The translations under genes were made by a program, and so were the position numbers. Of a stretch of DNA of 64,000 bases, positions 1 to 64,000 are shown piece by piece. Within the stretch, counting starts at the first letter, position 1. Each line of letters opens with the position of its first letter. The notes beneath the pieces were generated by a model. The model was not told the DNA's origin. It saw only the letters and a program-made list of their open reading frames with translations, and did no database searches. Where the stretch lies: positions 1 through 64,000 of the forward strand of contig CAMOIE010000009.1 of the NCBI GenBank assembly GCA_946615905.1, written 5' to 3'. This DNA is from an uncultured Treponema sp. Lineage in GTDB: Bacteria; Spirochaetota; Spirochaetia; Treponematales; Treponemataceae.

Positions 1-267
1 TCCATGTATTTTCCTCGCTTCTCCCACCTGTATTATATATAGGTGGTGAAAATCAAAAATCGGCAGCAAAAGCTGAAAAAAGGGAGATTTTTTTACTTAT
101 ATCTTAAATGTCTGAAAAGTGCAAAATATGTTATTATTTGTATTTTACAAACTATAAAAATAGTAATTTGGATTATTCAAATGTCAGAAAAATGCAAATA
201 GTCCTCTGCAAAATGCCCCCCCCGTATATTAGTATGAAGTCATTGAAAGTTCTAAAGGGGGAACGTT
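1..267 (+). promoter_or_regulatory. Upstream region of lipoprotein gene, with C8 tract
   Basis: This stretch has no ORF of its own. It holds a small hairpin (CCACCT at 24-29 with AGGTGG at 41-46) and a run of eight cytosines at 216-223. A TATATT-like -10 candidate follows directly at 225-230, so the C tract would lie in the promoter spacer. A strong Shine-Dalgarno (AAGGGGGA) precedes the ATG at 268. On the minus strand GAGGAAAATACATG ends at base 3, which suggests a divergent gene starting at base 5 and leaving the window. The promoter is inferred. Confidence 0.4.
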
Positions 268-891
268 ATGAAAAAAGTGACTAAATTAATTATTGTTGGA
301 ATGGCTCTCTGCGCATCAGCCTTCTTCATGTCTTGCGCCAACTCTGCCGGTGGCTACGCCGTTGGTAGTGACGAATACAACGCAATAGCAGCAGCAGCGG
401 CCGCAGCTGCTTCCGCTGCTGCACCTAGCGGAAGCACAACGCCAGCTGTTGCAGAGACATACACGTTGAATATAGCCAACTGTCCCACGACAGCAGAAAC
501 TACAAAGGTTGTTGATTCCACAATCTCTGTCGTTGCTGCTGCGTCTGGAAAGAAAATTGAGAACAAATCAACATATCTCCAGATGACAGGTGGAAAAGCC
601 TCTGCTACAGCCGGAGTTGAGTATGGTCTTAAAGTCACACTGACAAAAACAGCGTCAACAATAACAATTAAGGCTTCGTCAAAAGAAAGCAAAGCTGCTA
701 ATCAGTGGATTATGAAAGGAGCTAGTGGTGCAAGTGATGTTACAAGTACAGGAACTCCTGCTACCGCACCTGAAAAAGGTAATGTTTCAAATGTTGCAAC
801 ATTGACATTCTCTTCAGTTCCCGCCGGAACATATTATCTCGGGGCAAGTGCAGATGGTGGCTACCTTACTAGCCTTGTAATTACATACTAA
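268..891 (+). CDS. Small predicted lipoprotein with poly-alanine stretch
   Basis: This is a 207-residue exported protein that I do not recognise. The N-terminus is a lipoprotein signal (MKKVTKLIIVGMALCASAF, then a FFMSC lipobox with Cys at about residue 23). An alanine-rich low-complexity segment follows at about residues 40-53. The rest is Thr/Ser/Ala-rich with beta-strand character and ends in AGTYYLGASADGGYLTSLVITY, which resembles a small jelly-roll or Ig-like C-terminus. A good ribosome site (AAGGGGGA) supports the ATG. It is probably anchored in the outer or inner membrane. The C8 tract about 45 bases upstream makes variable expression possible. Confidence 0.75.
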   Translation: MKKVTKLIIVGMALCASAFFMSCANSAGGYAVGSDEYNAIAAAAAAAASAAAPSGSTTPAVAETYTLNIANCPTTAETTKVVDSTISVVAAASGKKIENKSTYLQMTGGKASATAGVEYGLKVTLTKTASTITIKASSKESKAANQWIMKGASGASDVTSTGTPATAPEKGNVSNVATLTFSSVPAGTYYLGASADGGYLTSLVITY

Positions 892-911
892 TTCATTTGG
901 CGTATAAAATT

Positions 912-941
912 ATTAACCAGTCGCTCTTGCGGCTGGTTAAT
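912..941 (+). terminator. Stem-loop after the lipoprotein gene
   Basis: ATTAACCAG pairs with CTGGTTAAT, with an inner CGC/GCG pairing around a TCTT loop. It lies 20 bases past the stop codon. No T-tract follows, so it may be an mRNA 3'-end stabiliser rather than a classic intrinsic terminator. Confidence 0.5.
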
Positions 942-1000
942 CTGTATCCTGCTTGGGGAAGCGGATTAGTCCCAACCTAGTTGTTTAATTAAATAAGTAT

Positions 1001-1738
1001 ATGAACGAACTTGACAAGTCTAAAGTTCTAGAAGCCATAAAAGAATGTGTTTCATTCGTATTCGGCAAAATCGAAAAAGAGCCTTTTGACAAAGAAAAAA
1101 TCATCGAAGCGTATAATGAACATCAGTTTGATGGCTTTGATGACGACTTGAAATTGGATAGTAGCAAATTTATTGACAGAAAAAAGATCCCGAAAATTAA
1201 ATTTACTATTACGTCTAAAGATATAGAAGAGCTGAAAAGCGATGGTCTTTTGGTCGAAAAGGACGGCGGGACATTTTTTTCACCGTTCATCGCAAATGCG
1301 GAATTTCCTGTAGGAAAAAAGGTGGATCCGCTTATCCGGTTAATGTATGCTGTCTTGTGGAAAAACGGAGACTTGCTTAAAGTTTCCAGAATCATCAGCG
1401 GAATAACGAAGACACCCGCAGACTTGAATCCGCAGGGCTTTGTCTTCCAGCAGTTCGGAAAGTTTTTAGCTGACCCTGGGGAGCCTATAATAGACCAGCA
1501 TGTGATGAGGGTCTTTAAAATATATAAGACATGGCAGACCAATCATGATGTTGATTTGGAGCCGTTTTTCAAGAAAGGAATGACAAATTCTGACGCAAAT
1601 GCTTACATAGCTTGGGTAAAGGACATCGTGCATAATAAAAATGCGTCACGAGATGACATTGACGAGATTTTATTTGCACTGGGAAAAGCCGCAAAGAAGC
1701 TTTGGCAAAAGACAAAGCCGAAAAACAAAGTAGGCTGA
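1001..1738 (+). CDS. Hypothetical cytosolic protein
   Basis: This 245-residue, lysine-rich soluble protein has no signal peptide or membrane segment. I do not recognise it with confidence. The segment around residues 160-175 (FGKFLADPGEPIIDQHVMRV) faintly recalls the helical DNA-glycosylase-like OGG-fold proteins, but no helix-hairpin-helix plus catalytic Lys/Asp signature is evident. No clear Shine-Dalgarno precedes the ATG. It is monocistronic and followed by repeats and a terminator. The body shows normal codon use and a clear open frame, so the gene itself is likely real. Confidence 0.65.
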   Translation: MNELDKSKVLEAIKECVSFVFGKIEKEPFDKEKIIEAYNEHQFDGFDDDLKLDSSKFIDRKKIPKIKFTITSKDIEELKSDGLLVEKDGGTFFSPFIANAEFPVGKKVDPLIRLMYAVLWKNGDLLKVSRIISGITKTPADLNPQGFVFQQFGKFLADPGEPIIDQHVMRVFKIYKTWQTNHDVDLEPFFKKGMTNSDANAYIAWVKDIVHNKNASRDDIDEILFALGKAAKKLWQKTKPKNKVG

Positions 1739-1765
1739 CTTCTGGCTTCTATGTCGGCATAACAT

Positions 1766-1801
1766 GAGGTTTCGACAGGCGGTTCCTGAGCCTGTCGAAG
1801 G
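1766..1801. repeat. REP-like palindrome (TTCGACAGGC family)
   Basis: TTCGACAGGC (1771-1780) pairs perfectly with GCCTGTCGAA (1790-1799). The same core occurs inside the MITE copies and near 27950 and 30652. Confidence 0.6.
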
Positions 1802-1916
1802 ACAATCATTGGTTCTGCCTGTTGTAATAAGTGTCCGTTTGTTGGCTTTCTACCACACGGAAAATAAAACTTAAACGCCCACCCTTAGCTTCCGGGTTCC
1901 CGGATTCGGGTGTTTG

Positions 1917-1943
1917 CTCCTGCGAAAGCAGGAGATTTTTTTT
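1917..1943 (+). terminator. Intrinsic terminator
   Basis: CTCCTGC, a GAAA tetraloop, GCAGGAG and then eight Ts form a textbook rho-independent terminator. It lies 180 bases past the stop of the 1001-1738 gene, with repeats in between. Confidence 0.85.
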
Positions 1944-1967
1944 GGCGCAATAGCATGTAAAAAGAAA

Positions 1968-2085
1968 GGGGCTGTCTCAAAAGTATAAAACACGGTGGTT
2001 GAGCTTGTCGAAACCACCATATATAGTGCGAGAGGTCATTTCGACAGGCTCAATGACCACACACCCTGAACTTGTTGGACGCCCC
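1968..2085. mobile_element. MITE-like element, copy 1
   Basis: This 118-bp non-coding element starts GGGGCTGTCTCAAAAG and ends GGACGCCCC, so the ends are imperfect terminal inverted repeats. Inside are two hairpins: GGTGGTT...AACCACC and GGTCATT...AATGACC. It is nearly identical to 8378-8496, differing by single-base changes and a one-base deletion in the right terminus. The terminus resembles those of known transposons, so mobilisation by a transposase elsewhere in the genome is inferred. The A-rich left flank and T-rich right flank could also let it act as the terminator for pgi. Confidence 0.7.
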
Positions 2086-2111
2086 TTTTCTTTTACGGTC
2101 TTACTGATTTA

Positions 2112-3695
2112 CTAAATTCGGAGCAAATCTGAGTAGGCTTTTAAAGCCCCGTCCGTGTCGTGGGCCAGGACTTTTTTTGCCAGTTTTTTACCCAGCTGAA
2201 CGCCTTCCTGGTCAAAGGAGTTGATGTTCCACAAAAATCCCTGGAACATGACCTTGTTCTCAAAGTGGGCCAGAAGGGCACCCAGACTCTGCGGTGTGAG
2301 CTGCTTTCCGTAGATTATAGATGACGGGCGACCGCCGGCGAATGACTTGTTTGGATCACCGTCGTCTTTGCCGCATGCGAATGCCATAATCTGGGCGGCC
2401 ACGTTGGCACAGAGTTTTTTCTGGCTTGTAGACCCTTCAATCACAACGTCAACGCCAGCCTGATTCTCCTGAAAGCCGATGAACTGGAGGGGCACGATAT
2501 TCGTTCCCTGGTGGAGGAGCTGGTAGAATGAGTGCTGGCCGTTCGTTCCCGGCTCTCCGAAAATCACGGGACCTGTCACGTAGTCAACAGGCTTTCCGAA
2601 GCGGTTGACAGACTTTCCGTTTGACTCCATGTCGAGCTGCTGCAGGTGGGCGGGGAACCTTGAGAGGGCCTGCGAATAGGGGAGAACCGCTGTTGACGGG
2701 TAGCCCTGTACGTTGCGCTCATACAAGCCGATTAAGGCATCCAGCATGGCCGGATTCTTTTTGATGTCGCTGGAAGACTCGATTTTGTCCTCGGCCGCGG
2801 CTCCGTCAAGGAAGTCCGCGAAGACTTTGGGGCCGAAGGCCAGGCTCAAGACCGCTCCACCGACCGCAGATGTTGATGAGTAGCGGCCGCCGATGTAGTC
2901 GTCCATGTAGAAGGCTGCAAGATAGTCCGGGTTGTGGGCCAGGGGGCTTGTCTCGGAAGTGACCGCAATCATGTGCTTTGCCGGGTTGAGGCCTGCCTTT
3001 TTAAGTGCGTCTTTTACGAATGACTCGTTTGTGAGGGTCTCAAGGGTTGTGCCTGACTTTGACACCAAAATGAAAATTGAATGGGCCAAATCCACGCGGC
3101 TTAAAACTCCCGCAGCATCGTCCGGGTCTACGTTTGAAATGAACTCGGCTTCCATCAGTTTTGTATTGTTGGCCTTTGCCCATTCGCTCAAGGCAAGGTA
3201 CATGGCGCGGGGGCCAAGGTCGGAGCCGCCGATTCCAATCTGGACGACTGTGGTGAATTTCTCTCCGTCAGCGTTTGTGATTTTTCCTGAGTGGACGTTA
3301 TCAGCGAATTCCGCGATTCTTTTTTGCTGTTCGATGTAAAAATCCCGCTTGTCAACATTGTCAGCTTTTACGGCTTTGCCGAGCTGTCCGCGTGTCAGGT
3401 GGTGGAGGACAAGACGCTTCTCTCCAGTGTTTACGACAGCCCCGTTGTATGTCTCCTCGAATTTCTCGGCCAGCTGGGCTTCTTTTGCCAAATCCGCCAT
3501 GACAGAGAGGACTTTGGAGTCGACTTCCTTTGCGGCGTAATTGTAGGTCAGTCCGGCCGCCATCGGAATCTGGTAGTCCGCCACACGGTCAGCGGCCTTT
3601 GCTCCTCCGAGTTCCGCCTTGATATCTACAGCTCCTTTCAGAGCCTGCAATTTTTTGAATGAAGACAAAGTGTCAAGATTTTCCCAAGAAATCAT
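2112..3695 (-). CDS. pgi: Glucose-6-phosphate isomerase
   Basis: This cytosolic glycolytic enzyme interconverts glucose 6-phosphate and fructose 6-phosphate. The 527 residues match the large bacterial PGI type. The sugar-phosphate isomerase region shows IGIGGSDLGPRAM (about residue 153), SKSGTTLET (about 213) and the PGI signature region GEPGTNGQHSFYQLLHQGT. The start follows a GAGG ribosome site 6 bases upstream. The gene is monocistronic, and its 3' end lies about 25 bases from the MITE-like element. The upstream spacer (3696-3907) is AT-rich and shared with the divergent RlpA-like gene. Confidence 0.96.
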   Translation of the reverse strand: MISWENLDTLSSFKKLQALKGAVDIKAELGGAKAADRVADYQIPMAAGLTYNYAAKEVDSKVLSVMADLAKEAQLAEKFEETYNGAVVNTGEKRLVLHHLTRGQLGKAVKADNVDKRDFYIEQQKRIAEFADNVHSGKITNADGEKFTTVVQIGIGGSDLGPRAMYLALSEWAKANNTKLMEAEFISNVDPDDAAGVLSRVDLAHSIFILVSKSGTTLETLTNESFVKDALKKAGLNPAKHMIAVTSETSPLAHNPDYLAAFYMDDYIGGRYSSTSAVGGAVLSLAFGPKVFADFLDGAAAEDKIESSSDIKKNPAMLDALIGLYERNVQGYPSTAVLPYSQALSRFPAHLQQLDMESNGKSVNRFGKPVDYVTGPVIFGEPGTNGQHSFYQLLHQGTNIVPLQFIGFQENQAGVDVVIEGSTSQKKLCANVAAQIMAFACGKDDGDPNKSFAGGRPSSIIYGKQLTPQSLGALLAHFENKVMFQGFLWNINSFDQEGVQLGKKLAKKVLAHDTDGALKAYSDLLRI

Positions 3696-3907
3696 AAGAG
3701 CCTCGTTTAGTAAGATTTAAATTGCATTAATTATAACACATCTTTTTGATTTTATATAGATTTTTTTAAATTGGAGATTTTGGAAGAAAAAAGGGTCCAG
3801 GGAAAAAAGAAACCTTGAAAAGGTTGCGTTTTGCCTTGGATGACAGAATTTTATGTTCAGTGATTTTTTTTACGGCCGAAAATTTATCTAGAATGGGAGA
3901 AAATTTT

Positions 3908-4594
3908 ATGAAAAAGACATTCATGCTTTTAACAGCCCTTTTGATGGTCTGGGGGGCTTCCGCCTCGATTTACAAGAGCGGCGTTACGGCTTCATATTAC
4001 GCTGACAAATTCCACGGTCGGACGACTGCCAACGGCGAAATCTTCAACATGTACGGCTACACTTGCGCCCACAAGACTTTGCCTTTCAACACGATGCTCC
4101 GCGTGACAAACCTTGCAAATGGAAAGTCTGTGATTGTCCGCGTGAACGACAGGGGGCCATTTGTTGCCGGACGCGAGATTGACCTTTCAAAGGCTGCCGC
4201 TGTGAAAATCGGAATGACAGGAACGGGAACTGCTAAAGTCAAGATTGAGACTGTCAGCCTTGTAGAAAAAAAGCCTGCGAGTTCAGCAGCCTCTAGCGAG
4301 GAAGAGCTTGTGACTGCGGAAAGCCTGCCAAAAATCCAGCTGGAGAACGCCAATATCCGCCTGCTTCCCGGAACGGAGTGGGACATTCAGGTCGGTGCTT
4401 TCAAGGAAAAACGCTATGCCGAGGATTGCGCCCGCCGCCTTCTTGACGCAGGATTTATCAACGTCGTCTACCAGAAGACCGAGGGAATCACCCGCGTGGT
4501 AGTCCGCAAGGTCGCCGCCGAGGACGTTGAGTCAACCCAGCAGAAACTTGCAAACGAGGGCTTTAACGAGCAGCTTATCCGCAAGAGAAGTTAA
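3908..4594 (+). CDS. rlpA: RlpA-like septal ring/lytic transglycosylase with SPOR domain
   Basis: This predicted exported cell-wall protein has 228 residues. The ORF track opens at 3815, but ATG 3908 is preferred because GGGAGA lies 8 bases upstream and a signal peptide ([19 protein letters not shown]) starts there. A double-psi beta-barrel follows ([20 protein letters not shown], later VRVNDRGPF), typical of RlpA, which cleaves denuded glycan strands. A short low-complexity linker leads to a C-terminal SPOR domain ([16 protein letters not shown]) that binds septal peptidoglycan. There is no lipobox, so it is probably periplasmic rather than lipid-anchored. Confidence 0.9.
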
Positions 4595-4614
4595 AAATAA
4601 TAAACGTTGGTATA

Positions 4615-5295
4615 TTATTTACCTTCTCTTATAAACATTAAAAATAAAGATATAAAAATCGGGAGAAGGGCGAAGAGCAGGGTATGAAGACCTAGGGCTT
4701 TTGTCAAAAGACAGCCGGCTGCCGCTCCCAAGATAAAGACTAAAATAATTATGTAATAAACGAGGCCTCTTATAAAAAGGGGCCTTTCTTTTTTTCTAGT
4801 CCCTGAAAAAATCAACTCGCTTCCTGTCCTCAGGTTGCCGGTGCACATGGTCGTTGCGAATGGGTGCCCGTGCCATTTTCTAAACGCATCGACTTGAAAG
4901 GAGCAGACAAAGGAAATCATGATGTTGGCGATGGAATTCATATTTTCGGGGACAAAGGCCGCAAGGGCGAGAATTCCGCACTCAATCAGCAAAATCACCT
5001 GGCGCCAGTGGATTTTCTTTGACTCCTTGAATCTCGATTTTACCGCCTCCGTCAAAAAAACTCCGCAGGCAAAGGCCAAAATCGGCAGAAAGCAGAAAAA
5101 GGCCTGAGTCCAGTTTCCCCGGGCTGCGTTCATTCCGACTAGGACAATGTTTCCTGTCTGGGCGTTGGCAAAAACTCCGCCACGGCCGATATAAGTGTAG
5201 GCATCCAAAAATCCGCCTGAGAGGGCTAAAAGCAGGGCGACCGGCGTGGAGTCCGAGATTTGGCGGGAATCGTGGTGAAAGTTAATCACAGGCAT
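4615..5295 (-). CDS. DUF1275 (YoaK-type) membrane protein
   Basis: This 226-residue polytopic inner-membrane protein of unknown substrate has about six predicted membrane helices. Family-typical features are the N-terminal LLALSGGFLDAYTYI, NAQTGNIVLVGM and TTMCTGNLRTGS segments. The start overlaps the 3' end of the upstream sufU-like gene by 14 bases, so the two are translationally coupled. DUF1275 members are widespread and uncharacterised. The functional link to an Fe-S scaffold is unclear and may be chance. Confidence 0.85.
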   Translation of the reverse strand: MPVINFHHDSRQISDSTPVALLLALSGGFLDAYTYIGRGGVFANAQTGNIVLVGMNAARGNWTQAFFCFLPILAFACGVFLTEAVKSRFKESKKIHWRQVILLIECGILALAAFVPENMNSIANIMISFVCSFQVDAFRKWHGHPFATTMCTGNLRTGSELIFSGTRKKERPLFIRGLVYYIIILVFILGAAAGCLLTKALGLHTLLFALLPIFISLFLMFIREGK

Positions 5296-5761
5296 GAGGA
5301 TTTCCGGCGGCAGCCTTTTGGATTCCGTCTGTTTTTGCGGGACTTTCCAGCATTTCTTTCATTGTGCGCCAGCCAAGGACAGCACATTTTACGCGGGAAG
5401 GCATGTGGGAGACATCCTGCAAAAGTCCCGCCTCGTCAAGCTCCTCGATTTCTTCTTCTGTCGCCTTTCCCTGAATCATGTTCATGAAAATTGTCCCAAG
5501 GCGAAGAGCCTCGTCTTTTTCCTTTCCGATAATCAGGTCTAGCATCATGTCGACCGAGGCCTGTGAGACCGCGCATCCGGAGCCTTCAAAAGACCCGTCC
5601 GTGATTTTTGCCCCGTCGGTTTTGAGGTATAGAGTTATGTTGTCGCCACAGGAAGGGTTTACCCCGTGCAAAGTGAGGCTTGGGTTTTCAAGATTTTTTT
5701 TGTGGGCGGGATTTATGTTGTGTTCGTTCAAAATCTCGCGGTAAAGTGATTTTAATTCCAT
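5282..5761 (-). CDS. sufU: SufU/NifU-like Fe-S cluster assembly scaffold
   Basis: This 159-residue NifU N-terminal family protein probably takes part in Fe-S cluster assembly with a cysteine desulfurase that is not in this window. The three expected cysteines are visible: NPSCGDN (about residue 38), GSGCAVS (about 63) and SRVKCAVLGW (about 126). The conserved Asp of PSCGDN is present, typical of SufU zinc/sulfur-transfer proteins. GAGGG precedes the start. It is first gene of a two-gene unit with the DUF1275 protein. Confidence 0.9.
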   Translation of the reverse strand: MELKSLYREILNEHNINPAHKKNLENPSLTLHGVNPSCGDNITLYLKTDGAKITDGSFEGSGCAVSQASVDMMLDLIIGKEKDEALRLGTIFMNMIQGKATEEEIEELDEAGLLQDVSHMPSRVKCAVLGWRTMKEMLESPAKTDGIQKAAAGNPHACD

Positions 5762-5820
5762 TTTTTAAGCCCTCGAATCTTCTATAAGATAATGAAATTC
5801 TCCCATCTGGGCAATTAATT

Positions 5821-5940
5821 ATGAGTTATTCGTGCGAGCCGCTTTCAGCGTCGGGCTATGTCAGGCTTCCGCCTCCCGGCTCCATTGGGGCCGTTCCCTA
5901 CCTCTCGCGTTTTGACATCTTGAAAATCATTGCCAAATAG
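5821..5940 (+). other. Short ORF within decayed GC-rich intergenic repeat
   Basis: An ATG-to-TAG frame of 39 codons sits between sufU and deoC without a Shine-Dalgarno. Its sequence (TCGGGCTATGTCAGGCTTCCGCC) resembles the reverse complement of the GC-rich intergenic repeat near 15500. It is more likely repeat-derived than a gene. Confidence 0.25.
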
Positions 5941-5980
5941 AAGAAAATGGCTGTGAGAATTTTAATTTATGGAGCCAATC

Positions 5981-6685
5981 ATGACAAAAAAAGAACTTGC
6001 AAAATATATCGACCACACTCAGCTTGCCGCCTGCGCGACAAAAGCTGACATCGAAAAACTCTGCGCCGAAGCCCGCGAATACGACTTTGCCTCTGTCTGC
6101 GTGAACCCGGTCTTCATTCCGCTCGCCGCAGAACTGCTCAAAGGCTCTGACGTGAAAGTCTGCACTGTAATCGACTTCCCGCTTGGCGCGTCCGGCCGTG
6201 AGAGCAAAAATATGCAGGCCTCGGCCGCAATCCGTGACGGTGCCGACGAGCTTGACTTTGTTATTTCCTTAAGCCTCGTGAAAGCCCACAAATGGGAAGA
6301 GCTTGCCGACGAGTTGAAAGCTCTTGAGGATGCGGCCAAAAAGGAAAAGCCCTCAATCCTCACAAAGTTGATTTTGGAGACCTGCTATCTCACTGACGAG
6401 GAAATCGTGGAGTCCTGCAAGGCTGCCAAGAAGGGCGGTTTTGACTTTGTAAAGACTTCGACAGGATTTGCCACTCCCAAGGACTCAAGCGGAAAATCCC
6501 TGCCGAACGGAGCTACTGTCCACGCTGTTGAATTGATGAGAAAAACAGTCGGAGACTCAATGGGAGTGAAGGCTTCCGGCGGAATCCACAATTTTGAGGA
6601 GTGCATGGCGATGATTGAAGCTGGAGCTTCGAGAATCGGTGCTTCTGCCGGTGTCAAAATTCTTGCCGGAGCCAATCTCGCATAG
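5981..6685 (+). CDS. deoC: Deoxyribose-phosphate aldolase
   Basis: This class I aldolase splits 2-deoxyribose 5-phosphate into glyceraldehyde 3-phosphate and acetaldehyde in deoxynucleoside catabolism. From ATG 5981 it has 234 residues. The track opens at 5969, but GGAG at 5971-5974 is an ideal ribosome site for 5981. Landmarks are YIDHTQL at the N-terminus, VCTVIDFPLGA, the Schiff-base lysine in FVKTSTGF and the second conserved lysine in GVKASGGI. It is cytosolic and monocistronic, and is followed by a cluster of hairpins. Confidence 0.95.
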   Translation: MTKKELAKYIDHTQLAACATKADIEKLCAEAREYDFASVCVNPVFIPLAAELLKGSDVKVCTVIDFPLGASGRESKNMQASAAIRDGADELDFVISLSLVKAHKWEELADELKALEDAAKKEKPSILTKLILETCYLTDEEIVESCKAAKKGGFDFVKTSTGFATPKDSSGKSLPNGATVHAVELMRKTVGDSMGVKASGGIHNFEECMAMIEAGASRIGASAGVKILAGANLA

Positions 6686-6716
6686 GTTGACCGCACCAGG
6701 CAATGGAAGGGTTGTT

Positions 6717-6805
6717 GGGTGAGAGTCGGCATCCTTGCCGCCTCTCACCCGACAGAAATCGCAAGACGATTTCTGTCCTTGCATTTTGCCGCCATCCGTG
6801 GCGGC
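6717..6805. repeat. Three consecutive perfect inverted repeats after deoC
   Basis: The stretch holds three hairpins in a row. GGGTGAGAG/CTCTCACCC is at 6717-6750, GACAGAAATCG/CGATTTCTGTC (11 bp perfect, CAAGA loop) at 6751-6777 and GCCGCC/GGCGGC at 6788-6805. No T-tract follows. The style matches the hairpin pairs at 8521-8575 and the repeats at 15390 and 41090. Confidence 0.65.
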
Positions 6806-6956
6806 AGAAGACTTGTTGCCTTGGTGCCCAAAGTCCAGTGAATATCTGGCTGACTTTTAATTTCATTGAAACAATTGCATAAATATGCTAGATTCTTTAG
6901 GCAAAATGCATAAATATAGGCTGGCTAAAATTCCGGCCGGATTTCAGGAGCATTAA

Positions 6957-8180
6957 ATGAAGGTCGTTGTTATCGGCGCCCAGTGGGGTGATGAGGGAAA
7001 AGGCAAAATCGTTGACTATCTTGCAGAGGACGCGAAATACGTTGTCCGCTATGCGGGAGGTCCTAACGCAGGCCACACAATCGTTGTAGACGGCAAGCAG
7101 TTTGCCCTTCATCAGGTTCCGTCAGGAATCCTCTACCCGGAAAAATCTGTTTTCTTGGGTGCTGGAATGGTAATCGACCCGGAGGCCCTTTTCAACGAGC
7201 TTCAGATGCTCAAGGACAACGGAATCAACTGGGAAGGTCGCGTCTTTATCTCTGACCGCGCCCACATCATTCTTCCAGGCTACCGGCAGATGGACAAGGA
7301 CCGCGATGCACAGCGCAAACGCCCAATCGGCACGACCGGACGTGGAATCGGAATCGCCTATTCTGAAAAGGCCCACCGCGACGGACTTCGACTTGCAGAC
7401 CTTGACTGGGATGTTAAAATGGCCGAATTTGACGGCGAGGACAAGGCCTATCTCGACAAGTACAAGGAAAGACTCCTTGAGATGCGCGTCGACCTGACTG
7501 CGAAAATGTTTGAGTTCAGAAAAGAGAACATTCTTTTTGAGGGTGCCCAGGGAGCCATGCTTGACATCGACTCTGGAACTTACCCCTACGTATCTTCCGG
7601 GGCATCTTGCTCAGCCGGAGCCGCCACAGGCTGCGGAATCGGTCCCCACGACTTGGATAAAATCCTCGGAGTATTCAAGGCTTACGAGACTCGCGTTGGA
7701 AACGGCCCCATGCCAACAGAATTCAACAACGAGAGCGAGGGAGAGCTTTGCGAGTATGTGCGCAAGACAGGCCGCGAGTACGGAGTCACCACAGGACGCG
7801 CCCGCCGCTGCGGCTACCTTGATTTGGTCGCCCTCCGCTATGCCTGCCGCGTAAACTCTCTCGACTCGCTTGTTTTGACCCATCTTGACATCTACGACAC
7901 ATTTGATGAAATCGAGGCCTGCGTCGCCTACGACATCGATGGAAAAATCGTTACTGACTTCCCTGCAAATGTCGGACAGATGGAAAGGGCAAAGCCGATT
8001 CTTGAGAAATTCAAAGGCTGGAAGACAAGCCTCAAAGAATGCCGCTCTTATGAAAATCTCCCCAAAGAAGCCCGCGGCTACGTGGAGTTCATCGAGGACT
8101 ACTGCAAGGTTCCCGTTGGAATAATCTCAGTCGGCTATGAGCGCAACGAAACCTTCATCCGAAGCAACCCTTGGAAATAA
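6957..8180 (+). CDS. purA: Adenylosuccinate synthase
   Basis: This enzyme makes adenylosuccinate from IMP, aspartate and GTP, the first committed step to AMP. The 407 residues are slightly short for the family. The N-terminal P-loop GAQWGDEGKGKIVD and the IMP-binding GGPNAGHT are intact. GTTGRGIG, FEGAQGAMLDID and TTGRARRCGYLD (the catalytic or IMP-contacting Arg segment) follow in order. CAGGAG lies 7 bases before the ATG. It stands alone and ends at a strong terminator. Confidence 0.97.
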   Translation: MKVVVIGAQWGDEGKGKIVDYLAEDAKYVVRYAGGPNAGHTIVVDGKQFALHQVPSGILYPEKSVFLGAGMVIDPEALFNELQMLKDNGINWEGRVFISDRAHIILPGYRQMDKDRDAQRKRPIGTTGRGIGIAYSEKAHRDGLRLADLDWDVKMAEFDGEDKAYLDKYKERLLEMRVDLTAKMFEFRKENILFEGAQGAMLDIDSGTYPYVSSGASCSAGAATGCGIGPHDLDKILGVFKAYETRVGNGPMPTEFNNESEGELCEYVRKTGREYGVTTGRARRCGYLDLVALRYACRVNSLDSLVLTHLDIYDTFDEIEACVAYDIDGKIVTDFPANVGQMERAKPILEKFKGWKTSLKECRSYENLPKEARGYVEFIEDYCKVPVGIISVGYERNETFIRSNPWK

Positions 8181-8226
8181 TTTTCATTTGGGCGTAAGGC
8201 AAAGACAGAGATAATTCTGTGAATTC

Positions 8227-8264
8227 AAAAAAAAATCCCGGCCTGTGTGGCTGGGATTTTTTTT
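8227..8264 (+). terminator. Intrinsic terminator of purA
   Basis: AAAAATCCCGGCC, a TGTGT loop and GGCTGGGATTTTTTTT form the stem (one mismatch) and T-tract. It starts 46 bases after the purA stop. Confidence 0.9.
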
Positions 8265-8285
8265 ATCTTTGAGAGCTTTCTCCCA

Positions 8286-8359
8286 TAAAGTCATGACGCG
8301 GCGTCCATGCCGCTAGCTAACGTGCCGGTTCAAATCCGGGAACTAGCATAGCGGGAAAT
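8286..8359 (+). repeat. 74-bp tRNA-like repeat, copy 1
   Basis: This 74-bp block is nearly identical to 8589-8662. It has a GCGGC/GCCGC hairpin, the T-arm-like string CCGGTTCAAATCCGGG and CCGCTA...TAGCGG outer pairing. No proper anticodon arm can be drawn, so it is tRNA-like and not a called tRNA. Confidence 0.6.
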
Positions 8360-8377
8360 TCATTTAAAATAAAAAAA

Positions 8378-8496
8378 GGGGCTGTCTCAAAAGTATAAAA
8401 CGCGGTGGTTGAGCTTGTCGAAACCACCATATATAGTGCGAGAGGTCATTTCGACAGGCTCAATGACCACACACCCTGAACTTATTGGACAGCCCC
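8378..8496. mobile_element. MITE-like element, copy 2
   Basis: This 119-bp copy has better-preserved ends than copy 1: GGGGCTGTC at the left and GACAGCCCC at the right are a perfect 9-bp terminal inverted repeat. The interior is the same as 1968-2085. It sits where the sister copy of the surrounding tandem duplication has a tRNA terminator hairpin. Confidence 0.75.
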
Positions 8497-8507
8497 TTAA
8501 TACTTAG

Positions 8508-8517
8508 TCGGGCAACC
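8508..8517 (-). pseudogene. Truncated 3' end of tRNA-Pro
   Basis: TAGTCGGGCAACC at 8505-8517 repeats exactly the 3'-terminal stretch of the intact tRNA-Pro and its flank (8708-8720). The rest of the tRNA is missing. It is the stub left in the first copy of a local tandem duplication. Confidence 0.5.
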
Positions 8518-8520
8518 GCC

Positions 8521-8575
8521 GTAAAAATTGCCTCCTGCAATTTTTACTACAGGCAAGTTTCTTCGCAACTTGCCT
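8521..8575. repeat. Two adjacent perfect hairpins
   Basis: GTAAAAATTGC/GCAATTTTTAC (11 bp, CTCCT loop, 8521-8547) and AGGCAAGTT/AACTTGCCT (9 bp, 8551-8575) lie side by side between the MITE and the second 74-bp repeat. They resemble the hairpins after deoC. Confidence 0.6.
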
Positions 8576-8588
8576 CGGTCTATCCGCG

Positions 8589-8662
8589 TAAAGTCATGAC
8601 GCGGCGTCCATGCCGCTATCTAACGTGCCGGTTCAAATCCGGGAACTAGCATAGCGGGAAAT
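8589..8662 (+). repeat. 74-bp tRNA-like repeat, copy 2
   Basis: This is the partner of 8286-8359, differing by a few bases (GCTATCTAAC for GCTAGCTAAC). It is followed by the same AT-rich tail (TTTAAAATAAAAAAA) and then by the tRNA-Pro terminator and gene. Confidence 0.6.
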
Positions 8663-8671
8663 AGTTTAAAA

Positions 8672-8706
8672 TAAAAAAAAGAGTCTGCATATTTGCAAAC
8701 TCTTTT
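8672..8706 (-). terminator. Terminator of tRNA-Pro
   Basis: Read on the minus strand, AGAGTTTGC, an AAATAT loop and GCAGACTCT are followed by a run of eight Ts. It lies just past the tRNA-Pro 3' end. Confidence 0.8.
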
Positions 8707-8710
8707 CTAG

Positions 8711-8783
8711 TCGGGCAACCCGGATTTGAACCGGGGACCTCTACGTCCCGAACGTAGCGCGCTACCAGCTGCGCTATTGCCCG
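8711..8783 (-). tRNA. tRNA-Pro (anticodon CGG)
   Basis: The 73-nt cloverleaf can be drawn completely. The acceptor stem is CGGGCAA/TTGCCCG with discriminator A, the D arm GCGC...GCGC, and the anticodon stem CTACG/CGTAG around TTCGGGA (anticodon CGG). The variable loop is AGGTC and the T arm CCCGG-TTCAAAT-CCGGG. CCA is not encoded. It probably forms a small minus-strand unit downstream of tRNA-Asp, each with its own terminator. Confidence 0.95.
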
Positions 8784-8790
8784 AAAAAAA

Positions 8791-8840
8791 TCACTTCGGG
8801 TGATTTTTTTCTCACAAAAAACGGTCAGGCCGTTTTTTGT
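8791..8840 (-). terminator. Hairpins between tRNA-Asp and tRNA-Pro
   Basis: ACAAAAAACGG/CCGTTTTTTGT (8814-8840) and AATCAC-TTCG-GTGATT with flanking A/T runs (near 8791-8810) form two terminator-like stems. Either can work on the minus strand. A promoter for tRNA-Pro would have to lie here or upstream. Confidence 0.5.
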
Positions 8841-8852
8841 CATGGTTTCACC

Positions 8853-8887
8853 CGAAAAAATAAAGCCCGCTCAAATGAGCGGGCTTT
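8853..8887 (-). terminator. Terminator of tRNA-Asp
   Basis: On the minus strand AAAGCCCGCTC, an ATTT loop and GAGCGGGCTTT (11 bp) run into TATTTTTTC. It starts 6 bases after the tRNA. Confidence 0.85.
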
Positions 8888-8892
8888 GGAAG

Positions 8893-8967
8893 CGGGAGCG
8901 ACGGGGCTCGAACCCGTGATCTCCGGCGTGACAGGCCAGCGCGATAAACCAGCTTCGCTACGCCCCC
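8893..8967 (-). tRNA. tRNA-Asp (anticodon GTC)
   Basis: The 75-nt cloverleaf has acceptor GGGGGCG/CGCTCCC (one G-U pair) with discriminator G and D arm GCGA...TCGC. The anticodon stem CTGGC/GCCGG encloses CTGTCAC (anticodon GTC). The T arm is ACGGG-TTCGAGC-CCCGT, and no CCA is encoded. All stems are intact. Confidence 0.95.
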
Positions 8968-9064
8968 GTGATGTGATATGAATATAACAAATCGGCTGAT
9001 TTGTGTCAACACTCAAAATCGAAAAATTTGAATTTTTTTTATTTTTTTTTATAATTTTTTTTGT

Positions 9065-9508
9065 ATGAAAAAGATTTTGTTTGTTTGCCACGGAAACATC
9101 TGCCGGTCCCCGATGGCGGAAATGATTATGAAGGAACTTGCCAGAAAGGCCGGAAGGGCAGGAGATTTTTTTATTGAGTCTGCGGCCACCAGCCGTGAGG
9201 AAATCGGGAATGATATTTACCCTCCGGCAAAGGCCAAGTTGCGCCAGGAAGGAATTCCGTTTGAAAGGCGGGCTGCCAGACAGATCCGCTTTGATGATTA
9301 CGAGAAATACGACCTGTTGGTTGGAATGGACGGAGAGAACATCCGCAACATGGAGCGGCTCTGGCCCGACACCGATGGAAAAATCAAAAAGCTTCTTTCC
9401 TTCGTTGGCTCATCCCGCGATGTTGCCGACCCATGGTATACCGGTGACTTTGACGCGACTTTTGACGACCTCATTACTGGTTGTGCGGCCTTACTAAAAT
9501 CTTTGTGA
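9065..9508 (+). CDS. Low-molecular-weight protein-tyrosine phosphatase
   Basis: This 147-residue cytosolic phosphatase of the LMW-PTP family has the P-loop CHGNICRSP (Cys8 nucleophile, Arg14). The catalytic general-acid Asp lies in VADPWYTG near residue 120, in the usual spacing. Such enzymes dephosphorylate tyrosine or, in the arsenate-reductase branch, reduce arsenate. The extra cysteines needed for arsenate reduction are not evident. There is no Shine-Dalgarno; a long T-tract precedes the ATG. It is monocistronic. Confidence 0.92.
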   Translation: MKKILFVCHGNICRSPMAEMIMKELARKAGRAGDFFIESAATSREEIGNDIYPPAKAKLRQEGIPFERRAARQIRFDDYEKYDLLVGMDGENIRNMERLWPDTDGKIKKLLSFVGSSRDVADPWYTGDFDATFDDLITGCAALLKSL

Positions 9509-9614
9509 AAAAAATCACATAAAACTCCATATTTGTCTATTTTTTGCTCATGTTTCTATTTACAGTATTAATGAAAATTAATAAAATTGCCTTGATTTTT
9601 TTTGGAGGTAAAAA

Positions 9615-11246
9615 ATGAAAAAACTTGCAGCTACTGTTGCCTTTTTAACTGGCGCAGCGCTTTTTTTTCTTGCTGGATGCTCTGGTTCATCCGCGTCAAA
9701 AAATGTTCTAAACGTGATGATTGAGGTTGAGGTAGCTTCTCTTGACCCACAGCAGGCAACTGACGGCACTTCATTCGAGGTAATCGCTGATTTTACAGAT
9801 GGCCTTAAACAGATGAATCCTGACGGCTCTACGGCAAATGCCCTTTGTGAAAGTGAGACTGTCAGCCCGGATGGACTTACATATACATTTAAAATTCGCA
9901 AGGATGCAAAATGGTCAAACGGTGACCCTGTAACTGCTGACGACTTCGTTTACGGTTGGCAGCGGGCTGTTGACCCGAAAATCGCTTCTGAGTATTCATA
10001 TATGCTCAGCGACATCGGCCAGGTAAAAAATGCGGCTGAGATTATCGCTGGAAAACTTCCTGTCGAAGAACTCGGTGCAAAGGCTGTAGACGCAAGCACA
10101 TTTGAAGTTCAGCTTGAAGTTCCAGTCTCTTTCTTTGACAAGATTCTTTATTTCCCGACTTTCTACCCCGTAAACCGCAACTTTGTTGAAAAATGTGGTG
10201 ACACATACGCAACAAGTGCTGAGACTGTTCTTTCAAACGGCGCATTCATTCTTAGTGATTATCAGCCGGCGGCCGTTTCCTTCTCCCTTAAGAAGAATCC
10301 TGAGTATTACAACGCCGACAAAATTCAGATTGACGGCCTTAACTATCAGGTTCTTAAGGACAGTCAGCAGACCCTTCTTTCTTACAGGAACGGAGATTTG
10401 GACGTAATTAAACTTTCTGGTGACCAGGTTGACCAGGTAAAAGACGATGGTGAATTCATGACTGTAGGAGCCGGTTATCTTTGGTATATCAGCCCGATGA
10501 TGGACAAGGTTCCCGAACTTAAGAATCTGAATCTCCGCATGGCCCTTACCCATGCCCTTGACCGCGAGGCGATTGTAAAAGACGTTGTAAAGGACGGCTC
10601 ACTTGCGACATACACAGCGGTTCCTTCTCAGTATGCCTTCAACGAAAAAGGCGAGGACTTCACTTTGGTTCAGAAGGAATACCCGGAATTGTGTGATGAC
10701 AATGCTGCCAAGGCTCTTGAATTCTACAACAAGGCAAAGGCCCAGCTGGGAAAGACTTCTTTTGAATTTGAAATGATTGTTGACGACACTGTTATTCAGC
10801 AGAATGTTGCGGCGGTTATCAAAGAGCAGCTTGAGTCAAGATTGCCAGGCCTTACAATCAACCTCCGCGTTGAACCGAAAAAGCAGCGCGTCCTTGATAT
10901 GCAGGAAGGAAACTTCCAGTTGGCTTTGACCCGTTGGGGACCGGACTATGCAGACCCGATGACATACCTTGGAATGTGGGTGACAGACAACCCCAACAAC
11001 TACGGCTTCTGGTCAAATCCGGCTTACGATGCTTTGATTAAGACCTGTGTTACCGGTGAATATGCCTCAAAACCGGCCGAACGCTGGGCAACTCTCAAGG
11101 CTGCGGAAAAATACGTCTTGCAGGACGCTGTAATCTTCCCTGTTTACCAGCAGTCTGATGCCTGCATGGTCAAGTCAAACGTAAAGGACGTTGCCTTCCA
11201 TGCCGTAGCTTTGAACCGCGTATTCAAGGATGCTTCAAAGAATTAA
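9615..11246 (+). CDS. oppA: Oligopeptide ABC transporter substrate-binding lipoprotein
   Basis: This family-5 solute-binding protein of 543 residues is the capture component of an oligopeptide importer. The lipoprotein signal is MKKLAATVAFLTGAALFFLAGC (Cys22). Typical OppA segments follow: VASLDPQQATDGTSFEV, YTFKIRKDAKWSNGDPVTADDFVYGWQRAVDP and LNLRMALTHALDREAIVK. The C-terminus TRWGPDYADPMTYL is also family-typical. GGAGG lies 7 bases before the ATG. It heads the oppABCDF cluster, separated from oppB by a hairpin that could make the binding protein more abundant than the permease. Confidence 0.96.
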   Translation: MKKLAATVAFLTGAALFFLAGCSGSSASKNVLNVMIEVEVASLDPQQATDGTSFEVIADFTDGLKQMNPDGSTANALCESETVSPDGLTYTFKIRKDAKWSNGDPVTADDFVYGWQRAVDPKIASEYSYMLSDIGQVKNAAEIIAGKLPVEELGAKAVDASTFEVQLEVPVSFFDKILYFPTFYPVNRNFVEKCGDTYATSAETVLSNGAFILSDYQPAAVSFSLKKNPEYYNADKIQIDGLNYQVLKDSQQTLLSYRNGDLDVIKLSGDQVDQVKDDGEFMTVGAGYLWYISPMMDKVPELKNLNLRMALTHALDREAIVKDVVKDGSLATYTAVPSQYAFNEKGEDFTLVQKEYPELCDDNAAKALEFYNKAKAQLGKTSFEFEMIVDDTVIQQNVAAVIKEQLESRLPGLTINLRVEPKKQRVLDMQEGNFQLALTRWGPDYADPMTYLGMWVTDNPNNYGFWSNPAYDALIKTCVTGEYASKPAERWATLKAAEKYVLQDAVIFPVYQQSDACMVKSNVKDVAFHAVALNRVFKDASKN

Positions 11247-11290
11247 AAAAATTATTTAATTTAATTTTTTATAGTTTATAAAATTAAAAG

Positions 11291-11317
11291 GCACGCTCTT
11301 TTTTGGGGCGTGCTTTT
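11291..11317 (+). terminator. Hairpin between oppA and oppB
   Basis: GCACGC and GCGTGC enclose a T-rich loop and are followed by TTTT. It lies 45 bases after the oppA stop. The short T-run suggests partial termination, as is common after binding-protein genes. Confidence 0.65.
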
Positions 11318-11355
11318 GCCTGTAAAAATCCTTTTTAGGGTAAAGGGTTATTATT

Positions 11356-12294
11356 TTGAAAAAGTATATCTTAAAGCGAATCCTTATCTCTTTTTTCACG
11401 CTTTTGGCCATCACGCTGCTTCTTTTTGTTCTCTTGCAGCTTATGCCCGGTTCTCCTTTTAACGATGAAAAACTTACCGATGACCAGAGAACCGCCTTAT
11501 ATGCAAAGTACGGACTTGATAAACCTGTCGTTGTCCAGTTCTTCAAATATGTGACAAATATGTTCCGCGGGGACTTTGGAGTCAGCTACAATATCAGCAA
11601 AAACACTCCGATTTCTACTTTGATTGCCCAGCGTCTGCCGGTCTCGATTTACATCGGTTTTCAGGCTGTTTGGATTGGAGCAATCTTGGGCCTGATTTTG
11701 GGGATAATCGCGGCTTTGAAGCACGGAACTTTCTGGGACACAATCACTACTGTAATTTCCGTAATCGGTGTTTCTATTCCAAGCTATGTTTTTGCCCTAG
11801 TCTTGAGCTACCAGTTCGGCTTTAAGCTCCGTCTTTTCCCCATGCTATATTCAAAAATGCATCCCTTAGCTTCTTCTGTTCTTCCGTCAATTTCCCTGTG
11901 CATGTTCACTTTGGCTTCAATCGCCCGCTTCACTAGAACAGAAATGCTTGAGGTTCTCGGCTCTGACTATATACAACTGGCGGAAAGCAAGGGAATCCAC
12001 GGAGTCCCCCTTATCACCCGCCATGTTTTGCGCAACGCCTTGATTCCTATTATTACGGTTCTTGCTCCTCTTATCGTTGATCTGATGACAGGTTCCCTTG
12101 TCATAGAGAAAATTTTTGCGATTCCCGGAGTAGGCTCCCTCTTGGTGACTGCAATTCAGTCCAATGACTACAACGTCGTAATTTCTCTGGCTTTTATCTA
12201 TTCGGCTATGTATATAGCGATTATGCTTGCGGTTGATATTCTCTACGGAATAATCGATCCGAGAATCAGACTTTCGGGGGCTGTAAATGACTGA
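11356..12294 (+). CDS. oppB: Oligopeptide ABC transporter permease OppB
   Basis: This is the inner-membrane permease subunit, 312 residues with about six helices. The binding-protein-dependent transport domain occupies residues 95-310, with the EAA loop around TRTEMLEVLGSDYIQLAESKG. The N-terminal QLMPGSPFNDEKLT is family-typical. The start is TTG (11356) with AAAGGG upstream. The stop overlaps the oppC start by 8 bases, so the two are translationally coupled. Confidence 0.96.
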   Translation: MKKYILKRILISFFTLLAITLLLFVLLQLMPGSPFNDEKLTDDQRTALYAKYGLDKPVVVQFFKYVTNMFRGDFGVSYNISKNTPISTLIAQRLPVSIYIGFQAVWIGAILGLILGIIAALKHGTFWDTITTVISVIGVSIPSYVFALVLSYQFGFKLRLFPMLYSKMHPLASSVLPSISLCMFTLASIARFTRTEMLEVLGSDYIQLAESKGIHGVPLITRHVLRNALIPIITVLAPLIVDLMTGSLVIEKIFAIPGVGSLLVTAIQSNDYNVVISLAFIYSAMYIAIMLAVDILYGIIDPRIRLSGAVND

Positions 12295-13348
12295 CGGAAA
12301 AATCTTGCAAAATCAGGCTTCTGAAATCGAATTCTCAAGCGATGACTTTAAATTCCGTGGTGACGAGTCCGACGTTCTGATTGACTCGAACTTTGCCTCA
12401 CAAAGCTACTGGAGGGAAGTCCGCGCCCGCTTTTTTGCCAACAAGGGGGCTGTGGTTTCTCTAATCATGATTTGCGTGATTATGTTCTTTGCTTTTGCCG
12501 GTCCGTCGATGAACAAATACTCATATTCCGAGCAGAACCTTGAGCAGAAAAATTTTGCTCCGAGAATCCCCGTCATTGAAAAACTTGGAATTTTTAATGG
12601 CGATGAGTCAATGTCCACGACTTCTGGAAATAAAAAAATCAACTTGTACAAGGAAAAAAATACAAGTGACGTTTACTATCTGGCGGGTAGCGATGTTCTC
12701 GGCCGAGATATTTGGACCCGCACTTGGATGGGAACCAGGGTTTCTCTTTATATTTCGATTGTCGCGGTTTTAATCGACATGATTATCGGACTCAGCTACG
12801 GACTTATTTCCGGCTATTTTGGCGGTTTTGTTGATTCTGCCATGCAGCGTTTTGCGGAAATCGTAAACGGAATTCCCCGCCTTGTAATTGTCACCCTCCT
12901 TATGCTGGTTTTAAAGCCTGGAATAGCCACCATTATTTTTGCCCTGATGATTACTGAGTGGATAGGAATGTCTAGAATCGCCCGTGCAGAGATGCTCAAT
13001 TTGAAGGAGCGGGAATTCGTTCTTGCCAGCCGGACTTTGGGTGCCAGCCACCTGAGCATAATTTTCCACGAGATTTTGCCAAATATTAACGGTCAGATTA
13101 TCACGCAGACTATGTTTTCAATTCCGACTGCGATTTTTACGGAAGCCTTTTTGTCATTTGTCGGACTTGGTATTCCAGTTCCCCAGTGTTCCCTGGGCTC
13201 CCTGATTTCTGACGCCTTTAACTCTTTTACGACCCACTCATATCAGATTATCCTGCCGATTTTGGTTTTAGCCCTGCTGATGCTGAGCTTCAATATTCTT
13301 GCTGATGGGCTTCGAGAAGCCCTCGACCCCAAATTCAAGGACCGCTAG
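12287..13348 (+). CDS. oppC: Oligopeptide ABC transporter permease OppC
   Basis: This second permease subunit has 353 residues, partnering OppB. A long cytoplasmic N-terminus (about 50 residues) precedes the first helix, and an OppC-type periplasmic loop follows, ending YYLAGSDVLGRDIWTRTWMG. The EAA loop is visible at ARAEMLNLKEREFVLASRTLGAS. The start lies inside the end of oppB, and oppD follows after 2 bases. Confidence 0.96.
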   Translation: MTDGKILQNQASEIEFSSDDFKFRGDESDVLIDSNFASQSYWREVRARFFANKGAVVSLIMICVIMFFAFAGPSMNKYSYSEQNLEQKNFAPRIPVIEKLGIFNGDESMSTTSGNKKINLYKEKNTSDVYYLAGSDVLGRDIWTRTWMGTRVSLYISIVAVLIDMIIGLSYGLISGYFGGFVDSAMQRFAEIVNGIPRLVIVTLLMLVLKPGIATIIFALMITEWIGMSRIARAEMLNLKEREFVLASRTLGASHLSIIFHEILPNINGQIITQTMFSIPTAIFTEAFLSFVGLGIPVPQCSLGSLISDAFNSFTTHSYQIILPILVLALLMLSFNILADGLREALDPKFKDR

Positions 13349-13350
13349 AT

Positions 13351-14433
13351 ATGGAAAAAGATATTATTTTAAGCGTAAAAGACCTTTCTATTTCTTTTAA
13401 GACAACGGCCGGACTTGTGAATGCAATCCGCGGGGTGAATTTTGATGTTGAGAGAGGCCAGACTGTCGCAATCGTCGGTGAGTCTGGCTCCGGTAAGTCT
13501 GTTACGACAAAGGCCGCCATGGGAATTCTTGCTAAAAATGCAATCGTTAATTCCGGCTCGATTACATATTATGCCCGTCTGGACAAAAATGACTCTGTTC
13601 CATACGAAATTCTTTCGATGAAGACTGCTGATGTTAGAAAGTCCATAAACGGCCGCCACATAGCCATGGTTTTTCAGGACCCGATGACTTCTCTTGACCC
13701 TACGATGTCAATCGGCAAGCAGATTACGGAAGCCATCCTGTGTCACTATAAGATTTCAAAGGACGAGGCCATGAACAAGGCCCTCTACCTTCTTGAGGAA
13801 GTCGGAATCAACGATGCCAAAAAAAGGCTTAAGAATTATCCCCACCAGCTTTCCGGCGGAATGCGGCAGAGGGTTGTAATTGCAATTGCCCTGGCCTGTG
13901 ACCCTGAACTTTTGATTTGCGATGAGCCGACGACGGCCCTTGACGTCACTATTCAAGCTAAGATTTTGGACTTGATTAAAAAATTGCAGAGGGAGAGAAA
14001 TCTTTCCGTAATTTTTATCACCCACAACATGGGAGTTGTCGCAAAGGTCGCTGACTATATCAACGTAATGTATGCCGGAAAAATCGTGGAGCGGGGAACC
14101 GCTGACGAGATTTTCTTTGACCCCCGTCACCCATATACCTGGGGGCTTCTTTCCGCCATGCCGGACTTGCAGACTTCCGGTGACAGGCTTTATACGATTC
14201 CCGGTTCTCCGCCTAACCTTCTCCATAAGGTTGATGGGGACCCCTTTGCCCCCCGCAACAAATTTGCGCTGAATATCGATTCAAAGGTAGAGCCACCAAT
14301 GTTTAAAGTTTCTGAAAGTCACGAAGCTGCGACCTGGCTTTTGGATTCCAGATCACCAAAGGTTGAAATGCCTGAATCCCTAAAAATCCGCATTGAAAAT
14401 ATGAAAAAGGAGGCGGAAAAATATGGAAAATAA
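13351..14433 (+). CDS. oppD: Oligopeptide ABC transporter ATP-binding protein OppD
   Basis: This cytosolic ATPase has 360 residues. Walker A is GESGSGKS (about residue 47), the Q-loop is [12 protein letters not shown], the ABC signature LSGGMRQR and Walker [13 protein letters not shown], with H-loop THNMG. The C-terminal oligopeptide-transporter extension ([13 protein letters not shown], then GSPPNLL) is present, including one cysteine-poor variant of the usual cluster-like region. It overlaps oppF by 11 bases. Confidence 0.96.
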
Positions 14434-15355
14434 AAGCCCCCTCTTAAAAGTTGAGAATTTAAAGCAATATTTTAGAGTTTCAAACGGTTTTACGGTAAAG
14501 GCCGTGGATGGTGTTTCCTTTGAGATTTTTCCTGGAGAGACTTATGGTTTGGTCGGGGAATCTGGCAGCGGAAAGTCAACTATCGGCCGGTCTGTAATCC
14601 GTCTCTACCAGCCGACTGAAGGAAAAGTCACTTTCAACGGCGAGGACATTTCTCAAAAAATGTCCCGGTCTGCAAAGTCTATGCTCAGAATGAACATGCA
14701 GATGGTCTTTCAGGACCCAATGGCCTGTCTGAACCCACGCAAGAAGGTCGGGGAGATTATCGGTGAGGGGCTAGACATACACCACCTGTACAAAAGTCGG
14801 GCCGACCGGGAGGAGAAAATCCGCCGGATTCTTGCAAAAGTCGGACTTGCGCCAGAGCATATCGACCGCTACCCCCACCAGTTTTCAGGCGGCCAGAGGC
14901 AGAGGGTCGGAATTGCCCGCGCCTTGATTATGAATCCAAAGTTGATTATCGCCGATGAATGTATTTCTGCCCTTGACGTTTCGATTCAGGCCCAGGTTGT
15001 GAATCTGATGAAAGAGGTTCAAGAAGAAACCGGCTGTGCCTACCTCTTCATTGCCCACGACCTTTCCATGGTAAAATATATTTCCGACAGAATCGGTGTT
15101 TTGCACTTGGGACACTTGCTGGAGACCGGCACGACTGAAGAGATTTTTTCAAATCCTGTTCATCCATATACAAAGAGCCTGCTTTCTGCAATTCCACGCC
15201 CTAATCCGGCTGTAGAAAAAGTCCGTTCAATCGAGACTTTTGACTACAAGACTTCAGGAATTGACTACTCGAAGGGAAGTATGCGGCAGCTTGAGGGCAG
15301 TCACCTTGTTTTGGCCACTGATGAGGAATTAAAAGCCTGGTGCGGAGAGCTATAA
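14423..15355 (+). CDS. oppF: Oligopeptide ABC transporter ATP-binding protein OppF
   Basis: This is the second ATPase of the importer, 310 residues. Walker A is [14 protein letters not shown], the Q-loop MVFQDPMACLNPR, the signature FSGGQRQRVGIARAL and Walker B LIIADECISALD. The Cys in place of the usual Pro after the catalytic Glu is a known OppF variant. The H-loop is IAHDLSMVKYISDRI. The C-terminus HPYTKSLLSAIPRPNP matches the family. It is the last gene of the operon and is followed by a GC-rich repeat. Confidence 0.96.
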   Translation: MENKSPLLKVENLKQYFRVSNGFTVKAVDGVSFEIFPGETYGLVGESGSGKSTIGRSVIRLYQPTEGKVTFNGEDISQKMSRSAKSMLRMNMQMVFQDPMACLNPRKKVGEIIGEGLDIHHLYKSRADREEKIRRILAKVGLAPEHIDRYPHQFSGGQRQRVGIARALIMNPKLIIADECISALDVSIQAQVVNLMKEVQEETGCAYLFIAHDLSMVKYISDRIGVLHLGHLLETGTTEEIFSNPVHPYTKSLLSAIPRPNPAVEKVRSIETFDYKTSGIDYSKGSMRQLEGSHLVLATDEELKAWCGEL

Positions 15356-15360
15356 CCATG

Positions 15361-15552
15361 CGCTGGCGGTCTTGCAGGGGCAAGACCGAGACTCACTAAA
15401 ATCGCTGCGTCACTCGCGATTTTGCCGCCTTGCGGTCGTTCCCTAGCTTAGGGATAGTAAGGGGCGCGAAAGCGCGTGCGCGGCAGAATGCAAGCACCGA
15501 AGCCGAAAGGCGTAGCCCTGAATAGCCCGGCGGCGGAGCCGAAAGCCCCAAA
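15361..15552. repeat. GC-rich composite intergenic repeat
   Basis: This non-coding block holds AAAATCG/CGATTTT around CTGCGTCACTCG, then GAAGCCGAAAGGCGTAGCCC and the core CCCGGCGGCGGAGCCGAAAGC. The first part matches 41080-41160 (GACTCGCT...CTGCGTCACTCGC) and the core recurs near 35480-35500. It separates the opp operon from the next transporter and has no convincing promoter or gene. Confidence 0.6.
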
Positions 15553-15620
15553 AAAGAAGATTGTTTCAAATTGAAAAAAGTGCTAGTGTTCTACCATATT
15601 TTTATTTAGAGGCTTATTCT

Positions 15621-16658
15621 ATGAAAAAGAATCTTTGCTTTGTCGCCGCCTTTTTGATGACGGCACTCTCATTCGCTGGCGGAAAAAAGGACTCCGTTGA
15701 AATGGAAGCCACTCCGGTAGCCGTTTCTGTTCCCGAACAGGCTGAAAAAACTCCTGATTCCGTGGAAAAAATCCGCCTTGGAATTTTGAACGGACCTACA
15801 GGAATCGCTGCGGCCTACCTTATGGAAAATCCTTCCGAGGTCAAGGGGGCGGAGCTTTCTGTCGAAAAATTCGCTTCTGTTCCGGCTGAACTTCCCAAAC
15901 TGCTCAAGGGGGAGATTGACATTGGATTTTTACCGGCAAATGTCGCGGCAAAAGTCTACAATTCAAACAAGGGTGCTGTTGTAGCCCTTGGAATCTGCGG
16001 CAACGGAAACCTTTCTGTAATTTCAACTGACCCGTCATTGAATTCTTTTGAAGGCCTCAAGGGAAAGACTTTGTATGCGGCAGGCCAGGCCTCAACTCCA
16101 GAATACATGGCCCTCTATCTTTTGGGCAAAAAAAACATCCCGGCCAACACAAAGGACGGCGTGACTTTGGACTTCTCGATTCCGACTGCCGACATCGCGG
16201 CCGCCCTTATTTCCGGGAAAATCTCCTGCGCCCTTGTGCCGGAGCCTTTTGCCACAGTCGCCACGATTAAATCTGACAAGGTGAAACGGTCAATCGACAT
16301 TCAAAAAGAATATGCGGCCCTTGAAAACGGCGAAAGCTACCCGCTGACCTTACTCGTCGTCAACGCAAAATACGCGGCAGAACATGCGGACCAGGTCGCC
16401 TCATTTATCGAAGCCTACAAAAAGGCTGTCGAGTGGACTAACGCCAACGCAAATCAGGCCGGTGTCCTTGTTCAAAAGCACACGCTTGGTCTTATGGCTC
16501 CAATCGCGGCAAAGGCCATCCCTAACGCGGCTTTTGTCTGGACTCCAGCAGTTGAAGGAAAGGCTGAGATTGAAAAACTCCTCTCAATTTTCCTTGCGAC
16601 AGCCCCTGAGTCTGTAGGCGGAAGCCTCCCCAACGAGGGATTCTTCTACGCAAAATAA
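15621..16658 (+). CDS. NitT/TauT-type ABC transporter substrate-binding protein
   Basis: This is a periplasmic binding protein of the NMT1/THI5/SsuA type, 345 residues. The track opens at 15561, but ATG 15621 starts a signal peptide (MKKNLCFVAAFLMTALSFAGG) and has GAGG upstream. The fold markers are RLGILNGPTGIAAAYLM, LKGEIDIGFLPANVAAKV, LKGKTLYAAGQAS and ALVPEPFATVA. Substrates of such systems include sulfonates, nitrate, bicarbonate and thiamine precursors; the sequence alone does not decide. It immediately precedes the fused permease-ATPase, so the two form a complete importer. Confidence 0.88.
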   Translation: MKKNLCFVAAFLMTALSFAGGKKDSVEMEATPVAVSVPEQAEKTPDSVEKIRLGILNGPTGIAAAYLMENPSEVKGAELSVEKFASVPAELPKLLKGEIDIGFLPANVAAKVYNSNKGAVVALGICGNGNLSVISTDPSLNSFEGLKGKTLYAAGQASTPEYMALYLLGKKNIPANTKDGVTLDFSIPTADIAAALISGKISCALVPEPFATVATIKSDKVKRSIDIQKEYAALENGESYPLTLLVVNAKYAAEHADQVASFIEAYKKAVEWTNANANQAGVLVQKHTLGLMAPIAAKAIPNAAFVWTPAVEGKAEIEKLLSIFLATAPESVGGSLPNEGFFYAK

Positions 16659-16695
16659 AAAGATAAAGTCTTTTGCAGCGGTCGCTTCCTCAATT

Positions 16696-18234
16696 TTGCT
16701 CGTCGCCCTTTTATGGGAGACTGGGGCAAGAATTTTGGACGCTCCGCTGATTCTTCCGTCTCTTTTAGACGTTTTTTCTTCCATCGTAGATTTCTTTGCA
16801 GACTCTAATACTGCTTTTTTCTTTTGGCGGTCTTTTTTCGCGACTTTTGCCCGCGTCTTGTCTTCATTTTTTATCTCTCTGATTTTAGGCTCTGCAATCG
16901 GAATCCTTTCCGCCGTAAGCCCTTCATTTAAGTCCTTTATAGCATTTCCTCTTTCACTGATCCGCTCGACTCCCGTGGTCGCCCTGATTTTGATCGCCCT
17001 CTTTTGGTTCGGCTCTTCCTCGGTTCCTGTTTTTGCCGGAGTGCTGATGGCTCTGCCTGTCGTATCCTCCTCATTTGCCGGAGGATTAAGCAAAATCGAC
17101 CGCAGGCTTTTGAGAATGGCAAAAATCTACGGACTTTCAAAAAGTCAGATTTTCGGGAAAATCCTCATTCCGTCTGCGATTGACTCATGGGCTTTTGGCT
17201 CTTCCGCCGCGTTCGGGCTTTCATGGAAGGTTGTGGCCGCAGGTGAAGTCCTAAGTCTTCCGAAATTCGCCCTCGGCTCCCTGATGCAGACGAGTCAGGT
17301 TCATTTGGAGACTGCCGACGTGATGGCCCTTGCCCTGATTCTAGTTTTTGCAGCCTTTGCTGTTTCAAGCCTTGCCTCGCTCGCATTCAAATTGATTAGA
17401 AAATCCCTTAAAAATAAAAGGCGGAATCTTGCCGCCTCGATTTTATTGGATTCTTTTGACTCTTTTGATTCTGCCGGGAGCGCCGGACTTACAGACTCTG
17501 ACGCAGAAAATCAATTTGGCGGCGAGAGAATCAGTCTTTCAAAGGTGAATTTCTCTTATGCTGACGAGGATTCAGGGGAAAAAAACACGATCTTCACTGA
17601 TTTTTCGCTGGATGTGGAGGCCGGCTGCCGACTTGCGATTTTGGGACGGAGCGGGGAGGGAAAAACGACCTTGCTCAATCTGATTGCCGGCCAATACTCA
17701 AAATCCGGGATTTCCTACGCTTTCCAGACCGCTTCTCTGATTCCGAATCTGACTCTTTTGGAGAACGTCGCCCTGCCGCTTAAAAATATTTACCCGGAAA
17801 AAAAAGCATTTAAAATCGCCCTTGAGACATTGAAAAACTGCGGCCTTTACGAAAAGAGGTCTTCTTTCCCGGATGAGATTTCCGGTGGGGAAAAAGTCCG
17901 CGCCTCTGTCGCCCGTGCGATTGCCTTTCCCGGAAAAATCATGCTTTTTGACGAGAGCCTTCGTTCTTTGGACTTGCCGCTGAAATTGCAGCTTTTGGAT
18001 TTTCTTTCGGTGGAAATTGAAAAATCCGGGAGGACAGCTCTTTTTGTGACCCATGACATCCGCGAGGCTCTGGCTTTTTCTGACAGGGTTCTAGTCCTTT
18101 CCGGTCGTCCTGCAAAAATCACTGGGGATTTTGCCCTTGAGCAAGATTCCCGCCCCGCCTCGGAAAAATACAGCCGCCCGTCAGCCGAAGCCTCCAATAT
18201 AGAAGGAAAAATCTTTACTCTGCTCAAGGCTTAA
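16696..18234 (+). CDS. Fused ABC transporter permease/ATP-binding protein
   Basis: A single 512-residue chain carries a NitT/TauT-type permease (residues 1-235, about six helices, EAA region MAKIYGLSKSQIFGKILIPS) and an ATPase (about 265-512). The ATPase has Walker A GRSGEGKTTL, signature ISGGEKVRASVARA and H-loop VTHDIREAL. Walker B is IMLFDESLRSLD, with Ser in place of the usual Pro after the catalytic Glu. The start is uncertain. TTG 16696 cuts into the first helix, and the open frame reaches back to 16618 without ATG or GTG, overlapping the end of the binding-protein gene. These domains are usually two genes, so this is a genuine fusion or an uncorrected loss of a stop. Confidence 0.85.
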   Translation: MLVALLWETGARILDAPLILPSLLDVFSSIVDFFADSNTAFFFWRSFFATFARVLSSFFISLILGSAIGILSAVSPSFKSFIAFPLSLIRSTPVVALILIALFWFGSSSVPVFAGVLMALPVVSSSFAGGLSKIDRRLLRMAKIYGLSKSQIFGKILIPSAIDSWAFGSSAAFGLSWKVVAAGEVLSLPKFALGSLMQTSQVHLETADVMALALILVFAAFAVSSLASLAFKLIRKSLKNKRRNLAASILLDSFDSFDSAGSAGLTDSDAENQFGGERISLSKVNFSYADEDSGEKNTIFTDFSLDVEAGCRLAILGRSGEGKTTLLNLIAGQYSKSGISYAFQTASLIPNLTLLENVALPLKNIYPEKKAFKIALETLKNCGLYEKRSSFPDEISGGEKVRASVARAIAFPGKIMLFDESLRSLDLPLKLQLLDFLSVEIEKSGRTALFVTHDIREALAFSDRVLVLSGRPAKITGDFALEQDSRPASEKYSRPSAEASNIEGKIFTLLKA

Positions 18235-18312
18235 TATAAATGAATCTTGAAAATCTTGTTATCGTGGGTTAAGATTTAGGCATCACGGTGAAAGATTAAC
18301 GCGAAAATTTAT

Positions 18313-18400
18313 AAAAGTTCTCCCGCAGACTGAAGGAGGGATTGCAATCGGAGCTTACACATTTTCGGACGACCTGGAGATTACAGTTACGGCGGATTAA
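18313..18400 (+). pseudogene. Possible 3' remnant of an LRR-like gene
   Basis: A short frame ending TAA at 18398-18400 encodes LPQTEGGIAIGAYTFSDDLE and ITVTAD. This resembles one BspA-type leucine-rich repeat turn (IG.YTFSDDLEIT). No start or upstream continuation is visible. It precedes the variable lipoprotein gene and may mark a deletion scar. The identity is weak. Confidence 0.3.
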
Positions 18401-18461
18401 GGTTTTGGAAGAGGAATTTATGTTGATGAATTGTATATATAGCAATAGAACGGAGAATAAT

Positions 18462-18767
18462 ATGGATAAAAAGCTCTGTTCGGTAGCAAGTAAAGTACGG
18501 GGGGGGGTATATATACTTTTCCTGATTCTTTTTCTCTCCTCATGTCAGGGAATTTTCGAGCGCCTTGAGGAAGGCGGGAGCGAAGAGGCTTCAGAATCTT
18601 TTGCCGTTGACTCACGAGAACCTGGAATCTACCTTTCGCTCACCGACGCGAGCGGGAACAAACTTTTTTCAGAAAATTCCGCATCTTCGAGCCGAGCGGC
18701 ATGCCCCGTAATTTCAGTGACGGGAGACTCAGCTTGGAGCTTCTGGGGTTCTCTCTCAAGGAAATAG
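18462..18767 (+). CDS. N-terminal part of beta-helix lipoprotein, with G9 tract
   Basis: ATG 18462 has GGAG upstream and opens a lipoprotein signal (MDKKLCSVASKVRGGVYILF then LFLSSC, Cys about residue 28). Codons R-G-G of the signal peptide are CGG GGG GGG within nine Gs at 18499-18507. The frame continues for about 70 residues and stops at 18767. The large frame that starts at 18701 lies in another phase and continues the protein without its own signal. I read the two as one gene split by a frameshift near 18700-18745. The track ORF start at 18342 is less likely. Confidence 0.65.
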   Translation: MDKKLCSVASKVRGGVYILFLILFLSSCQGIFERLEEGGSEEASESFAVDSREPGIYLSLTDASGNKLFSENSASSSRAACPVISVTGDSAWSFWGSLSRK

Positions 18768-21700
18768 AGTATAAAAGCGCGACGGGAGAGTTCTTCTTCC
18801 CGCTCACGAAGGCGGAGGTCCTGCAATCAGGGAGCAAGGAGCTTCGCATCTACGGCTACCCGACTTCTCAGGACAGCCCGGCCGCAGAAAAGGCCGCGAT
18901 CAGGGCGACAAAGACAATCTCCTTCGACGGCGAAACACTTGCCTACACAACAAGCGCCTCTTTTTCGGCGAACCCAGAGGCAACGGGGAAAGGCTCCGTT
19001 GACCTAAAGATAAAAGTTCCCGCAAAATGCACATCGGTAACATATTCAATCACTGACAAAGACGGAGCTGATGTTTCATCAAAAATAACGACAGAACTTT
19101 CTAGCGGAACTCTTACAATCAGTTCTAGCGGCGACGGGCTTGATTCCGGAACATACAGCATTTGGATAAGTTTTTACGACAACGCCACGGACAAGAATCT
19201 TCTCGCGATTTACACGGAGCAAATCGACGTGTGGCCTGGCTGCGAGACGAATCGCTGGTACGGAGGCTCCGGAACAGGCGAGGAGTCACTTGACCTGCGG
19301 AGCCTCGGCTACACGACTTTTTTTGTGCTTGGTGAAAGCCCGGCCATGTACGGCTCCCAGATTACAGGGTACAAGGCGGCTAGCGACGACAATACGGGCG
19401 GCATTTCCAACCCGCTTGCGAAAGTTTCCACGGCGGTAAAACGCATTGTGGCTGCCAACGACGGAAGCACGGAATACACGATTTATGTTGACGGAACGGT
19501 GGAGGACAAAATCAAGGTGGATTCGAGCGTCAGCTTGAAGCTCAAGATACAATCGCTTTCGGGAAACGCGGCGATCAAGGCAAAATCGACGGACTCGACA
19601 GGCACGGTGCTTGAGTGGAAGTCAAGCGGAACGCTCACATTGAAGAACATAACAATTGACGGCAATAAAAAGCTGCGGTGTCTCTACGTTGAGAGCGGCA
19701 CCGTGTCCGGAGAAGGCGTTGCGATTACGAACGGCTTTGCAAGCGATTACGGCGGAGGGGTAAAAGTCATGGGTAGCCGCGGAAACATTACCCTGGACTC
19801 CTCCTCAAGCGTGACGAAGTGCGAGGTCTCCGCTACAGGAAACCCATACGGCGGCGGCATTTATGGTAACGCGGCAACTATCACCCTGAACGGAACAACG
19901 CTGAGCGGAAACAAAGGAAAAATTGGCGCCGGCATTTGCTTTGCTTACGGCGAGCTTAACGTGAATGACTGTTCAATCAGCGGAAACGAATCAACTAAAG
20001 GCGGCGGAATATTCGTTATGGGAGGAAGCGCCAAAATCTCAGGCGGAACTATTTCGTCAAACACTGCAAAAGAAGATGGCGGCGGTGTCTATGTTCAAGC
20101 TGATAGTCTTACAATAAAAGACGATGCCATAATCAGTGGAAACACTGCTACAAATAGAGGCGGCGGAATCTATGTCAAGGCGTCAGGAATTGTCAATGTT
20201 GAAGGCGGAAAGATTCTGGGCAACACTGCCACAAGCGGAGGCGGAGCCGTCTACATTGACTCGACCGGCGGAACTCTCAACATAAAAGGCTCTCCCGACT
20301 TCGGAAGCGGAGAGGGCGTGAACGAAATCTGCCTTGCGAGCGGAAGGTATGTCTCCGTCTCGGGCAAACTTACCTGCGAGGACGGAAGCATCCCCATCAC
20401 ATCATCAAACTACAAGTCTGGAACACAACTGATTCAAGCGGCGGACGGCTACAGCCTTACCGAGTCTGACTGCCAAAAATTCCGCATCGTAACGAACGCG
20501 GGAGAGAACACACCATACACAATCGTTCAGGACACAAGCGACTCAGACAAAGGAATTTCAACACTCAAACTATACGTCTCTTCTGCAACTGCGACACCCG
20601 CCGGAAGCGCGACTGGAACTGGAACAAAGGCAAATCCATTCCTCTACATTGACCATGCTATTAACGCGATTACAAGCACTTATTCCGCAGAAAGTGAAGT
20701 TACGATTATAGTCTCTGGCGAAGTTAGCTCAAAGGCAGCCGGCACGAACACGTCCACAGTATACCTTGGCGGAATTTCAAAGACGCTGAACTTCCAAGGG
20801 GCAACAGGCTCGGCCACGGACAAGATAAAGGCACTTACAAACTGCCGCGTCATGTGGGTGGACTCGGGAACCGTGAACCTTTCCAACATCACGCTGACAG
20901 GCGGGCGCGATGTTCAAAACGGAGCCGGAATCTACATGGCTGGCGGGACCGTGAACCTGAAGAGCGGCGCGGTGATTTCGGACAACGAAGCGTCAAACAA
21001 CGGCGGCGGAGTCTGCGTCAACGAGACTGGGGCAAAGCTTACGATGGAGGGCGGATCTTCGATAGAAAAGAACAGTGCCACCAATGGCGGCGGCGTGCTG
21101 TTGAACACGGGAAGCGGAAACAAGAGTCTGATTATGGAAGGCGGAACGATAAGCGGAAACACCTGCGGCGGCAACGGAAGCGGTGTCTGGGTGGGCAACA
21201 GCAATGCGACATTCTCCATGTCGAACTCCGCAAAGATAGTCTCGGGCAACGACGTGTACCTCAACTCAGGCGCAACTATAAAAATCGACGGTGCCCTGAG
21301 CAATTCTACCGTTGCGACAATCACGCCAAGCTCCTACACTCCAGCCACAACGGTCCTTTCCGGAAGCTACGTTTCGTCAAACTACTCAAAGTTCACGCTT
21401 GCCAATTCGGACTGGAATATAACGAGTGAGGGAAAACTGACAAAATCCCTCTCCTCCATCAGCGTAGATGAAATCCAGGCAAAGGATAGTTTCATGATAG
21501 CTGGCCCTATTGCAAACTATACGACGCTTCTGGGAAAGACGATTTTCTTCAAGACCTCCAATGACTCTTATGGCGCAATGCAGTTCACAGATGTATCAAA
21601 CAATTATAGCATATCATTTAAGTATAAGATAGGAAGCGGCGACGTGAAGACTAAAATCAACTTCAGAATAGGCTGGGGGTTCGACTTGGACGGTGCCACA

Positions 21701-21796
21701 ACGGACGACTACAACAAGGACTTCGGTCTGGACTTAGCTGGTTCTGCATATAACTTCGTGGCATACAACGGCGCGAAGTTCTGTATTGCGGAGTAA
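18701..21796 (+). CDS. Right-handed beta-helix surface protein (main body)
   Basis: This open frame of 1031 residues is the body of a large exported protein. An early Ig-like region (TYSITDKDGADVSSKITTEL) is followed by two beta-helix segments (about residues 230-520 and 620-850). These have repeated GGGIYV/GGGVYV and SGNTA motifs, like polymorphic-membrane-protein type passengers. A C-terminal globular domain ends YNGAKFCIAE. It lacks a signal peptide, which is found in the overlapping upstream frame. Role: probably an adhesin or substrate-binding surface protein. The ATG at 18701 lacks a Shine-Dalgarno, supporting a frameshifted single gene rather than an independent start. Confidence 0.75.
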   Translation: MPRNFSDGRLSLELLGFSLKEIEYKSATGEFFFPLTKAEVLQSGSKELRIYGYPTSQDSPAAEKAAIRATKTISFDGETLAYTTSASFSANPEATGKGSVDLKIKVPAKCTSVTYSITDKDGADVSSKITTELSSGTLTISSSGDGLDSGTYSIWISFYDNATDKNLLAIYTEQIDVWPGCETNRWYGGSGTGEESLDLRSLGYTTFFVLGESPAMYGSQITGYKAASDDNTGGISNPLAKVSTAVKRIVAANDGSTEYTIYVDGTVEDKIKVDSSVSLKLKIQSLSGNAAIKAKSTDSTGTVLEWKSSGTLTLKNITIDGNKKLRCLYVESGTVSGEGVAITNGFASDYGGGVKVMGSRGNITLDSSSSVTKCEVSATGNPYGGGIYGNAATITLNGTTLSGNKGKIGAGICFAYGELNVNDCSISGNESTKGGGIFVMGGSAKISGGTISSNTAKEDGGGVYVQADSLTIKDDAIISGNTATNRGGGIYVKASGIVNVEGGKILGNTATSGGGAVYIDSTGGTLNIKGSPDFGSGEGVNEICLASGRYVSVSGKLTCEDGSIPITSSNYKSGTQLIQAADGYSLTESDCQKFRIVTNAGENTPYTIVQDTSDSDKGISTLKLYVSSATATPAGSATGTGTKANPFLYIDHAINAITSTYSAESEVTIIVSGEVSSKAAGTNTSTVYLGGISKTLNFQGATGSATDKIKALTNCRVMWVDSGTVNLSNITLTGGRDVQNGAGIYMAGGTVNLKSGAVISDNEASNNGGGVCVNETGAKLTMEGGSSIEKNSATNGGGVLLNTGSGNKSLIMEGGTISGNTCGGNGSGVWVGNSNATFSMSNSAKIVSGNDVYLNSGATIKIDGALSNSTVATITPSSYTPATTVLSGSYVSSNYSKFTLANSDWNITSEGKLTKSLSSISVDEIQAKDSFMIAGPIANYTTLLGKTIFFKTSNDSYGAMQFTDVSNNYSISFKYKIGSGDVKTKINFRIGWGFDLDGATTDDYNKDFGLDLAGSAYNFVAYNGAKFCIAE

Positions 21797-21826
21797 AGAG
21801 GGGGGACACTTAGCACGTCATGTTGA

Positions 21827-21925
21827 GGCAAAGCCGAATCGGGCAAAGTCACCGCCCACGACGAGGAAGAAATGCAGAAATCGTTCAATCAAAATGTCGA
21901 AAACGTGTTAAAAAGCATAAACTGA
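21827..21925 (+). pseudogene. 3' end fragment of an unrelated gene
   Basis: Thirty-two codons ending TGA at 21923-21925 read GKAESGKVTAHDEEEMQKSF and NQNVENVLKSIN, a clear charged helical protein tail with no start. It abuts a bidirectional terminator shared with a convergent ppdK fragment. Together they look like a piece of another locus (two convergent gene ends). The parent protein is not identified. Confidence 0.5.
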
Positions 21926-21952
21926 TCTTTACGGCGCTCACAAACGGCGCGC

Positions 21953-21987
21953 AAAAAAATCGCCCGAAAACTCGGGCGATTTTTTTT
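21953..21987. terminator. Bidirectional intrinsic terminator
   Basis: AATCGCCCGA, an AAAC loop and TCGGGCGATT, with A-run before and T-run after. It serves the convergent fragments on both sides. Confidence 0.85.
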
Positions 21988-22007
21988 CTCAAAGGAATCT
22001 CACTCGA

Positions 22008-22262
22008 TTACTTTCCGCTCTTTATGACAGCCTGCGCTCCGGCCAGTCTGGCGAGAGGAACGCGGAACGGAGAGCAAGAGACGTAGTTCAAGCCGATTTT
22101 GTAGCAGAGCGCGATTGAGGCAGGGTCTCCTCCGTGCTCTCCGCAGATTCCCAAGTGAAGCTCCGGCTTCGCGCCTCTTCCCTTCTCTTCGGCGATCTCC
22201 ATGAGCGCGCCAGGACCGTCCGGGTCGAGAGTCGCGAACGGGTCGTCCTCAATCAGCTCTAT
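22008..22262 (-). pseudogene. ppdK: C-terminal fragment of pyruvate, phosphate dikinase
   Basis: The minus-strand frame encodes the last ~84 residues of PPDK: ELIEDDPFATLDPDGPGALM, then LHLGICGEHGGDPASI and GLNYVSCSPFRVPLARLAGA, with the catalytic Cys of YVSCSPFRVP. A stop codon (22263-22265) and a switch to unrelated sequence mark a sharp 5' break. The remaining ~800 residues are absent. Coding conservation is perfect up to the break, so the event is recent, or an assembly join. Beyond the break, plus-strand beta-helix coding sequence begins. Confidence 0.85.
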
Positions 22263-22845
22263 CTACCTGCCGTCAAGCAATAAAATCACCGTAGCGGGTG
22301 CGCTCACTTATTCAGGACAAATAGACCTCTCTTACGGCGGAAACATTTCAACCGACTCTTACTATACTTTCACATCAGGCTTTGCGAGCTACAACAGCGT
22401 TTCTGTCTCAAGCAAATTCAGCTACACAGGAAGAAGGATTTTGGACTGGCAAAACCACGAGGGAATCTTGGTGAACTCAAGCCAAGTTCCGACGCTGAAG
22501 GCAAGATACAAAACAGACCTAACAGGAAGCGAGTGGTCGTCATGGTCAACAGACACAATCGACTTGTACACCGTAGAAGTTCTAAACGCACAAATAGAAC
22601 TTTCCGCATGGGTGGGCGACTTGGATGTTACGAGCGTTGCAAAATGGAGCGAAATAGTAATCAGTAACGCCTCCAGTACGGTAAACAGTGGATTCAGCCT
22701 CAGCGGAAAGACCATAACGATTAATGGTAGTTCCCTCAACCCGACTAATAGTGGCGCCGCCAGAGAGTACACCGTGAGAGCATCTCTGGGCTTTGACTCG
22801 GCAAGCACGGAAAAGACAGTTCGGTTTAGTATAATCAAACCGTAA
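22258..22845 (+). pseudogene. C-terminal part of a second exported beta-rich protein
   Basis: The track ORF begins at 22201, but its first ~19 residues are antisense to the ppdK fragment. Genuine coding seems to start around 22258 with SISSIYLPSSNKITVAGALT, which resembles the terminal beta-helix turn of the neighbouring lipoprotein. Ig/TIG-like segments follow (ILVNSSQVPTLKARYKTDLT, VTSVAKWSEIVISN) and it ends VRFSIIKP. It has no signal or start, so it is the 3' remnant of a second surface protein truncated at the same junction as ppdK. Confidence 0.6.
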
Positions 22846-22902
22846 ATTCTGAAGTGCCTTGAGCCGTAGGGGGGGAGGAAAAGGCTTGCAAAAAGCTTGG
22901 CT

Positions 22903-24072
22903 TCACTCTGAAATTAAATTTCCCGCTTTCTTAAAGTTCAAGAATTCTATTCCGTTGCTTTTAAAAGAATCCTCGCCTGAATAAATGACAGTCGGGCTGA
23001 CTGCTTCCGGCGAGAATTCCATGAACTTATGAATATTATTTGCAAAATCCGCATGATAAGTTTGGGATGCCTTAATTTCTACCGGAATGATTTTCCGTCC
23101 TTCTGTTGGAATAATTAAATCAATCTCAAAGCCCTTGCTGTCTCTAAAATAGTAAAGTTCCTTTTGCCCGCCTGAATTCAGCTGTGCCTTTAGGATTTCA
23201 AGGATCACCATGTTCTCAAAAAGGTTTCCCATCAATGGGTCGCGGGCGGCCTGCTCTGCGTTTTTTATTCCGAGAAGATATGTTGCGAGTCCTGTTTCCG
23301 TAAAATAAATTTTCGGTGACTTTACAAGCCTCTTTGTGTAATTGTTGTAAAACGGCTCGACCTTAAAAACCAAAAAGGAAGCTTCCAATACCGAAAGCCA
23401 TTCCTTTATTGTCACGGCGGAAACCCCGGTGTCACTTGAAAGAGATTCTGCGTTTACAACCTGTCCGATTCTTCCAGCGAGCAGCTTCAAAAATTTTTCA
23501 AACAAGGAAAGATTTTTCACCTGCAAAATCTGCAGCAAATCGCGCTCGACATAAGTTGAAAAATAGTTGCGGTAAAGAAGATTTTCTGGCTGACCTTCGC
23601 CGTAAAGTCTGGGCATAAAGCCTTTGAACAAAAATTCATCGCGAGTCAAGTCAATTTTATTTTCATTAAGCTCCTGAATTGAAAAGGGAAGCAGATTTAT
23701 TAACGCCGTGCGTCCTGCAAGACTTTCTGAGACCGCCGCCTTCAAACCTGTCTGAAAAGAGCCTGTCAAAATATACTGACCGTTTTTCTTTTCTTTGTCC
23801 ACGAGGACTTGAGTTTTTTTCAGCAAGTCAGGAATACGCTGGACTTCATCAATTATAAGCGGGGCTTTATAGCGGTCAAAAAAACCGGACATGTCATTTT
23901 TTGCAAAATCAAAAATTTCAGGGTCCTCAAGATTCACATAGTTGTATTCTGGAAATGTCTGCTTTGCAAGGGTTGTTTTTCCTGCCTGACGAGGACCGGT
24001 GACTGTCACAACGGGAAAATATTTTGCTCCTTCCAGAAGAGCTTTTTTTGCCTGACGCTTTATTTCTTCCAT
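22903..24072 (-). CDS. AAA ATPase with DUF4143 domain
   Basis: This 389-residue protein of the AAA_14/DUF4143 family has Walker A GPRQAGKTTLAKQ (about residue 26) and Walker B APLIIDEVQRIP. The sensor-like YILTGSFQTGL and the ESLAGRTALINLLPFSIQEL segment follow, and the C-terminal DUF4143 nuclease-like region includes GFEIDLIIP and VEIKASQTY, a PD-(D/E)XK-like pattern. These proteins are common as accessory or mobile genes in anaerobes, and their function is unsettled. There is no Shine-Dalgarno. It lies between the rearranged lipoprotein region and an IS remnant. Confidence 0.9.
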   Translation of the reverse strand: MEEIKRQAKKALLEGAKYFPVVTVTGPRQAGKTTLAKQTFPEYNYVNLEDPEIFDFAKNDMSGFFDRYKAPLIIDEVQRIPDLLKKTQVLVDKEKKNGQYILTGSFQTGLKAAVSESLAGRTALINLLPFSIQELNENKIDLTRDEFLFKGFMPRLYGEGQPENLLYRNYFSTYVERDLLQILQVKNLSLFEKFLKLLAGRIGQVVNAESLSSDTGVSAVTIKEWLSVLEASFLVFKVEPFYNNYTKRLVKSPKIYFTETGLATYLLGIKNAEQAARDPLMGNLFENMVILEILKAQLNSGGQKELYYFRDSKGFEIDLIIPTEGRKIIPVEIKASQTYHADFANNIHKFMEFSPEAVSPTVIYSGEDSFKSNGIEFLNFKKAGNLISE

Positions 24073-24176
24073 GACTGCATTTTAGTATATATTGGAACAA
24101 AAGTAAAGTTGAACTTTAGATTTGTTCCAAAAATTGATGGCGCCGTTGTTGCTCCCTGTTAAATCCAAGAAACAAA

Positions 24177-24437
24177 TAGGACACTCCATCAGATAAATAC
24201 CGAGGTAGAATGAAATAAGGACAAGCCCTGCGTGGAGCGCATGATCGGGACGCTTCAGAGGGAGTGCCTGGACTATCTCACGGGTCCGATGACCGTCACG
24301 GAGCTTCAGGCAGAGATCGACAGATGGCTGAAAAAATACCATTCCTACCGTCCACACGAATCGCTCGGATTCTTGACACCGGACGCTTTCGCCGATAAGT
24401 TAAAATCATCTTCTACTTCGACTATCGGAGTGTCCTA
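24177..24437. mobile_element. Internally deleted insertion sequence (261 bp)
   Basis: The ends are perfect 11-bp inverted repeats: TAGGACACTCC at 24177-24187 and GGAGTGTCCTA at 24427-24437. Only the C-terminal part of an rve-type transposase remains inside, and its stop codon runs through the right repeat, as in IS3/IS481-like elements. No clear target duplication is visible. Confidence 0.8.
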
Positions 24438-24438
24438 A
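24212..24438 (+). pseudogene. Transposase C-terminal fragment (rve integrase core)
   Basis: The frame DKPCVERMIGTLQRECLDYL then ELQAEIDRWLKKYHSYRPHE and SLGFLTPDAF is the end of a DDE integrase-type transposase. The Glu of the DDE triad falls in the CVERMIGTLQ region. Everything upstream, including both Asp residues, is deleted. It is inactive. Confidence 0.85.
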
Positions 24439-24514
24439 ATGTATTTGGAACGGACATTAATATTGAAAATTCCTTCCTCCTCGTATAAAATTAACAGATA
24501 ATAGAGGTTTTACA

Positions 24515-25114
24515 ATGAAGGAATTTCTTCCATACACTAAAGTCAGAAATGACGCTTTAAAGCTTGCAAAAAAAATTCTCGATGACGGCTTTGTTCCCGA
24601 CATCATTTATACTTCCCTGCGCGGCGGGGCCTACATGGCTAACGTCATAAGCGAATATTTTAAGCTGGCGCTGAAGGACAAAAAGCCTGTTCTCTACGCC
24701 GCAGTTGTCGCCCGCTCATACTCAGATGTCCACCAGCGCGACTCAATCCGCATCGACGGCTGGACATATTCTCCAGAATACCTCCGCCCCGGCGACAAAA
24801 TCCTTTTGGTCGACGACATCTATGACTCAGGCCGCACATTGAATTATCTGGTGCAGGTGCTTTTGGAAAAAGGTGTTCCCCGGTCTGACATCAAGGTTGT
24901 GGTCCACGACTTCAAGAATTTCACATGCAAAGAGACTCTTCCGATTAAGCCCGACTACTACTGCCGCAAATTCGACATCGCAAAGCCTGAGGATGACCGC
25001 TGGATTCACTACATGAGCCATGAGCTTGTGGGTCTCACAAAGGAAGAGCTTGATGAATTCTACTATAAGGAAGACCCTGAGCTTAAAAACGTTCTCGGTC
25101 CTGTGATTTCCTAA
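24515..25114 (+). CDS. Phosphoribosyltransferase family protein
   Basis: This 199-residue type I PRTase of the hypoxanthine/xanthine-like branch has the PRPP-binding loop ILLVDDIYDSGRTLNYLV at about residues 95-112 and an IIYTSLRGGAYMANVIS substrate loop. It would salvage a purine base or act in a related nucleotide reaction; the substrate cannot be set from sequence. AGAGG precedes the ATG. A GTG-started exported protein follows 19 bases later, then rnhB, so the three may be one transcript. Confidence 0.88.
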   Translation: MKEFLPYTKVRNDALKLAKKILDDGFVPDIIYTSLRGGAYMANVISEYFKLALKDKKPVLYAAVVARSYSDVHQRDSIRIDGWTYSPEYLRPGDKILLVDDIYDSGRTLNYLVQVLLEKGVPRSDIKVVVHDFKNFTCKETLPIKPDYYCRKFDIAKPEDDRWIHYMSHELVGLTKEELDEFYYKEDPELKNVLGPVIS

Positions 25115-25133
25115 AAAATAAAAGAGGCTGCTT

Positions 25134-27299
25134 GTGAATACGAGTAAAAAAAGTTTTTTTCTGCTGATTTCTGTATTTTTTGCCTTGTCACAGGTGGCTT
25201 TCTCCCAGGTTTTGGACAGGGTGATTTCACCGGCCCCCGGAATCTGGGCCAACAAGCAGTCCCTTGTAATCGACACCAGTGACGGTTCAGAGTGTTTTTA
25301 TTCCTATTCAGGCTCCGACCCGCTGACTTCCGGCTTGGCCTATGACGGTCCTGTCTTAATCGACGCTGAGGGAAGCGTAGATTTAAAGATTGCGGTTCTC
25401 CATGACGGCGGCCGCGAGGAATATAAAGTCTCATATTCAGTTGTCTCAGCAAAGCCCTCAAAATCCGCTCCGGCTACAGCTGCGACATCTGCTTCCGCAC
25501 AGACTTTGGAAGATGATTTTTACAAAAAGATTTCTTCTCAAGCTGTCTGGAATTATAAGGACGGGGAGAGAATCTCGATTCCTTCCTCACTTTTCTATAA
25601 AATCGGCGACGGCGAAAAGCCCTACCTGCGCGGAACTGACCTTTCACTCGACATAACGAACTGCCTTTCACGTTACGTGCCTTGTTCTGTCACAGACGGA
25701 AGTGCTGACTACCGCTTCGTGATTTTTGTTCCGGTCAAGGGGGCGGGACAGCTTGCGACTTTTGACGTTCCTTTTAAAATCACTGACTGGAACACATTCA
25801 CTTTCACCGGCAAAAAATTGATTTGGTGCATCGATGACTCCGACTGGTCTGCCTCAACCGAGCCGATAAAAATTGACCGCAGCATTCCCCACACGGTCAG
25901 ATGGCAGTCTGTCGTCTACCAGAAGGGAAACCCGATTGAATGCTTTACGCTTGCGCCCAAGCCACAGATTTCAGTCTCGATGCCGGAAAAACGCAACGCC
26001 TCTGCCTTTTTCAAGATCGAGGGTGACAGCCACTACATGATGTCTCTTTTGGACGCGAACGCATCCGGCGAGCAGCATGGAAAGTCCGGCCTTTTCCGCG
26101 AGATGACTTTTGACACATTCTATGGTGATGAGATTCGCGGTCAGGCAAAATTCGCCCTTTATTCTGACGGCGTTTATCAGGGAGAGATTGACGTTCCATA
26201 CGAAATCGACAAGCAGCCGCCGCTTCCTCCTGCATTTGCTCCTAGCGAAGAAGGTTATTACGCCCGCTCTTCTGTTTCCCTTGCAATCGAGTCCACTGGA
26301 AGCGTATTTTATTCTGTGAGCAAAGCTGTTCCATTGCGGGACACTGAGGTTTTCAGCGAGGACTCCAAATTTGATTCCGTTGAGACTGGAGACTTCCGCC
26401 CATATTTTGGCGCCGTTGACTTGATTGCTGGAACTGACAAAGCTGTTTTCTACAAGGTCAAGGCTTATTCCCAGGACAAGGCTGGAAACCGGTCCGCAAT
26501 CTCCGAGTACCGCGTAATAATCGATGAGTACAATTACTATATTTCAGAGTCTGCTCCAGAGCTTGGTGCGGACGGAACTTTTGCCCATCCATTTACTTCA
26601 TTTGACCAAATCCGTTCCGTGCTAAACAACGGAAAATTCGCCCACTTTTTTGTGGAAGGTACGCTTCATATGCCGGCCGGAATCACGTCAATCGGGACGA
26701 ACTGCGCCTTTACATCGGCGAAAAGGGGCAAAGAAGGTAGAATCCTGCTACCGGCTTCAGCCTCGATTGTCGTCCGCTCAGCCTCCTTTGCAGCGGAAAA
26801 TATCATAATTGAAAAGGAAAAATCTGACGAACTTCTTGCCCTGCCGCAGTTTTTCACGCTGGAGCACGGGGCTGTCTCCTTTGAGAACGTTGAGATAATC
26901 GGCGTTTTTGAGGACTCCGGGACCGCATTCACCGCAAAAGACTCAGTTCTTCGCTTTTCAAACACTGGGCTGACAATTCATGCTGCAAACTACGCCTGCG
27001 GAATTTCCGCCTCGAATTGCAAGATTTCAGTCTCAAACGGTCGCTTCGCTTCTGTCGCCCCGACTGCCGTGAATTTCAGTATTTTCGGTGGAACATTTGA
27101 CTTGGCGAAGTCTGACTGCAAGGTCGTCTCCCATTTGGGCCGGATCGCTGAGTTGACCGGAACAAAGGCGAGGTTGAATTCCAACGTCTACACAGGGGAA
27201 TTTGACTCAAAGAATTCTGCCGTAGAGGCTGTCTGGAAGGACGAAAAATCCGTGCTTTTGGCCGACATGAACAATAAAGAAAAAGGATTTGCCAAGTGA
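25134..27299 (+). CDS. Exported protein with chitobiase/Ig-like domains
   Basis: This 721-residue secreted or periplasmic protein starts at GTG 25134 with a signal peptide (MNTSKKSFFLLISVFFALSQVAFS). Segments such as SPAPGIWANKQSLVIDTSDG and SEEGYYARSSVSLAIESTGS are chitobiase C-terminal/Ig-like repeats. The later region (about 470-700), with FAHPFTSFDQIRSVLNNGKF, looks like a solitary beta-helix. No catalytic motif is seen, so a structural or sugar-contact role is only inference. The stop overlaps the rnhB start by 4 bases. Confidence 0.75.
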   Translation: MNTSKKSFFLLISVFFALSQVAFSQVLDRVISPAPGIWANKQSLVIDTSDGSECFYSYSGSDPLTSGLAYDGPVLIDAEGSVDLKIAVLHDGGREEYKVSYSVVSAKPSKSAPATAATSASAQTLEDDFYKKISSQAVWNYKDGERISIPSSLFYKIGDGEKPYLRGTDLSLDITNCLSRYVPCSVTDGSADYRFVIFVPVKGAGQLATFDVPFKITDWNTFTFTGKKLIWCIDDSDWSASTEPIKIDRSIPHTVRWQSVVYQKGNPIECFTLAPKPQISVSMPEKRNASAFFKIEGDSHYMMSLLDANASGEQHGKSGLFREMTFDTFYGDEIRGQAKFALYSDGVYQGEIDVPYEIDKQPPLPPAFAPSEEGYYARSSVSLAIESTGSVFYSVSKAVPLRDTEVFSEDSKFDSVETGDFRPYFGAVDLIAGTDKAVFYKVKAYSQDKAGNRSAISEYRVIIDEYNYYISESAPELGADGTFAHPFTSFDQIRSVLNNGKFAHFFVEGTLHMPAGITSIGTNCAFTSAKRGKEGRILLPASASIVVRSASFAAENIIIEKEKSDELLALPQFFTLEHGAVSFENVEIIGVFEDSGTAFTAKDSVLRFSNTGLTIHAANYACGISASNCKISVSNGRFASVAPTAVNFSIFGGTFDLAKSDCKVVSHLGRIAELTGTKARLNSNVYTGEFDSKNSAVEAVWKDEKSVLLADMNNKEKGFAK

Positions 27300-27922
27300 C
27301 TTTTGCCGTGACAAGCATTGACGGCTTTGCCTTCACCTGCGGACTTGACGAGGCGGGCAGGGGACCTTTGGCGGGGCCTGTCTCTGCCGCCTGCGTGATT
27401 TTGCCATCGGACTTTCCATTCGAGATTTTGAATGACTCCAAAAAACTCTCCGAAAAAAAACGGGAGGAAGCCGAGAAAATCATCTGCCAAAAAGCCCTTT
27501 GGGGGCACGCCTTTGTCGACCATAAAAAAATCGATGAAATCAATATTTTGCAGGCCTCTCTTTTGGCCATGAGAAACGCCTATTCTGACATGATTGGAAA
27601 GTTCTCCGCCTGGGCAAGAAGTCAGGGCTTTTCTGATGACCAAATCACGGAAAAAGAGATTTACGCCCTTATTGACGGAAACAAAAAGCCGGGGCTTCCA
27701 TGCATGGAGGAGGCCGTTGTAAAAGGGGATGCAAAATTCCCGGAAGTCATGGCGGCCAGCATAATCGCAAAAGTCCGCCGCGATAAAATCATGCTGGAAT
27801 ATGACCGCCTTTACCCGGAATATGGCTACGCCGGCCACAAGGGCTACCCGACTCCAGCTCACAAGGAAATCTGCCGCAAGCTAGGCCCAAGCCCCATTCA
27901 GCGGCTGTCTTTCAAGTATTAA
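27296..27922 (+). CDS. rnhB: Ribonuclease HII
   Basis: This enzyme removes ribonucleotides from RNA:DNA hybrids, cytosolic, 208 residues. The catalytic acidic residues are in CGLDEAGRGPLAGP (Asp and Glu) and ALIDGNKKPG, with the last in VRRDKIMLEYDRLYPEY. The family end GHKGYPTPAHKE...GPSPIQRLSF is complete. The start is GTG in a GTGA overlap with the upstream gene. Confidence 0.96.
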   Translation: MTFAVTSIDGFAFTCGLDEAGRGPLAGPVSAACVILPSDFPFEILNDSKKLSEKKREEAEKIICQKALWGHAFVDHKKIDEINILQASLLAMRNAYSDMIGKFSAWARSQGFSDDQITEKEIYALIDGNKKPGLPCMEEAVVKGDAKFPEVMAASIIAKVRRDKIMLEYDRLYPEYGYAGHKGYPTPAHKEICRKLGPSPIQRLSFKY

Positions 27923-27949
27923 AAACTGGTGAATTAAATCGCAGAATGC

Positions 27950-27973
27950 GGTCATTGAGCCTGTCGAAATGAC
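27950..27973. repeat. REP-like hairpin GGTCATT/AATGAC
   Basis: GGTCATTGAGCCTGTCGAAATGAC is the inverted copy of the second MITE hairpin. A decayed partner (GAGGC...GACAAGCTCAACCTCC) follows at 27991-28025, between rnhB and the convergent PUR gene. Confidence 0.6.
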
Positions 27974-28059
27974 ATTTCCCGCTATATGTGGAGGCTGCGG
28001 GCGTTGCCCCGACAAGCTCAACCTCCGTTTTGCTACTTTTGGGCGGCTGACACTTTCTT

Positions 28060-28479
28060 TTATTCTTCTGTTTTTTCTTCGGCGGGAGTGTCCGCATTCT
28101 GGCGTTTGCTTGTAACGTGGATTACCTTGCCGGTGCGTTTTATTCCGTCGTTCTTTCTGCTTGACTCTTCGTCATGGCGGCGGTAGATTTTTTTGCCGTA
28201 TTTGGCTTCTTTTTCAGCCTTCTTCTCGGCGCGAGCCTTGATTTTTGCTTTCTGTGCTTTGTCTACGAATTTGAGGGCTTCGTCCAATCCTGCAAAGACC
28301 TGCTGCATGTCCTCGGCGAAAATGGCAATCTGGTGGCGGTCAAAGTCCAGCCCGTCGCCTTTTTTGCTTTCTACGATTTGCAGGAATACATCGCCAGCGC
28401 GGTTTTCCTTAACGTTAAAAAAATAAGAGCGGTTGTCGAGTTTGACTTCCGTCGTATACAATTCGCCGCGAATGCCCAT
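28060..28479 (-). CDS. PUR-domain nucleic-acid-binding protein (DUF3276)
   Basis: This single-PUR-domain protein of 139 residues resembles the spirochaete/Bacteroidetes family that includes BpuR of Borrelia, an RNA/DNA-binding post-transcriptional regulator. The domain runs from GELYTTEVKLDNRSYFFNVK to FAGLDEALKFVDKAQ, then a lysine-rich tail. The track opens at TTG 28494, but ATG 28479 has AGGA 7 bases upstream and gives the family-typical MGIRGE start. It stands alone, convergent with rnhB. Confidence 0.88.
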   Translation of the reverse strand: MGIRGELYTTEVKLDNRSYFFNVKENRAGDVFLQIVESKKGDGLDFDRHQIAIFAEDMQQVFAGLDEALKFVDKAQKAKIKARAEKKAEKEAKYGKKIYRRHDEESSRKNDGIKRTGKVIHVTSKRQNADTPAEEKTEE

Positions 28480-28574
28480 AATTTTCCTTCCCAAAAATAA
28501 AAATGTTTTTAGATATTAGCCTTTTTACTTGCTAAAATCAAGGGGCGTGTTTTTATAGAATAAAAAGTTATGAA

Positions 28575-30506
28575 TCATAATTCACTTGAGTCATAAACGC
28601 CGTCGGTGATTTTCTGGAAGAATTCTTCCTTTGGCATGGGCTTTCCGAAAAAGTAGCCCTGAAGCCGTTGGCAACCGATTTCCTTGAGAAAGTCCCGCAT
28701 TTCGGCGGTCTCGACACCTTCTGTAAGAGTCTGCATTCCGATTTTGTCAGCCAGGGAGATTATGCTCTTTAGGATCGGCTGGGTCTTTTTGTTCTCTGAG
28801 AACTGGCGCAAGAATCCCATGTCGATTTTCATCATGTCAAAGTTGAAGTCCTTGAGTACGTTCAGTCCTGAATATCCGGAGCCGAAGTCGTCAAGCCAGA
28901 GGGCGTAGCCCTCGTTCCTGAAGTCGTTCATAGCCGTGGTCAGCTTTTCGTTTTTGTCAGTGAGTGCGCTCTCCGTAATCTCGACGTGGATTATGCTTTT
29001 TGGAATTCCGAATTGATTTATGCAGCGGTCAAGTTCTCCCACGGGATTTGCAAGCTCGAAATCCAGTCTTGAGAAGTTGATTGAGAGCGGAACCATCGGA
29101 AGACCTTTTTCTGAGGCTTCGTGCAAATCTCGGCAGGCGCTTTCCATAATGCACATATCTAGCTTGTGAATCAGGTGGTATTCTTCGAGAATCGGAACGA
29201 ATGCTCCCGGCGACAGAAGTCCGTATTCAGGGTCTGCCCAACGGGCAAGAACTTCTGCCCCGCATAGTTTTCCGTTTTTTGCCCATACGACCGGCTGATA
29301 GAATGGTTTTATGTAGCCGTTCTTGATCGCCTTGTCGATGTTGTTGATTATGTACTGCCTCTGGTGGAAGTCTCTCTCAAGCTTGTCATCGTATTCTGCG
29401 ATGTGGCGGCCGAATTTTCTCTTTAGTGTGTGGCAGGCGTAACGGGCGTAATCACACGCGTTGCTTGGCTCGATGTCATTGTTTTTAGGCGCGTAGATTC
29501 CGGCTTTTAGACTGAGCCGCACAGCCTCTTCCTGCGCTATGAAGTCAATAAGGCTGTTGATTCTCTGCTCAAGTCCGTCAGCCTTGCAGAGGGCGACAAA
29601 ATGGTCGTCTGAAAAATAGGCGAAAAGGTCTCCGTCGAATTCCCTCGCAATGACCTGTGCGAATTTTGTAAGGAAGACGTTTCCCTGCTCAAATCCGTAT
29701 TTTTCATTGTAGTTTGTAAAATTCTCGATGTTTATGAAGAGAAATCTCAGATTTGAGATGTCAGTTTTTTCATCGGAGAGGATTTCTTTTGCACGGTTTC
29801 TGAAATAATACATATTTGGAATTTTTGTAAGGTCGCTTGTAATCGACTTTTTTTGCAGGTCGGCGTTTGCTTTTTCTAGTTCCTCTGAATTCTGGGCCTC
29901 GATTCGTTTTTGGTGGTGGTTATTGAAAATCACGATAAGTAGGACTATCCAGGAAGTGAAGGAATTGAACTGGACGCTGTAGGTCACTGGGCTGAGAAGG
30001 CTTTGCAAAAAGAGATAGCTTCCGTAGGAGGCTGTGAGAATGATTCCCCCGACAAAGGGCTGCCAAGTGAAAAGACAGACTGAGCACAGGAGCATTGAGA
30101 AAAATGCAAATACTTTTCCTGACGGGTCGGAACTCAAGTATGAAATATAAAGACCGAATCCGATGGAAATCAGCATGAAGGAAAATTTTATGCAGGTTCC
30201 GGCGATTATGTTCGCAGTCTTTCGCTTTAGAAAGAAAAACGAATGGACAAGGACAAAGAGGGCTGTTCCCAAAAGGATGAAGTATGAAATCGTATGCTGG
30301 ATGAACCATGTGAAGCTGTATTCCGTGCTGCCGGTGAAAATCATGTAGAGTGTTCTCACAATCATCCAGATTTCCAGGACGGCGATAACGATTCCGATGA
30401 GAATTCCAGACCGGGCGTTTGAAAGCCTGATGTAGTTCCTTACGTAGGGACTTTGGGAAAATGCGGATTTCATCAAATTTCTTAAACGTGAGAATATCTG
30501 ACTCAT
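28575..30506 (-). CDS. Membrane GGDEF-like/EAL c-di-GMP phosphodiesterase
   Basis: This protein has about 643 residues. An N-terminal membrane region of 5-6 helices (about residues 25-210) is followed by a degenerate GGDEF domain (motif position YFSDDHF, so cyclase activity is unlikely) and a C-terminal EAL domain. The EAL part has AEVLARW in place of EALLRW, EITESAL, WLDDFGSGYSGL, FDMMKIDMGFL and TEGVET. It keeps the metal-binding set and probably hydrolyses c-di-GMP. The start is uncertain (TTG 30560 or ATG 30506; neither has a good ribosome site). It would link to the PilZ protein at 59980. Confidence 0.9.
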   Translation of the reverse strand: MSQIFSRLRNLMKSAFSQSPYVRNYIRLSNARSGILIGIVIAVLEIWMIVRTLYMIFTGSTEYSFTWFIQHTISYFILLGTALFVLVHSFFFLKRKTANIIAGTCIKFSFMLISIGFGLYISYLSSDPSGKVFAFFSMLLCSVCLFTWQPFVGGIILTASYGSYLFLQSLLSPVTYSVQFNSFTSWIVLLIVIFNNHHQKRIEAQNSEELEKANADLQKKSITSDLTKIPNMYYFRNRAKEILSDEKTDISNLRFLFINIENFTNYNEKYGFEQGNVFLTKFAQVIAREFDGDLFAYFSDDHFVALCKADGLEQRINSLIDFIAQEEAVRLSLKAGIYAPKNNDIEPSNACDYARYACHTLKRKFGRHIAEYDDKLERDFHQRQYIINNIDKAIKNGYIKPFYQPVVWAKNGKLCGAEVLARWADPEYGLLSPGAFVPILEEYHLIHKLDMCIMESACRDLHEASEKGLPMVPLSINFSRLDFELANPVGELDRCINQFGIPKSIIHVEITESALTDKNEKLTTAMNDFRNEGYALWLDDFGSGYSGLNVLKDFNFDMMKIDMGFLRQFSENKKTQPILKSIISLADKIGMQTLTEGVETAEMRDFLKEIGCQRLQGYFFGKPMPKEEFFQKITDGVYDSSEL

Positions 30507-30651
30507 GACTTTTAAGATATTATAAAGCCATTTCGCCAAAAGAGAAGAGGAAAAAATCAAAAATTGTGGAAAATTTTCTATGTCGCTTTACGTCTTTCGT
30601 GTTTACGTGCCAGGCAATTGAGCCACCGCAAAGCGGGCCGCTGGACTGAAC

Positions 30652-30676
30652 GGAGGTTGAGCTAGTCGAAACCTCC
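30652..30676. repeat. REP-like hairpin GGAGGTT/AACCTCC
   Basis: GGAGGTTGAGCTAGTCGAAACCTCC has a 7-bp stem and the same TTGAGC.TGTCGAA-type core as the MITE hairpins, with one change. It lies between the EAL gene and the small export protein. Confidence 0.55.
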
Positions 30677-30738
30677 GGGAAGGAAGGGGCTGAGGGCTAC
30701 CGAATCTGCCGACCGGCGCGGAAGCGTCGGGGGCACCC

Positions 30739-31209
30739 TTATCCCTTGATAACAGTTACTGCTCCAAAAGAGACCGCCATCATGATGATTCCTGCAAGAA
30801 GGACTCCTGCAAGAACAGCAAGGACGGTTTCTTTGAAATTCATGTCTAAAAGGCTTGCCGCCAAAGTTCCGGTCCATGCGCCTGTTCCCGGAAGAGGAAT
30901 ACCGACAAACAAAAAGAGGGCGACAAAAAGTCCGTGGCCTGCCTTTTCCTGCATTTTTTTACCGGCCTTACCACCTTTTACGAGAAAAAAAGAACAGATT
31001 TTGCCGATGAATTTTTTGTCCTGCCCCCATTCGAGAAATTTGCGGGCGAACAAATAAATGAATGGAACGGGAATCATGTTCCCCAAAATGCAGATTATGT
31101 AGGAAGGAAGAAGAGGCAAACCCAACGCCTGGGAGACAGGAATCGCTCCGCGCAACTCAATCAGCGGAACCATAGAAATCAAAAAAATCCACAGAAATTT
31201 AAAAATCAT
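30739..31209 (-). CDS. Small multidrug export-like membrane protein
   Basis: This 156-residue inner-membrane protein matches the Sm_multidrug_ex (COG2426) pattern: MVPLIELRGAIPVSQALGLP near the N-terminus, an amphipathic charged loop (KGGKAGKKMQEKAGHG), and PLPGTGAWTGTLAASLL. About four to five helices are predicted. The name is historical and transport of drugs is not established. It is monocistronic, without a clear Shine-Dalgarno. Confidence 0.82.
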   Translation of the reverse strand: MIFKFLWIFLISMVPLIELRGAIPVSQALGLPLLPSYIICILGNMIPVPFIYLFARKFLEWGQDKKFIGKICSFFLVKGGKAGKKMQEKAGHGLFVALFLFVGIPLPGTGAWTGTLAASLLDMNFKETVLAVLAGVLLAGIIMMAVSFGAVTVIKG

Positions 31210-31303
31210 GGGTCTAATATATAGAAAATAAACTTTTGTGTATACAAGAGCAGGAAGTCCTTTGCCGGATTGGAATTCTTGCCGATAGTAAAATGAGACT
31301 TTT

Positions 31304-31879
31304 ATGAAAAAACTTCCTTTGCTGATTATTCTGCTTTTTTACCCCCTCGCTCTTTCTATTGCCCTTGATTTTAAGCCTGGGTATGAATTTGGTCTTGGCA
31401 GTGGCTATGTTTTTTACGGTGACGAAGAGGCCAAAGATTTGATTGACGCGATTGACAACGACCACCGTTCGATTGTTTGTGCGAATGCGGCCTTTCTTCT
31501 TGGCGTGAACGAATATGTAAAATTTGCCCTTGGTGGCGATTCTCTGCTAGATTCATATTGGAAGGGTGGCGAGTATGTCCATCTTTTTGATTACTGCGGC
31601 ACTTTGGGATTCAGAATTTTTCCAGCCCTAGCAGGCCTTAATATCGGTGTTGACTATTGCCTTGGCCGGAGGACTGATTTTTATGACTTCAAGGGGGTAA
31701 AGGCTGACCACAGGAGTTCTTCTTGGGGAAACGGCTTTAAATTCTCGCTTGGCTATGATTTTGGCTGGGATAATTTCGGTTTTGCACCTCACATAGGAGC
31801 CTTTGTCCGCAGAATGCCCAGGGGAAATCATGATGCGGACACTGTTCTTGGTGTGACGGTTAAAATTTCGCGTAAATAA
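31304..31879 (+). CDS. Predicted outer-membrane or periplasmic protein
   Basis: This 191-residue exported protein has a signal peptide (MKKLPLLIILLFYPLALSIA). The rest is rich in alternating aromatic/glycine strands (YEFGLGSGYVFYGD, FSLGYDFGWDNFGFAPHIGA) and ends in TVLGVTVKISRK. This suggests a small beta-barrel. I do not recognise the family. It is monocistronic, followed by an ASKHA gene 62 bases on. Confidence 0.7.
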   Translation: MKKLPLLIILLFYPLALSIALDFKPGYEFGLGSGYVFYGDEEAKDLIDAIDNDHRSIVCANAAFLLGVNEYVKFALGGDSLLDSYWKGGEYVHLFDYCGTLGFRIFPALAGLNIGVDYCLGRRTDFYDFKGVKADHRSSSWGNGFKFSLGYDFGWDNFGFAPHIGAFVRRMPRGNHDADTVLGVTVKISRK

Positions 31880-31941
31880 TTGGGGTTTGCCTTATGTCCC
31901 TCGGGCAGATATAATATAACACAAAAATTAGCGAGGAATTT

Positions 31942-33378
31942 ATGCAGATTGAAACAGGCGGCATCCTGCCGGACATTCCAGAGATTCAGGCTGAAGAAAA
32001 TGTCTCTCCTGCAGAAGTTGGAATTTCTGTTGATGTCGGAACCACGACCCTCGTTGTAAAAGTGTGGAATATTTCTGACCGCCGCTGTCTTGCCACGGTA
32101 GCCGAAAAAAACAAGCAGATTCGATACGGAACTGATGTCGTCAGGAGGATTTCTTACGCCTCCAGAAATGCCTCGATAGGGTCTAATCAAAACGCAGAGC
32201 CAGGCTCCGTTGTCCTTCATTATGCGATTATTACCCAGCTTGAGGAGCTTTTTAAAAAAGCCCTGTCTGTTGCGGCTAACGGCCTGCCCAGGGGAATAAG
32301 ACCCTCGGTTTCGATGATTGTAATTACTGGCAACACTGTGATGCTTTCCTTTGTCTGCGCAGTTTCTGTTGACGGTCTTGCCTCTGCCCCCTTCGTTCCT
32401 GAGTCCCTTTTTGATTTTACTATTCCTTGGGATGATGTCCGTGCGGGTAGGTGCGGTGCCCGTGGAAAGAGCCTTGGAACCCCTTCCGCTGAATATCTTG
32501 AGGTTTTCCGCTCATCTGTAATTCCTCCTGTGACTCCTGTATATTTTCCCCCATGCATCGGTCCTTTCATCGGAGCGGATACCGTTTGTGCCATGATTGC
32601 GGCCGGTTTTCCCATTCCTGGTGAGCCTGCCGATTTGAAGCCTTGGGAAGCACCGATAAAGGCTCCAAGACTTTTGGCTGATATTGGAACGAATTCGGAA
32701 CTTGCCCTTTATATTCCAGACGAGGAGGGAAAGCCTGGAAAGATTTTGTGTACATCCGGAGCTGCGGGTCCTGCCTTTGAGGCAGCCAATATAAGCTGCG
32801 GAATGAGTGCCGTAAAAGGAGCCATCGAGGACGTTTCTTGTGTAAATGACAAAATCAGCTGCAAGATTATCGGCGGAACTGAGGCCCGTGGAATTTGTGG
32901 TTCTGGTCTTGTCAGCGCAGTAGCGGCATTTTTGCGCTGCGGTTGGATTGACAGTCAGGGAGTGATAAGAAAGGGGAGCTCTGAGCTTGGAGACGGGATG
33001 CCTTGCATTCAGCTGACCCCGGCTGTATATATATCTCAGCAGGATGTCCGAAATTTGCAGCTGGCAAAGTCAGCGGTAAGAACAGGTCTTTTGTACATGA
33101 TGGAAAAGTCTCCGACCCTGCCAGTATTTTGCCTTGCCGGAGGATTTGGTAGCCGCCTTAATATTGGCAATGCGGAAAGAATAGGCCTGATTCCAAAAGA
33201 ATTGCACAACCGGTGCGTTCAGCTTGGAAACGGGGCCTTGGCTGGGGCTTCTGCCCTTTTGTTCTCTGCGACCTTAAGAAAAAAAGCAACTGCCCTAGCC
33301 AGCCATTCCTATCAGATGAACATGGCGGCAATCCCAGGCTTCCAAAGTCGCTTTTTAAGTTCGATTGACTTTTTGTAG
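31942..33378 (+). CDS. ASKHA/DUF4445 corrinoid-activation-like protein
   Basis: This 478-residue protein is related to the ATP-dependent reductive activators of corrinoid proteins (RACo type). The N-terminal ATPase phosphate loop is SVDVGTTTLVVKVW, with ITGNTVMLSFVCA, LADIGTNSELAL and RGICGSGLVSAVAAF in order, and QDVRNLQLAKSAVRTGLL at the end. The [2Fe-2S] ferredoxin domain that precedes this core in classical activators is missing; the chain starts about 20 residues before the ATPase. GAGGA precedes the ATG. No corrinoid or methyltransferase gene is nearby, so the partner is unknown. Confidence 0.85.
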   Translation: MQIETGGILPDIPEIQAEENVSPAEVGISVDVGTTTLVVKVWNISDRRCLATVAEKNKQIRYGTDVVRRISYASRNASIGSNQNAEPGSVVLHYAIITQLEELFKKALSVAANGLPRGIRPSVSMIVITGNTVMLSFVCAVSVDGLASAPFVPESLFDFTIPWDDVRAGRCGARGKSLGTPSAEYLEVFRSSVIPPVTPVYFPPCIGPFIGADTVCAMIAAGFPIPGEPADLKPWEAPIKAPRLLADIGTNSELALYIPDEEGKPGKILCTSGAAGPAFEAANISCGMSAVKGAIEDVSCVNDKISCKIIGGTEARGICGSGLVSAVAAFLRCGWIDSQGVIRKGSSELGDGMPCIQLTPAVYISQQDVRNLQLAKSAVRTGLLYMMEKSPTLPVFCLAGGFGSRLNIGNAERIGLIPKELHNRCVQLGNGALAGASALLFSATLRKKATALASHSYQMNMAAIPGFQSRFLSSIDFL

Positions 33379-33440
33379 GCTTTCACACTAGTTGCTATTT
33401 TTTGTGTCTACGATGTCACTGGGCTTTTGACAAATAAGAA

Positions 33441-33470
33441 AAAGGAGTGTAATATATATATATATATATG
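33441..33470 (+). promoter_or_regulatory. Ribosome site with (AT)9 spacer
   Basis: AGGAG at 33443-33447 is 20 bases from the ATG at 33468. The spacer ends in a run of nine AT units (33452-33469) that includes the AT of the start codon. A working spacer is 5-9 bases, so the present length should be suboptimal unless the mRNA folds. Loss or gain of AT units would alter initiation. Confidence 0.6.
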
Positions 33471-34466
33471 AAGAAAGTTTTTGATTTTTTTACTTTATGT
33501 TCGATTTTCCTTTCTTTTTTTATAGTTTCTTGTCGCAGACAAAATGCTTCCGTTGATAATTTTACAAAATTGACTCTGGGTTCGATTCACCCGGATTACT
33601 ATCCGACTGTGGCTGGTTGCCGAGAGTTTGCCCGTTTGGTTCAACAGCGGTCTGGTGGCCAAATAATCATAGATGTAAAGACCAGCGGTGAATATGGAAG
33701 TGAAGTTTCCTGCTTGGAGCAGGTTCAGGATGGGGCTCTTGATTTTACGATGATTTCAGGGGCCGTAATGTCAACCGTAAACCCTTCTTTTAAAGCCCTG
33801 CTTGTTCCTTATGAATTCAGAAATTCAACCCATTTTTGGAGGGTTTTGAACGGGCCGATTGGAAATGACCTTTTGGAAGAGCTTCCGAAAGCTAGAATGT
33901 ACGGCCTTTGCTATTACGAGAGCGGAACGAGAAGTTTTTATACGAACAAAGAGATTCACTCAATTGATGATTTTAAAGGCCTGAGAATCCGGGTACAACA
34001 ATCTGAGTTGATGATGCAGTTTATGAACGAGCTTGGAATGATTCCCCTGCCGATAAATTATGAGTCTATCTCCGTTTCCTTTGCCACAAACGAAATCGAT
34101 GGGGCTGAGAACAGTCTTCCTTCTTATGAATCTGGCGGACACTACAAGTATGCCCCTTATTTTCTTTCCACGGAGCACATAAGGACTCCTGATATTTTGG
34201 TAGCGTCAAAAATTTCTCTTTCTAAACTTTCAAAGCATGACCGCTATTTGATTCGTATCTCGGCTTTAGACTCTGTTGAGCGGGAAAGACAGGAATGGGA
34301 GATTTATGAAAAAGCGTCAAAAAAAATCCTAGATACGAACGGAGTCGTTCCCCTTCAAAAGGATTTGAAACTTGCTTTGGAGATTAAAAGCAAGATTTTG
34401 GCTTCTGTTCCGAAACTTTTGTCCGATGAAGAGCTTGAAATATACAGGCGAATCGTGGAAGAGTAA
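33468..34466 (+). CDS. TRAP transporter DctP-type substrate-binding lipoprotein
   Basis: This extracytoplasmic binding protein has 332 residues with a lipoprotein signal (MKKVFDFFTLCSIFLSFFIVSC, Cys22). DctP features are GGQIIIDVKTSGEYGSEVSCLEQVQDGALDFTM and GTRSFYTNKEIHSIDDFKGLRIRVQ with the arginine substrate contact, followed by EIDGAENSLPSY. Substrates are typically carboxylates. The DctQ/DctM membrane partners are not in the window; the next gene is an unrelated hydrolase. The start lies at the end of an AT-dinucleotide run. Confidence 0.9.
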   Translation: MKKVFDFFTLCSIFLSFFIVSCRRQNASVDNFTKLTLGSIHPDYYPTVAGCREFARLVQQRSGGQIIIDVKTSGEYGSEVSCLEQVQDGALDFTMISGAVMSTVNPSFKALLVPYEFRNSTHFWRVLNGPIGNDLLEELPKARMYGLCYYESGTRSFYTNKEIHSIDDFKGLRIRVQQSELMMQFMNELGMIPLPINYESISVSFATNEIDGAENSLPSYESGGHYKYAPYFLSTEHIRTPDILVASKISLSKLSKHDRYLIRISALDSVERERQEWEIYEKASKKILDTNGVVPLQKDLKLALEIKSKILASVPKLLSDEELEIYRRIVEE

Positions 34467-34471
34467 AATTG

Positions 34472-35404
34472 ATGAAAATGATTTTACTAGGCTCAGGCAC
34501 GAGCCACGGCGTTCCGGTAATCGGCTGTGACTGCCCTGTCTGCCACTCATCTGACCCCAGGGACAAGCGCAACCGTTGTTCAGCCTACGTTGAGGCGGCC
34601 GGAAATGAGGCAAAGGGGGAGGACGGAAAGAACTTTTCCACGACGAATATTTTGATTGATGCGGGACCGGAATTCAGGCTTCAAGCTCTAAGATTTGGAA
34701 TCAGGCGGCTGGACGGTGTTTTGGTGACCCACAGCCATGCCGACCATATTCACGGTCTGGATGATTTGAGAATTTTCAGCCATAAAAATCCCCTGAACTC
34801 CCGGACAAAAACTACCGCAGGAACCGGTCTTCCAATTTATTCAAACAAAAATACAATCAGGGACATAAAATTCCGCTTTGACTATGCCTTTAAGGAAGTG
34901 ACCAAAGGCGGCGGAGTCCCGAAATTCAATCTCGTTGAGGCGGAAAAATACGGGGCAAAAAATCCTGTTAAAATCGGTTCGGTTGAATGTATTCCAATTC
35001 CCATGATGCACGGAAGTATTGAGACCTGTGGCTGGATGCTTTCTTGCCCGGGGGCAGACGGAAAAAAACACTCGATTGCATATCTGACCGACTTGAATTA
35101 TATAAGCAAGAACTCTCTTGCCCTTGTTACGGAAAACTGCGGCTGCCTCGACCATCTCGTGATTGACGGGCTGAGGGTGGAAAAGCACTCGACGCATTTT
35201 TCCTTTGACGAGGCCCTTGCCTGCGCTGACAGAATCGGGGCGGCTCACAGTTGGCTCACCCACATGACCCATTTGATGAGCCATGCTGACTTAGAAAAAT
35301 ACATTTCGGGAAAAATTGAGGATTACCCGAATTTGGCGAGAATCTGCGGGGAGGGCGGCTCTGTCGGCCCTGCCTACGACGGACTTGTCTTGGAGACGTG
35401 CTAG
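34472..35404 (+). CDS. MBL-fold metallo-hydrolase (PhnP-like)
   Basis: This 310-residue metallo-beta-lactamase-fold hydrolase resembles the PhnP/RNase Z-like group. The cysteine-rich start GSGTSHGVPVIGCDCPVCHS is typical of PhnP-type phosphodiesterases, which bind a structural zinc. The metal motif is THSHADHIHGLDDL, with later histidines in PMMHGSIETCGW and THMTHLMSH. ATG 34472 is preferred to the TTG at 34469. The 5-base gap from dctP suggests co-transcription. Confidence 0.88.
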   Translation: MKMILLGSGTSHGVPVIGCDCPVCHSSDPRDKRNRCSAYVEAAGNEAKGEDGKNFSTTNILIDAGPEFRLQALRFGIRRLDGVLVTHSHADHIHGLDDLRIFSHKNPLNSRTKTTAGTGLPIYSNKNTIRDIKFRFDYAFKEVTKGGGVPKFNLVEAEKYGAKNPVKIGSVECIPIPMMHGSIETCGWMLSCPGADGKKHSIAYLTDLNYISKNSLALVTENCGCLDHLVIDGLRVEKHSTHFSFDEALACADRIGAAHSWLTHMTHLMSHADLEKYISGKIEDYPNLARICGEGGSVGPAYDGLVLETC

Positions 35405-35503
35405 GGATTGGAGGGGCGCCGTTGCAGGTCGCGTGCGGCCTGCAATGAAGCGATAGCGGAACCCCGGAAAGCCCGGCGGCGGAGCCGCAGCACCCAAATT
35501 AAA
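35405..35503. repeat. GC-rich intergenic repeat
   Basis: The block begins AGGGATTGGAGGGGCGCCGTTG, like the start of the 40975-41000 block (AGGGATTGTAGGGGCGGCGTTG), and ends in the core CCCGGCGGCGGAGCCG shared with 15520-15545. It is non-coding. Confidence 0.6.
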
Positions 35504-35597
35504 TTCTTGATTTTCTTTTCGGCATATTGACACAAAGGCGGGAATTCTATATCCTTTTGTAACTCACGCGTAAAAATTATTAAGGTAGGTATATATT

Positions 35598-35834
35598 ATG
35601 TCCAGAGTTTGTGATGTTTGCGGAAAAGGCGTAATGAAAGGCAATAAGGTCAGCAAATCTTACAACCACACACGCCGCGAATGGCGCCCCAACCTTCTTA
35701 AAGTAAAGACAGAAGTCGGTGGAACTACAGCCACAATCAACGTTTGCACAAGCTGCTACAAGAGCGGATTTGTGACAAAGAAAATCAACGTTGTTCCTGC
35801 AAACGCAGGCGCACCCAAAGCAGCAGCCAACTAA
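35598..35834 (+). CDS. rpmB: 50S ribosomal protein L28
   Basis: This 78-residue large-subunit protein has the family start MSRVCDVCGKGVMKGNKVS and the RREWRPNLLKVK segment. The CXXC pair (CDVC) and the second pair (CTSCYKSG) suggest a zinc-binding form. AAGGTAGG precedes the start, and a terminator follows within 20 bases. Confidence 0.97.
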   Translation: MSRVCDVCGKGVMKGNKVSKSYNHTRREWRPNLLKVKTEVGGTTATINVCTSCYKSGFVTKKINVVPANAGAPKAAAN

Positions 35835-35852
35835 TTTGTTGCTTGAAGAAAG

Positions 35853-35878
35853 ACCGGCTCCTTGAGGCCGGTTTTTTT
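35853..35878 (+). terminator. Intrinsic terminator of rpmB
   Basis: ACCGGC and GCCGGT pair around CCTTGAG with a bulge, followed by seven Ts. Confidence 0.85.
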
Positions 35879-36005
35879 ATGCCCAAAAAGATAAAAATGA
35901 TTCTTGGGCTGTCGGACAAAATCTTGGGCAGACAGACTGCTCCCGCGGATTTTGAGAGCAGGTCAAGCGCATTTTAGAGAACTGTCAGAGATTTGAGAAT
36001 GGCTT

Positions 36006-38003
36006 TCACTTTCCGTAAGTCCGCTCGATTTCCTGAATCTGGTCTCGGAGGACGGCCGCCTGCTCGTAGTCAAGACGCTCGGCGCATTCTGTCATCTCCC
36101 GCTTTAACGCATCGATTACCTTCTTGCGCTGTTTTTTGTCAAAGAGGTTGGCGTTCTTTTTAATCACGTTCAATTCGACCGAGGCGTTTTCTTCCGCATC
36201 CTTCTGCTGGCGGACAAGGATATCCTCAACGGCCTTTGAGATTGTGTGCGGGGTGATTCCATGCTCCTCGTTGTACTTTTGCTGCAACTCGCGTCGTCGG
36301 CGGGTTTCAGTCACCGCGTTTTTCATGGCCGGGGTCATGGCGTCAGCGTACATCACGACCGTTCCGTTCTCATTGCGGGCGGCGCGTCCGATTATCTGAA
36401 TCAGGGAGGTCTCGCTTCTCAAAAATCCGATTTTGTCAGCGTCCAAAATCGCGATGAATGAGACTTCCGGCAGGTCGATTCCTTCCCTCAAAAGGTTGAT
36501 TCCAATCAGCACGTCGATTTCGCCAGTGCGCAGGGATTTTAAAATCTCGACACGCTCGAAAGTGTCAATCTCGGAGTGTATGTATTTTACCTTCAAATTG
36601 AGGTTCAAAAGGTAGTCGGTCAAATCCTCGGCCATTTTCTTTGTCAAAGTCAAAATCAGGCTGCGCTCACCCTTTTCGATTCTCGCCTGGACTTCGTGGT
36701 AGATGTCCTCCATCTGCCCCTCGCTCGGCCGGATTTCGATAATCGGGTCAAGAAGTCCTGTCGGACGGATAATCTGCTCGACGACCTGGCTTGACTGGGC
36801 GATTTCCTCCTTGCGGGGGGTCGCAGTGACGTAGATGACTTGGTTGAGCTTTTTCTCAAACTCGGCGAATTTTAGAGGCCGGTTGTCCAGGGCAGAAGGC
36901 AGGCGGAAGCCGAAGTCAATCAAATTCTGCTTCCTTGACCTGTCGCCCTCGAACATCGCCCCGATTTGGGGGACAGTCACGTGGGCTTCGTCAATCATGC
37001 AGAGAAAGTCGTCTGGAAAATAGTGGAGGAGGGTGGCCGGAGGTTCCCCGGACTTTCTGCCCGCGATGGGGCCTGAGTAGTTTTCGATTCCGGGACAGTA
37101 GCCCATCTCCTTCATCATCTCGATGTCGTACTCGGTGCGGGTTTTAAGCCTTTGGGCCTCGATTTCTTTTCCAGCAGAAAGCAGGTTCTCGACCCGCTCG
37201 TTAAGCTCGCTCTGGATTCTCTCCGTGGCGGAAATCAACTCCTCGTGGGGGACGACGAAGTGCTTGGCCGGGTAGAACTGGGCCTCGTCAAGCTCCTCAA
37301 TCACGTTGCGGTTCATAACGTCAAAGCGGGTGATTCTCGCCACCTCGTCAAAGTCAAGCTCTATCCTGTAGGCCTCGTCGGTCTCCATGTATGGCGGGAA
37401 AATCTCAATCACGTCTCCACGCACACGGAAATTTCCCCTTTCTAAAACCGCGTCGTTCCTCTGGTATTGGATTGAGGCCAGCTTCCCCTCAAAAGTCCGT
37501 GTGTCTAAAGTCTCCCCCTTTTCAATGTGGACCCGCATCCCCTTGTAGAGGTCTGGCATACCAAGTCCGTAGATGCAGGAGACAGTTGCCACGACAATAA
37601 CGTCACGCCTTTCCATCAGCGAGTATGTGGCCGCAAGCCGCAGCTGGTCAATCTCGTCGTTGATCGCAGCGTCTTTTTCTATATAAAGGTCGCGGGCGGG
37701 AACATAGGCCTCCGGCTGATAGTAGTCGTAGTAGGAGACAAAATACTCCACGGCGTTGTCCGGGAAAAATGACTTGAATTCCCGGTAGAGTTGGGCGCTC
37801 AAAGTCTTGTTGTGGCTTATAATCAGCGTGGGCCGCTGGACTTTCTCTATGATTTTGGCCATGGTGAAAGTCTTTCCCGACCCGGTGACACCCTTCAAAG
37901 TCTGGTAGCGGTCTCCGGCCAAGAATCCGGCTGAAAGTTTCTCAATTGCCTGCCCCTGGTCTCCCGAAGGCTCGTAAGGCGAAACGACGTGGAATTTGCG
38001 CAT
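36006..38003 (-). CDS. uvrB: Excinuclease ABC subunit UvrB
   Basis: This DNA-damage recognition helicase of nucleotide excision repair has 665 residues. It has Walker A GVTGSGKTFTMA (about residue 38), the beta-hairpin YYDYYQPEAYVP, the DEAH-like MIDEAHVTVPQ and ATPRKEE. Helicase motif VI is QIIGRAARNENG. The C-terminal UVR domain (LKREMTECAERLDYEQAAVLRD) contacts UvrC. All segments are present. It is monocistronic; a short non-coding gap follows, toward rpmB. Confidence 0.98.
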   Translation of the reverse strand: MRKFHVVSPYEPSGDQGQAIEKLSAGFLAGDRYQTLKGVTGSGKTFTMAKIIEKVQRPTLIISHNKTLSAQLYREFKSFFPDNAVEYFVSYYDYYQPEAYVPARDLYIEKDAAINDEIDQLRLAATYSLMERRDVIVVATVSCIYGLGMPDLYKGMRVHIEKGETLDTRTFEGKLASIQYQRNDAVLERGNFRVRGDVIEIFPPYMETDEAYRIELDFDEVARITRFDVMNRNVIEELDEAQFYPAKHFVVPHEELISATERIQSELNERVENLLSAGKEIEAQRLKTRTEYDIEMMKEMGYCPGIENYSGPIAGRKSGEPPATLLHYFPDDFLCMIDEAHVTVPQIGAMFEGDRSRKQNLIDFGFRLPSALDNRPLKFAEFEKKLNQVIYVTATPRKEEIAQSSQVVEQIIRPTGLLDPIIEIRPSEGQMEDIYHEVQARIEKGERSLILTLTKKMAEDLTDYLLNLNLKVKYIHSEIDTFERVEILKSLRTGEIDVLIGINLLREGIDLPEVSFIAILDADKIGFLRSETSLIQIIGRAARNENGTVVMYADAMTPAMKNAVTETRRRRELQQKYNEEHGITPHTISKAVEDILVRQQKDAEENASVELNVIKKNANLFDKKQRKKVIDALKREMTECAERLDYEQAAVLRDQIQEIERTYGK

Positions 38004-38084
38004 GCTTCATTTTAACAGAAAAATTCTTCTTGGTCAGTAAATCGAAGCGCATGGAGGCGCATAATTAACAACTTCGGCGGAGCC

Positions 38085-38400
38085 AGGAGGGCGTAGACGA
38101 AGTGGCAGTGCATATTGTACAGAGTTTTTTGGGCGGCCCGGCCTTGCGTAAGCGTCCTTGCTTACGCAAGGCCACGAGTTTTGCTTTCCGCCGCAGTCCG
38201 CGTCGGATTTGCTACGCAAAACAGCAAAACTCGCGCATCTCATCTTCGCTGCCCATCCATGGGCAGTGGCCGTCGGCAGTTCCGGGGTTCGGTAACCCTC
38301 ATTCTTCGACGCTTTGCGTCTCGAACTACGCCCCTTCATTGCCTGCCGCTCCACGACGCGGTTTTGCGGGGGCAAAACCGAGACTCGCTAAAAGTTACGG
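38085..38400. repeat. GC-rich composite repeat region A
   Basis: This non-coding stretch is between uvrB and the lipase. It holds GTTTTTTGGGCGGCCCG (38124-38140), a long hairpin CCTTGCGTAAGC/GCTTACGCAAGG and an 80-bp block (38270-38349) nearly identical to 39273-39350 (CCGTCGGCAGTTCCGGGGTT...). It ends in GACTCGCTAAAAG, where the lipase stop codon falls. No real ORF is apparent. Confidence 0.65.
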
Positions 38401-39185
38401 GCCTCCAAATCTGAGACGATTTTCTCATAAAGTTCCAGAATGTCCTTGATTCCACTTCCTTCCTTTTTTGTGAACGGGCGGCGGCGGGCATCAACTTGGT
38501 CAGCGTGCGAGATTCCACGCTTGGAATTGCTTTCGATTGTCCCCTTGAAATCTCCCCAGACACAAGAGTCCGGTGAAAGTAGTCCGTCATTCCTCCCTTC
38601 AAAAGCCCAGACGACTAGTGCCGGTATGACCATGAAAATGTCGCTGAATGGACTTTTCATCGTGCAGGCGTAGCTTTGGTAGTAAACGTCGGACGAGTCC
38701 GGGTTTTCGCAGTTGAATTTTTGTGCGGCTTTCGTTGTCAGCGTGTAGCAGACTTTTGCCGACTGGGGATTTTTGTCTCCCCTGATTTTCATCGCAAGGT
38801 CAAAGAAAAATGCCCCGAATTCGATTATCTGGCGCGGAATTTTCAACAGGGAGTCGAGCGTTTTGGAGCCTAAATTCGGCGTGTTTATCATCGTGAGGGA
38901 GGCTATGGATTTTAGCCCCAGGGTTGAGATTGCGTAGCGCATGTCGAGTCCGCCTTTTGAGTGGGCGATTACGTTGATTTTTTCGCAATTGCAGGCGGTC
39001 AAGATTTCATCTACGCGATTTACTAAAAAGCGGCCGTTTTCCTCAGTGCTTGCGTTTGCGTCCTGACCGCTCAAAAAGACTTTGCAGCCGAGATTTCTCA
39101 GCCTTTCTGGAATCCGTCCCCAGTAGCCGATTTTCTCGTCGTCCCTAAAACCCATGCCGTGAACTAAAAGAATTGGGAATCGCAT
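38388..39185 (-). CDS. Lipase-like alpha/beta hydrolase
   Basis: This 265-residue alpha/beta-hydrolase resembles LipA-type triacylglycerol lipases: HGMGFRDDEKIGYWGRIPERL near the start and the nucleophile elbow VIAHSKGGLDMRYA (Ser about residue 95). An Asp is in a DGLLSPDSC segment, and a His in RGISHADQVD is a plausible catalytic base. There is no signal peptide, so export by a classical route is not expected. It is flanked on both sides by composite repeats, and the stop codon lies in the repeat edge. Confidence 0.82.
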   Translation of the reverse strand: MRFPILLVHGMGFRDDEKIGYWGRIPERLRNLGCKVFLSGQDANASTEENGRFLVNRVDEILTACNCEKINVIAHSKGGLDMRYAISTLGLKSIASLTMINTPNLGSKTLDSLLKIPRQIIEFGAFFFDLAMKIRGDKNPQSAKVCYTLTTKAAQKFNCENPDSSDVYYQSYACTMKSPFSDIFMVIPALVVWAFEGRNDGLLSPDSCVWGDFKGTIESNSKRGISHADQVDARRRPFTKKEGSGIKDILELYEKIVSDLEARNF

Positions 39186-39240
39186 GAGACAATTTACAAT
39201 TTACAATGCGCAATGTACAGTTTGGCCGTATTTTATAACG

Positions 39241-39630
39241 AATAGTTTTTTGGGCGGCCCGTCGGCAAGCCGCCGTCGGCAGTTCCGGGGTTCGGTAACC
39301 CTCATTCTTCAACGCTTTGCGTCTCGAACTTGCCCCTTCATTGCCTACCGCATGCAACTGCCGGCAAACCGACCTTCCCGATTTTTCTACGAAAACTCGC
39401 ACGGAATGGAGCGCGGTTAGCGCGGAACTGCGTAACGCCCGCCCCGCCGTGTCTGCCAATGGATGGGCAGCGTAAGATAATTGCGCGAGTTTTGCTGGTT
39501 TGCGAAGCAAATCTGACGCGGTTTACGCAACAAGCACGAATGTGCGAAGTTTCAAGCGCTGTCGGCAGAAAGCAAAACTCGTTAAGCAAACCGAAGGTTT
39601 GCGACGGATGCGCCCGACTTTTTTGTTTAT
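39241..39630. repeat. GC-rich composite repeat region B
   Basis: This second copy of the composite begins with the same GTTTTTTGGGCGGCCCG (39245-39261), shares the 78-bp block at 39273-39350 with region A, and has GCGAGTTTTGC and GTCGGCAGAAAGCAAAACTCG repeats. Together the two copies bracket the lipase gene. The ~510-bp gap has no gene. Confidence 0.65.
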
Positions 39631-39697
39631 AGGCAGATTTGAAATTCTGTTTAAATAAATATGAAATAAAAATATTTCGATTGTGATAAAAGAGAGT

Positions 39698-40027
39698 ATG
39701 GGATTTTGGCAAAATGTTGACGACGAGTGTGAGTATTTGGGGATAAGCCGAAAAGAACTCGCAGAGCGCGCAAATTTCTCAGTAAATACCATTTCAAATG
39801 GAATCCGCCGAAACGGAATGCCTTACGCTGACATGGCACTTAAAATATCAAAAGTCTTGAATGTTCCACTCGAAAAACTCTTTGATTTTAACGAAGCCAC
39901 TGATTCATGCGAAGAGACAAAAAATCAAAAACTTTTTCTTCAATATCTTCCGATTCTCAAAAAAATCGACAATTTGCAGTACGAGTCCAAGACCGCAATT
40001 CTCTCAGTTATAGAAAAATTGCAGTAA
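39698..40027 (+). CDS. XRE-family helix-turn-helix regulator
   Basis: This 109-residue DNA-binding protein has an HTH_3/XRE domain at about residues 8-58 (EYLGISRKELAERANFSVNT ISNGIRRNGM, then ALKISKVLNVPLEKLF). A short charged C-terminus follows, possibly for dimerisation. The track starts at GTG 39683, but ATG 39698 gives the MGFWQNVDDE start usual for this type. No ribosome site is clear for either. No neighbour obviously regulated by it is visible, but the three-gene cluster downstream is a candidate. Confidence 0.8.
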   Translation: MGFWQNVDDECEYLGISRKELAERANFSVNTISNGIRRNGMPYADMALKISKVLNVPLEKLFDFNEATDSCEETKNQKLFLQYLPILKKIDNLQYESKTAILSVIEKLQ

Positions 40028-40171
40028 AAAGTGAAAAAAAAGATGTTTACTCAACATGCGAATTTACTCGCCTTTACAGCAGGCGACAAATTGCGAACGG
40101 ACTTGCCTTTCAAAGGGGCTAATACTACCGAGCGTTTATTTTCGATAAAATTCTTCTGTGCTGATTGACGA

Positions 40172-40414
40172 TCAAGTTTTGTACATATCTTTGTAATTGT
40201 CTTTTATAAACTGGCGTATTTTTCGTATTTCACGGTCGTTTAAGATTCCTTGTTTTTGTACTACGGTGTCTCCGTCTTCTTTTACGAAAAATTTTGCAGA
40301 CGCTTCTTCGGTCAAGTTTGTGTCACTAGCATGAACATGGAAGGCTTCGACAATACATTTTGCCGTAAAGTACAAATAGTACCCGCAGATTTTGTATTCG
40401 TAGTATTTAGGCAT
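40172..40414 (-). CDS. DUF4160-like small protein
   Basis: This 80-residue protein begins MPKYYEYKICGYYLYFT and has VEAFHVHASDTNLTEEASAKFFVKEDGD and ends REIRKIRQFIKDNYKDMYKT. The shape (aromatic start, HVHA, and a helical K/R-rich end) fits DUF4160-type proteins, which often pair with a small partner in toxin-antitoxin-like modules. The start overlaps the upstream gene by 8 bases. It is third of three coupled small genes. Confidence 0.6.
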   Translation of the reverse strand: MPKYYEYKICGYYLYFTAKCIVEAFHVHASDTNLTEEASAKFFVKEDGDTVVQKQGILNDREIRKIRQFIKDNYKDMYKT

Positions 40415-40634
40415 TTTCCGTCTCCATGTACGATTTTGCTTTATTCAAATAGTCCCTGACAATGGAAAGCTCAATATCGTCCATGCTTGTTTCTATTAAT
40501 TCATCGGACTCCGAAAAAACTGCCGCGTGTTCATCCTTATTCAAATTAATGACGGTGATATTGTCATCTTTCTGAAAAAACGCATATCCGCAAATAATCA
40601 CCTCTGCTTTTTCTGCAAGTTCTTCTCTACTCAT
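40407..40634 (-). CDS. Small hypothetical protein (middle gene of trio)
   Basis: A 75-residue acidic soluble protein (MSREELAEKAEVIICGYAFF ... TSMDDIELSIVRDYLNKAKS). I do not recognise the family. It overlaps both neighbours by 8 bases, showing translational coupling, so its product is probably made in fixed ratio to them. Confidence 0.55.
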   Translation of the reverse strand: MSREELAEKAEVIICGYAFFQKDDNITVINLNKDEHAAVFSESDELIETSMDDIELSIVRDYLNKAKSYMETENA

Positions 40635-40926
40635 AGCGAATTTTTACCTCTTTTATTGGTTCAAGGAATTTCTTTGTATCAAAATACAATTCATTCAAAA
40701 TGGAAGTCATGTCGATGTATTCTTCCGTCAGTCCGAGCGTTTGATAATCTGCCATGACCACAAGATAACCATTGTCCCACTTACGGACTTCTGTGTAACG
40801 GTTAAGTTTTGAGGACGTACGGAATCGGATTTCTTTGTTTCCGTACGCGAAAGATGAGTAATTTCCCTTGTTGCTTAAAAATGCGGTCTGTGAGTTTGCT
40901 GTATGAAACATAAAAAATGATAGCAT
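40627..40926 (-). CDS. Small hypothetical protein (first gene of trio)
   Basis: This is a 99-residue protein; a start at MFHTANSQTAF (6th codon) is also possible. It contains GNKEIRFRTSSKLNRYTEVRK WDNGYLVVM and ends KEVKIRYE. It is not recognised. There is no signal peptide. It is first of three overlapping genes transcribed toward the XRE regulator. Confidence 0.55.
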   Translation of the reverse strand: MLSFFMFHTANSQTAFLSNKGNYSSFAYGNKEIRFRTSSKLNRYTEVRKWDNGYLVVMADYQTLGLTEEYIDMTSILNELYFDTKKFLEPIKEVKIRYE

Positions 40927-40965
40927 GATTTTTGAGCAAAAACAACAGTTTGCAGTCGTATGCCC

Positions 40966-41160
40966 CGCGCAAGGGATTGTAGGGGCGGCGTTGAACTGAA
41001 CCCTTTTTCTTGTACAAAATTATGCGGCAAGGAGGCCGACACGAACCCGTCCCGCTTTCAGCGGGTCGCTCTTTTGCGGTCTCGCAGGGGCTCGACCGAG
41101 ACTCGCTCAAACTGCTGCGTCACTCGCAGTTTGCCCCGCTTGCGCGGGTCGCTCCCTATG
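40966..41160. repeat. GC-rich intergenic repeat
   Basis: It shares AGGGATTG.AGGGGCG.CGTTG with 35405 and GACCGAGACTCGCT...CTGCGTCACTCGCAGTTTG with 15385-15415. It carries CCGC/GCGG and AAACTGC/GCAGTTT pairings and has no gene. Confidence 0.6.
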
Positions 41161-41174
41161 CTATAATATTCTCA

Positions 41175-41585
41175 ATGCGAAAATTATTTTCTTCAATCTT
41201 TTTATTGCTTTTTGTCTCTGGCCTTTTTGCTGAGGCTCCTTCCCACGAATCCCGCGTGATGGCAATTCCTGTCGGCGGGGGAACCATTTACGCATCCCTC
41301 TATGTTTTCAACGAGCAGTCCGAGGGCGGGCAAATTGCAAAAGACGTGTACAATTTTCCTTATTTTGATAAGATTATGGAAGGTGCGAAATTCTCATATT
41401 TGATGCCCATCCCCCCCGGACAGGGAATCGCAGGCTGGAACTGGGCAATCTGGAAGGCGGACAATGAGTTCTGGATTTTCAAGAACGTTGACGATGCCAA
41501 CCTTTACGGCTGCGGCCGCTACATCCGCACTGACGGAACTAAAATCTACAGGCCGGGAAAAAATCAGCCCGGCAAGGGAGAATAA
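41175..41585 (+). CDS. Hypothetical exported protein
   Basis: A 136-residue protein with a signal peptide (MRKLFSSIFLLLFVSGLFAEA). The track starts at 41010 inside the repeat, so ATG 41175 is chosen. The mature part has GGGTIYASLYVFNEQSEGGQ and WNWAIWKADNEFWIFKNVDD. Not recognised. It includes a seven-C run at 41411-41417 (codons IPP). It precedes the thioesterase by 3 bases and is probably co-transcribed with it. Confidence 0.65.
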   Translation: MRKLFSSIFLLLFVSGLFAEAPSHESRVMAIPVGGGTIYASLYVFNEQSEGGQIAKDVYNFPYFDKIMEGAKFSYLMPIPPGQGIAGWNWAIWKADNEFWIFKNVDDANLYGCGRYIRTDGTKIYRPGKNQPGKGE

Positions 41586-41588
41586 AAA

Positions 41589-42353
41589 ATGGAAGAAATG
41601 ATTTATAAGCAGTGGTTTGACGGAGACGGGGCTTTCAACGCTAAAAAACGTGTCTTTTTCAGCCAGTGCAATCCAAATAGAAATCTCTCGTTCTACGACC
41701 TTTTGAAATTCTCCTCAGACCTGGCCGTTGAGGACTACGCCCGCCGGGGAATGGACCGGGACACTTTGACTGAAAACGGCTACGCTGTTCTGGTCTCCCG
41801 CGTCTCATACAGAATCCACCGTATGCCCGTGGAGAACGAGGATTTTCTTTTCCGCACCTGGGAGGAAAAGTCCGAGCCTTTGCAGCTTGTCCGCGCATAC
41901 GAGTTCACGACTCCTGACGGGGAGAAATTGATTTCCGGCATCTCATCCTGGATTTTGGCGAATCCTGTCGGACACAGAATCATCCCGACAAAAAAATTCA
42001 CGATGAGGCCTCCTGTCACCCTTGAGACTGAGCATGACTGTCTTTCTTACGGGAAAATCCACGCAGAGGAAGCCCAGGACTTGCAGAAAATCGACAGCCG
42101 GGTAATCCGCTTCTCTGACCTTGACTGCAACGGCCACACGAACAACGCGAAATACGGGGCCTTCATTTTTGACGCGCTTCCCGCTGAATACCGCGAAAAG
42201 AAATTCACTGACTTCCGCCTGAACTACGCCCTTGAGGCCAAATTCGGCCAGACTCTTGACCTTTACGCATCCTTCGCCGAAAAAGGAAAAATCGTTATGC
42301 TCGGAAAGACTGAGGAAGGCGTTTCCTTTGAGTGTGAGCTTTATTACGAGTGA
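41589..42353 (+). CDS. Acyl-ACP thioesterase
   Basis: This 254-residue double hot-dog enzyme releases fatty acids from acyl carrier protein. The second-domain start SDLDCNGHTNNAKYGAFIFD carries the catalytic Asp-Asn-His pattern of the FatA/FatB-like family. The N-terminal hot-dog contains KKRVFFSQCNPNRNLSFYDLLKFSSDLAVEDY. Cytosolic, in a short unit with the preceding exported protein and the following PEGA protein (GTGA overlap). Confidence 0.88.
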   Translation: MEEMIYKQWFDGDGAFNAKKRVFFSQCNPNRNLSFYDLLKFSSDLAVEDYARRGMDRDTLTENGYAVLVSRVSYRIHRMPVENEDFLFRTWEEKSEPLQLVRAYEFTTPDGEKLISGISSWILANPVGHRIIPTKKFTMRPPVTLETEHDCLSYGKIHAEEAQDLQKIDSRVIRFSDLDCNGHTNNAKYGAFIFDALPAEYREKKFTDFRLNYALEAKFGQTLDLYASFAEKGKIVMLGKTEEGVSFECELYYE

Positions 42354-42736
42354 TTGGCGTGAAGTTTGTCTCAAAAGTTTTCTTATTATTGCTGATTAAT
42401 TTTTTTCTCTTTTTGGGATTTTCTATGCTGACTTCCTGCCAGTCGATTCCGGTCGAAGAAAATTCTTCTGAGCTGGCACTTTTGGAATACGAAAGCCACG
42501 AGGCGATTGAAGAAAATTCCGCGACAATTTACGTCCGCGCCTCGACAAAAAAGGCATCGGTCTACTTGAACGGAAATTTTCAGGGTTTCACTCCGATTGA
42601 GATTTCTGGCCTAGTTGAAGGCGACTATTTTTTACGACTTGAGAAAACGGCTTTTGAAAGCTCCACATTCAGAATTGAGGCCGTCCGCAGAGAAAAAAGA
42701 AATTATCACGTTGAGATGATACAGTTGAAAAGATAA
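42350..42736 (+). CDS. PEGA-domain lipoprotein
   Basis: This 128-residue protein has a lipoprotein signal (LLLINFFLFLGFSMLTSC, Cys about residue 30) and a single PEGA-like domain (ASVYLNGNFQGFTPIEISGL VEGDYFLRLEKTAFE). PEGA domains are small surface-associated beta-folds. The start is GTG 42350 (overlaps the thioesterase stop as GTGA) or GTG 42359; the first is preferred for coupling. Confidence 0.82.
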   Translation: MIGVKFVSKVFLLLLINFFLFLGFSMLTSCQSIPVEENSSELALLEYESHEAIEENSATIYVRASTKKASVYLNGNFQGFTPIEISGLVEGDYFLRLEKTAFESSTFRIEAVRREKRNYHVEMIQLKR

Positions 42737-42820
42737 TTTTTCTTTAATCTTAATTATTAATTGAAAATATTTGAAAAATCCTTCTTCCCGTGTTATAATT
42801 TTTAAACAAAAGGAGACAAT

Positions 42821-43123
42821 ATGCAGATTGTTGAGCAAAGAAACGGGACTGAAGTTGATTTGACTGTTACCGGCAGGGTTGATGTTAACACCGTCAATCA
42901 GTTTGAAAGTCAGATTACGCAGGTATTGTCGCTGTTTGTCACAAAAAAACTTGTGATTGATTTTTCCGGAGTTGACTATATTTCCAGCGCAGGAATCCGC
43001 GTTCTGCTTTCAACGCAGAAGAAAATGAAAGAAGGTCGGCAGATGATTATCAAAAATCCAGGTCCTTTTTGCAAGCAGGTTTTTGAGGTGACTGGTGCCG
43101 ATATTTTTTTGAATATTGCCTAG
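42821..43123 (+). CDS. STAS-domain anti-sigma-factor antagonist
   Basis: A 100-residue SpoIIAA-like protein. The phosphorylatable serine lies in VDYISSAGIRVLLSTQKKMK (about residue 56-57), the hallmark of partner-switching antagonists. AAGGAG precedes the ATG by 7 bases. It heads a run of closely spaced genes (gaps 19, -14 and 2 bases) ending in a SpoIIE-type phosphatase that could dephosphorylate it. No anti-sigma kinase is in the window. Confidence 0.92.
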   Translation: MQIVEQRNGTEVDLTVTGRVDVNTVNQFESQITQVLSLFVTKKLVIDFSGVDYISSAGIRVLLSTQKKMKEGRQMIIKNPGPFCKQVFEVTGADIFLNIA

Positions 43124-43142
43124 ATTGGCTAAATTTTTCTTT

Positions 43143-44480
43143 ATGAAGTCTAAAGAACATAATGAAGAGTATTTTTATCTTCACGGAAAAGACGTTTACT
43201 CGGTGCAGAGTCTTTTGGCGACTCTGGGTTTGCAGCAGCAAAATTCGATTTATAAAGACAGCTCAAATGATTTTATCCGCTGGCCATTCAGTGCGGCAGA
43301 CTTTTTTGAGGCCGTTACAAAGACTCCTGTGGCTGATGTCCAATTGTCTCCCGCTGACAGGGCTGAGATTGATTCCATCGACGCGGAGATTAACGGCTAC
43401 AAGGCTTCCGGCGACACCATTTCCCACCAGGACCGAATAAAAGAGTTGCGGGGCCGCAAAAAGCAGATTCTCTCTTCCGCCGCCGTGAAAGCAGGTGGAG
43501 ATGAGGCGGCCATTGTCTACAAAAAATTTGTCGAAATAAACGACAGCGTTACAGTCCAAAAGAAACTCCCTCAATTTTCCAAGGTAGTCTGGCCATACAA
43601 AGAGCAGATGCCCTATTTTTCAGCGGGGCTGGAGTCATTCGCTGAGGCTGTCGCAAAAGGGGAGCCGACAGCTATAACCGGAGGCCCCTGCTTTTTCGGG
43701 GAGCATGAAGTCGACATGATTTTCACCCTAAGTGACGGCAGCCAAAAAGTCTATGACTTTACGACCCGCCGAAGAACGGGAGGAGAGCGGCTTTCCGAGG
43801 AAGCGGAGTTTACCAAGTCTCATGCAGAGCAGTTTGTCGACGTGTCATTCGTAAGTCATAAGACCTTGCTGACTACAGAAGAATACGATTCAATCTTGTA
43901 TCTCTTTGAGCTTGCTGCGGCTACGAATTCATGCTTGACTCTTCCTATAGTTGACGCCTCTTACGAAAAATATCTTGACGCGATGCTAGAAAGTCTCGGT
44001 GAGGATATAAGAAAGAAAGCAATGACCCGATTCAGGAATGTCGCCCGTCCGATTATCGATATGTATTTGGATTTGTTTGAATTCTTCAAGAAAAAGTATC
44101 CAAAGGTTAAATGCCTCCTCATGCACGGGGATGACAAGGAAAAACTCGGCCTCTACTACGAAAAAAGAACTCCCTTTGTCGAAAAAAACTCGACCCGCAG
44201 AATCATATCTGGAATCAAAGAAAAGGTGGAGTCCGTGAAGGATTATATTACCCTGCCGGCCCTGCCTTATTATTTTTGGGGAATAAAGAACGTGCTTGAG
44301 GTTGACTACCTTGGTGAAACCGATTCTTTTTGGAAGTGCCGCAAAATGCACAAGGGCGAGATGAATCTTTCCGCCCTCTTGTACCCGATTAAAATCAGCT
44401 CGGACGGCTGGCGTACGATTTTCTCAACGGATCTTGAACACAAGGAATACATAAAGAGGGAAGACTATGGCAAACGTTAA
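43143..44480 (+). CDS. Hypothetical cytosolic protein in the STAS/SpoIIE operon
   Basis: A 445-residue soluble protein with no signal or membrane segment; not recognised. The middle has HEVDMIFTLSDGSQKVYDF TTRRRTGGERLSEEAE, and the C-terminus ends ISSDGWRTIFSTDLEHKEYI. The track opens at TTG 43116 but ATG 43143 is favoured. Its 3' end overlaps the sensor-MFS gene by 14 bases, so it is co-translated with it. Position suggests a role in the same signalling circuit, possibly an effector or chaperone; nothing in the sequence fixes that. Confidence 0.7.
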   Translation: MKSKEHNEEYFYLHGKDVYSVQSLLATLGLQQQNSIYKDSSNDFIRWPFSAADFFEAVTKTPVADVQLSPADRAEIDSIDAEINGYKASGDTISHQDRIKELRGRKKQILSSAAVKAGGDEAAIVYKKFVEINDSVTVQKKLPQFSKVVWPYKEQMPYFSAGLESFAEAVAKGEPTAITGGPCFFGEHEVDMIFTLSDGSQKVYDFTTRRRTGGERLSEEAEFTKSHAEQFVDVSFVSHKTLLTTEEYDSILYLFELAAATNSCLTLPIVDASYEKYLDAMLESLGEDIRKKAMTRFRNVARPIIDMYLDLFEFFKKKYPKVKCLLMHGDDKEKLGLYYEKRTPFVEKNSTRRIISGIKEKVESVKDYITLPALPYYFWGIKNVLEVDYLGETDSFWKCRKMHKGEMNLSALLYPIKISSDGWRTIFSTDLEHKEYIKREDYGKR

Positions 44481-47385
44481 AATCCGCTCACTTATTGTTT
44501 TTTCTTTTTTGCTTTCGCTCGCCCTTGGGATTTTCACATTGGTGAACCGCCAGTCTCTTGCCATTCCTCCTTCATCCACGCTGGAGCTTGACTCCCCCTA
44601 CATTGTCCGTGACTACGGAGATTTGCGGTATATCCTTGACAGGCAGAGAACCCGCATCGTCATAATCGAAAAAGACACAGGCGCTCTTGTCCGCACGCTT
44701 CCCCGCGCCGGTGACAAAGAGACTTTTACCTATGCGGATGACTTTCTTGTGGACAGTCAGGGTTGTGTATATGTGAAGGAAGGCGGCTGGAAGGGAAACC
44801 GTATAGCCCGCGAGGCCGTTCTTCGCTACGATCCTGATGGAAAATTTACTGACTCCTATATAAGCACGGATTACGCCTGGCTGCCGAATGAGGACACGAG
44901 CCTTATAAACAAGCACAGGATTATGCTCCTTTCTGTTGAGGACAATATTCTCTGTTACGGAATTAAAAAGAAGGACACCGTTGAAATTCACTCTTTGAAT
45001 GTGAAGAATCTAAAAAAGAGCAAAAGCGATGGCGTTAAAATTTACTTTTTCAAAAACGCCTTCAATCTTGTTAATGACATGACCATCGGAAAAGACGGTG
45101 AAATTTACATGCTGGACAAGGCCGGCCGTCTTTACGTCCTCAAGGATTCTGTTTCTGGAATCCCGGAGCTGGTAGCCGAGGCGAAGGATGGGGAATATCC
45201 CAACTGGATAGAAGGAACTGACGGCGGACTTTTATACACGGACTTGTATTGTGACGGAGTGAAAAAACTGGATTTTGCAAGCGGAAGCTCCAGCCTGATT
45301 ATTCCTGAATGCGGCTCTGCCACGGTGACACCGCTTCCATTTTCTGACTTGAAAAATCCTGTTAAAAAGTCAGGCCGACTTTTGTGGGAGCGCATTCTTT
45401 TGGCAGTCGCGCTTCTTTCCCTACTTTCATTTGCCGCATTTTTATTCTTTTTGTTTTTGGCCTTTATGCGGAGCGAGATGCATGTCATTCGCCGGATTAC
45501 AGTCTACATAATCCTGATTGTTCTGGCCGTCTCTGCTACAATCACTTTTAAACTGACGGAAGAATTCTCAAAGACGATGAGAAGCCAGATTCTGATTCAG
45601 ATGGAAAACATGGCCTATTCCGTCGCGAACACAATCCCGGCTGCCAGCCTTGACGCAATCCACAGCGCGAAGGATTTTGACACGGACTCCTACCGGGCTT
45701 TGATTGCCAGCATGGAAAGCGTAATCGACACCAGACTGGACATAAACAGCAACGTCTACTGCGACTTGTTTAAAATCGATGAGGCACATGGAGCCTATGC
45801 CTGCGCCTACCTTGATCAGGCGATTGGCACCTACTACCCGCTGTCGGAATCTGAAATCAGCGAGATTGAGCAGATTTATAAAAGCAAAAAGCCTGTCAAC
45901 TCAAGCAAGAACGACACGTCCGCCTCCTATACTTATGCCTCAGTGCCTGTGATAAACGACGCTGGCAGGGTTTGCGGGGTTGTATCCGTCATGACCGAGA
46001 ATTTCATGCTGGACGACAAAATTTCTGCCATGAAAAAAAGCGTCCTGCTCGGAATCGTCGTCACAATGATTTTCATCTGGCTTTTAATGAGCGAGATTCT
46101 TTCCTACGTGCTGTCAAAATCACGCGCGCAGATGGAAAAATCGGAACTTCTGGCGAGGGGGCTTGAGGCTCCAAAAGCATTCCCGGACTATTCTGTCCGT
46201 CTTATTGTTTTTGCCCTTTTTGCTTCCTATAACATGTCGACGACCTTCCTTCCGATGATAATCGCAAACGGAGCCTTTGAGTCTCTTGGAGGAGGAAGCC
46301 ATACGCTGGCGGCTGCCCTTCCAATTTCAGTCAACCTGCTCATTATCGGGCTTATGGCCTTGTTCTGCGAGGGAACAATCAGGCGGATCGGCATGAGAAA
46401 AACCGTAGTTATCGGTGCTTCCCTCTCAGCTTTCAGCAACCTCTTGATTTTCGCTTTCCCAGACTTGTATGCCCTTCTTTTCGTCTCATTGATACTTGAC
46501 GGAATCGGTGTCGGACTTACGACGAATGCCCTTTACCTGCTGGTCTCCCAAATTCCTGATGCGAGCGGGCGAACGGCAGGTTACGCAGCCTACAATGCCG
46601 CACAAATCTCAGGAATTAATTTCGGAATGCTTTCCGGAGCCGCCCTTGCGTCGAACATCGGCCGTCTGCCGGTCTTCCCTATTGTCACGCTCATGTGGCT
46701 TGTGACGGCCCTTCTTTTCTGCTCAATCTGGAAGTCCCTCGGCCTTTCATCAGGGAAAAAAGCGGAGGAAAAAAGCTCTTCGTCAAATCCTGCCCGCATA
46801 ATCTCTTTTTTGAGGCGGAGAAAGGTCTGGTCTTCTATCCTGCTTCTGCAGTGCCCCTTTGCGCTTATGGGAAGCTTTATCTACTATTATCTGCCGCTGT
46901 ATGCGGATTCGAATTCTTTAAGCGAAGTTACGGTCGCTGTCCTGATGATGATTTATGCCGCTTTCGCGATTTATGCCGGCGGCTGGCTTACCCGGCAGGT
47001 TGTGACATATACCGGCCGCCTCTGTCCTTATGTCGCTGTCACGGTCTGCGCATCAGCCCTTGGCCTTTATGCCTTCATCGGAAATATCACCGGGCTTTTG
47101 CTCGCGATTTTTTTGATGGGGCTTGCGAACGGCTTCGGACGGTCAGTTTTGCAGTCTCATTTTTCAATCCTTAAGGAATGCGAGGAATTTGGAATTCCTG
47201 ATTCGATGGGAGTCTTTAATTTTACGGATTTTATAGGCCAGTCATTCGGACCTGCGGTTATGGGGGCGGTTCTGCTTTCAAAGAACAGTCATAAAGCGAC
47301 TCTTCTTTTTGTGATTGTCCTTGCCGTCCTCACGTTGACACACATAGTCGCCAATCTTCCGAAGAAAAAAGCCAAGGGGGAATAA
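44467..47385 (+). CDS. Sensor domain-MFS transporter fusion
   Basis: This 972-residue multi-pass protein has a first helix (about 8-26) and then a long external region of NHL/propeller-like repeats (30-305, e.g. DGEIYMLDKAGRLYVLKD). Two helices (310-365) follow, then a second external Cache-like domain (370-520, VPVINDAGRVCGVVSVM), a helix (525-550) and a 12-helix MFS transporter (575-970; RRIGMRKTVVIG and VGLTTNALYLLVSQIPDASG). The MFS part could be a sensory transporter-like module. The start has GAGGGA. The SpoIIE phosphatase follows after 2 bases, so the input probably modulates that enzyme. Confidence 0.8.
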   Translation: MANVKIRSLIVFSFLLSLALGIFTLVNRQSLAIPPSSTLELDSPYIVRDYGDLRYILDRQRTRIVIIEKDTGALVRTLPRAGDKETFTYADDFLVDSQGCVYVKEGGWKGNRIAREAVLRYDPDGKFTDSYISTDYAWLPNEDTSLINKHRIMLLSVEDNILCYGIKKKDTVEIHSLNVKNLKKSKSDGVKIYFFKNAFNLVNDMTIGKDGEIYMLDKAGRLYVLKDSVSGIPELVAEAKDGEYPNWIEGTDGGLLYTDLYCDGVKKLDFASGSSSLIIPECGSATVTPLPFSDLKNPVKKSGRLLWERILLAVALLSLLSFAAFLFFLFLAFMRSEMHVIRRITVYIILIVLAVSATITFKLTEEFSKTMRSQILIQMENMAYSVANTIPAASLDAIHSAKDFDTDSYRALIASMESVIDTRLDINSNVYCDLFKIDEAHGAYACAYLDQAIGTYYPLSESEISEIEQIYKSKKPVNSSKNDTSASYTYASVPVINDAGRVCGVVSVMTENFMLDDKISAMKKSVLLGIVVTMIFIWLLMSEILSYVLSKSRAQMEKSELLARGLEAPKAFPDYSVRLIVFALFASYNMSTTFLPMIIANGAFESLGGGSHTLAAALPISVNLLIIGLMALFCEGTIRRIGMRKTVVIGASLSAFSNLLIFAFPDLYALLFVSLILDGIGVGLTTNALYLLVSQIPDASGRTAGYAAYNAAQISGINFGMLSGAALASNIGRLPVFPIVTLMWLVTALLFCSIWKSLGLSSGKKAEEKSSSSNPARIISFLRRRKVWSSILLLQCPFALMGSFIYYYLPLYADSNSLSEVTVAVLMMIYAAFAIYAGGWLTRQVVTYTGRLCPYVAVTVCASALGLYAFIGNITGLLLAIFLMGLANGFGRSVLQSHFSILKECEEFGIPDSMGVFNFTDFIGQSFGPAVMGAVLLSKNSHKATLLFVIVLAVLTLTHIVANLPKKKAKGE

Positions 47386-47387
47386 AT

Positions 47388-49055
47388 ATGGAAAAGAGTA
47401 AGAAAAAGCTTGGCAGCAGCATGAGAATTTCTGTGATAATTTTCACAGTCCTTCTGGCCTTATGTCTGGGAACCATCGGCTACATGACCTTTTACCGGGG
47501 CATGATTCAAAGTTACCGGGATTATGAGGGGGCTGTGCTGAATCTTGCCATTTCTGATTTGGACTGGGATTCCATCGATGAGAGCATTATGGCGAACGAT
47601 GAGGACGAGGCGTTCATGACCCTCCAGAGGCGGCTCAATTATATAAAGAGCAGCACGAAAATATCATGGATTTATATGCTCAAGCCCCTGAACACAAATG
47701 ATTCAGACAACATGCGCTACATTTCAACCGGAATCACGGAGCAAGAATACGCAAGCTACAAAGAACGCGGCCTGGAGCCTGTCCATCTTGGAAAAATGAC
47801 CGGCACTGAATATCCGCCGTCTGTGGCTGAACAATACCTTGATTTTTACAATAACAGCAGTCAGGGAGAATACTGGTACTATCCGAACAAGACCGAATGG
47901 GGATATGTGTATACGACTTCCCTTGTCGTACGCAATTCCAAGGGAAAAAAGCTCGGTGTCCTAAGCGTGGACATAAACATGTCGGAAATCGAGGCCGCAA
48001 TCCGTGTCTATCCACTTGTGATTCTTGCGGCGAGCGTGATAATTGCGGCGATATTTATTTTCCTCCTGACAGCCTGGATACACCGCCGTGTAATAGATCC
48101 TCTGGGCCGACTGCAGCAGTCCGCAGTTGATTTTGTGAGCAAGGCTAACGGTAATGATGTTGAGAGCCTTTCATTTGAAAACCCTGAGATTCACACGCAG
48201 GATGAGATTGAGACCCTTTCAGGCGCGCTTATTTCTATGGCCGCCGGCACTAAGGATTACATGAAAAAGCTTCTGGTGGAGACTTCCGAAAGGGAGCGAA
48301 TTTCGGCTGATTTGAACGTTGCCGCCCAGATTCAGGACGACATGCTGCCGCACATATTCCCAGGATTCCCGGAGCGCAAGGATTTTACGCTTTTTGCCTC
48401 GATGAACCCGGCAAAGGAAGTCGGCGGTGACTTTTACGACTTTTTCTTCCTTGATGAAAGCCATATTGCCCTTGTAATCGCGGATGTTTCTGGAAAAGGA
48501 GTTCCTGCCGCGCTCTTTATGGTTATCTCAAAGACCATAATTAAAAACCGCGCCCTTTCCGGTTCAATTCCCTCTCCGGCTCAGGTTCTATACGATGCGA
48601 ACAATCAGCTTTGTGAGGGAAACAAGGCGGAGCTTTTTGTGACAGTCTGGTTAGGTATTCTTGATTTGAAGACAGGAATTCTTACAGCAGCGAATGCCGG
48701 ACATGAGTATCCTGCGATTCGTCAGCCCGGAAAAGCCTTTGAGCTTTTGAAAGACAAGCACGGCATCGCCCTGGCAGTATTTGAGGGGGCAAAGTATTCT
48801 GATTATACAGTGCAGCTGGAGCCTGGTTCTACGCTTTTTGTTTACACCGATGGGGTTCCTGAGGCCACGGATGCCAAAAATGAGCTTTTCGAGCTTGACC
48901 GGCTGACAAAGGCATTGAATCTGAATCCTGATGCGGATCCACCGGACTTGCTGCCCTTGGTCCGCAAGGAAGTTGACTCTTTTGTAGGCGAGGCACCGCA
49001 GTTTGACGATATTACGATGCTCTCCTTGAAATACTGGGGAAACAAGGCTGACTAA
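47388..49055 (+). CDS. SpoIIE-type PP2C phosphatase with Cache and HAMP domains
   Basis: A 555-residue membrane phosphatase. A first helix (13-33) is followed by a Cache-type external domain (35-210), a second helix (212-232), HAMP (233-285) and a SpoIIE/RsbU PP2C core (310-553). The core holds VGGDFYDFFFLDESH, VIADVSGKGVPAALFM and PQFDDITMLSL, the metal-binding Asp residues. RsbU-like enzymes dephosphorylate STAS antagonists. The target is probably the STAS protein at 42821. Confidence 0.92.
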   Translation: MEKSKKKLGSSMRISVIIFTVLLALCLGTIGYMTFYRGMIQSYRDYEGAVLNLAISDLDWDSIDESIMANDEDEAFMTLQRRLNYIKSSTKISWIYMLKPLNTNDSDNMRYISTGITEQEYASYKERGLEPVHLGKMTGTEYPPSVAEQYLDFYNNSSQGEYWYYPNKTEWGYVYTTSLVVRNSKGKKLGVLSVDINMSEIEAAIRVYPLVILAASVIIAAIFIFLLTAWIHRRVIDPLGRLQQSAVDFVSKANGNDVESLSFENPEIHTQDEIETLSGALISMAAGTKDYMKKLLVETSERERISADLNVAAQIQDDMLPHIFPGFPERKDFTLFASMNPAKEVGGDFYDFFFLDESHIALVIADVSGKGVPAALFMVISKTIIKNRALSGSIPSPAQVLYDANNQLCEGNKAELFVTVWLGILDLKTGILTAANAGHEYPAIRQPGKAFELLKDKHGIALAVFEGAKYSDYTVQLEPGSTLFVYTDGVPEATDAKNELFELDRLTKALNLNPDADPPDLLPLVRKEVDSFVGEAPQFDDITMLSLKYWGNKAD

Positions 49056-49058
49056 AAT

Positions 49059-50147
49059 TTATTTGACTGTTCTTGCGATTCTAAAGCCCATGTAGTCGTA
49101 GTTTTCGTTGGGGTCGAATGAGTAGCGGTCGCCGGCGTAGGCGAAGGGCGTGTATTTTGAGCAGGAGCCGCCCCTGCTAATTCTTTGAGAGCCGAATTCG
49201 GGGCCTGTTGAGCGACTGCCTGCAGGAAGCTCTATATAGGAGGCCATCCAGTCCCAGCAGAACTCAAGCACGTTGCCCGACATGTCGAAAAGGCCTGAGC
49301 CGTTCGGGTTTCCGCTTCCGGGGGCGGGCGGGGCATCCGGCGTGAATGGGGTTCCGGCAGTTCCCACCAAGTGGGTCCTGTCCGTGTTGGAGGCGGTCCA
49401 AGCTAGCTCGTCCTCCGGAAAGGACGGGTCTTTGCGGCCTGTAATGTCAACTTGGCCTGAGAACAAGGCTCCAGACTGGAAGCCCGCTTTTGTCTTGCGG
49501 GCGGCGAATTCCCACTCGGCCTCAGTCGGAAGGCGGTAGCCTTCTCCTTCAAAATCGCAGACGCACTGGTCAAGGGAGAGAGAGTCGGTAGAGTCGCGGA
49601 GGACTTTCCCGTTGAAAGTGTATGCGGGCTGGAGTCCTGAGATTTCGCTCAGGGCGTTGCACCAGACAACAGCATCGTACCAGGAGATTTTTGTCACCGG
49701 CTGGAATTTTCCGCTCTCAGTCGGGGCGGCCCCGTATTTTCCCTCGGAGCCTTCCTGCCCCTTGCTCGCGAAGACGTAGCCTCTTTTTTCCGCCTGAACG
49801 CGGATTTTCTGCCAGAACTCGTAGGTTGTCTCCGTTCTGTTAAGCTCGAACGGGGTAATCCAGATTGTGGCAGTGTAGGACTGGTTCCCTTCTCCGATTG
49901 TGTAGACTGAGTATTGCTCGCCGTGGGCAGTGTCAGGACCTAGGCGAACCATGTCGAATGATGAGAAAACATAGCCTTCGCTGAGGGCGGCCTTGGGGGC
50001 GGATTTTTCAGAATTTGCGGGATTTATTGCGGGCGAGCCTGACTTGTAGGCGGGGTTTCTTGCTGCCCCTGTGTCCTTGCGCCAGTTCTGGGCGCTCATT
50101 TGAAAGATAAAAGTTGAGGCGAGAATAAAAGGCAGAATTTTCTTCAT
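49059..50147 (-). CDS. Formylglycine-generating-enzyme-like exported protein
   Basis: A 362-residue protein of the SUMF1/FGE-sulfatase family, exported (signal MKKILPFILASTFIFQMSA). ATG 50147 is chosen for its perfect AGGAGG ribosome site; the track opens 19 codons earlier. The fold is visible in WYDAVVWCNALSEISGLQP, YRLPTEAEWEFAARKTKAGF, GLFDMSGNVLEFCWDW and SRGGSCSKYTPFAYAG. The catalytic cysteine pair of true FGE is not evident, so a carbohydrate-binding or non-catalytic role is possible. It is convergent with the phosphatase gene. Confidence 0.85.
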   Translation of the reverse strand: MKKILPFILASTFIFQMSAQNWRKDTGAARNPAYKSGSPAINPANSEKSAPKAALSEGYVFSSFDMVRLGPDTAHGEQYSVYTIGEGNQSYTATIWITPFELNRTETTYEFWQKIRVQAEKRGYVFASKGQEGSEGKYGAAPTESGKFQPVTKISWYDAVVWCNALSEISGLQPAYTFNGKVLRDSTDSLSLDQCVCDFEGEGYRLPTEAEWEFAARKTKAGFQSGALFSGQVDITGRKDPSFPEDELAWTASNTDRTHLVGTAGTPFTPDAPPAPGSGNPNGSGLFDMSGNVLEFCWDWMASYIELPAGSRSTGPEFGSQRISRGGSCSKYTPFAYAGDRYSFDPNENYDYMGFRIARTVK

Positions 50148-50252
50148 TATAACCTCCTGACGGGGCGTTGCGGGGTGTCCCCGCAGAAGGGGGTAGGTGA
50201 GCAACGCAGTGCGAACTAGGGGGAAGGCTTTCCCCCGAAAAATTTTTCACTT

Positions 50253-51224
50253 TTACTTTTTCATTAACTTCACTTTGTCCTGCCTGCGGTTGACAATCAG
50301 GAAGGAGATTGTCGAGGCCAGGGCGCAGATTCCCGAAATGACGAAAAATCCTGTCCAGGAGTCGGCCTTTGACCATGGCAGGCGGATGTTCATGCCCCAG
50401 AATGAGGTGATGAATGTCGCCACTGTTAAAACAATCGTGATGCCGGTAAGTTTCTTCATGACCATGTTCATGTTGTTTGAAATTACAGATGCAAAGGCTT
50501 CCATGGTGCCGGATGTAATCGCTGAGTATGTGTCCGCCATCTCCATGGCCTGCTTGTTGTCAATCTCAACGTCGTCCAGCCAGTCCTGGTCGTCCTCGTC
50601 CAGTTTTAAGAGGCGGGTCCGGCGGATTTTCTGGAGTAGCAGGTGGTTGCTTTTGAGCGATGTGGTGAAAAATGTCAGGGACTTTTGCATGTTCAAAAGC
50701 TGAATCAGCTCTGAGTTGGAGACCGATTCCTGCAATTCCGCCTGGATTGAGTTTGTGCGGCGGTTTATTTCCTTTAGATAGCGCAGGTACATGAAGTCCG
50801 CGCGGGACAAAATCCTCATTATGAAGGCCGGAAAGTCCGTGAGCTTGAGGTCTCTTATGCGGTTCTCGGAGAGGTCGCGGAGAACCTCGCAGTCGGTCCA
50901 GCAGATTGTGATGATTGTGTTTTTGAAAATCAATGCTCCGACCGGGGCCGCAAAATATGATACGTCGGCGGATGGCTGGAAGACCGGAAGACGGACAATG
51001 GCAAGAACGTAGTCGGTCTCGTCCTCCTTTTCGATGCGGGAAAGCTCGTCAGGGTCGAGAATATCCAAAAGCTGCTCGTGGTCGATTTTGTATTCTGTCT
51101 CAAGCTCCGTGATGTCAGAGCCTGTTACTGAACGGGCGTCAATCCAAAGGCTGGAATTTGAGTCAATCTGCTCTTTTTCTTTTTTGACGAGAACGCCGTT
51201 TTCCTGCTGCCAGTAACTAATCAT
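50253..51224 (-). CDS. corA: CorA-family magnesium/cobalt transporter
   Basis: A 323-residue divalent-cation channel, pentameric in the family, with a large cytosolic N-terminal funnel. The selectivity loop GMN is in FWGMNIRLPW between two C-terminal helices (TGITIVLTVATFITSFWGMN and GFFVISGICALASTISFLI). A hydrophilic long-helix region lies before them. No Shine-Dalgarno is clear. It is monocistronic. Confidence 0.92.
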   Translation of the reverse strand: MISYWQQENGVLVKKEKEQIDSNSSLWIDARSVTGSDITELETEYKIDHEQLLDILDPDELSRIEKEDETDYVLAIVRLPVFQPSADVSYFAAPVGALIFKNTIITICWTDCEVLRDLSENRIRDLKLTDFPAFIMRILSRADFMYLRYLKEINRRTNSIQAELQESVSNSELIQLLNMQKSLTFFTTSLKSNHLLLQKIRRTRLLKLDEDDQDWLDDVEIDNKQAMEMADTYSAITSGTMEAFASVISNNMNMVMKKLTGITIVLTVATFITSFWGMNIRLPWSKADSWTGFFVISGICALASTISFLIVNRRQDKVKLMKK

Positions 51225-51360
51225 CTTTTTTAACCAACCGGAAAGATTATAGCAAGATTCCAGTGAAAAATGAATAATGAAAAATGAAAAGTTTGAGATA
51301 ACAGGAATTTATATTTTTTTTAATCTAGAGGGGCTGGATACTGCCCCCTTTTTTCAAATC

Positions 51361-52032
51361 TTAAAGCATTCCGCTTTCCAAAAAACTGAAATAGCCGTTT
51401 TTCGCAATTATTATATGGTCTAGGAGTGCGATTCCTAAAATGTCAGCAGACTTGTGCAGATTTTCCGTGCTTTTGATGTCACAGGAAGATGGGGTAGGGT
51501 CTCCTCCCGGATGATTGTGGCAGATAATAACCGCGGCCGCACGTTCCTTCACTGCCTCGCAAAAAACTTCCCTCGGCCGGATTACCGCCTTGTTTCCGCC
51601 GCCTACGGAAATCACCCGTATCGCAAGAATTTCCTGAGACCCGTTCATCGTTATGCACAAAAAATGCTCGACCGGCTGAACCGCGTACATCTGGACATAA
51701 GGAATTATGTCGCAGGGGCTTGTGATTTTTGCCTGGGGATTTCTGTTCAGCCTCTTGCCGAGTTCAAGGGCGGCCGCGAGGCTGATTGCCTTTGCCTGCC
51801 CGATTCCGCTGATTTTTTGAAGCCTTTCCAAAACATCGTTCTCGTTTGAGGAGAGGATAGCTTCCGTTACTTTTCGGGAGACTTTTTCAATCGGGTTGTT
51901 TTTTGTCCCGCTGCCTAAAATCAGCATGACCAGTTCCTCATCGGAAGGGTATGAGAGTCCGTTTGACAGGGCAAGCTCCCTTATGTCCGGCTTTTTCTGG
52001 CATTCCGCCTGATAAAAAAAATCACTTTTCAT
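51361..52032 (-). CDS. radC: RadC/JAB-domain DNA repair-like protein
   Basis: A 223-residue RadC protein. Helix-hairpin-helix sequence (RLQKISGIGQAKAISLAAALELGKR) is followed by a JAB/MPN metallo-domain with VIICHNHPGGDPTPSSCD, the H-x-H...D zinc motif. RadC's in vivo role is unsettled. It lies between corA and the UMP kinase operon; the 71-base gap from the UMP kinase stop leaves co-transcription open. Confidence 0.93.
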   Translation of the reverse strand: MKSDFFYQAECQKKPDIRELALSNGLSYPSDEELVMLILGSGTKNNPIEKVSRKVTEAILSSNENDVLERLQKISGIGQAKAISLAAALELGKRLNRNPQAKITSPCDIIPYVQMYAVQPVEHFLCITMNGSQEILAIRVISVGGGNKAVIRPREVFCEAVKERAAAVIICHNHPGGDPTPSSCDIKSTENLHKSADILGIALLDHIIIAKNGYFSFLESGML

Positions 52033-52103
52033 TGCACTTTATATATGTGCCTTGAAAAGTGATTTTCGGTAAAATTCAAAGTGAATAGAAAATTTATAAC
52101 AAT

Positions 52104-52793
52104 TTATTTAATTGTTGTTCCGACGTAATCTTTACCCTCAAGGATTGCAAGAAGATTCTCGATGTTTCTTCCGCCGGCGCAGATTACGCGCAAGCCCATT
52201 TCCTGAGCTTTTTTTGAGGCGATCGGGTCGAAGGGGCAGTTTTTGCCTGGAACCCACTCGTCCCCGACGATTTTGCGGAAGTCGACCCATGAGATTTCGT
52301 CAATCGGCTTTGCGTCAGGATTTTTGCGGGGGTCATCAGTGTAGACTTTCTCGATGTTGCTTAAATTGACAACTGTGTCTGCGTTGAATCTTTCCGCAAG
52401 GAGAACAGCGTCGTTGTCCGTTGAGAATCCTGGCTTCCATCCGGCCGCGACGAGGATTTTTCCTGTGAAGTCAGTGGCTTTTGTCGGGTCTGTCACAACT
52501 GGATTCTGGCAGAGGCTTCCGAAGCAGGCTTTTAAAAGCTGGGCGTTCAGTCTGGTCGCCATGACACCAATCCAGTCAGCCTCGTTTGTGTCGTATGCGT
52601 TCGGGCAGACGGCCTTGTAGGCGTTCTGGTAGTTGCGGGCAGGTCCGCCACCGCCGGAAACCAAAATCAGGCGGTCATCGGGATTTTTCTTGAGGTATTC
52701 AGTGATGGCGGCAGAGAATTTCTTTAAGAATTCGCTGTCAGGGGCATCGGGGGCGACTATAGAGCCTCCGACTGATAGGACTTTTGTGTTCAT
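52104..52793 (-). CDS. pyrH: UMP kinase, archaeal-like type
   Basis: A 229-residue amino-acid-kinase-fold enzyme that phosphorylates UMP in pyrimidine nucleotide synthesis. The sequence (VLSVGGSIVAPDAPDSEF, LILVSGGGGPARNYQN, TVVNLSNIEKVYTDDPRKNP) fits the short archaeal/spirochaete PyrH rather than the typical bacterial one. GGAGG precedes the ATG. It is last in a sigma/anti-sigma/transglutaminase cluster, with a 15-base gap. Confidence 0.92.
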   Translation of the reverse strand: MNTKVLSVGGSIVAPDAPDSEFLKKFSAAITEYLKKNPDDRLILVSGGGGPARNYQNAYKAVCPNAYDTNEADWIGVMATRLNAQLLKACFGSLCQNPVVTDPTKATDFTGKILVAAGWKPGFSTDNDAVLLAERFNADTVVNLSNIEKVYTDDPRKNPDAKPIDEISWVDFRKIVGDEWVPGKNCPFDPIASKKAQEMGLRVICAGGRNIENLLAILEGKDYVGTTIK

Positions 52794-52808
52794 TCTATTT
52801 CCTCCGGT

Positions 52809-54527
52809 TTAGTAAACTCCGACAACAATCGGCGTGTTCCAAAGGGAGCTGTATTTTTTCACGCCTTCGGAACTTTCTTCCCACACAGATTGTAACGCAT
52901 AAGAGCGGTCGCGGTAAACTGTCTTGCTGTTCATCAGGGTCGGCTTGAGTGAATTCCAGCCGCGTGAGAAAATTATGTGCTGGCTGTCTAGATTTCCGAA
53001 ATACCATTCGGAAGGATTTTCGACCGGTCGGAAGGGCTTGTATTCCATTCCTGCCCCAAGGGCGGGGTCTACAGGAACCCAGCCGAAATTCTCGATGTAA
53101 AAGGCGCACCACCAGTGGTCGATGGCTTTCATGTCAGCGTTCGCGAGAATTCCTGAATAAATCTGGGCAGGTACACCGCATGCCCTCAAAAGCGATGTAT
53201 ACAGAATGGCAAAATCGTAGGCGCTTCCCTTCTTTTTGTAGAGAAAGGCCTCCGGGTCAAATGGCTTGTTGCTTTCCTTTGCTGAATACTTGAAATTCGC
53301 AGTGAGCCAGTCGTAGACAATTTTTGCCTTGCTGAAGGGGTTTGTATAGCCTTTTGTAATTTCTGCGGCAGTCCTTACGACTTTATCGTTGCGGCTTTGG
53401 ATTAAATCGTCAGCGGCGGTAAAGGTCTGGAATAAGGCCCGCTTTTTTTCGCTAAAGTTTTTGACGTTTTTCGGATTAATATCCGTTTCGACTGTGTATG
53501 TCGCAACTACGAAAGATTGTTTCGTGGTGACTTTTTTAGGTCCCTGAGTTGACAGGTCAAACTGGTGGATTGTAGTTCCCTTGTATTCGTTGATTACGGG
53601 GTCTGGTGTGCATTCTGAAAGTTCCGCTACAGGTTGGCGGGATGTCACTGGCGGAAATGGAATCCTTAAGGTCAAGGATGCCTGCTTGGTGATTTTTATT
53701 GAATCGACTTCTGCTGATGACTGAATAAGATAAGTCCTGCGGGAGGAATACGTCTTTTTGCCGACCGGAATGTCTATGTCCTCGTGGTAGTAGTTGCTGC
53801 CGCCTTTTTCAGTCTGAATATAGACTAGACCGTCTGCAGCCCCGTCAGGAACACGGACTCGGACCTCATTGCCTGACCAGTATTCGTAGTCAAAGTCTCC
53901 CTCGTCCGCAGGAATGAATTTGGGATCGAATTTATTTGCCTCAAGGCCGAAATTTTTTGCTGAAACGGAAGATGCAGAGTCATCTCTGTTTGCGGTGAAA
54001 TAAACTTTTGAGGTCCCTCGGATTTCGCCGAAGTTTGACCCTGTGATTGTGAGCAAGGTTCCGGGGGCGGCTTTTTCCGGCTGAATGGAGACGATTATCG
54101 GCATGGTCGTTTTTGTGTTTGGCGGAACTGCTACTGGAATTCCTGCTGCGTTCGCAAAAAATACTGGCTTTGATTTTCCGTTTTTGCTTGAGACGTAAAC
54201 GAGTCCGTCCTGGATATTTGCAGGTAGAACAAAGCGGATTGCAGTATCGGTCCATTCGATAAAGCCGCCCTCTGTGATTTTTGATCCACCGATTTCAACG
54301 TATGAAAGATATTCGCGAGCTGGACCGAAATTCTCACCGTTGATTATCATTATGTCGCCGGGTGAACCTACAGGCGGATTTATGGAAGTTATTGTCGGTG
54401 TTTTTTTTGCCCCGGCAGAACACAATGAAAAAACGCCGACGGCGATTGCGACGGCGCAAACCAGAGAAAGGATTCTAAAAAGGGGTGAACCCCGTAAAAG
54501 TTTGCTGACTATTTCTTTGAGGCTCAC
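52809..54527 (-). CDS. IPT/TIG and transglutaminase-like exported protein
   Basis: A 572-residue protein with an N-terminal membrane anchor (LVCAVAIAVGVFSLCSAGA). Two IPT/TIG domains follow (TITSINPPVGSPGDIMIING and ISIQPEKAAPGTLLTITGSN). The C-terminal transglutaminase-like domain has the Cys-His-Asp triad in LLRACGVPAQIY, AIDHWWCAFYIENFGW and VPVDPALGAG. This would be a protease or crosslinker of surface or envelope proteins. The start is GTG, overlapping the anti-sigma stop by 4 bases (GTGA). Confidence 0.88.
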   Translation of the reverse strand: MSLKEIVSKLLRGSPLFRILSLVCAVAIAVGVFSLCSAGAKKTPTITSINPPVGSPGDIMIINGENFGPAREYLSYVEIGGSKITEGGFIEWTDTAIRFVLPANIQDGLVYVSSKNGKSKPVFFANAAGIPVAVPPNTKTTMPIIVSIQPEKAAPGTLLTITGSNFGEIRGTSKVYFTANRDDSASSVSAKNFGLEANKFDPKFIPADEGDFDYEYWSGNEVRVRVPDGAADGLVYIQTEKGGSNYYHEDIDIPVGKKTYSSRRTYLIQSSAEVDSIKITKQASLTLRIPFPPVTSRQPVAELSECTPDPVINEYKGTTIHQFDLSTQGPKKVTTKQSFVVATYTVETDINPKNVKNFSEKKRALFQTFTAADDLIQSRNDKVVRTAAEITKGYTNPFSKAKIVYDWLTANFKYSAKESNKPFDPEAFLYKKKGSAYDFAILYTSLLRACGVPAQIYSGILANADMKAIDHWWCAFYIENFGWVPVDPALGAGMEYKPFRPVENPSEWYFGNLDSQHIIFSRGWNSLKPTLMNSKTVYRDRSYALQSVWEESSEGVKKYSSLWNTPIVVGVY

Positions 54528-55273
54528 CGGTCTAATCCACTGTCAACGCGGGAAGGGCGGACGTTGTAAGGAATTTGCGGAACAAGGGACTGATGCTCTG
54601 TCTCGCCGATTGACCTGATTCCAGGAACCCTTATTTTTATCGGGAGCCTTGAAGTTTCCCTTGAAAATTCTGGGCGGAATACGTCAACATCGCCTGGAAT
54701 GAAGTCTCGTGCGTTGAATGCCGAGTTGTTTGAGGCTAAGGTTGCCCCTCTGATGACGGAATTGTTGTTTGAGACTGTGGAGACATTATCCTCTGTCAAG
54801 GCTTGAGAAATCACTCCGCGAGGAATATTCCCATCGATTACGATGCCTTTTTCCGCAATCGGCTGAATCGAAGTGTTCCTTGTAATCGCATTAATTGCTG
54901 TTCCGGCTCCATCCTTAATTGAGGAAAGCCTTCCAGGAAGAAGAAAAACTGCGAGTACAGCCGCAGCGGCTGCCAACGGAGTGACGACTTTGCCGAGGCT
55001 AAATTTATAGACGTTTCCTTTTGAAATCTCTGTATTCTTTGCGTAGCGCATTTTTGTCTGCAAACGCTCAAATGAAGCATCGAGAAAGGCCTGGTCAAAA
55101 CTCAAGTCTTTTGAGTCTGAGCGGAGGATTTCGCTTATCTGCTTCATCCTGCCAAGCTCTTCCGAGCATTTTTTACAGGATCCAAGGTGAGACTCGTATT
55201 CCTTGATAAATTCTTGCGGCATTTCACCGTCAATGTAGACTGAGTGCAAATCTTTTTCAGGACAAGTAGACAT
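54524..55273 (-). CDS. Anti-sigma factor with zinc-finger (zf-HC2) N-terminus
   Basis: A 249-residue membrane protein. MSTCPEKDLHSVYIDGEMPQ, then YESHLGSCKKCSEELG, gives the H-x3-C-x2-C zf-HC2 motif that clamps ECF sigma factors. One helix at about residues 83-102 (VVTPLAAAAAVLAVFLLPG) divides a cytosolic head from an outer tail (ending in FSRETSRLPIKIRVPGIRSI). ATG 55273 has GGAAG upstream; the track start at 55297 lies in the sigma gene. It overlaps the sigma gene by 17 bases. Confidence 0.9.
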   Translation of the reverse strand: MSTCPEKDLHSVYIDGEMPQEFIKEYESHLGSCKKCSEELGRMKQISEILRSDSKDLSFDQAFLDASFERLQTKMRYAKNTEISKGNVYKFSLGKVVTPLAAAAAVLAVFLLPGRLSSIKDGAGTAINAITRNTSIQPIAEKGIVIDGNIPRGVISQALTEDNVSTVSNNNSVIRGATLASNNSAFNARDFIPGDVDVFRPEFSRETSRLPIKIRVPGIRSIGETEHQSLVPQIPYNVRPSRVDSGLDR

Positions 55274-55817
55274 TTTCTTCCCCCACAAGTTTTTCAAGCT
55301 GTTCTCTGGCTCGGAACATGCGGACTTTTACGTTGCCTTCCGTTATTCCGAGAACTTTGCCAATCTCTTTATAGTTCAAATCCCCGTATTCGCGGAGAAT
55401 CAAAACTTCCTTTAAATTCTTCGGCAGCTTTTCAAGTGCCTTGATCATCTGCTGACGGTTTTCTTCCTGAAGAAGCTCTTTCTCTCCAGTAGGATTTTCC
55501 CGTTTGTCTTCATATAATGCCCGCTGGTAAGCCTTACGTTCGCGGGTCTTGCGCTTGGCGTAGTTGAGCGAGGCATTTTTGACGACCCTGATGAGCCAGA
55601 ATTTCGCATCATCAATTGATGGAAAGACCAGCTTTTTTTCGTTCGCCTTGATGTACGAATCGTGAACTAAATCTTCTGCGGCCTCCGGGTCGTTCACAAC
55701 CCTCCACGAGATTTTGTAGAGGAGGGTCATGGTCTGCATATATAGTTCTTTAAAATCAGCCGGATCTGCGCAGTTTATCGGCTTTTTCGACTGACTGCTT
55801 TCCATATCACTAAACAT
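55257..55817 (-). CDS. ECF-type sigma factor
   Basis: A 186-residue extracytoplasmic-function sigma factor. Region 2 is YKISWRVVNDPEAAEDLVHDSYIKANEKK and FWLIRVVKNASLNYAKRKTR. Region 4 (HTH) is MIKALEKLPKNLKEVLILRE YGDLNYKEIGKVLGITEGNVKVRMFRARE. It is followed in the same unit by an anti-sigma factor, an exported transglutaminase-like protein and pyrH. ATG 55805 is an alternative start. Confidence 0.93.
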   Translation of the reverse strand: MFSDMESSQSKKPINCADPADFKELYMQTMTLLYKISWRVVNDPEAAEDLVHDSYIKANEKKLVFPSIDDAKFWLIRVVKNASLNYAKRKTRERKAYQRALYEDKRENPTGEKELLQEENRQQMIKALEKLPKNLKEVLILREYGDLNYKEIGKVLGITEGNVKVRMFRAREQLEKLVGEENVYLS

Positions 55818-55913
55818 AACAATATTATTTCAACCAAGTTACAATAAAAAATTTACTTTTCTTGTAAGACAGAATAGCGTGATGGGTGATTTTTTTCAAT
55901 ATTAGTATGGTAT

Positions 55914-56091
55914 GCGGCAGGTAGGGAGCGACGGCCTAGCCGGAAAATCGCGATTGAATGAGCGATTTTAGCGAGTCTTCCCTGCCCCCCTGCGGCAGGG
56001 AGGGAGCGACGGCCTAGCCGCGGCTAGTCGGCGAAGTGCGAATAGCCCGACGGCGACTTGTCGCCGGGCCGCCCGAAAGTTTCATTATTTT
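55914..56091. repeat. GC-rich intergenic repeat region
   Basis: GGGAGCGACGGCCTAGCCG occurs twice (near 55927 and 56006), with AAAATCGC/GCGATTTT, CCCTGCC...GGCAGGG and a final CCGGGCCGCCCG. It shares GAATAGCCCG(A/G)CGGCG with 15515. The 350-bp gap upstream of the toxin-antitoxin pair is otherwise empty. Confidence 0.6.
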
Positions 56092-56168
56092 CTGATTCTA
56101 GCCAACAATTTTAAAGTTGACTAGAATAAAATCGCATATTATAATTTACTGTGAAAAGGGGGCGTTGT

Positions 56169-56444
56169 ATGTGCAGGGCATCGATTTATGAGGCGAGAAA
56201 CAATTTCTCAGCCTTGGTGAAGTCCGCCGAGGAGGGCGAGGTCGTGGAGCTTGTCCGCTATGACAAGCCTGTCGCGGTGATCATCGGTTACAGTGAGTAT
56301 GAGGCGTTGGAGAAAAAAAGACCTTCTCTTTTTTCAAAACTGGATGAATTGAAGGAGAAGTATGCGGATGTCGTTGATGATTTGGGATTTGACGTTACGC
56401 CGTCGCGCGAATGTCCGAATTATTCAAAAGACCCGTGGGCGTAG
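56169..56444 (+). CDS. Phd/YefM-family antitoxin
   Basis: A 91-residue DNA-binding antitoxin. MCRASIYEARNNFSALVKSA EEGEVVELVRYDKPVAVIIG is the Phd domain, followed by a YSEYEALEKK linker and an acidic C-terminal toxin-binding part (KYADVVDDLGFDV). The track opens at GTG 56151, but AAGGGGG supports ATG 56169. It precedes a VapC-like gene by 9 bases. Type II modules often autoregulate through such antitoxins. Confidence 0.87.
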   Translation: MCRASIYEARNNFSALVKSAEEGEVVELVRYDKPVAVIIGYSEYEALEKKRPSLFSKLDELKEKYADVVDDLGFDVTPSRECPNYSKDPWA

Positions 56445-56453
56445 GAGTTTTGC

Positions 56454-56879
56454 ATGAAAAAGCTGTATTTGCTTGATACTAATATTGTGTCAGAATTCTC
56501 GAAGGAAAGACCGAATGAAAACGTAAAGTCTTTCTATAATGTTCGGAAAGACTTGTGTGCTATTTCTGCCGTAACATGGCAGGAGCTTACGCGTGGTGTT
56601 GAAAGGATGCCAGATTGCAAAAAGAAGAATTATCTTATGGACTGCATGGATGTTTTTCAAGAGACGCTGGCCATCCTACCTTATGATGAATTTTCCGCCA
56701 AAATCTGCGGTGAAATGCAGGCTGCCGCAGAAAAAGCTGGACGGCCTCTTCCCTTTTATGACAGCCAGATTGCGGCTACTGCCATGGCGAACGGAATGAT
56801 TTTAGTCACCCATAACACGGAAGACTTCTCCTTTGCCACAGAAAAAGCCTTCCTTCGTATGGAGGACTGGTTCAAGTGA
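56454..56879 (+). CDS. vapC: PIN-domain VapC-like toxin
   Basis: A 141-residue PIN-domain endoribonuclease. Acidic residues of the active site: LLDTNIVSEF (Asp), ISAVTWQELTRG (Glu), PFYDSQIAATAMANG (Asp) and VTHNTEDF (Asp). It probably cleaves tRNA or rRNA when freed from the Phd partner at 56169. GGAG precedes the ATG. Confidence 0.9.
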   Translation: MKKLYLLDTNIVSEFSKERPNENVKSFYNVRKDLCAISAVTWQELTRGVERMPDCKKKNYLMDCMDVFQETLAILPYDEFSAKICGEMQAAAEKAGRPLPFYDSQIAATAMANGMILVTHNTEDFSFATEKAFLRMEDWFK

Positions 56880-56911
56880 GCGCGATGACCGCCATGCGGA
56901 CGGGGAGAAAT

Positions 56912-58459
56912 TTATCCTCTCTTCCAAGTGGGGCCGGTCGGCGTGTCGATTATTGTGATTCCGCGCGCTGAAAGCTCGTCACGAATTTTGTCAGCGGTGG
57001 CGAAATCTTTGTTCTTTTTGGCTTCGGTACGTTTTGCGACCAAAGCGTCGATTTCTTCCGACTCGTGGTCTCCCGCGTGGCCGTCTGCCTGTGAGTTTGC
57101 GGCATTCTGCTTTTCAAGGAGAGCGAAAGCGTTCTCAATCACGGAGAGACTTAGGATTTTGTCCATCTCGAAAATTGCGGCGAGGGCTTCAACTGCCTTG
57201 CGGCCTTTTCCGGCGGATTCCTTTTGCAGGGCGGAGAGGGCAATCGGGGTGGCGAGGTCGTTCTCGAGGCCTTCCTTGAAGCGGTCGAGGTTGTCTGTCA
57301 CAGATGGCTTTATTTTGGTCAGGACAGCCGGGAAATTGTCAATTGTCAGCTGCGCGTTTTCTTCCACATTCGCCTTTGCAATCAGTTTTGCGACACGTTC
57401 GTTGAGGGCGGCTCTTCCGTTTTTGGCAGTGTCCATTCCGTTGATTGAGAAAACGAGAGGCTTTCTGTAATGTCCGCCTAGCAGGAAGAACCTGTAGTCA
57501 AGCGGCTCGTAGCCCTTGTCCTTGAGGGAGTAGCCTTTTTCCGGCGGCAGGGGGGTCTGCAATGTGATGAAGTTCCCAGAGGATTTTGACATCTTTCCGC
57601 CCTCAAGAATCAGGAATTCGTTGTGGAGCCAGTATTTGACCCAGGGGCCTTCCTTGCGCTCTTCGTCCGTGAAGCTTCCCTCACTCTGGGCGATTTCGTT
57701 TGTGTGGTGGACTGGAACGTGGTCGATTCCGCCCGTGTGGATGTCGATGTGCTTTCCAAGGTACTTCATGCTCATGGCCGAGCATTCTATGTGCCAGCCC
57801 GGATAGCCGCGTCCCCATGGAGAGTCCCAGGTCATCGCCTGGTCCTCGAATTTTGACTTTGTGAACCAAAGCACGAAGTCTCCGGGGTTACGCTTGTTCT
57901 CGTCAACGACGACGACCTTTCTCTTTCCCGCGCCGGCGACCAACTTGTCCAAATCGAGGTTTGCCAGCTTTCCGTAGTCGGGGTAAGTCGAGATGTCGTA
58001 GTAGAGGTTTCCGCCCGCCATGTATGTGTGGCCGTTAGCCTCAAGTTTTTTGATAAGCTCTATCATTTCGGGGATGTGGTCTGTCGCCTTGCAAACAACG
58101 TCCGGGTGGCGGATGTTCAGTGCGTCCATGTCCTTGAAAAATGCGTCCGTGTAGAATTTCGCGACTTCCAGAACCGACTGGTGGCGCTCTGCGGCGGACT
58201 TTTTCATCTTGTCCTCGCCCTCGTCGTTGTCGCCGGTCAGATGGCCTACGTCTGTGATGTTCATCACGTGCTTTATGTCGTAGCCTAGGTAGCTTAGAGT
58301 TTTGTCGAGAATGTCAAGGAAAACGTATGCGCGCAGGTTTCCGATGTGGGCGTAGTTGTAAACCGTCGGTCCGCATCCGTAAAATCCAACGTGTCCGGCT
58401 GTGACCGGCTCGAAATCCTGCATCTGGCGGCCCATTGTATTGAAAAGACGTAAAGACAT
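56912..58459 (-). CDS. cysS: Cysteinyl-tRNA synthetase
   Basis: A 515-residue class I synthetase charging tRNA-Cys. The N-terminal FYGCGPTVYNYAHIGNLRAY carries the zinc-ligand Cys and the HIGN signature. Zinc ligands continue in HIECSAMSMKYLG and HHTNEIAQSE. KMSKS is at GGKMSKSSGNFI. The C-terminal anticodon region ends PTGPTWKRG. AGAGG lies before the ATG. Monocistronic. Confidence 0.97.
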   Translation of the reverse strand: MSLRLFNTMGRQMQDFEPVTAGHVGFYGCGPTVYNYAHIGNLRAYVFLDILDKTLSYLGYDIKHVMNITDVGHLTGDNDEGEDKMKKSAAERHQSVLEVAKFYTDAFFKDMDALNIRHPDVVCKATDHIPEMIELIKKLEANGHTYMAGGNLYYDISTYPDYGKLANLDLDKLVAGAGKRKVVVVDENKRNPGDFVLWFTKSKFEDQAMTWDSPWGRGYPGWHIECSAMSMKYLGKHIDIHTGGIDHVPVHHTNEIAQSEGSFTDEERKEGPWVKYWLHNEFLILEGGKMSKSSGNFITLQTPLPPEKGYSLKDKGYEPLDYRFFLLGGHYRKPLVFSINGMDTAKNGRAALNERVAKLIAKANVEENAQLTIDNFPAVLTKIKPSVTDNLDRFKEGLENDLATPIALSALQKESAGKGRKAVEALAAIFEMDKILSLSVIENAFALLEKQNAANSQADGHAGDHESEEIDALVAKRTEAKKNKDFATADKIRDELSARGITIIDTPTGPTWKRG

Positions 58460-58541
58460 ATAAAAACCTCTTTTTCTTCCAAATAATATAAAATTTTTAC
58501 CTTCTCGACAATAATTTCACGGTGGAATATACTTAAATGAA

Positions 58542-59585
58542 ATGTATAACTTGCGCCAAATCACAGAAAAATTCAAAGCCGACCGAGCCTACCGAGGCTC
58601 CGTAAAAGTTGACGAAATCATGGCTCCCTACACGACCATGAGAATCGGTGGGGCGGCCCCCTTGTATCTAGAGCCAAAGGACGAGGCCTCCCTGGAGCGT
58701 GCGATAAAAGTTCTCAAAGAGGAAGACGTTCCCTGCACGATTTTCGGCGGCGGCTCCAACGTCATCATATCTGACGAAGGCTTTGACGGCGCGGTGATTT
58801 CATTGCGGGCGATTTCTTCAATTTCGGCGAGAATCGATAAGTCGGCGGTTAAAGTCCATTCCTCAACACCCCCGTCAGACTTTTTCACTGTCAGCAAAAA
58901 GCCGGTTCCCGTTGTTGTCTCTGTTGCGGCCGGAACTAACTGGGGGAGTGTAATCTCCTTCTGCCGTGAACACGCGATTTTGGGCTTCGAGGCTTTTTCC
59001 GGTCTGCCGGGGTCTGCCGGCGGGGCGATTTTCATGAACGCCTCCTGCTTCGGGCACGCGGCCTGCGACAATCTGCTTTCCGCCCGTATCTACAAAAACG
59101 GCAGGATTATCAACTACCGATATTCTGATGACGGCTGGGGCTACAAAAAATCCCCCTTCCAAAATGACACCGGAATCATTCTCTCAGCTGAATTCTTGTG
59201 CTTCTGCGCCCACAAGGACTTTCTCTCCAAGCCGGAGTATGTTAACACCAGGATCAAGGGCTGGGCCAGGAACATTTTTGCGAACACGGTGGAAAGCCGT
59301 CAGTCAAAGGGGCATTATAAAAGTCCTTCCGCAGGCTCTATCTTCAAGAATAACCCGGATTTCGGGGCATCCACCGGCAAAATCATCGATGAGTGCGGCC
59401 TTAAGGGCTATATTTCCGGCGGGGCGCAGATTGCCCCCTGGCACGGGAATATAATAATCAATAACGGCGGGGCAAAGGCCAGTGACATCAAGGCAATCGT
59501 GAATCATGTCAAGGCGGTTGTAAAAGAGAAAAAAGGTTTTGACTTGGACTGCGAAATCGTATTTTTAGGTAAGTGGGACTCTTGA
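58542..59585 (+). CDS. murB: UDP-N-acetylenolpyruvoylglucosamine reductase
   Basis: A 347-residue FAD enzyme that reduces UDP-GlcNAc-enolpyruvate to UDP-MurNAc in peptidoglycan synthesis. FAD-binding [33 protein letters not shown] and [20 protein letters not shown] are clear. The catalytic Ser/Glu of the substrate domain fits [12 protein letters not shown] and the end [18 protein letters not shown]. Divergent from cysS. Confidence 0.96.
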
Positions 59586-59652
59586 ACAAAATCTGATTTT
59601 CTGTCATATTATCTGCACGTTTTGGAATTTCCGGCGGCAGGAGGTGAATACC

Positions 59653-59865
59653 ATGGCAACAATTTATGTCGACGACAGCGAAAATCTCGAAAAAGCAATT
59701 AAACGCTTCAAGAGAATGGTCGAAAAAGAAGGCATTATCCGCGAGTACAAAAAGCGCGAATTCTACGAGAAGCCCTCTACAATCCTGAACCGCAAAAATA
59801 AAGCTTTGGCCCGCAAACTTATGAAGAAAAATCGTAAGTCACACGATGGCCGCTCAGCTTACTAA
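59653..59865 (+). CDS. rpsU: 30S ribosomal protein S21
   Basis: A 70-residue small-subunit protein. [20 protein letters not shown] and [23 protein letters not shown] are family-typical, with a basic [13 protein letters not shown] tail. ATG 59653 has a perfect AGGAGGTGA at 59640-59647; the track start at 59644 is an out-of-position GTG. A terminator follows. Confidence 0.97.
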
Positions 59866-59881
59866 TTTTTGACTATTCAGA

Positions 59882-59908
59882 AAGCCTCCGTATACGCGGA
59901 GGTTTTTT
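59882..59908 (+). terminator. Intrinsic terminator of rpsU
   Basis: CCTCCG, a TATACG loop and CGGAGG are followed by six Ts, just past the rpsU stop. Confidence 0.88.
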
Positions 59909-59979
59909 GTTTTTTAAATTTATATTATAATATTTTGCGTTTCGTTGACGACAGGCAGTTAATAAGGTATTATTAAGAT

Positions 59980-60951
59980 ATGGGGATAGCAACAACACAA
60001 CAACTTACGCGTTATTATGATCAGTACCGTGATACCGAAATCGCTTTTACCAAAGATATAATAAAAGCGTTGAGCCTGGATCCCAGGCAGGTCTACATCA
60101 AGTGTGCTGGCGGCCAGTGGCCTTGTATCATCAACTCCACGTCATTTCAGATGGCTCGCATTATCGTTGGTACAAAGGGCGGAGCTTATCAGGCTCTGTC
60201 CGCGAAGGAGCCGCCCGCCGCAAATATCCGCTTCTGCTTCTACGACAGCGACAAGGAAATGATGTCTTTCCTCGTTGCCGGAAGGGTTGAGAAAGTTGCC
60301 CCATATATGAATTCCGGTGATTTGGCCATCGTGACGATAAAATTCACCACGCGTCCGCCGGATGATTTGATAGAGCTTGTCGGAAAGCTGCTCGACGCAA
60401 ACGCAAATGCGATTCGCCGCCGTGAGGAGCGCATTGTAATCAACGAGGATAGCAAGCGCAAACTCTCAATCGCCAAAGACGAGACTCTTATTGTAATCCA
60501 GAATGTTCCCCGCCACTGTATTTTGCGTGACGTTTCTTTTTCCGGGGCAAAGATTATCATTCTCGGTCTAATGCAGTTCCTCAAGGACAAGGATGCCGTT
60601 CTTGTGATTAATTTCACAGAGCCGGCGGAAACTGTTCAAATTAAGGGGAAGCTTGTCGGCGTGGAGCCGATTCAGGACCGCAAGGATATTTGTGCCGTCA
60701 GCATGAAATTTGATGAGAAACTTGTTCCTCTCGCATACAAACTTCATGTTAACGATTATCTGACATCTGTCCGCAAAGTCCAGCTTTCTGTTCAGGATCA
60801 GATTGCGGCTCAAAAAGCGGCTCAGGCCGAGGCTCTGAAAAAGCAGCAGGAAGCAGATAAGCAGGGTCAGGAGGGACTTCCTTCTGAGATTTCTGAGAAT
60901 CTGACTGCTGATGCGAATCCTCCTGCTGAGGAAGCATCCCCGCAGCTTTAA
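59980..60951 (+). CDS. PilZ-domain c-di-GMP-binding protein
   Basis: A 323-residue cytosolic protein of the PlzA-like type. An N-terminal PilZN-like part (TRYYDQYRDTEIAFTKDIIK ... FQMARIIVGTKG) precedes a PilZ domain at about 130-260. That domain has the RREERIVINEDSKRKLSIAKD arginine box and VSFSGAKIIILG, the D/N-x-S-x-x-G pattern read as DVSFSGAKI. A glutamine- and alanine-rich tail (IAAQKAAQAEALKKQQEADK) ends the protein. Such proteins read out c-di-GMP for motility; flagellar partners are not in the window. Confidence 0.85.
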   Translation: MGIATTQQLTRYYDQYRDTEIAFTKDIIKALSLDPRQVYIKCAGGQWPCIINSTSFQMARIIVGTKGGAYQALSAKEPPAANIRFCFYDSDKEMMSFLVAGRVEKVAPYMNSGDLAIVTIKFTTRPPDDLIELVGKLLDANANAIRRREERIVINEDSKRKLSIAKDETLIVIQNVPRHCILRDVSFSGAKIIILGLMQFLKDKDAVLVINFTEPAETVQIKGKLVGVEPIQDRKDICAVSMKFDEKLVPLAYKLHVNDYLTSVRKVQLSVQDQIAAQKAAQAEALKKQQEADKQGQEGLPSEISENLTADANPPAEEASPQL

Positions 60952-61043
60952 GGCAGCATAGTTTTTCACATTTTTACTTTCGTCTATTGCCCTTTGTTTC
61001 CGTAAAAGATACAGCGGGCAAAATCTTTTTTAAAGGAATATCT

Positions 61044-62180
61044 ATGAATCCCTCTAATCCTCTTGACTCGATTTATTATATCACTTTGCCTGAGAATTCT
61101 GTTTTTTCCTCAAAGGCAACCCATATCGACCCGACGATTCCCCTTCCTGTGCAGAAAAAAACTCAGGAAGCAGAGAACCGTTTTGACCCGACAGAAATCA
61201 CCGAGGAGCAGCTGCTTGCCGGAATGCTGACTGTTTTGGCTTATGAGCCGAAAAATGAACATATCCAGTATTATCGGTCTCTTTTAAAGGAAGCCCGCCC
61301 GAATCTCCAAAAGGAGCTTACGGAAGCCGCAATTCTCAAGGCGAAGAACGAGGATTTTGGCCTTGCGGAAGAGATTTTTGATGCCCTCCGTGGTTTTGAC
61401 CCGGACGATCAGGCTACGATTTTAAATACAGCCCTTTTTTATGACCAGCGGGCGGATGCGGACAGACGGGCCGGACTCAATGATGAGGCTGACGCTTATG
61501 ACGATATGGCTCTCCGCTACTATAAGGACGCGATGGATGCCGAGGAACCTGCTCCTGACGCATTTTTCAACGCTGGATTCTATTTTTTGAAGAAAAATGA
61601 CTATGCCGAGGCGAAAGGCTGCTTTGAGACCTACCTAGCCTTGACCTGCGACATAAGCGACGAGGAAATGGGTGAAAACGGAATCTACAAAAAGAACCGC
61701 GCCCAGGAGATAATCAACGACATCTCAAACCGCAACATTGACGATGACCATTACAAAAACGCCTACAAGCTGATTTCTTCCGGCCAGGAGGAAAAGGGGC
61801 TTGAGGAGTTGCGCCTATTTTTGGAAAGCCATCCTGATGTTTGGAACGCCTGGTTCATGCTCGGCTGGGGACTGCGCCTGCTGGGCCGTTATGATGACGC
61901 GAAGGCCGCCTTTAATAAGACTCTTTCCTTTGATGACGGGAAAAATGCTGATACTTACAACGAGCTTGCGATTTGTTGCATGGAAAGCGGTGACTTAAAA
62001 GAAGCGAAAAAGAATCTGGAGGCCGCCTTGACCCTCAGCCCTGAGAATACAAAAGTGATTTCAAATCTCGGTGTGGTCGCACAAAAAGAGGGTAAGACTG
62101 AAGAGGCGGAAAAGTACTTTAAGCTTGTCCTAGAGCTTGACCCCAAGGACAAAATCGCCCGCCAGATGGTGGAGGGCTGA
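61044..62180 (+). CDS. TPR repeat protein
   Basis: A 378-residue protein rich in tetratricopeptide repeats. Clear repeats are NAWFMLGWGLRLLGRYDDAKAAFNK, DTYNELAICCMESGDLKEAKKNLEAAL and VISNLGVVAQKEGKTEEAEKYFKLVL near the C-terminus. The track opens at 60987, but ATG 61044 has AAAGGA. There is no signal peptide. Function is a protein-interaction scaffold; the partner is unknown. Convergent with the DUF192 gene, 2 bases apart. Confidence 0.88.
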   Translation: MNPSNPLDSIYYITLPENSVFSSKATHIDPTIPLPVQKKTQEAENRFDPTEITEEQLLAGMLTVLAYEPKNEHIQYYRSLLKEARPNLQKELTEAAILKAKNEDFGLAEEIFDALRGFDPDDQATILNTALFYDQRADADRRAGLNDEADAYDDMALRYYKDAMDAEEPAPDAFFNAGFYFLKKNDYAEAKGCFETYLALTCDISDEEMGENGIYKKNRAQEIINDISNRNIDDDHYKNAYKLISSGQEEKGLEELRLFLESHPDVWNAWFMLGWGLRLLGRYDDAKAAFNKTLSFDDGKNADTYNELAICCMESGDLKEAKKNLEAALTLSPENTKVISNLGVVAQKEGKTEEAEKYFKLVLELDPKDKIARQMVEG

Positions 62181-62182
62181 TT

Positions 62183-62626
62183 CTAGTCCAGCAAAAGGCT
62201 GTCGCCTTCGGAGATTCCGGCTTTTTTGAACCAGCCTTGCGGAACTTCGAGGGCGTAGCGCACTCTGACCGTTGAGTTCACGTCAGCCAGTGAATATGGA
62301 GTCATGTCCAGAATGTCACGGATTTTTCCCCTGGAATCGATATAGGCGATTGAGAGGGGGTGGGGCGTGTTTTTCATCCAAAAGTGAAGGAACTGGTCGC
62401 TCTCAAAAACAAAGAGCATTCCGGTTCCGTCTGGAATTGATTTTCGCTCCATAAAGCCTTTTGCGCGGGTGTCTGCTTTGTCCGCGATTTCCGCTTTCAC
62501 TGTGATTTCCCTGCCATCGGCGGTTTTTATCGTCAAATCTTTTACAGGAAGTTTGCTTTTTGCACAGGCGGGAAAGAAAAGCGAAGCCAAAAAAATCAGG
62601 CAGAGTATAAGTTTTTCGATTTTCAT
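62183..62626 (-). CDS. DUF192 lipoprotein
   Basis: A 147-residue exported protein with a lipoprotein signal (MKIEKLILCLIFLASLFFPAC). The DUF192 domain (ADTRAKGFMERKSIPDGTGMLFVFESDQFLHFWMKNTPHPLSIAYID) is intact, with the conserved FWMKNT core. The molecular role is unknown. Last of a three-gene minus-strand unit with the small exported protein and the CNBD regulator (18-base gap). Confidence 0.88.
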   Translation of the reverse strand: MKIEKLILCLIFLASLFFPACAKSKLPVKDLTIKTADGREITVKAEIADKADTRAKGFMERKSIPDGTGMLFVFESDQFLHFWMKNTPHPLSIAYIDSRGKIRDILDMTPYSLADVNSTVRVRYALEVPQGWFKKAGISEGDSLLLD

Positions 62627-62644
62627 TTTAAATTTCCAGTGGGC

Positions 62645-63187
62645 TTACAGTCCTTCCAAGAATTCGTCACGCAACTGCTCGCTGTAAGTCTTGTTCACGT
62701 GGGATGCTTTTTGCTTGTCTTCAAAGACTTTCGCGTCCATGTACTTTAATGTCAGGGGGCGCTCAAGCGAGAAAATCACAGAGTCGTCTGACCACTGGGA
62801 TTTAGCCGGCGAAATGGAGGCGGGATTTCCATATTTTTCACATAGTTTTGAGAATACTGAATAATGGTCGATTCGTTCCGGGTTCAGGCTGATTGAGATT
62901 GTGGCAAGCTTGTCGTCCACAAACTGGAAGGTGCAGCGTCCGAAGAATGAATACGGATTGTTCGCGCCGTCGGTTTCAATCAAAATATCTTTTGTAATCG
63001 GTGTGAGCGAGACATCCCTGTCGCCCCTGTAGCCGAAATTCTGATTTTTTTTGAGGGCTTCTTTTACGGAATCGACATCCATGCCGAGTTTAACAGGACC
63101 GTAACCATCAGGCAGGGCGAAAAGAGACACTGTTGAAAGCGAAAATGCAAGAGAAAGAATAAAGCTTTTAAAAAATCCAATCTTCAT
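62645..63187 (-). CDS. Hypothetical exported protein
   Basis: A 180-residue protein with a signal peptide (MKIGFFKSFILSLAFSLSTV SLFA). It has GYGPVKLGMDVDSVKEALKK and QFVDDKLATISISLNPERID, suggesting a small alpha/beta periplasmic domain. Not recognised. The ATG overlaps the upstream regulator's stop (TAATG), so it is translationally coupled to it. Confidence 0.75.
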   Translation of the reverse strand: MKIGFFKSFILSLAFSLSTVSLFALPDGYGPVKLGMDVDSVKEALKKNQNFGYRGDRDVSLTPITKDILIETDGANNPYSFFGRCTFQFVDDKLATISISLNPERIDHYSVFSKLCEKYGNPASISPAKSQWSDDSVIFSLERPLTLKYMDAKVFEDKQKASHVNKTYSEQLRDEFLEGL

Positions 63188-64000
63188 TACTTTATTATCG
63201 GCTTTTGTTTACGATTAAATGCAGCTTGTTTTAAAAGCTCAAAGGAATCAGGAACTACGATTTTGTTGCCTTCGATGAGCTTGATGTGGGGATCTGTAGT
63301 GAAGCGGTAAAGGTACATGCCCTGCTCCTCTCGGCTGAGTCCGCACATGTGGGCGATGTCCTCAGGAGTTAGGTCTGTCTTGACTGGCACCCTTGCCCCG
63401 ATTCTCTGGTGACTCTTCTCAATCTGAAGAGAGAGCATATCTATCATTCTCGGTACGACTTCCGGAATTTCAGTGTTCATCATCTGACGGTGGAGAACCC
63501 AAAGTCGGTCAGCGAGCATTGTTGTCAGGCTTGCAATCAGCTGGGGTTGCGTCGTTACCATCTGATTGAAGTTCTGCCTGTTTACGACCATAAGTTTGCA
63601 GTCTGAATTGGCGATTGCGGATGCTGACCGGGGCTTGTTTTCGAGCAGGGCCATTTCGCCGAACATGTCGCCTTTTTGCAGGACGGCCAGAGTGACTTCC
63701 GTTCCGTTGACGATTTTTGAGATTTTTACGGAGCCAGTTTTGATTATGAACATCTCCGCACCGGACTGGCATTCTGACATAATCATGTTGCCAGTTGGGT
63801 AGACGCGAATTAGGTCGGAAGTCGGCTCGAAGTATGCTACATCGGTCTTCTTCTTGAGCCTGATGAACATCTTTTTAGCCTGCTCAAAATTCGGGCTGTG
63901 TGGACAGGCTTTTAAAAACTGGTAATAGGCATAGCAGGCTATGTTGAACTGGCGTTCCTTTGAGTAATACTCCGCCACATGGAAAATATGCTCAGGAGTC
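63187..64000 (-). CDS. Cyclic-nucleotide-binding (Crp-like) regulator with TPR-like N-terminus, partial
   Basis: The frame is open to the window edge. It starts with TPR-like helices (HVAEYYSKERQFNIACYAYYQF) and has a cNMP-binding domain (TGNMIMSECQSGAEMFIIKTGS through FGEMALLENKPRSASAIANS). A C-terminal winged-helix part (DLTPEDIAHMCGLSREEQGMYLYRF) is Crp/Fnr-like. The PRSASA phosphate-binding stretch is kept. The GTG start in the track (63978) is not needed. In related spirochaete proteins a further cNMP domain precedes the TPR part, so more sequence is expected outside the window. Confidence 0.8.
   Translation of the reverse strand, partial: TPEHIFHVAEYYSKERQFNIACYAYYQFLKACPHSPNFEQAKKMFIRLKKKTDVAYFEPTSDLIRVYPTGNMIMSECQSGAEMFIIKTGSVKISKIVNGTEVTLAVLQKGDMFGEMALLENKPRSASAIANSDCKLMVVNRQNFNQMVTTQPQLIASLTTMLADRLWVLHRQMMNTEIPEVVPRMIDMLSLQIEKSHQRIGARVPVKTDLTPEDIAHMCGLSREEQGMYLYRFTTDPHIKLIEGNKIVVPDSFELLKQAAFNRKQKPIIK

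Follow-up and report, generated by a model that had tools for sequence, protein, structure and literature searches.

Translational phase variation by poly-G tracts is already known in bacteria. In the contingency genes of Campylobacter jejuni and in hmbR/hpuA of Neisseria meningitidis, a pure G run lies in the coding sequence, gain or loss of one G shifts the frame, and ON and OFF lengths coexist. In Treponema pallidum, length heterogeneity has been proven for poly-G tracts of tp0126, tprE/G/J and tprL (PMC7864442, PMC10013896). Tract lengths were assayed by fragment analysis in PMC7864442, and among Nichols clones 24 of the 46 poly-G/C tracts with at least 8 units occurred in more than one length (PMC10013896). 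The best-studied T. pallidum tracts sit in promoters and alter transcription.

The locus analyzed here is a G9 homopolymer in a contig of an uncultured Treponema sp.; the whole stretch of DNA analyzed, 64,000 nucleotides, is called the window. It resembles the T. pallidum tracts in family, in lengths of 8-12 and in the link with surface proteins, but it would affect the translation of a leader rather than transcription. Unlike the Campylobacter and Neisseria switches, the candidate switch here is placed in a lipoprotein signal peptide, past the start codon and ahead of the hydrophobic core, and possesses recurrent TAC...TA flanks. A leader switch shared across many lipoproteins of the genus was not found in the open-access literature searched.

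Among the family relatives, a genome of 1,139,633 bp (G114) was recognized as T. pallidum because it contains the primer pairs of PMC7864442. With these primers placed in it, six of the seven assayed G9 tracts were found to vary in length, as did all the longer located ones, while neither of the two G8 tracts clearly did. The G9 at tp0257 was without clear variation. By analogy, a tract of nine would stand at the short end of the length range that varies in T. pallidum, which counts against a switch in the window.

Organization of the G9 tract and the lipoprotein leader

The nine G residues reported in the preliminary description were found to be exact and in frame with the ATG at 18462 (Table 1). 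No longer G run occurs on either strand of the window, which contains one G9, one G8 and two G7 runs. The tract begins 37 nt beyond the first base of the start codon and is an uninterrupted repeat of the kind expected of such a switch (at least 8-9 units 3' of the start codon). The frame after this ATG reads MDKKLCSVASKVRGGVYILFLILFLSSCQGIF, with a charged start, a hydrophobic core and the lipobox LSSC. The signal peptide yielded by the G9 register is MDKKLCSVASKVRGGVYILFLILFLSSC, and the tract is situated between the ribosome-binding site and ATG on one side and the hydrophobic core on the other. The KK..K..R n-region, the core YILFLILF and the lipobox, which fits the pattern [LVI][ASTVI][GAS]C, are those of a bacterial lipoprotein; the lipobox and Cys28 (18543-18545) confirm the earlier placement of the tract inside a lipoprotein-type signal peptide.

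Table 1. Features of the tract locus in the window
Feature	Position	Strand	Remarks
Shine-Dalgarno-like GGAG	18452..18455	+	6 nt 5' of ATG 18462; from sequence
ORF from ATG through tract	18462..18767	+	101 codons, TAG stop
Signal peptide MDKKLCSVASKVRGGVYILFLILFLSS	18462..18542	+	n-region KK..K..R, hydrophobic core, lipobox LSSC; aligned to paralogue leader
TAC, 5' flank of tract	18496..18498	+	Common to many lipoprotein-leader tracts of the genus
G9 homopolymer	18499..18507	+	Codes R-G-G(-V); candidate slippage switch
TA immediately 3' of tract	18508..18509	+	Typical flank of runs of at least nine Gs in the genus
Body of beta-helix-like lipoprotein	18611..21796	+	Other frame; homologous to paralogue from about 18775
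Second frame break, separate from tract	18745..18775	+	Paralogue homology passes to another frame

The two alternative frames past the tract stop after 5 and 19 codons, so that a change of one unit truncates the product. Past the tract, no in-frame ATG, GTG or TTG occurs before 18717, a position far beyond the lipobox. Translation starting 3' of the tract, named earlier as one of two findings that would speak against a switch, was thereby ruled out, there being no such codon between tract and lipobox. As only one register has the leader, the other frames stop early and no later start is available, an exported lipoprotein can be obtained from one register only.

The G8 run of the window, at 216-223 on the minus strand, lies in AT-rich, apparently non-coding DNA and is followed by CA, not by TA.

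Downstream frame break and the beta-helix-like body

The preliminary description placed the tract in a large beta-helix lipoprotein. The signal peptide is present, but the ORF of the tract has 101 codons and the body, listed as an ORF from ATG 18701, is not in the frame of the tract. The same genome has, on contig C21, a paralogue with an unbroken frame of 1144 open codons. In the alignment it matches the frame of the tract up to WSFWGSL (around 18755) and the other frame beyond; because its homology changes frame, a second break independent of the G tract was placed at about 18745-18775. The C-terminal 150 aa of the body are closely similar to the paralogue. The body is open for more than 1000 codons and shows no further stops, which suggests that the break arose recently or is an artefact of assembly. 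No standard slippery motif of programmed frameshifting was seen by eye at the break.

Because of this separate break downstream, the full protein would not be made in this assembly even at G9; with the ON frame closed at 18767, the ON length gives no full-length product. The early stops of the alternative frames agree with the earlier claim that one G more or less abolishes the product, but the whole beta-helix protein is already split by the second break. The tract would work like a translational switch, and this copy of the gene is a putative functional member only.

Just downstream, a short ORF at 22201-22845 of the window resembles a fragment of the paralogue by eye. The region 21820-22900 is fragmented, with a paralogue-like ORF and the apparent end of an unrelated gene, which are signs of reshuffling or of assembly trouble.

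Quite possibly, this paralogue has lost its function or is on the way to losing it, and its tract is a relic. The frame break would then be real and leader slippage would switch nothing now, which is compatible with a former switch. The break seen against the intact C21 paralogue favors this, and the fragment-like ORF together with a second C21 paralogue of only 196 codons suggests a family under reshuffling. However, with the body otherwise open any lesion would have to be of recent date, most ORFs in the rest of the window are long and uninterrupted, and an assembly error at a single site may have produced the break.

The beta-helix fold of the body is putative. The body gave a weak match to PF02415, below the cut-off. 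The structure model (mean pLDDT 51.6, many short strands) is too weak to prove the fold, and the structural matches were weak as well (best E 0.0085), tailspike and AlgE6 chains among them. Along with the PF02415 match, GGGIxV/GGxIxxNxA-type repeats in the body resemble the Chlamydia Pmp-like beta-helix surface proteins; unlike these, the gene has a lipoprotein leader and gave no match to an autotransporter domain.

Recurrence of the tract in lipoprotein leaders of the genus

A DNA search of 200 genus genomes and a profile search in 146 of the 200 gave no orthologue of the locus, and the N-terminus of the tract's ORF had no match among the genome contigs searched. The anatomy itself is recurrent. 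TAC-Gn-TA was present in 51 of 196 genus genomes in a genus-wide search. A strict scan of 102 distinct TAC-Gn-TA sites, requiring a ribosome site, a start, at least 100 open codons, a hydrophobic core and a lipobox, gave 15 lipoprotein leaders, 9 ON and 6 OFF; most other sites lay outside leaders. As independent examples, lipoprotein genes of G037 and other species have runs of G8-G12 after the start and before the lipobox. In at least 15 lipoprotein genes of other species the layout is ATG, TAC-Gn-TA, hydrophobic core and lipobox, and the tract length sets ON or OFF. By its anatomy, the window tract is a member of this recurrent genus class, in which lipoprotein genes have TAC-Gn-TA past the start codon but ahead of the hydrophobic core.

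Leader tracts of genus lipoproteins were found at lengths of G8, G9, G10 and G12, the length deciding whether the frame is ON or OFF, close homologues included; these states are taken from assemblies, and some single homopolymer lengths may carry sequencing error. The leader of L312 (genome G215, G9, ON), MKKRFVCLKNLVRGGVLFSLLLILSC, has its ATG 37 nt 5' of the run and codes V-R-G-G-V, both as in the window. L312, L383 and L384 all begin with MKKRFVxxKNxVRGGV. L383 (G9, ON) and L384 (G10, OFF, with a product of 30 aa) are 4 kb apart in one genome, G267, and L312 and L384 share 84.7% protein identity and 273 of 300 bases past the tract. L322 (G9, ON) and L386 (G8, OFF) form a second homologous pair. 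A third is the gene pair at L110, G9 ON and G10 OFF, with 40% identity. L276, a distant homologue of the lipoprotein family of the window, has G8 at the matching leader position. Within the length read, the bodies that follow OFF leaders have open frames. Viewed across these sequences, the anatomy, the frames, the recurrence of the class and the ON and OFF versions of close homologues in relatives are all evident.

Two other pairs of sites were noted. L111 and L119, at contig ends in G037, are the same over 135 bases 5' of the run and over about 35 bases 3' of it and differ as G10 and G11; they are repeat copies or assembly variants. L138 and L141, both in G048, are alike at 94 of 100 bases past the run and have G15 and G10.

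Distribution and flanking sequence of long G runs

A first-order Markov model expects about 0.3 runs of at least nine Gs per window and about 15 per genome; 14 are present, so that G9 alone is unremarkable by that measure. This agreement is what can be said for a G9 that arose by chance and switches nothing, a reading that is nevertheless quite unlikely. The real decay of run length in 315 kb of the genome (215 G5, 33 G6 and 5 G7) extrapolates to about one such run per genome against the 14 observed. TA directly follows 12 of these 14 runs, compared with 4% of G2-G6 runs (p about 1e-15). Matching leader positions in many lipoprotein genes, with alternatives from G8 to G12, also argue against chance.

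TA follows only 2 of the 14 G8 runs of the genome. In seven relatives, which were chosen for holding such tracts but whose runs were read regardless of flank, 69 of 97 runs of at least nine Gs precede TA, and where the run is followed by T the next base is A in 69 of 70 cases. In most of the genus members that have it, and in several other spirochaete groups, G9TA was commoner than the reversed control sequence. The TA flank marks the G9 of the window as one of a non-random class.

Of the causes considered for the TA rule, promoter boxes cover some sites, codon choice covers none in any evident way, and insertion and mutability models failed their tests. In T. pallidum, unlike in this genus, tracts precede TA, TG and other dinucleotides. 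The variable ones are followed by TG, TA, AG, CA or AC; TA is thus dispensable for instability, and the idea that it is needed was rejected. If TA were the start of a -10 box, the promoter subset would be accounted for but the coding tracts would not. The alignment of the leader to the paralogue and 14 of 26 tracts in G037 suggested a TA-C-Gn-TA pattern. Insertion with duplication of TA was not adopted, as the pattern was unseen in G043, G048 and most other tracts of the own genome. In SDR and epimerase genes the run seems, by eye, to stand in for natural Gly-Gly codons. A general bacterial TA rule was supported neither by a survey of G14 runs in other taxa, in which high-GC contigs and contig ends were overrepresented, nor by a Helicobacter genome, whose runs mostly precede C.

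The long G runs of the genus might arise or spread by a sequence-specific process which leaves TA 3' and, in lipoprotein leaders, often TAC 5'. One cassette, TAC-Gn-TA, would then have been placed in many unrelated lipoprotein leaders as a ready-made switch, often coding V-R-G-G-V. This idea is rather doubtful.

Proposed switch mechanism

The G9 tract probably serves as a phase-variation switch at the level of translation. The run would gain or lose Gs through slipped-strand mispairing. At G9, a ribosome starting at ATG 18462 would read V-R-G-G-V into the hydrophobic core and the lipobox (ON), and in the other registers it would meet an early stop (OFF). The switch would thus toggle export of the lipoprotein. 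The slippage switch proposed in the preliminary description is strongly supported by the comparison with G8, G9, G10 and G12 leaders, ON and OFF, in the genus, but it does not extend to switching of the whole protein in this assembly. From such comparison, phase variation appears well supported for the tract class; for the window gene, and for slippage of its tract in living cells, we infer it. MutS1 is present and apparently intact in the genome, so slippage is not boosted by its loss, a point against the switch.

That the window tract acts on transcription by altering the length of a promoter spacer, as at porA in Neisseria and tp0126 in T. pallidum, is very unlikely: other tracts do occur in promoter-like contexts (contig C4 of the own genome, and similar loci in G043 and T. 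pallidum), but a -35-like hexamer is absent at the proper distance 5' of the tract, a promoter-like match lies at 18247-18275 instead, and a good ribosome site and ATG stand upstream of the tract.

As a translational switch, the tract class would add a large treponeme genus, known chiefly through assemblies, to T. pallidum and the epsilonproteobacteria as bearers of poly-G phase variation. It would represent a whole group of lipoproteins in which a single G run in the leader probably turns export on and off, a possible bet-hedging system, and the switch states could be read straight from genome or metagenome reads. The occurrence of TA after long G runs offers a cheap way of listing candidate switches.

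Other candidate tracts in the genome

On contig C4 (172484; L047:4485), the arrangement TTGACA-ATTAAAT-G12-TAAAAT resembles a sigma-70 promoter, with 7 nt between TTGACA and the G12. It lies upstream of an alcohol-dehydrogenase-like gene and is a candidate spacer switch comparable to porA or tp0126. Contig C25 (L039, L040) possesses five G9-G10 runs followed by TA, which are situated in, at the ends of, or between surface-glycan genes. Genes named by eye as nonulosonate-like (PseC/PseF/PseI-like) and O-antigen genes are found there, suggesting a candidate phase-variable glycan locus.
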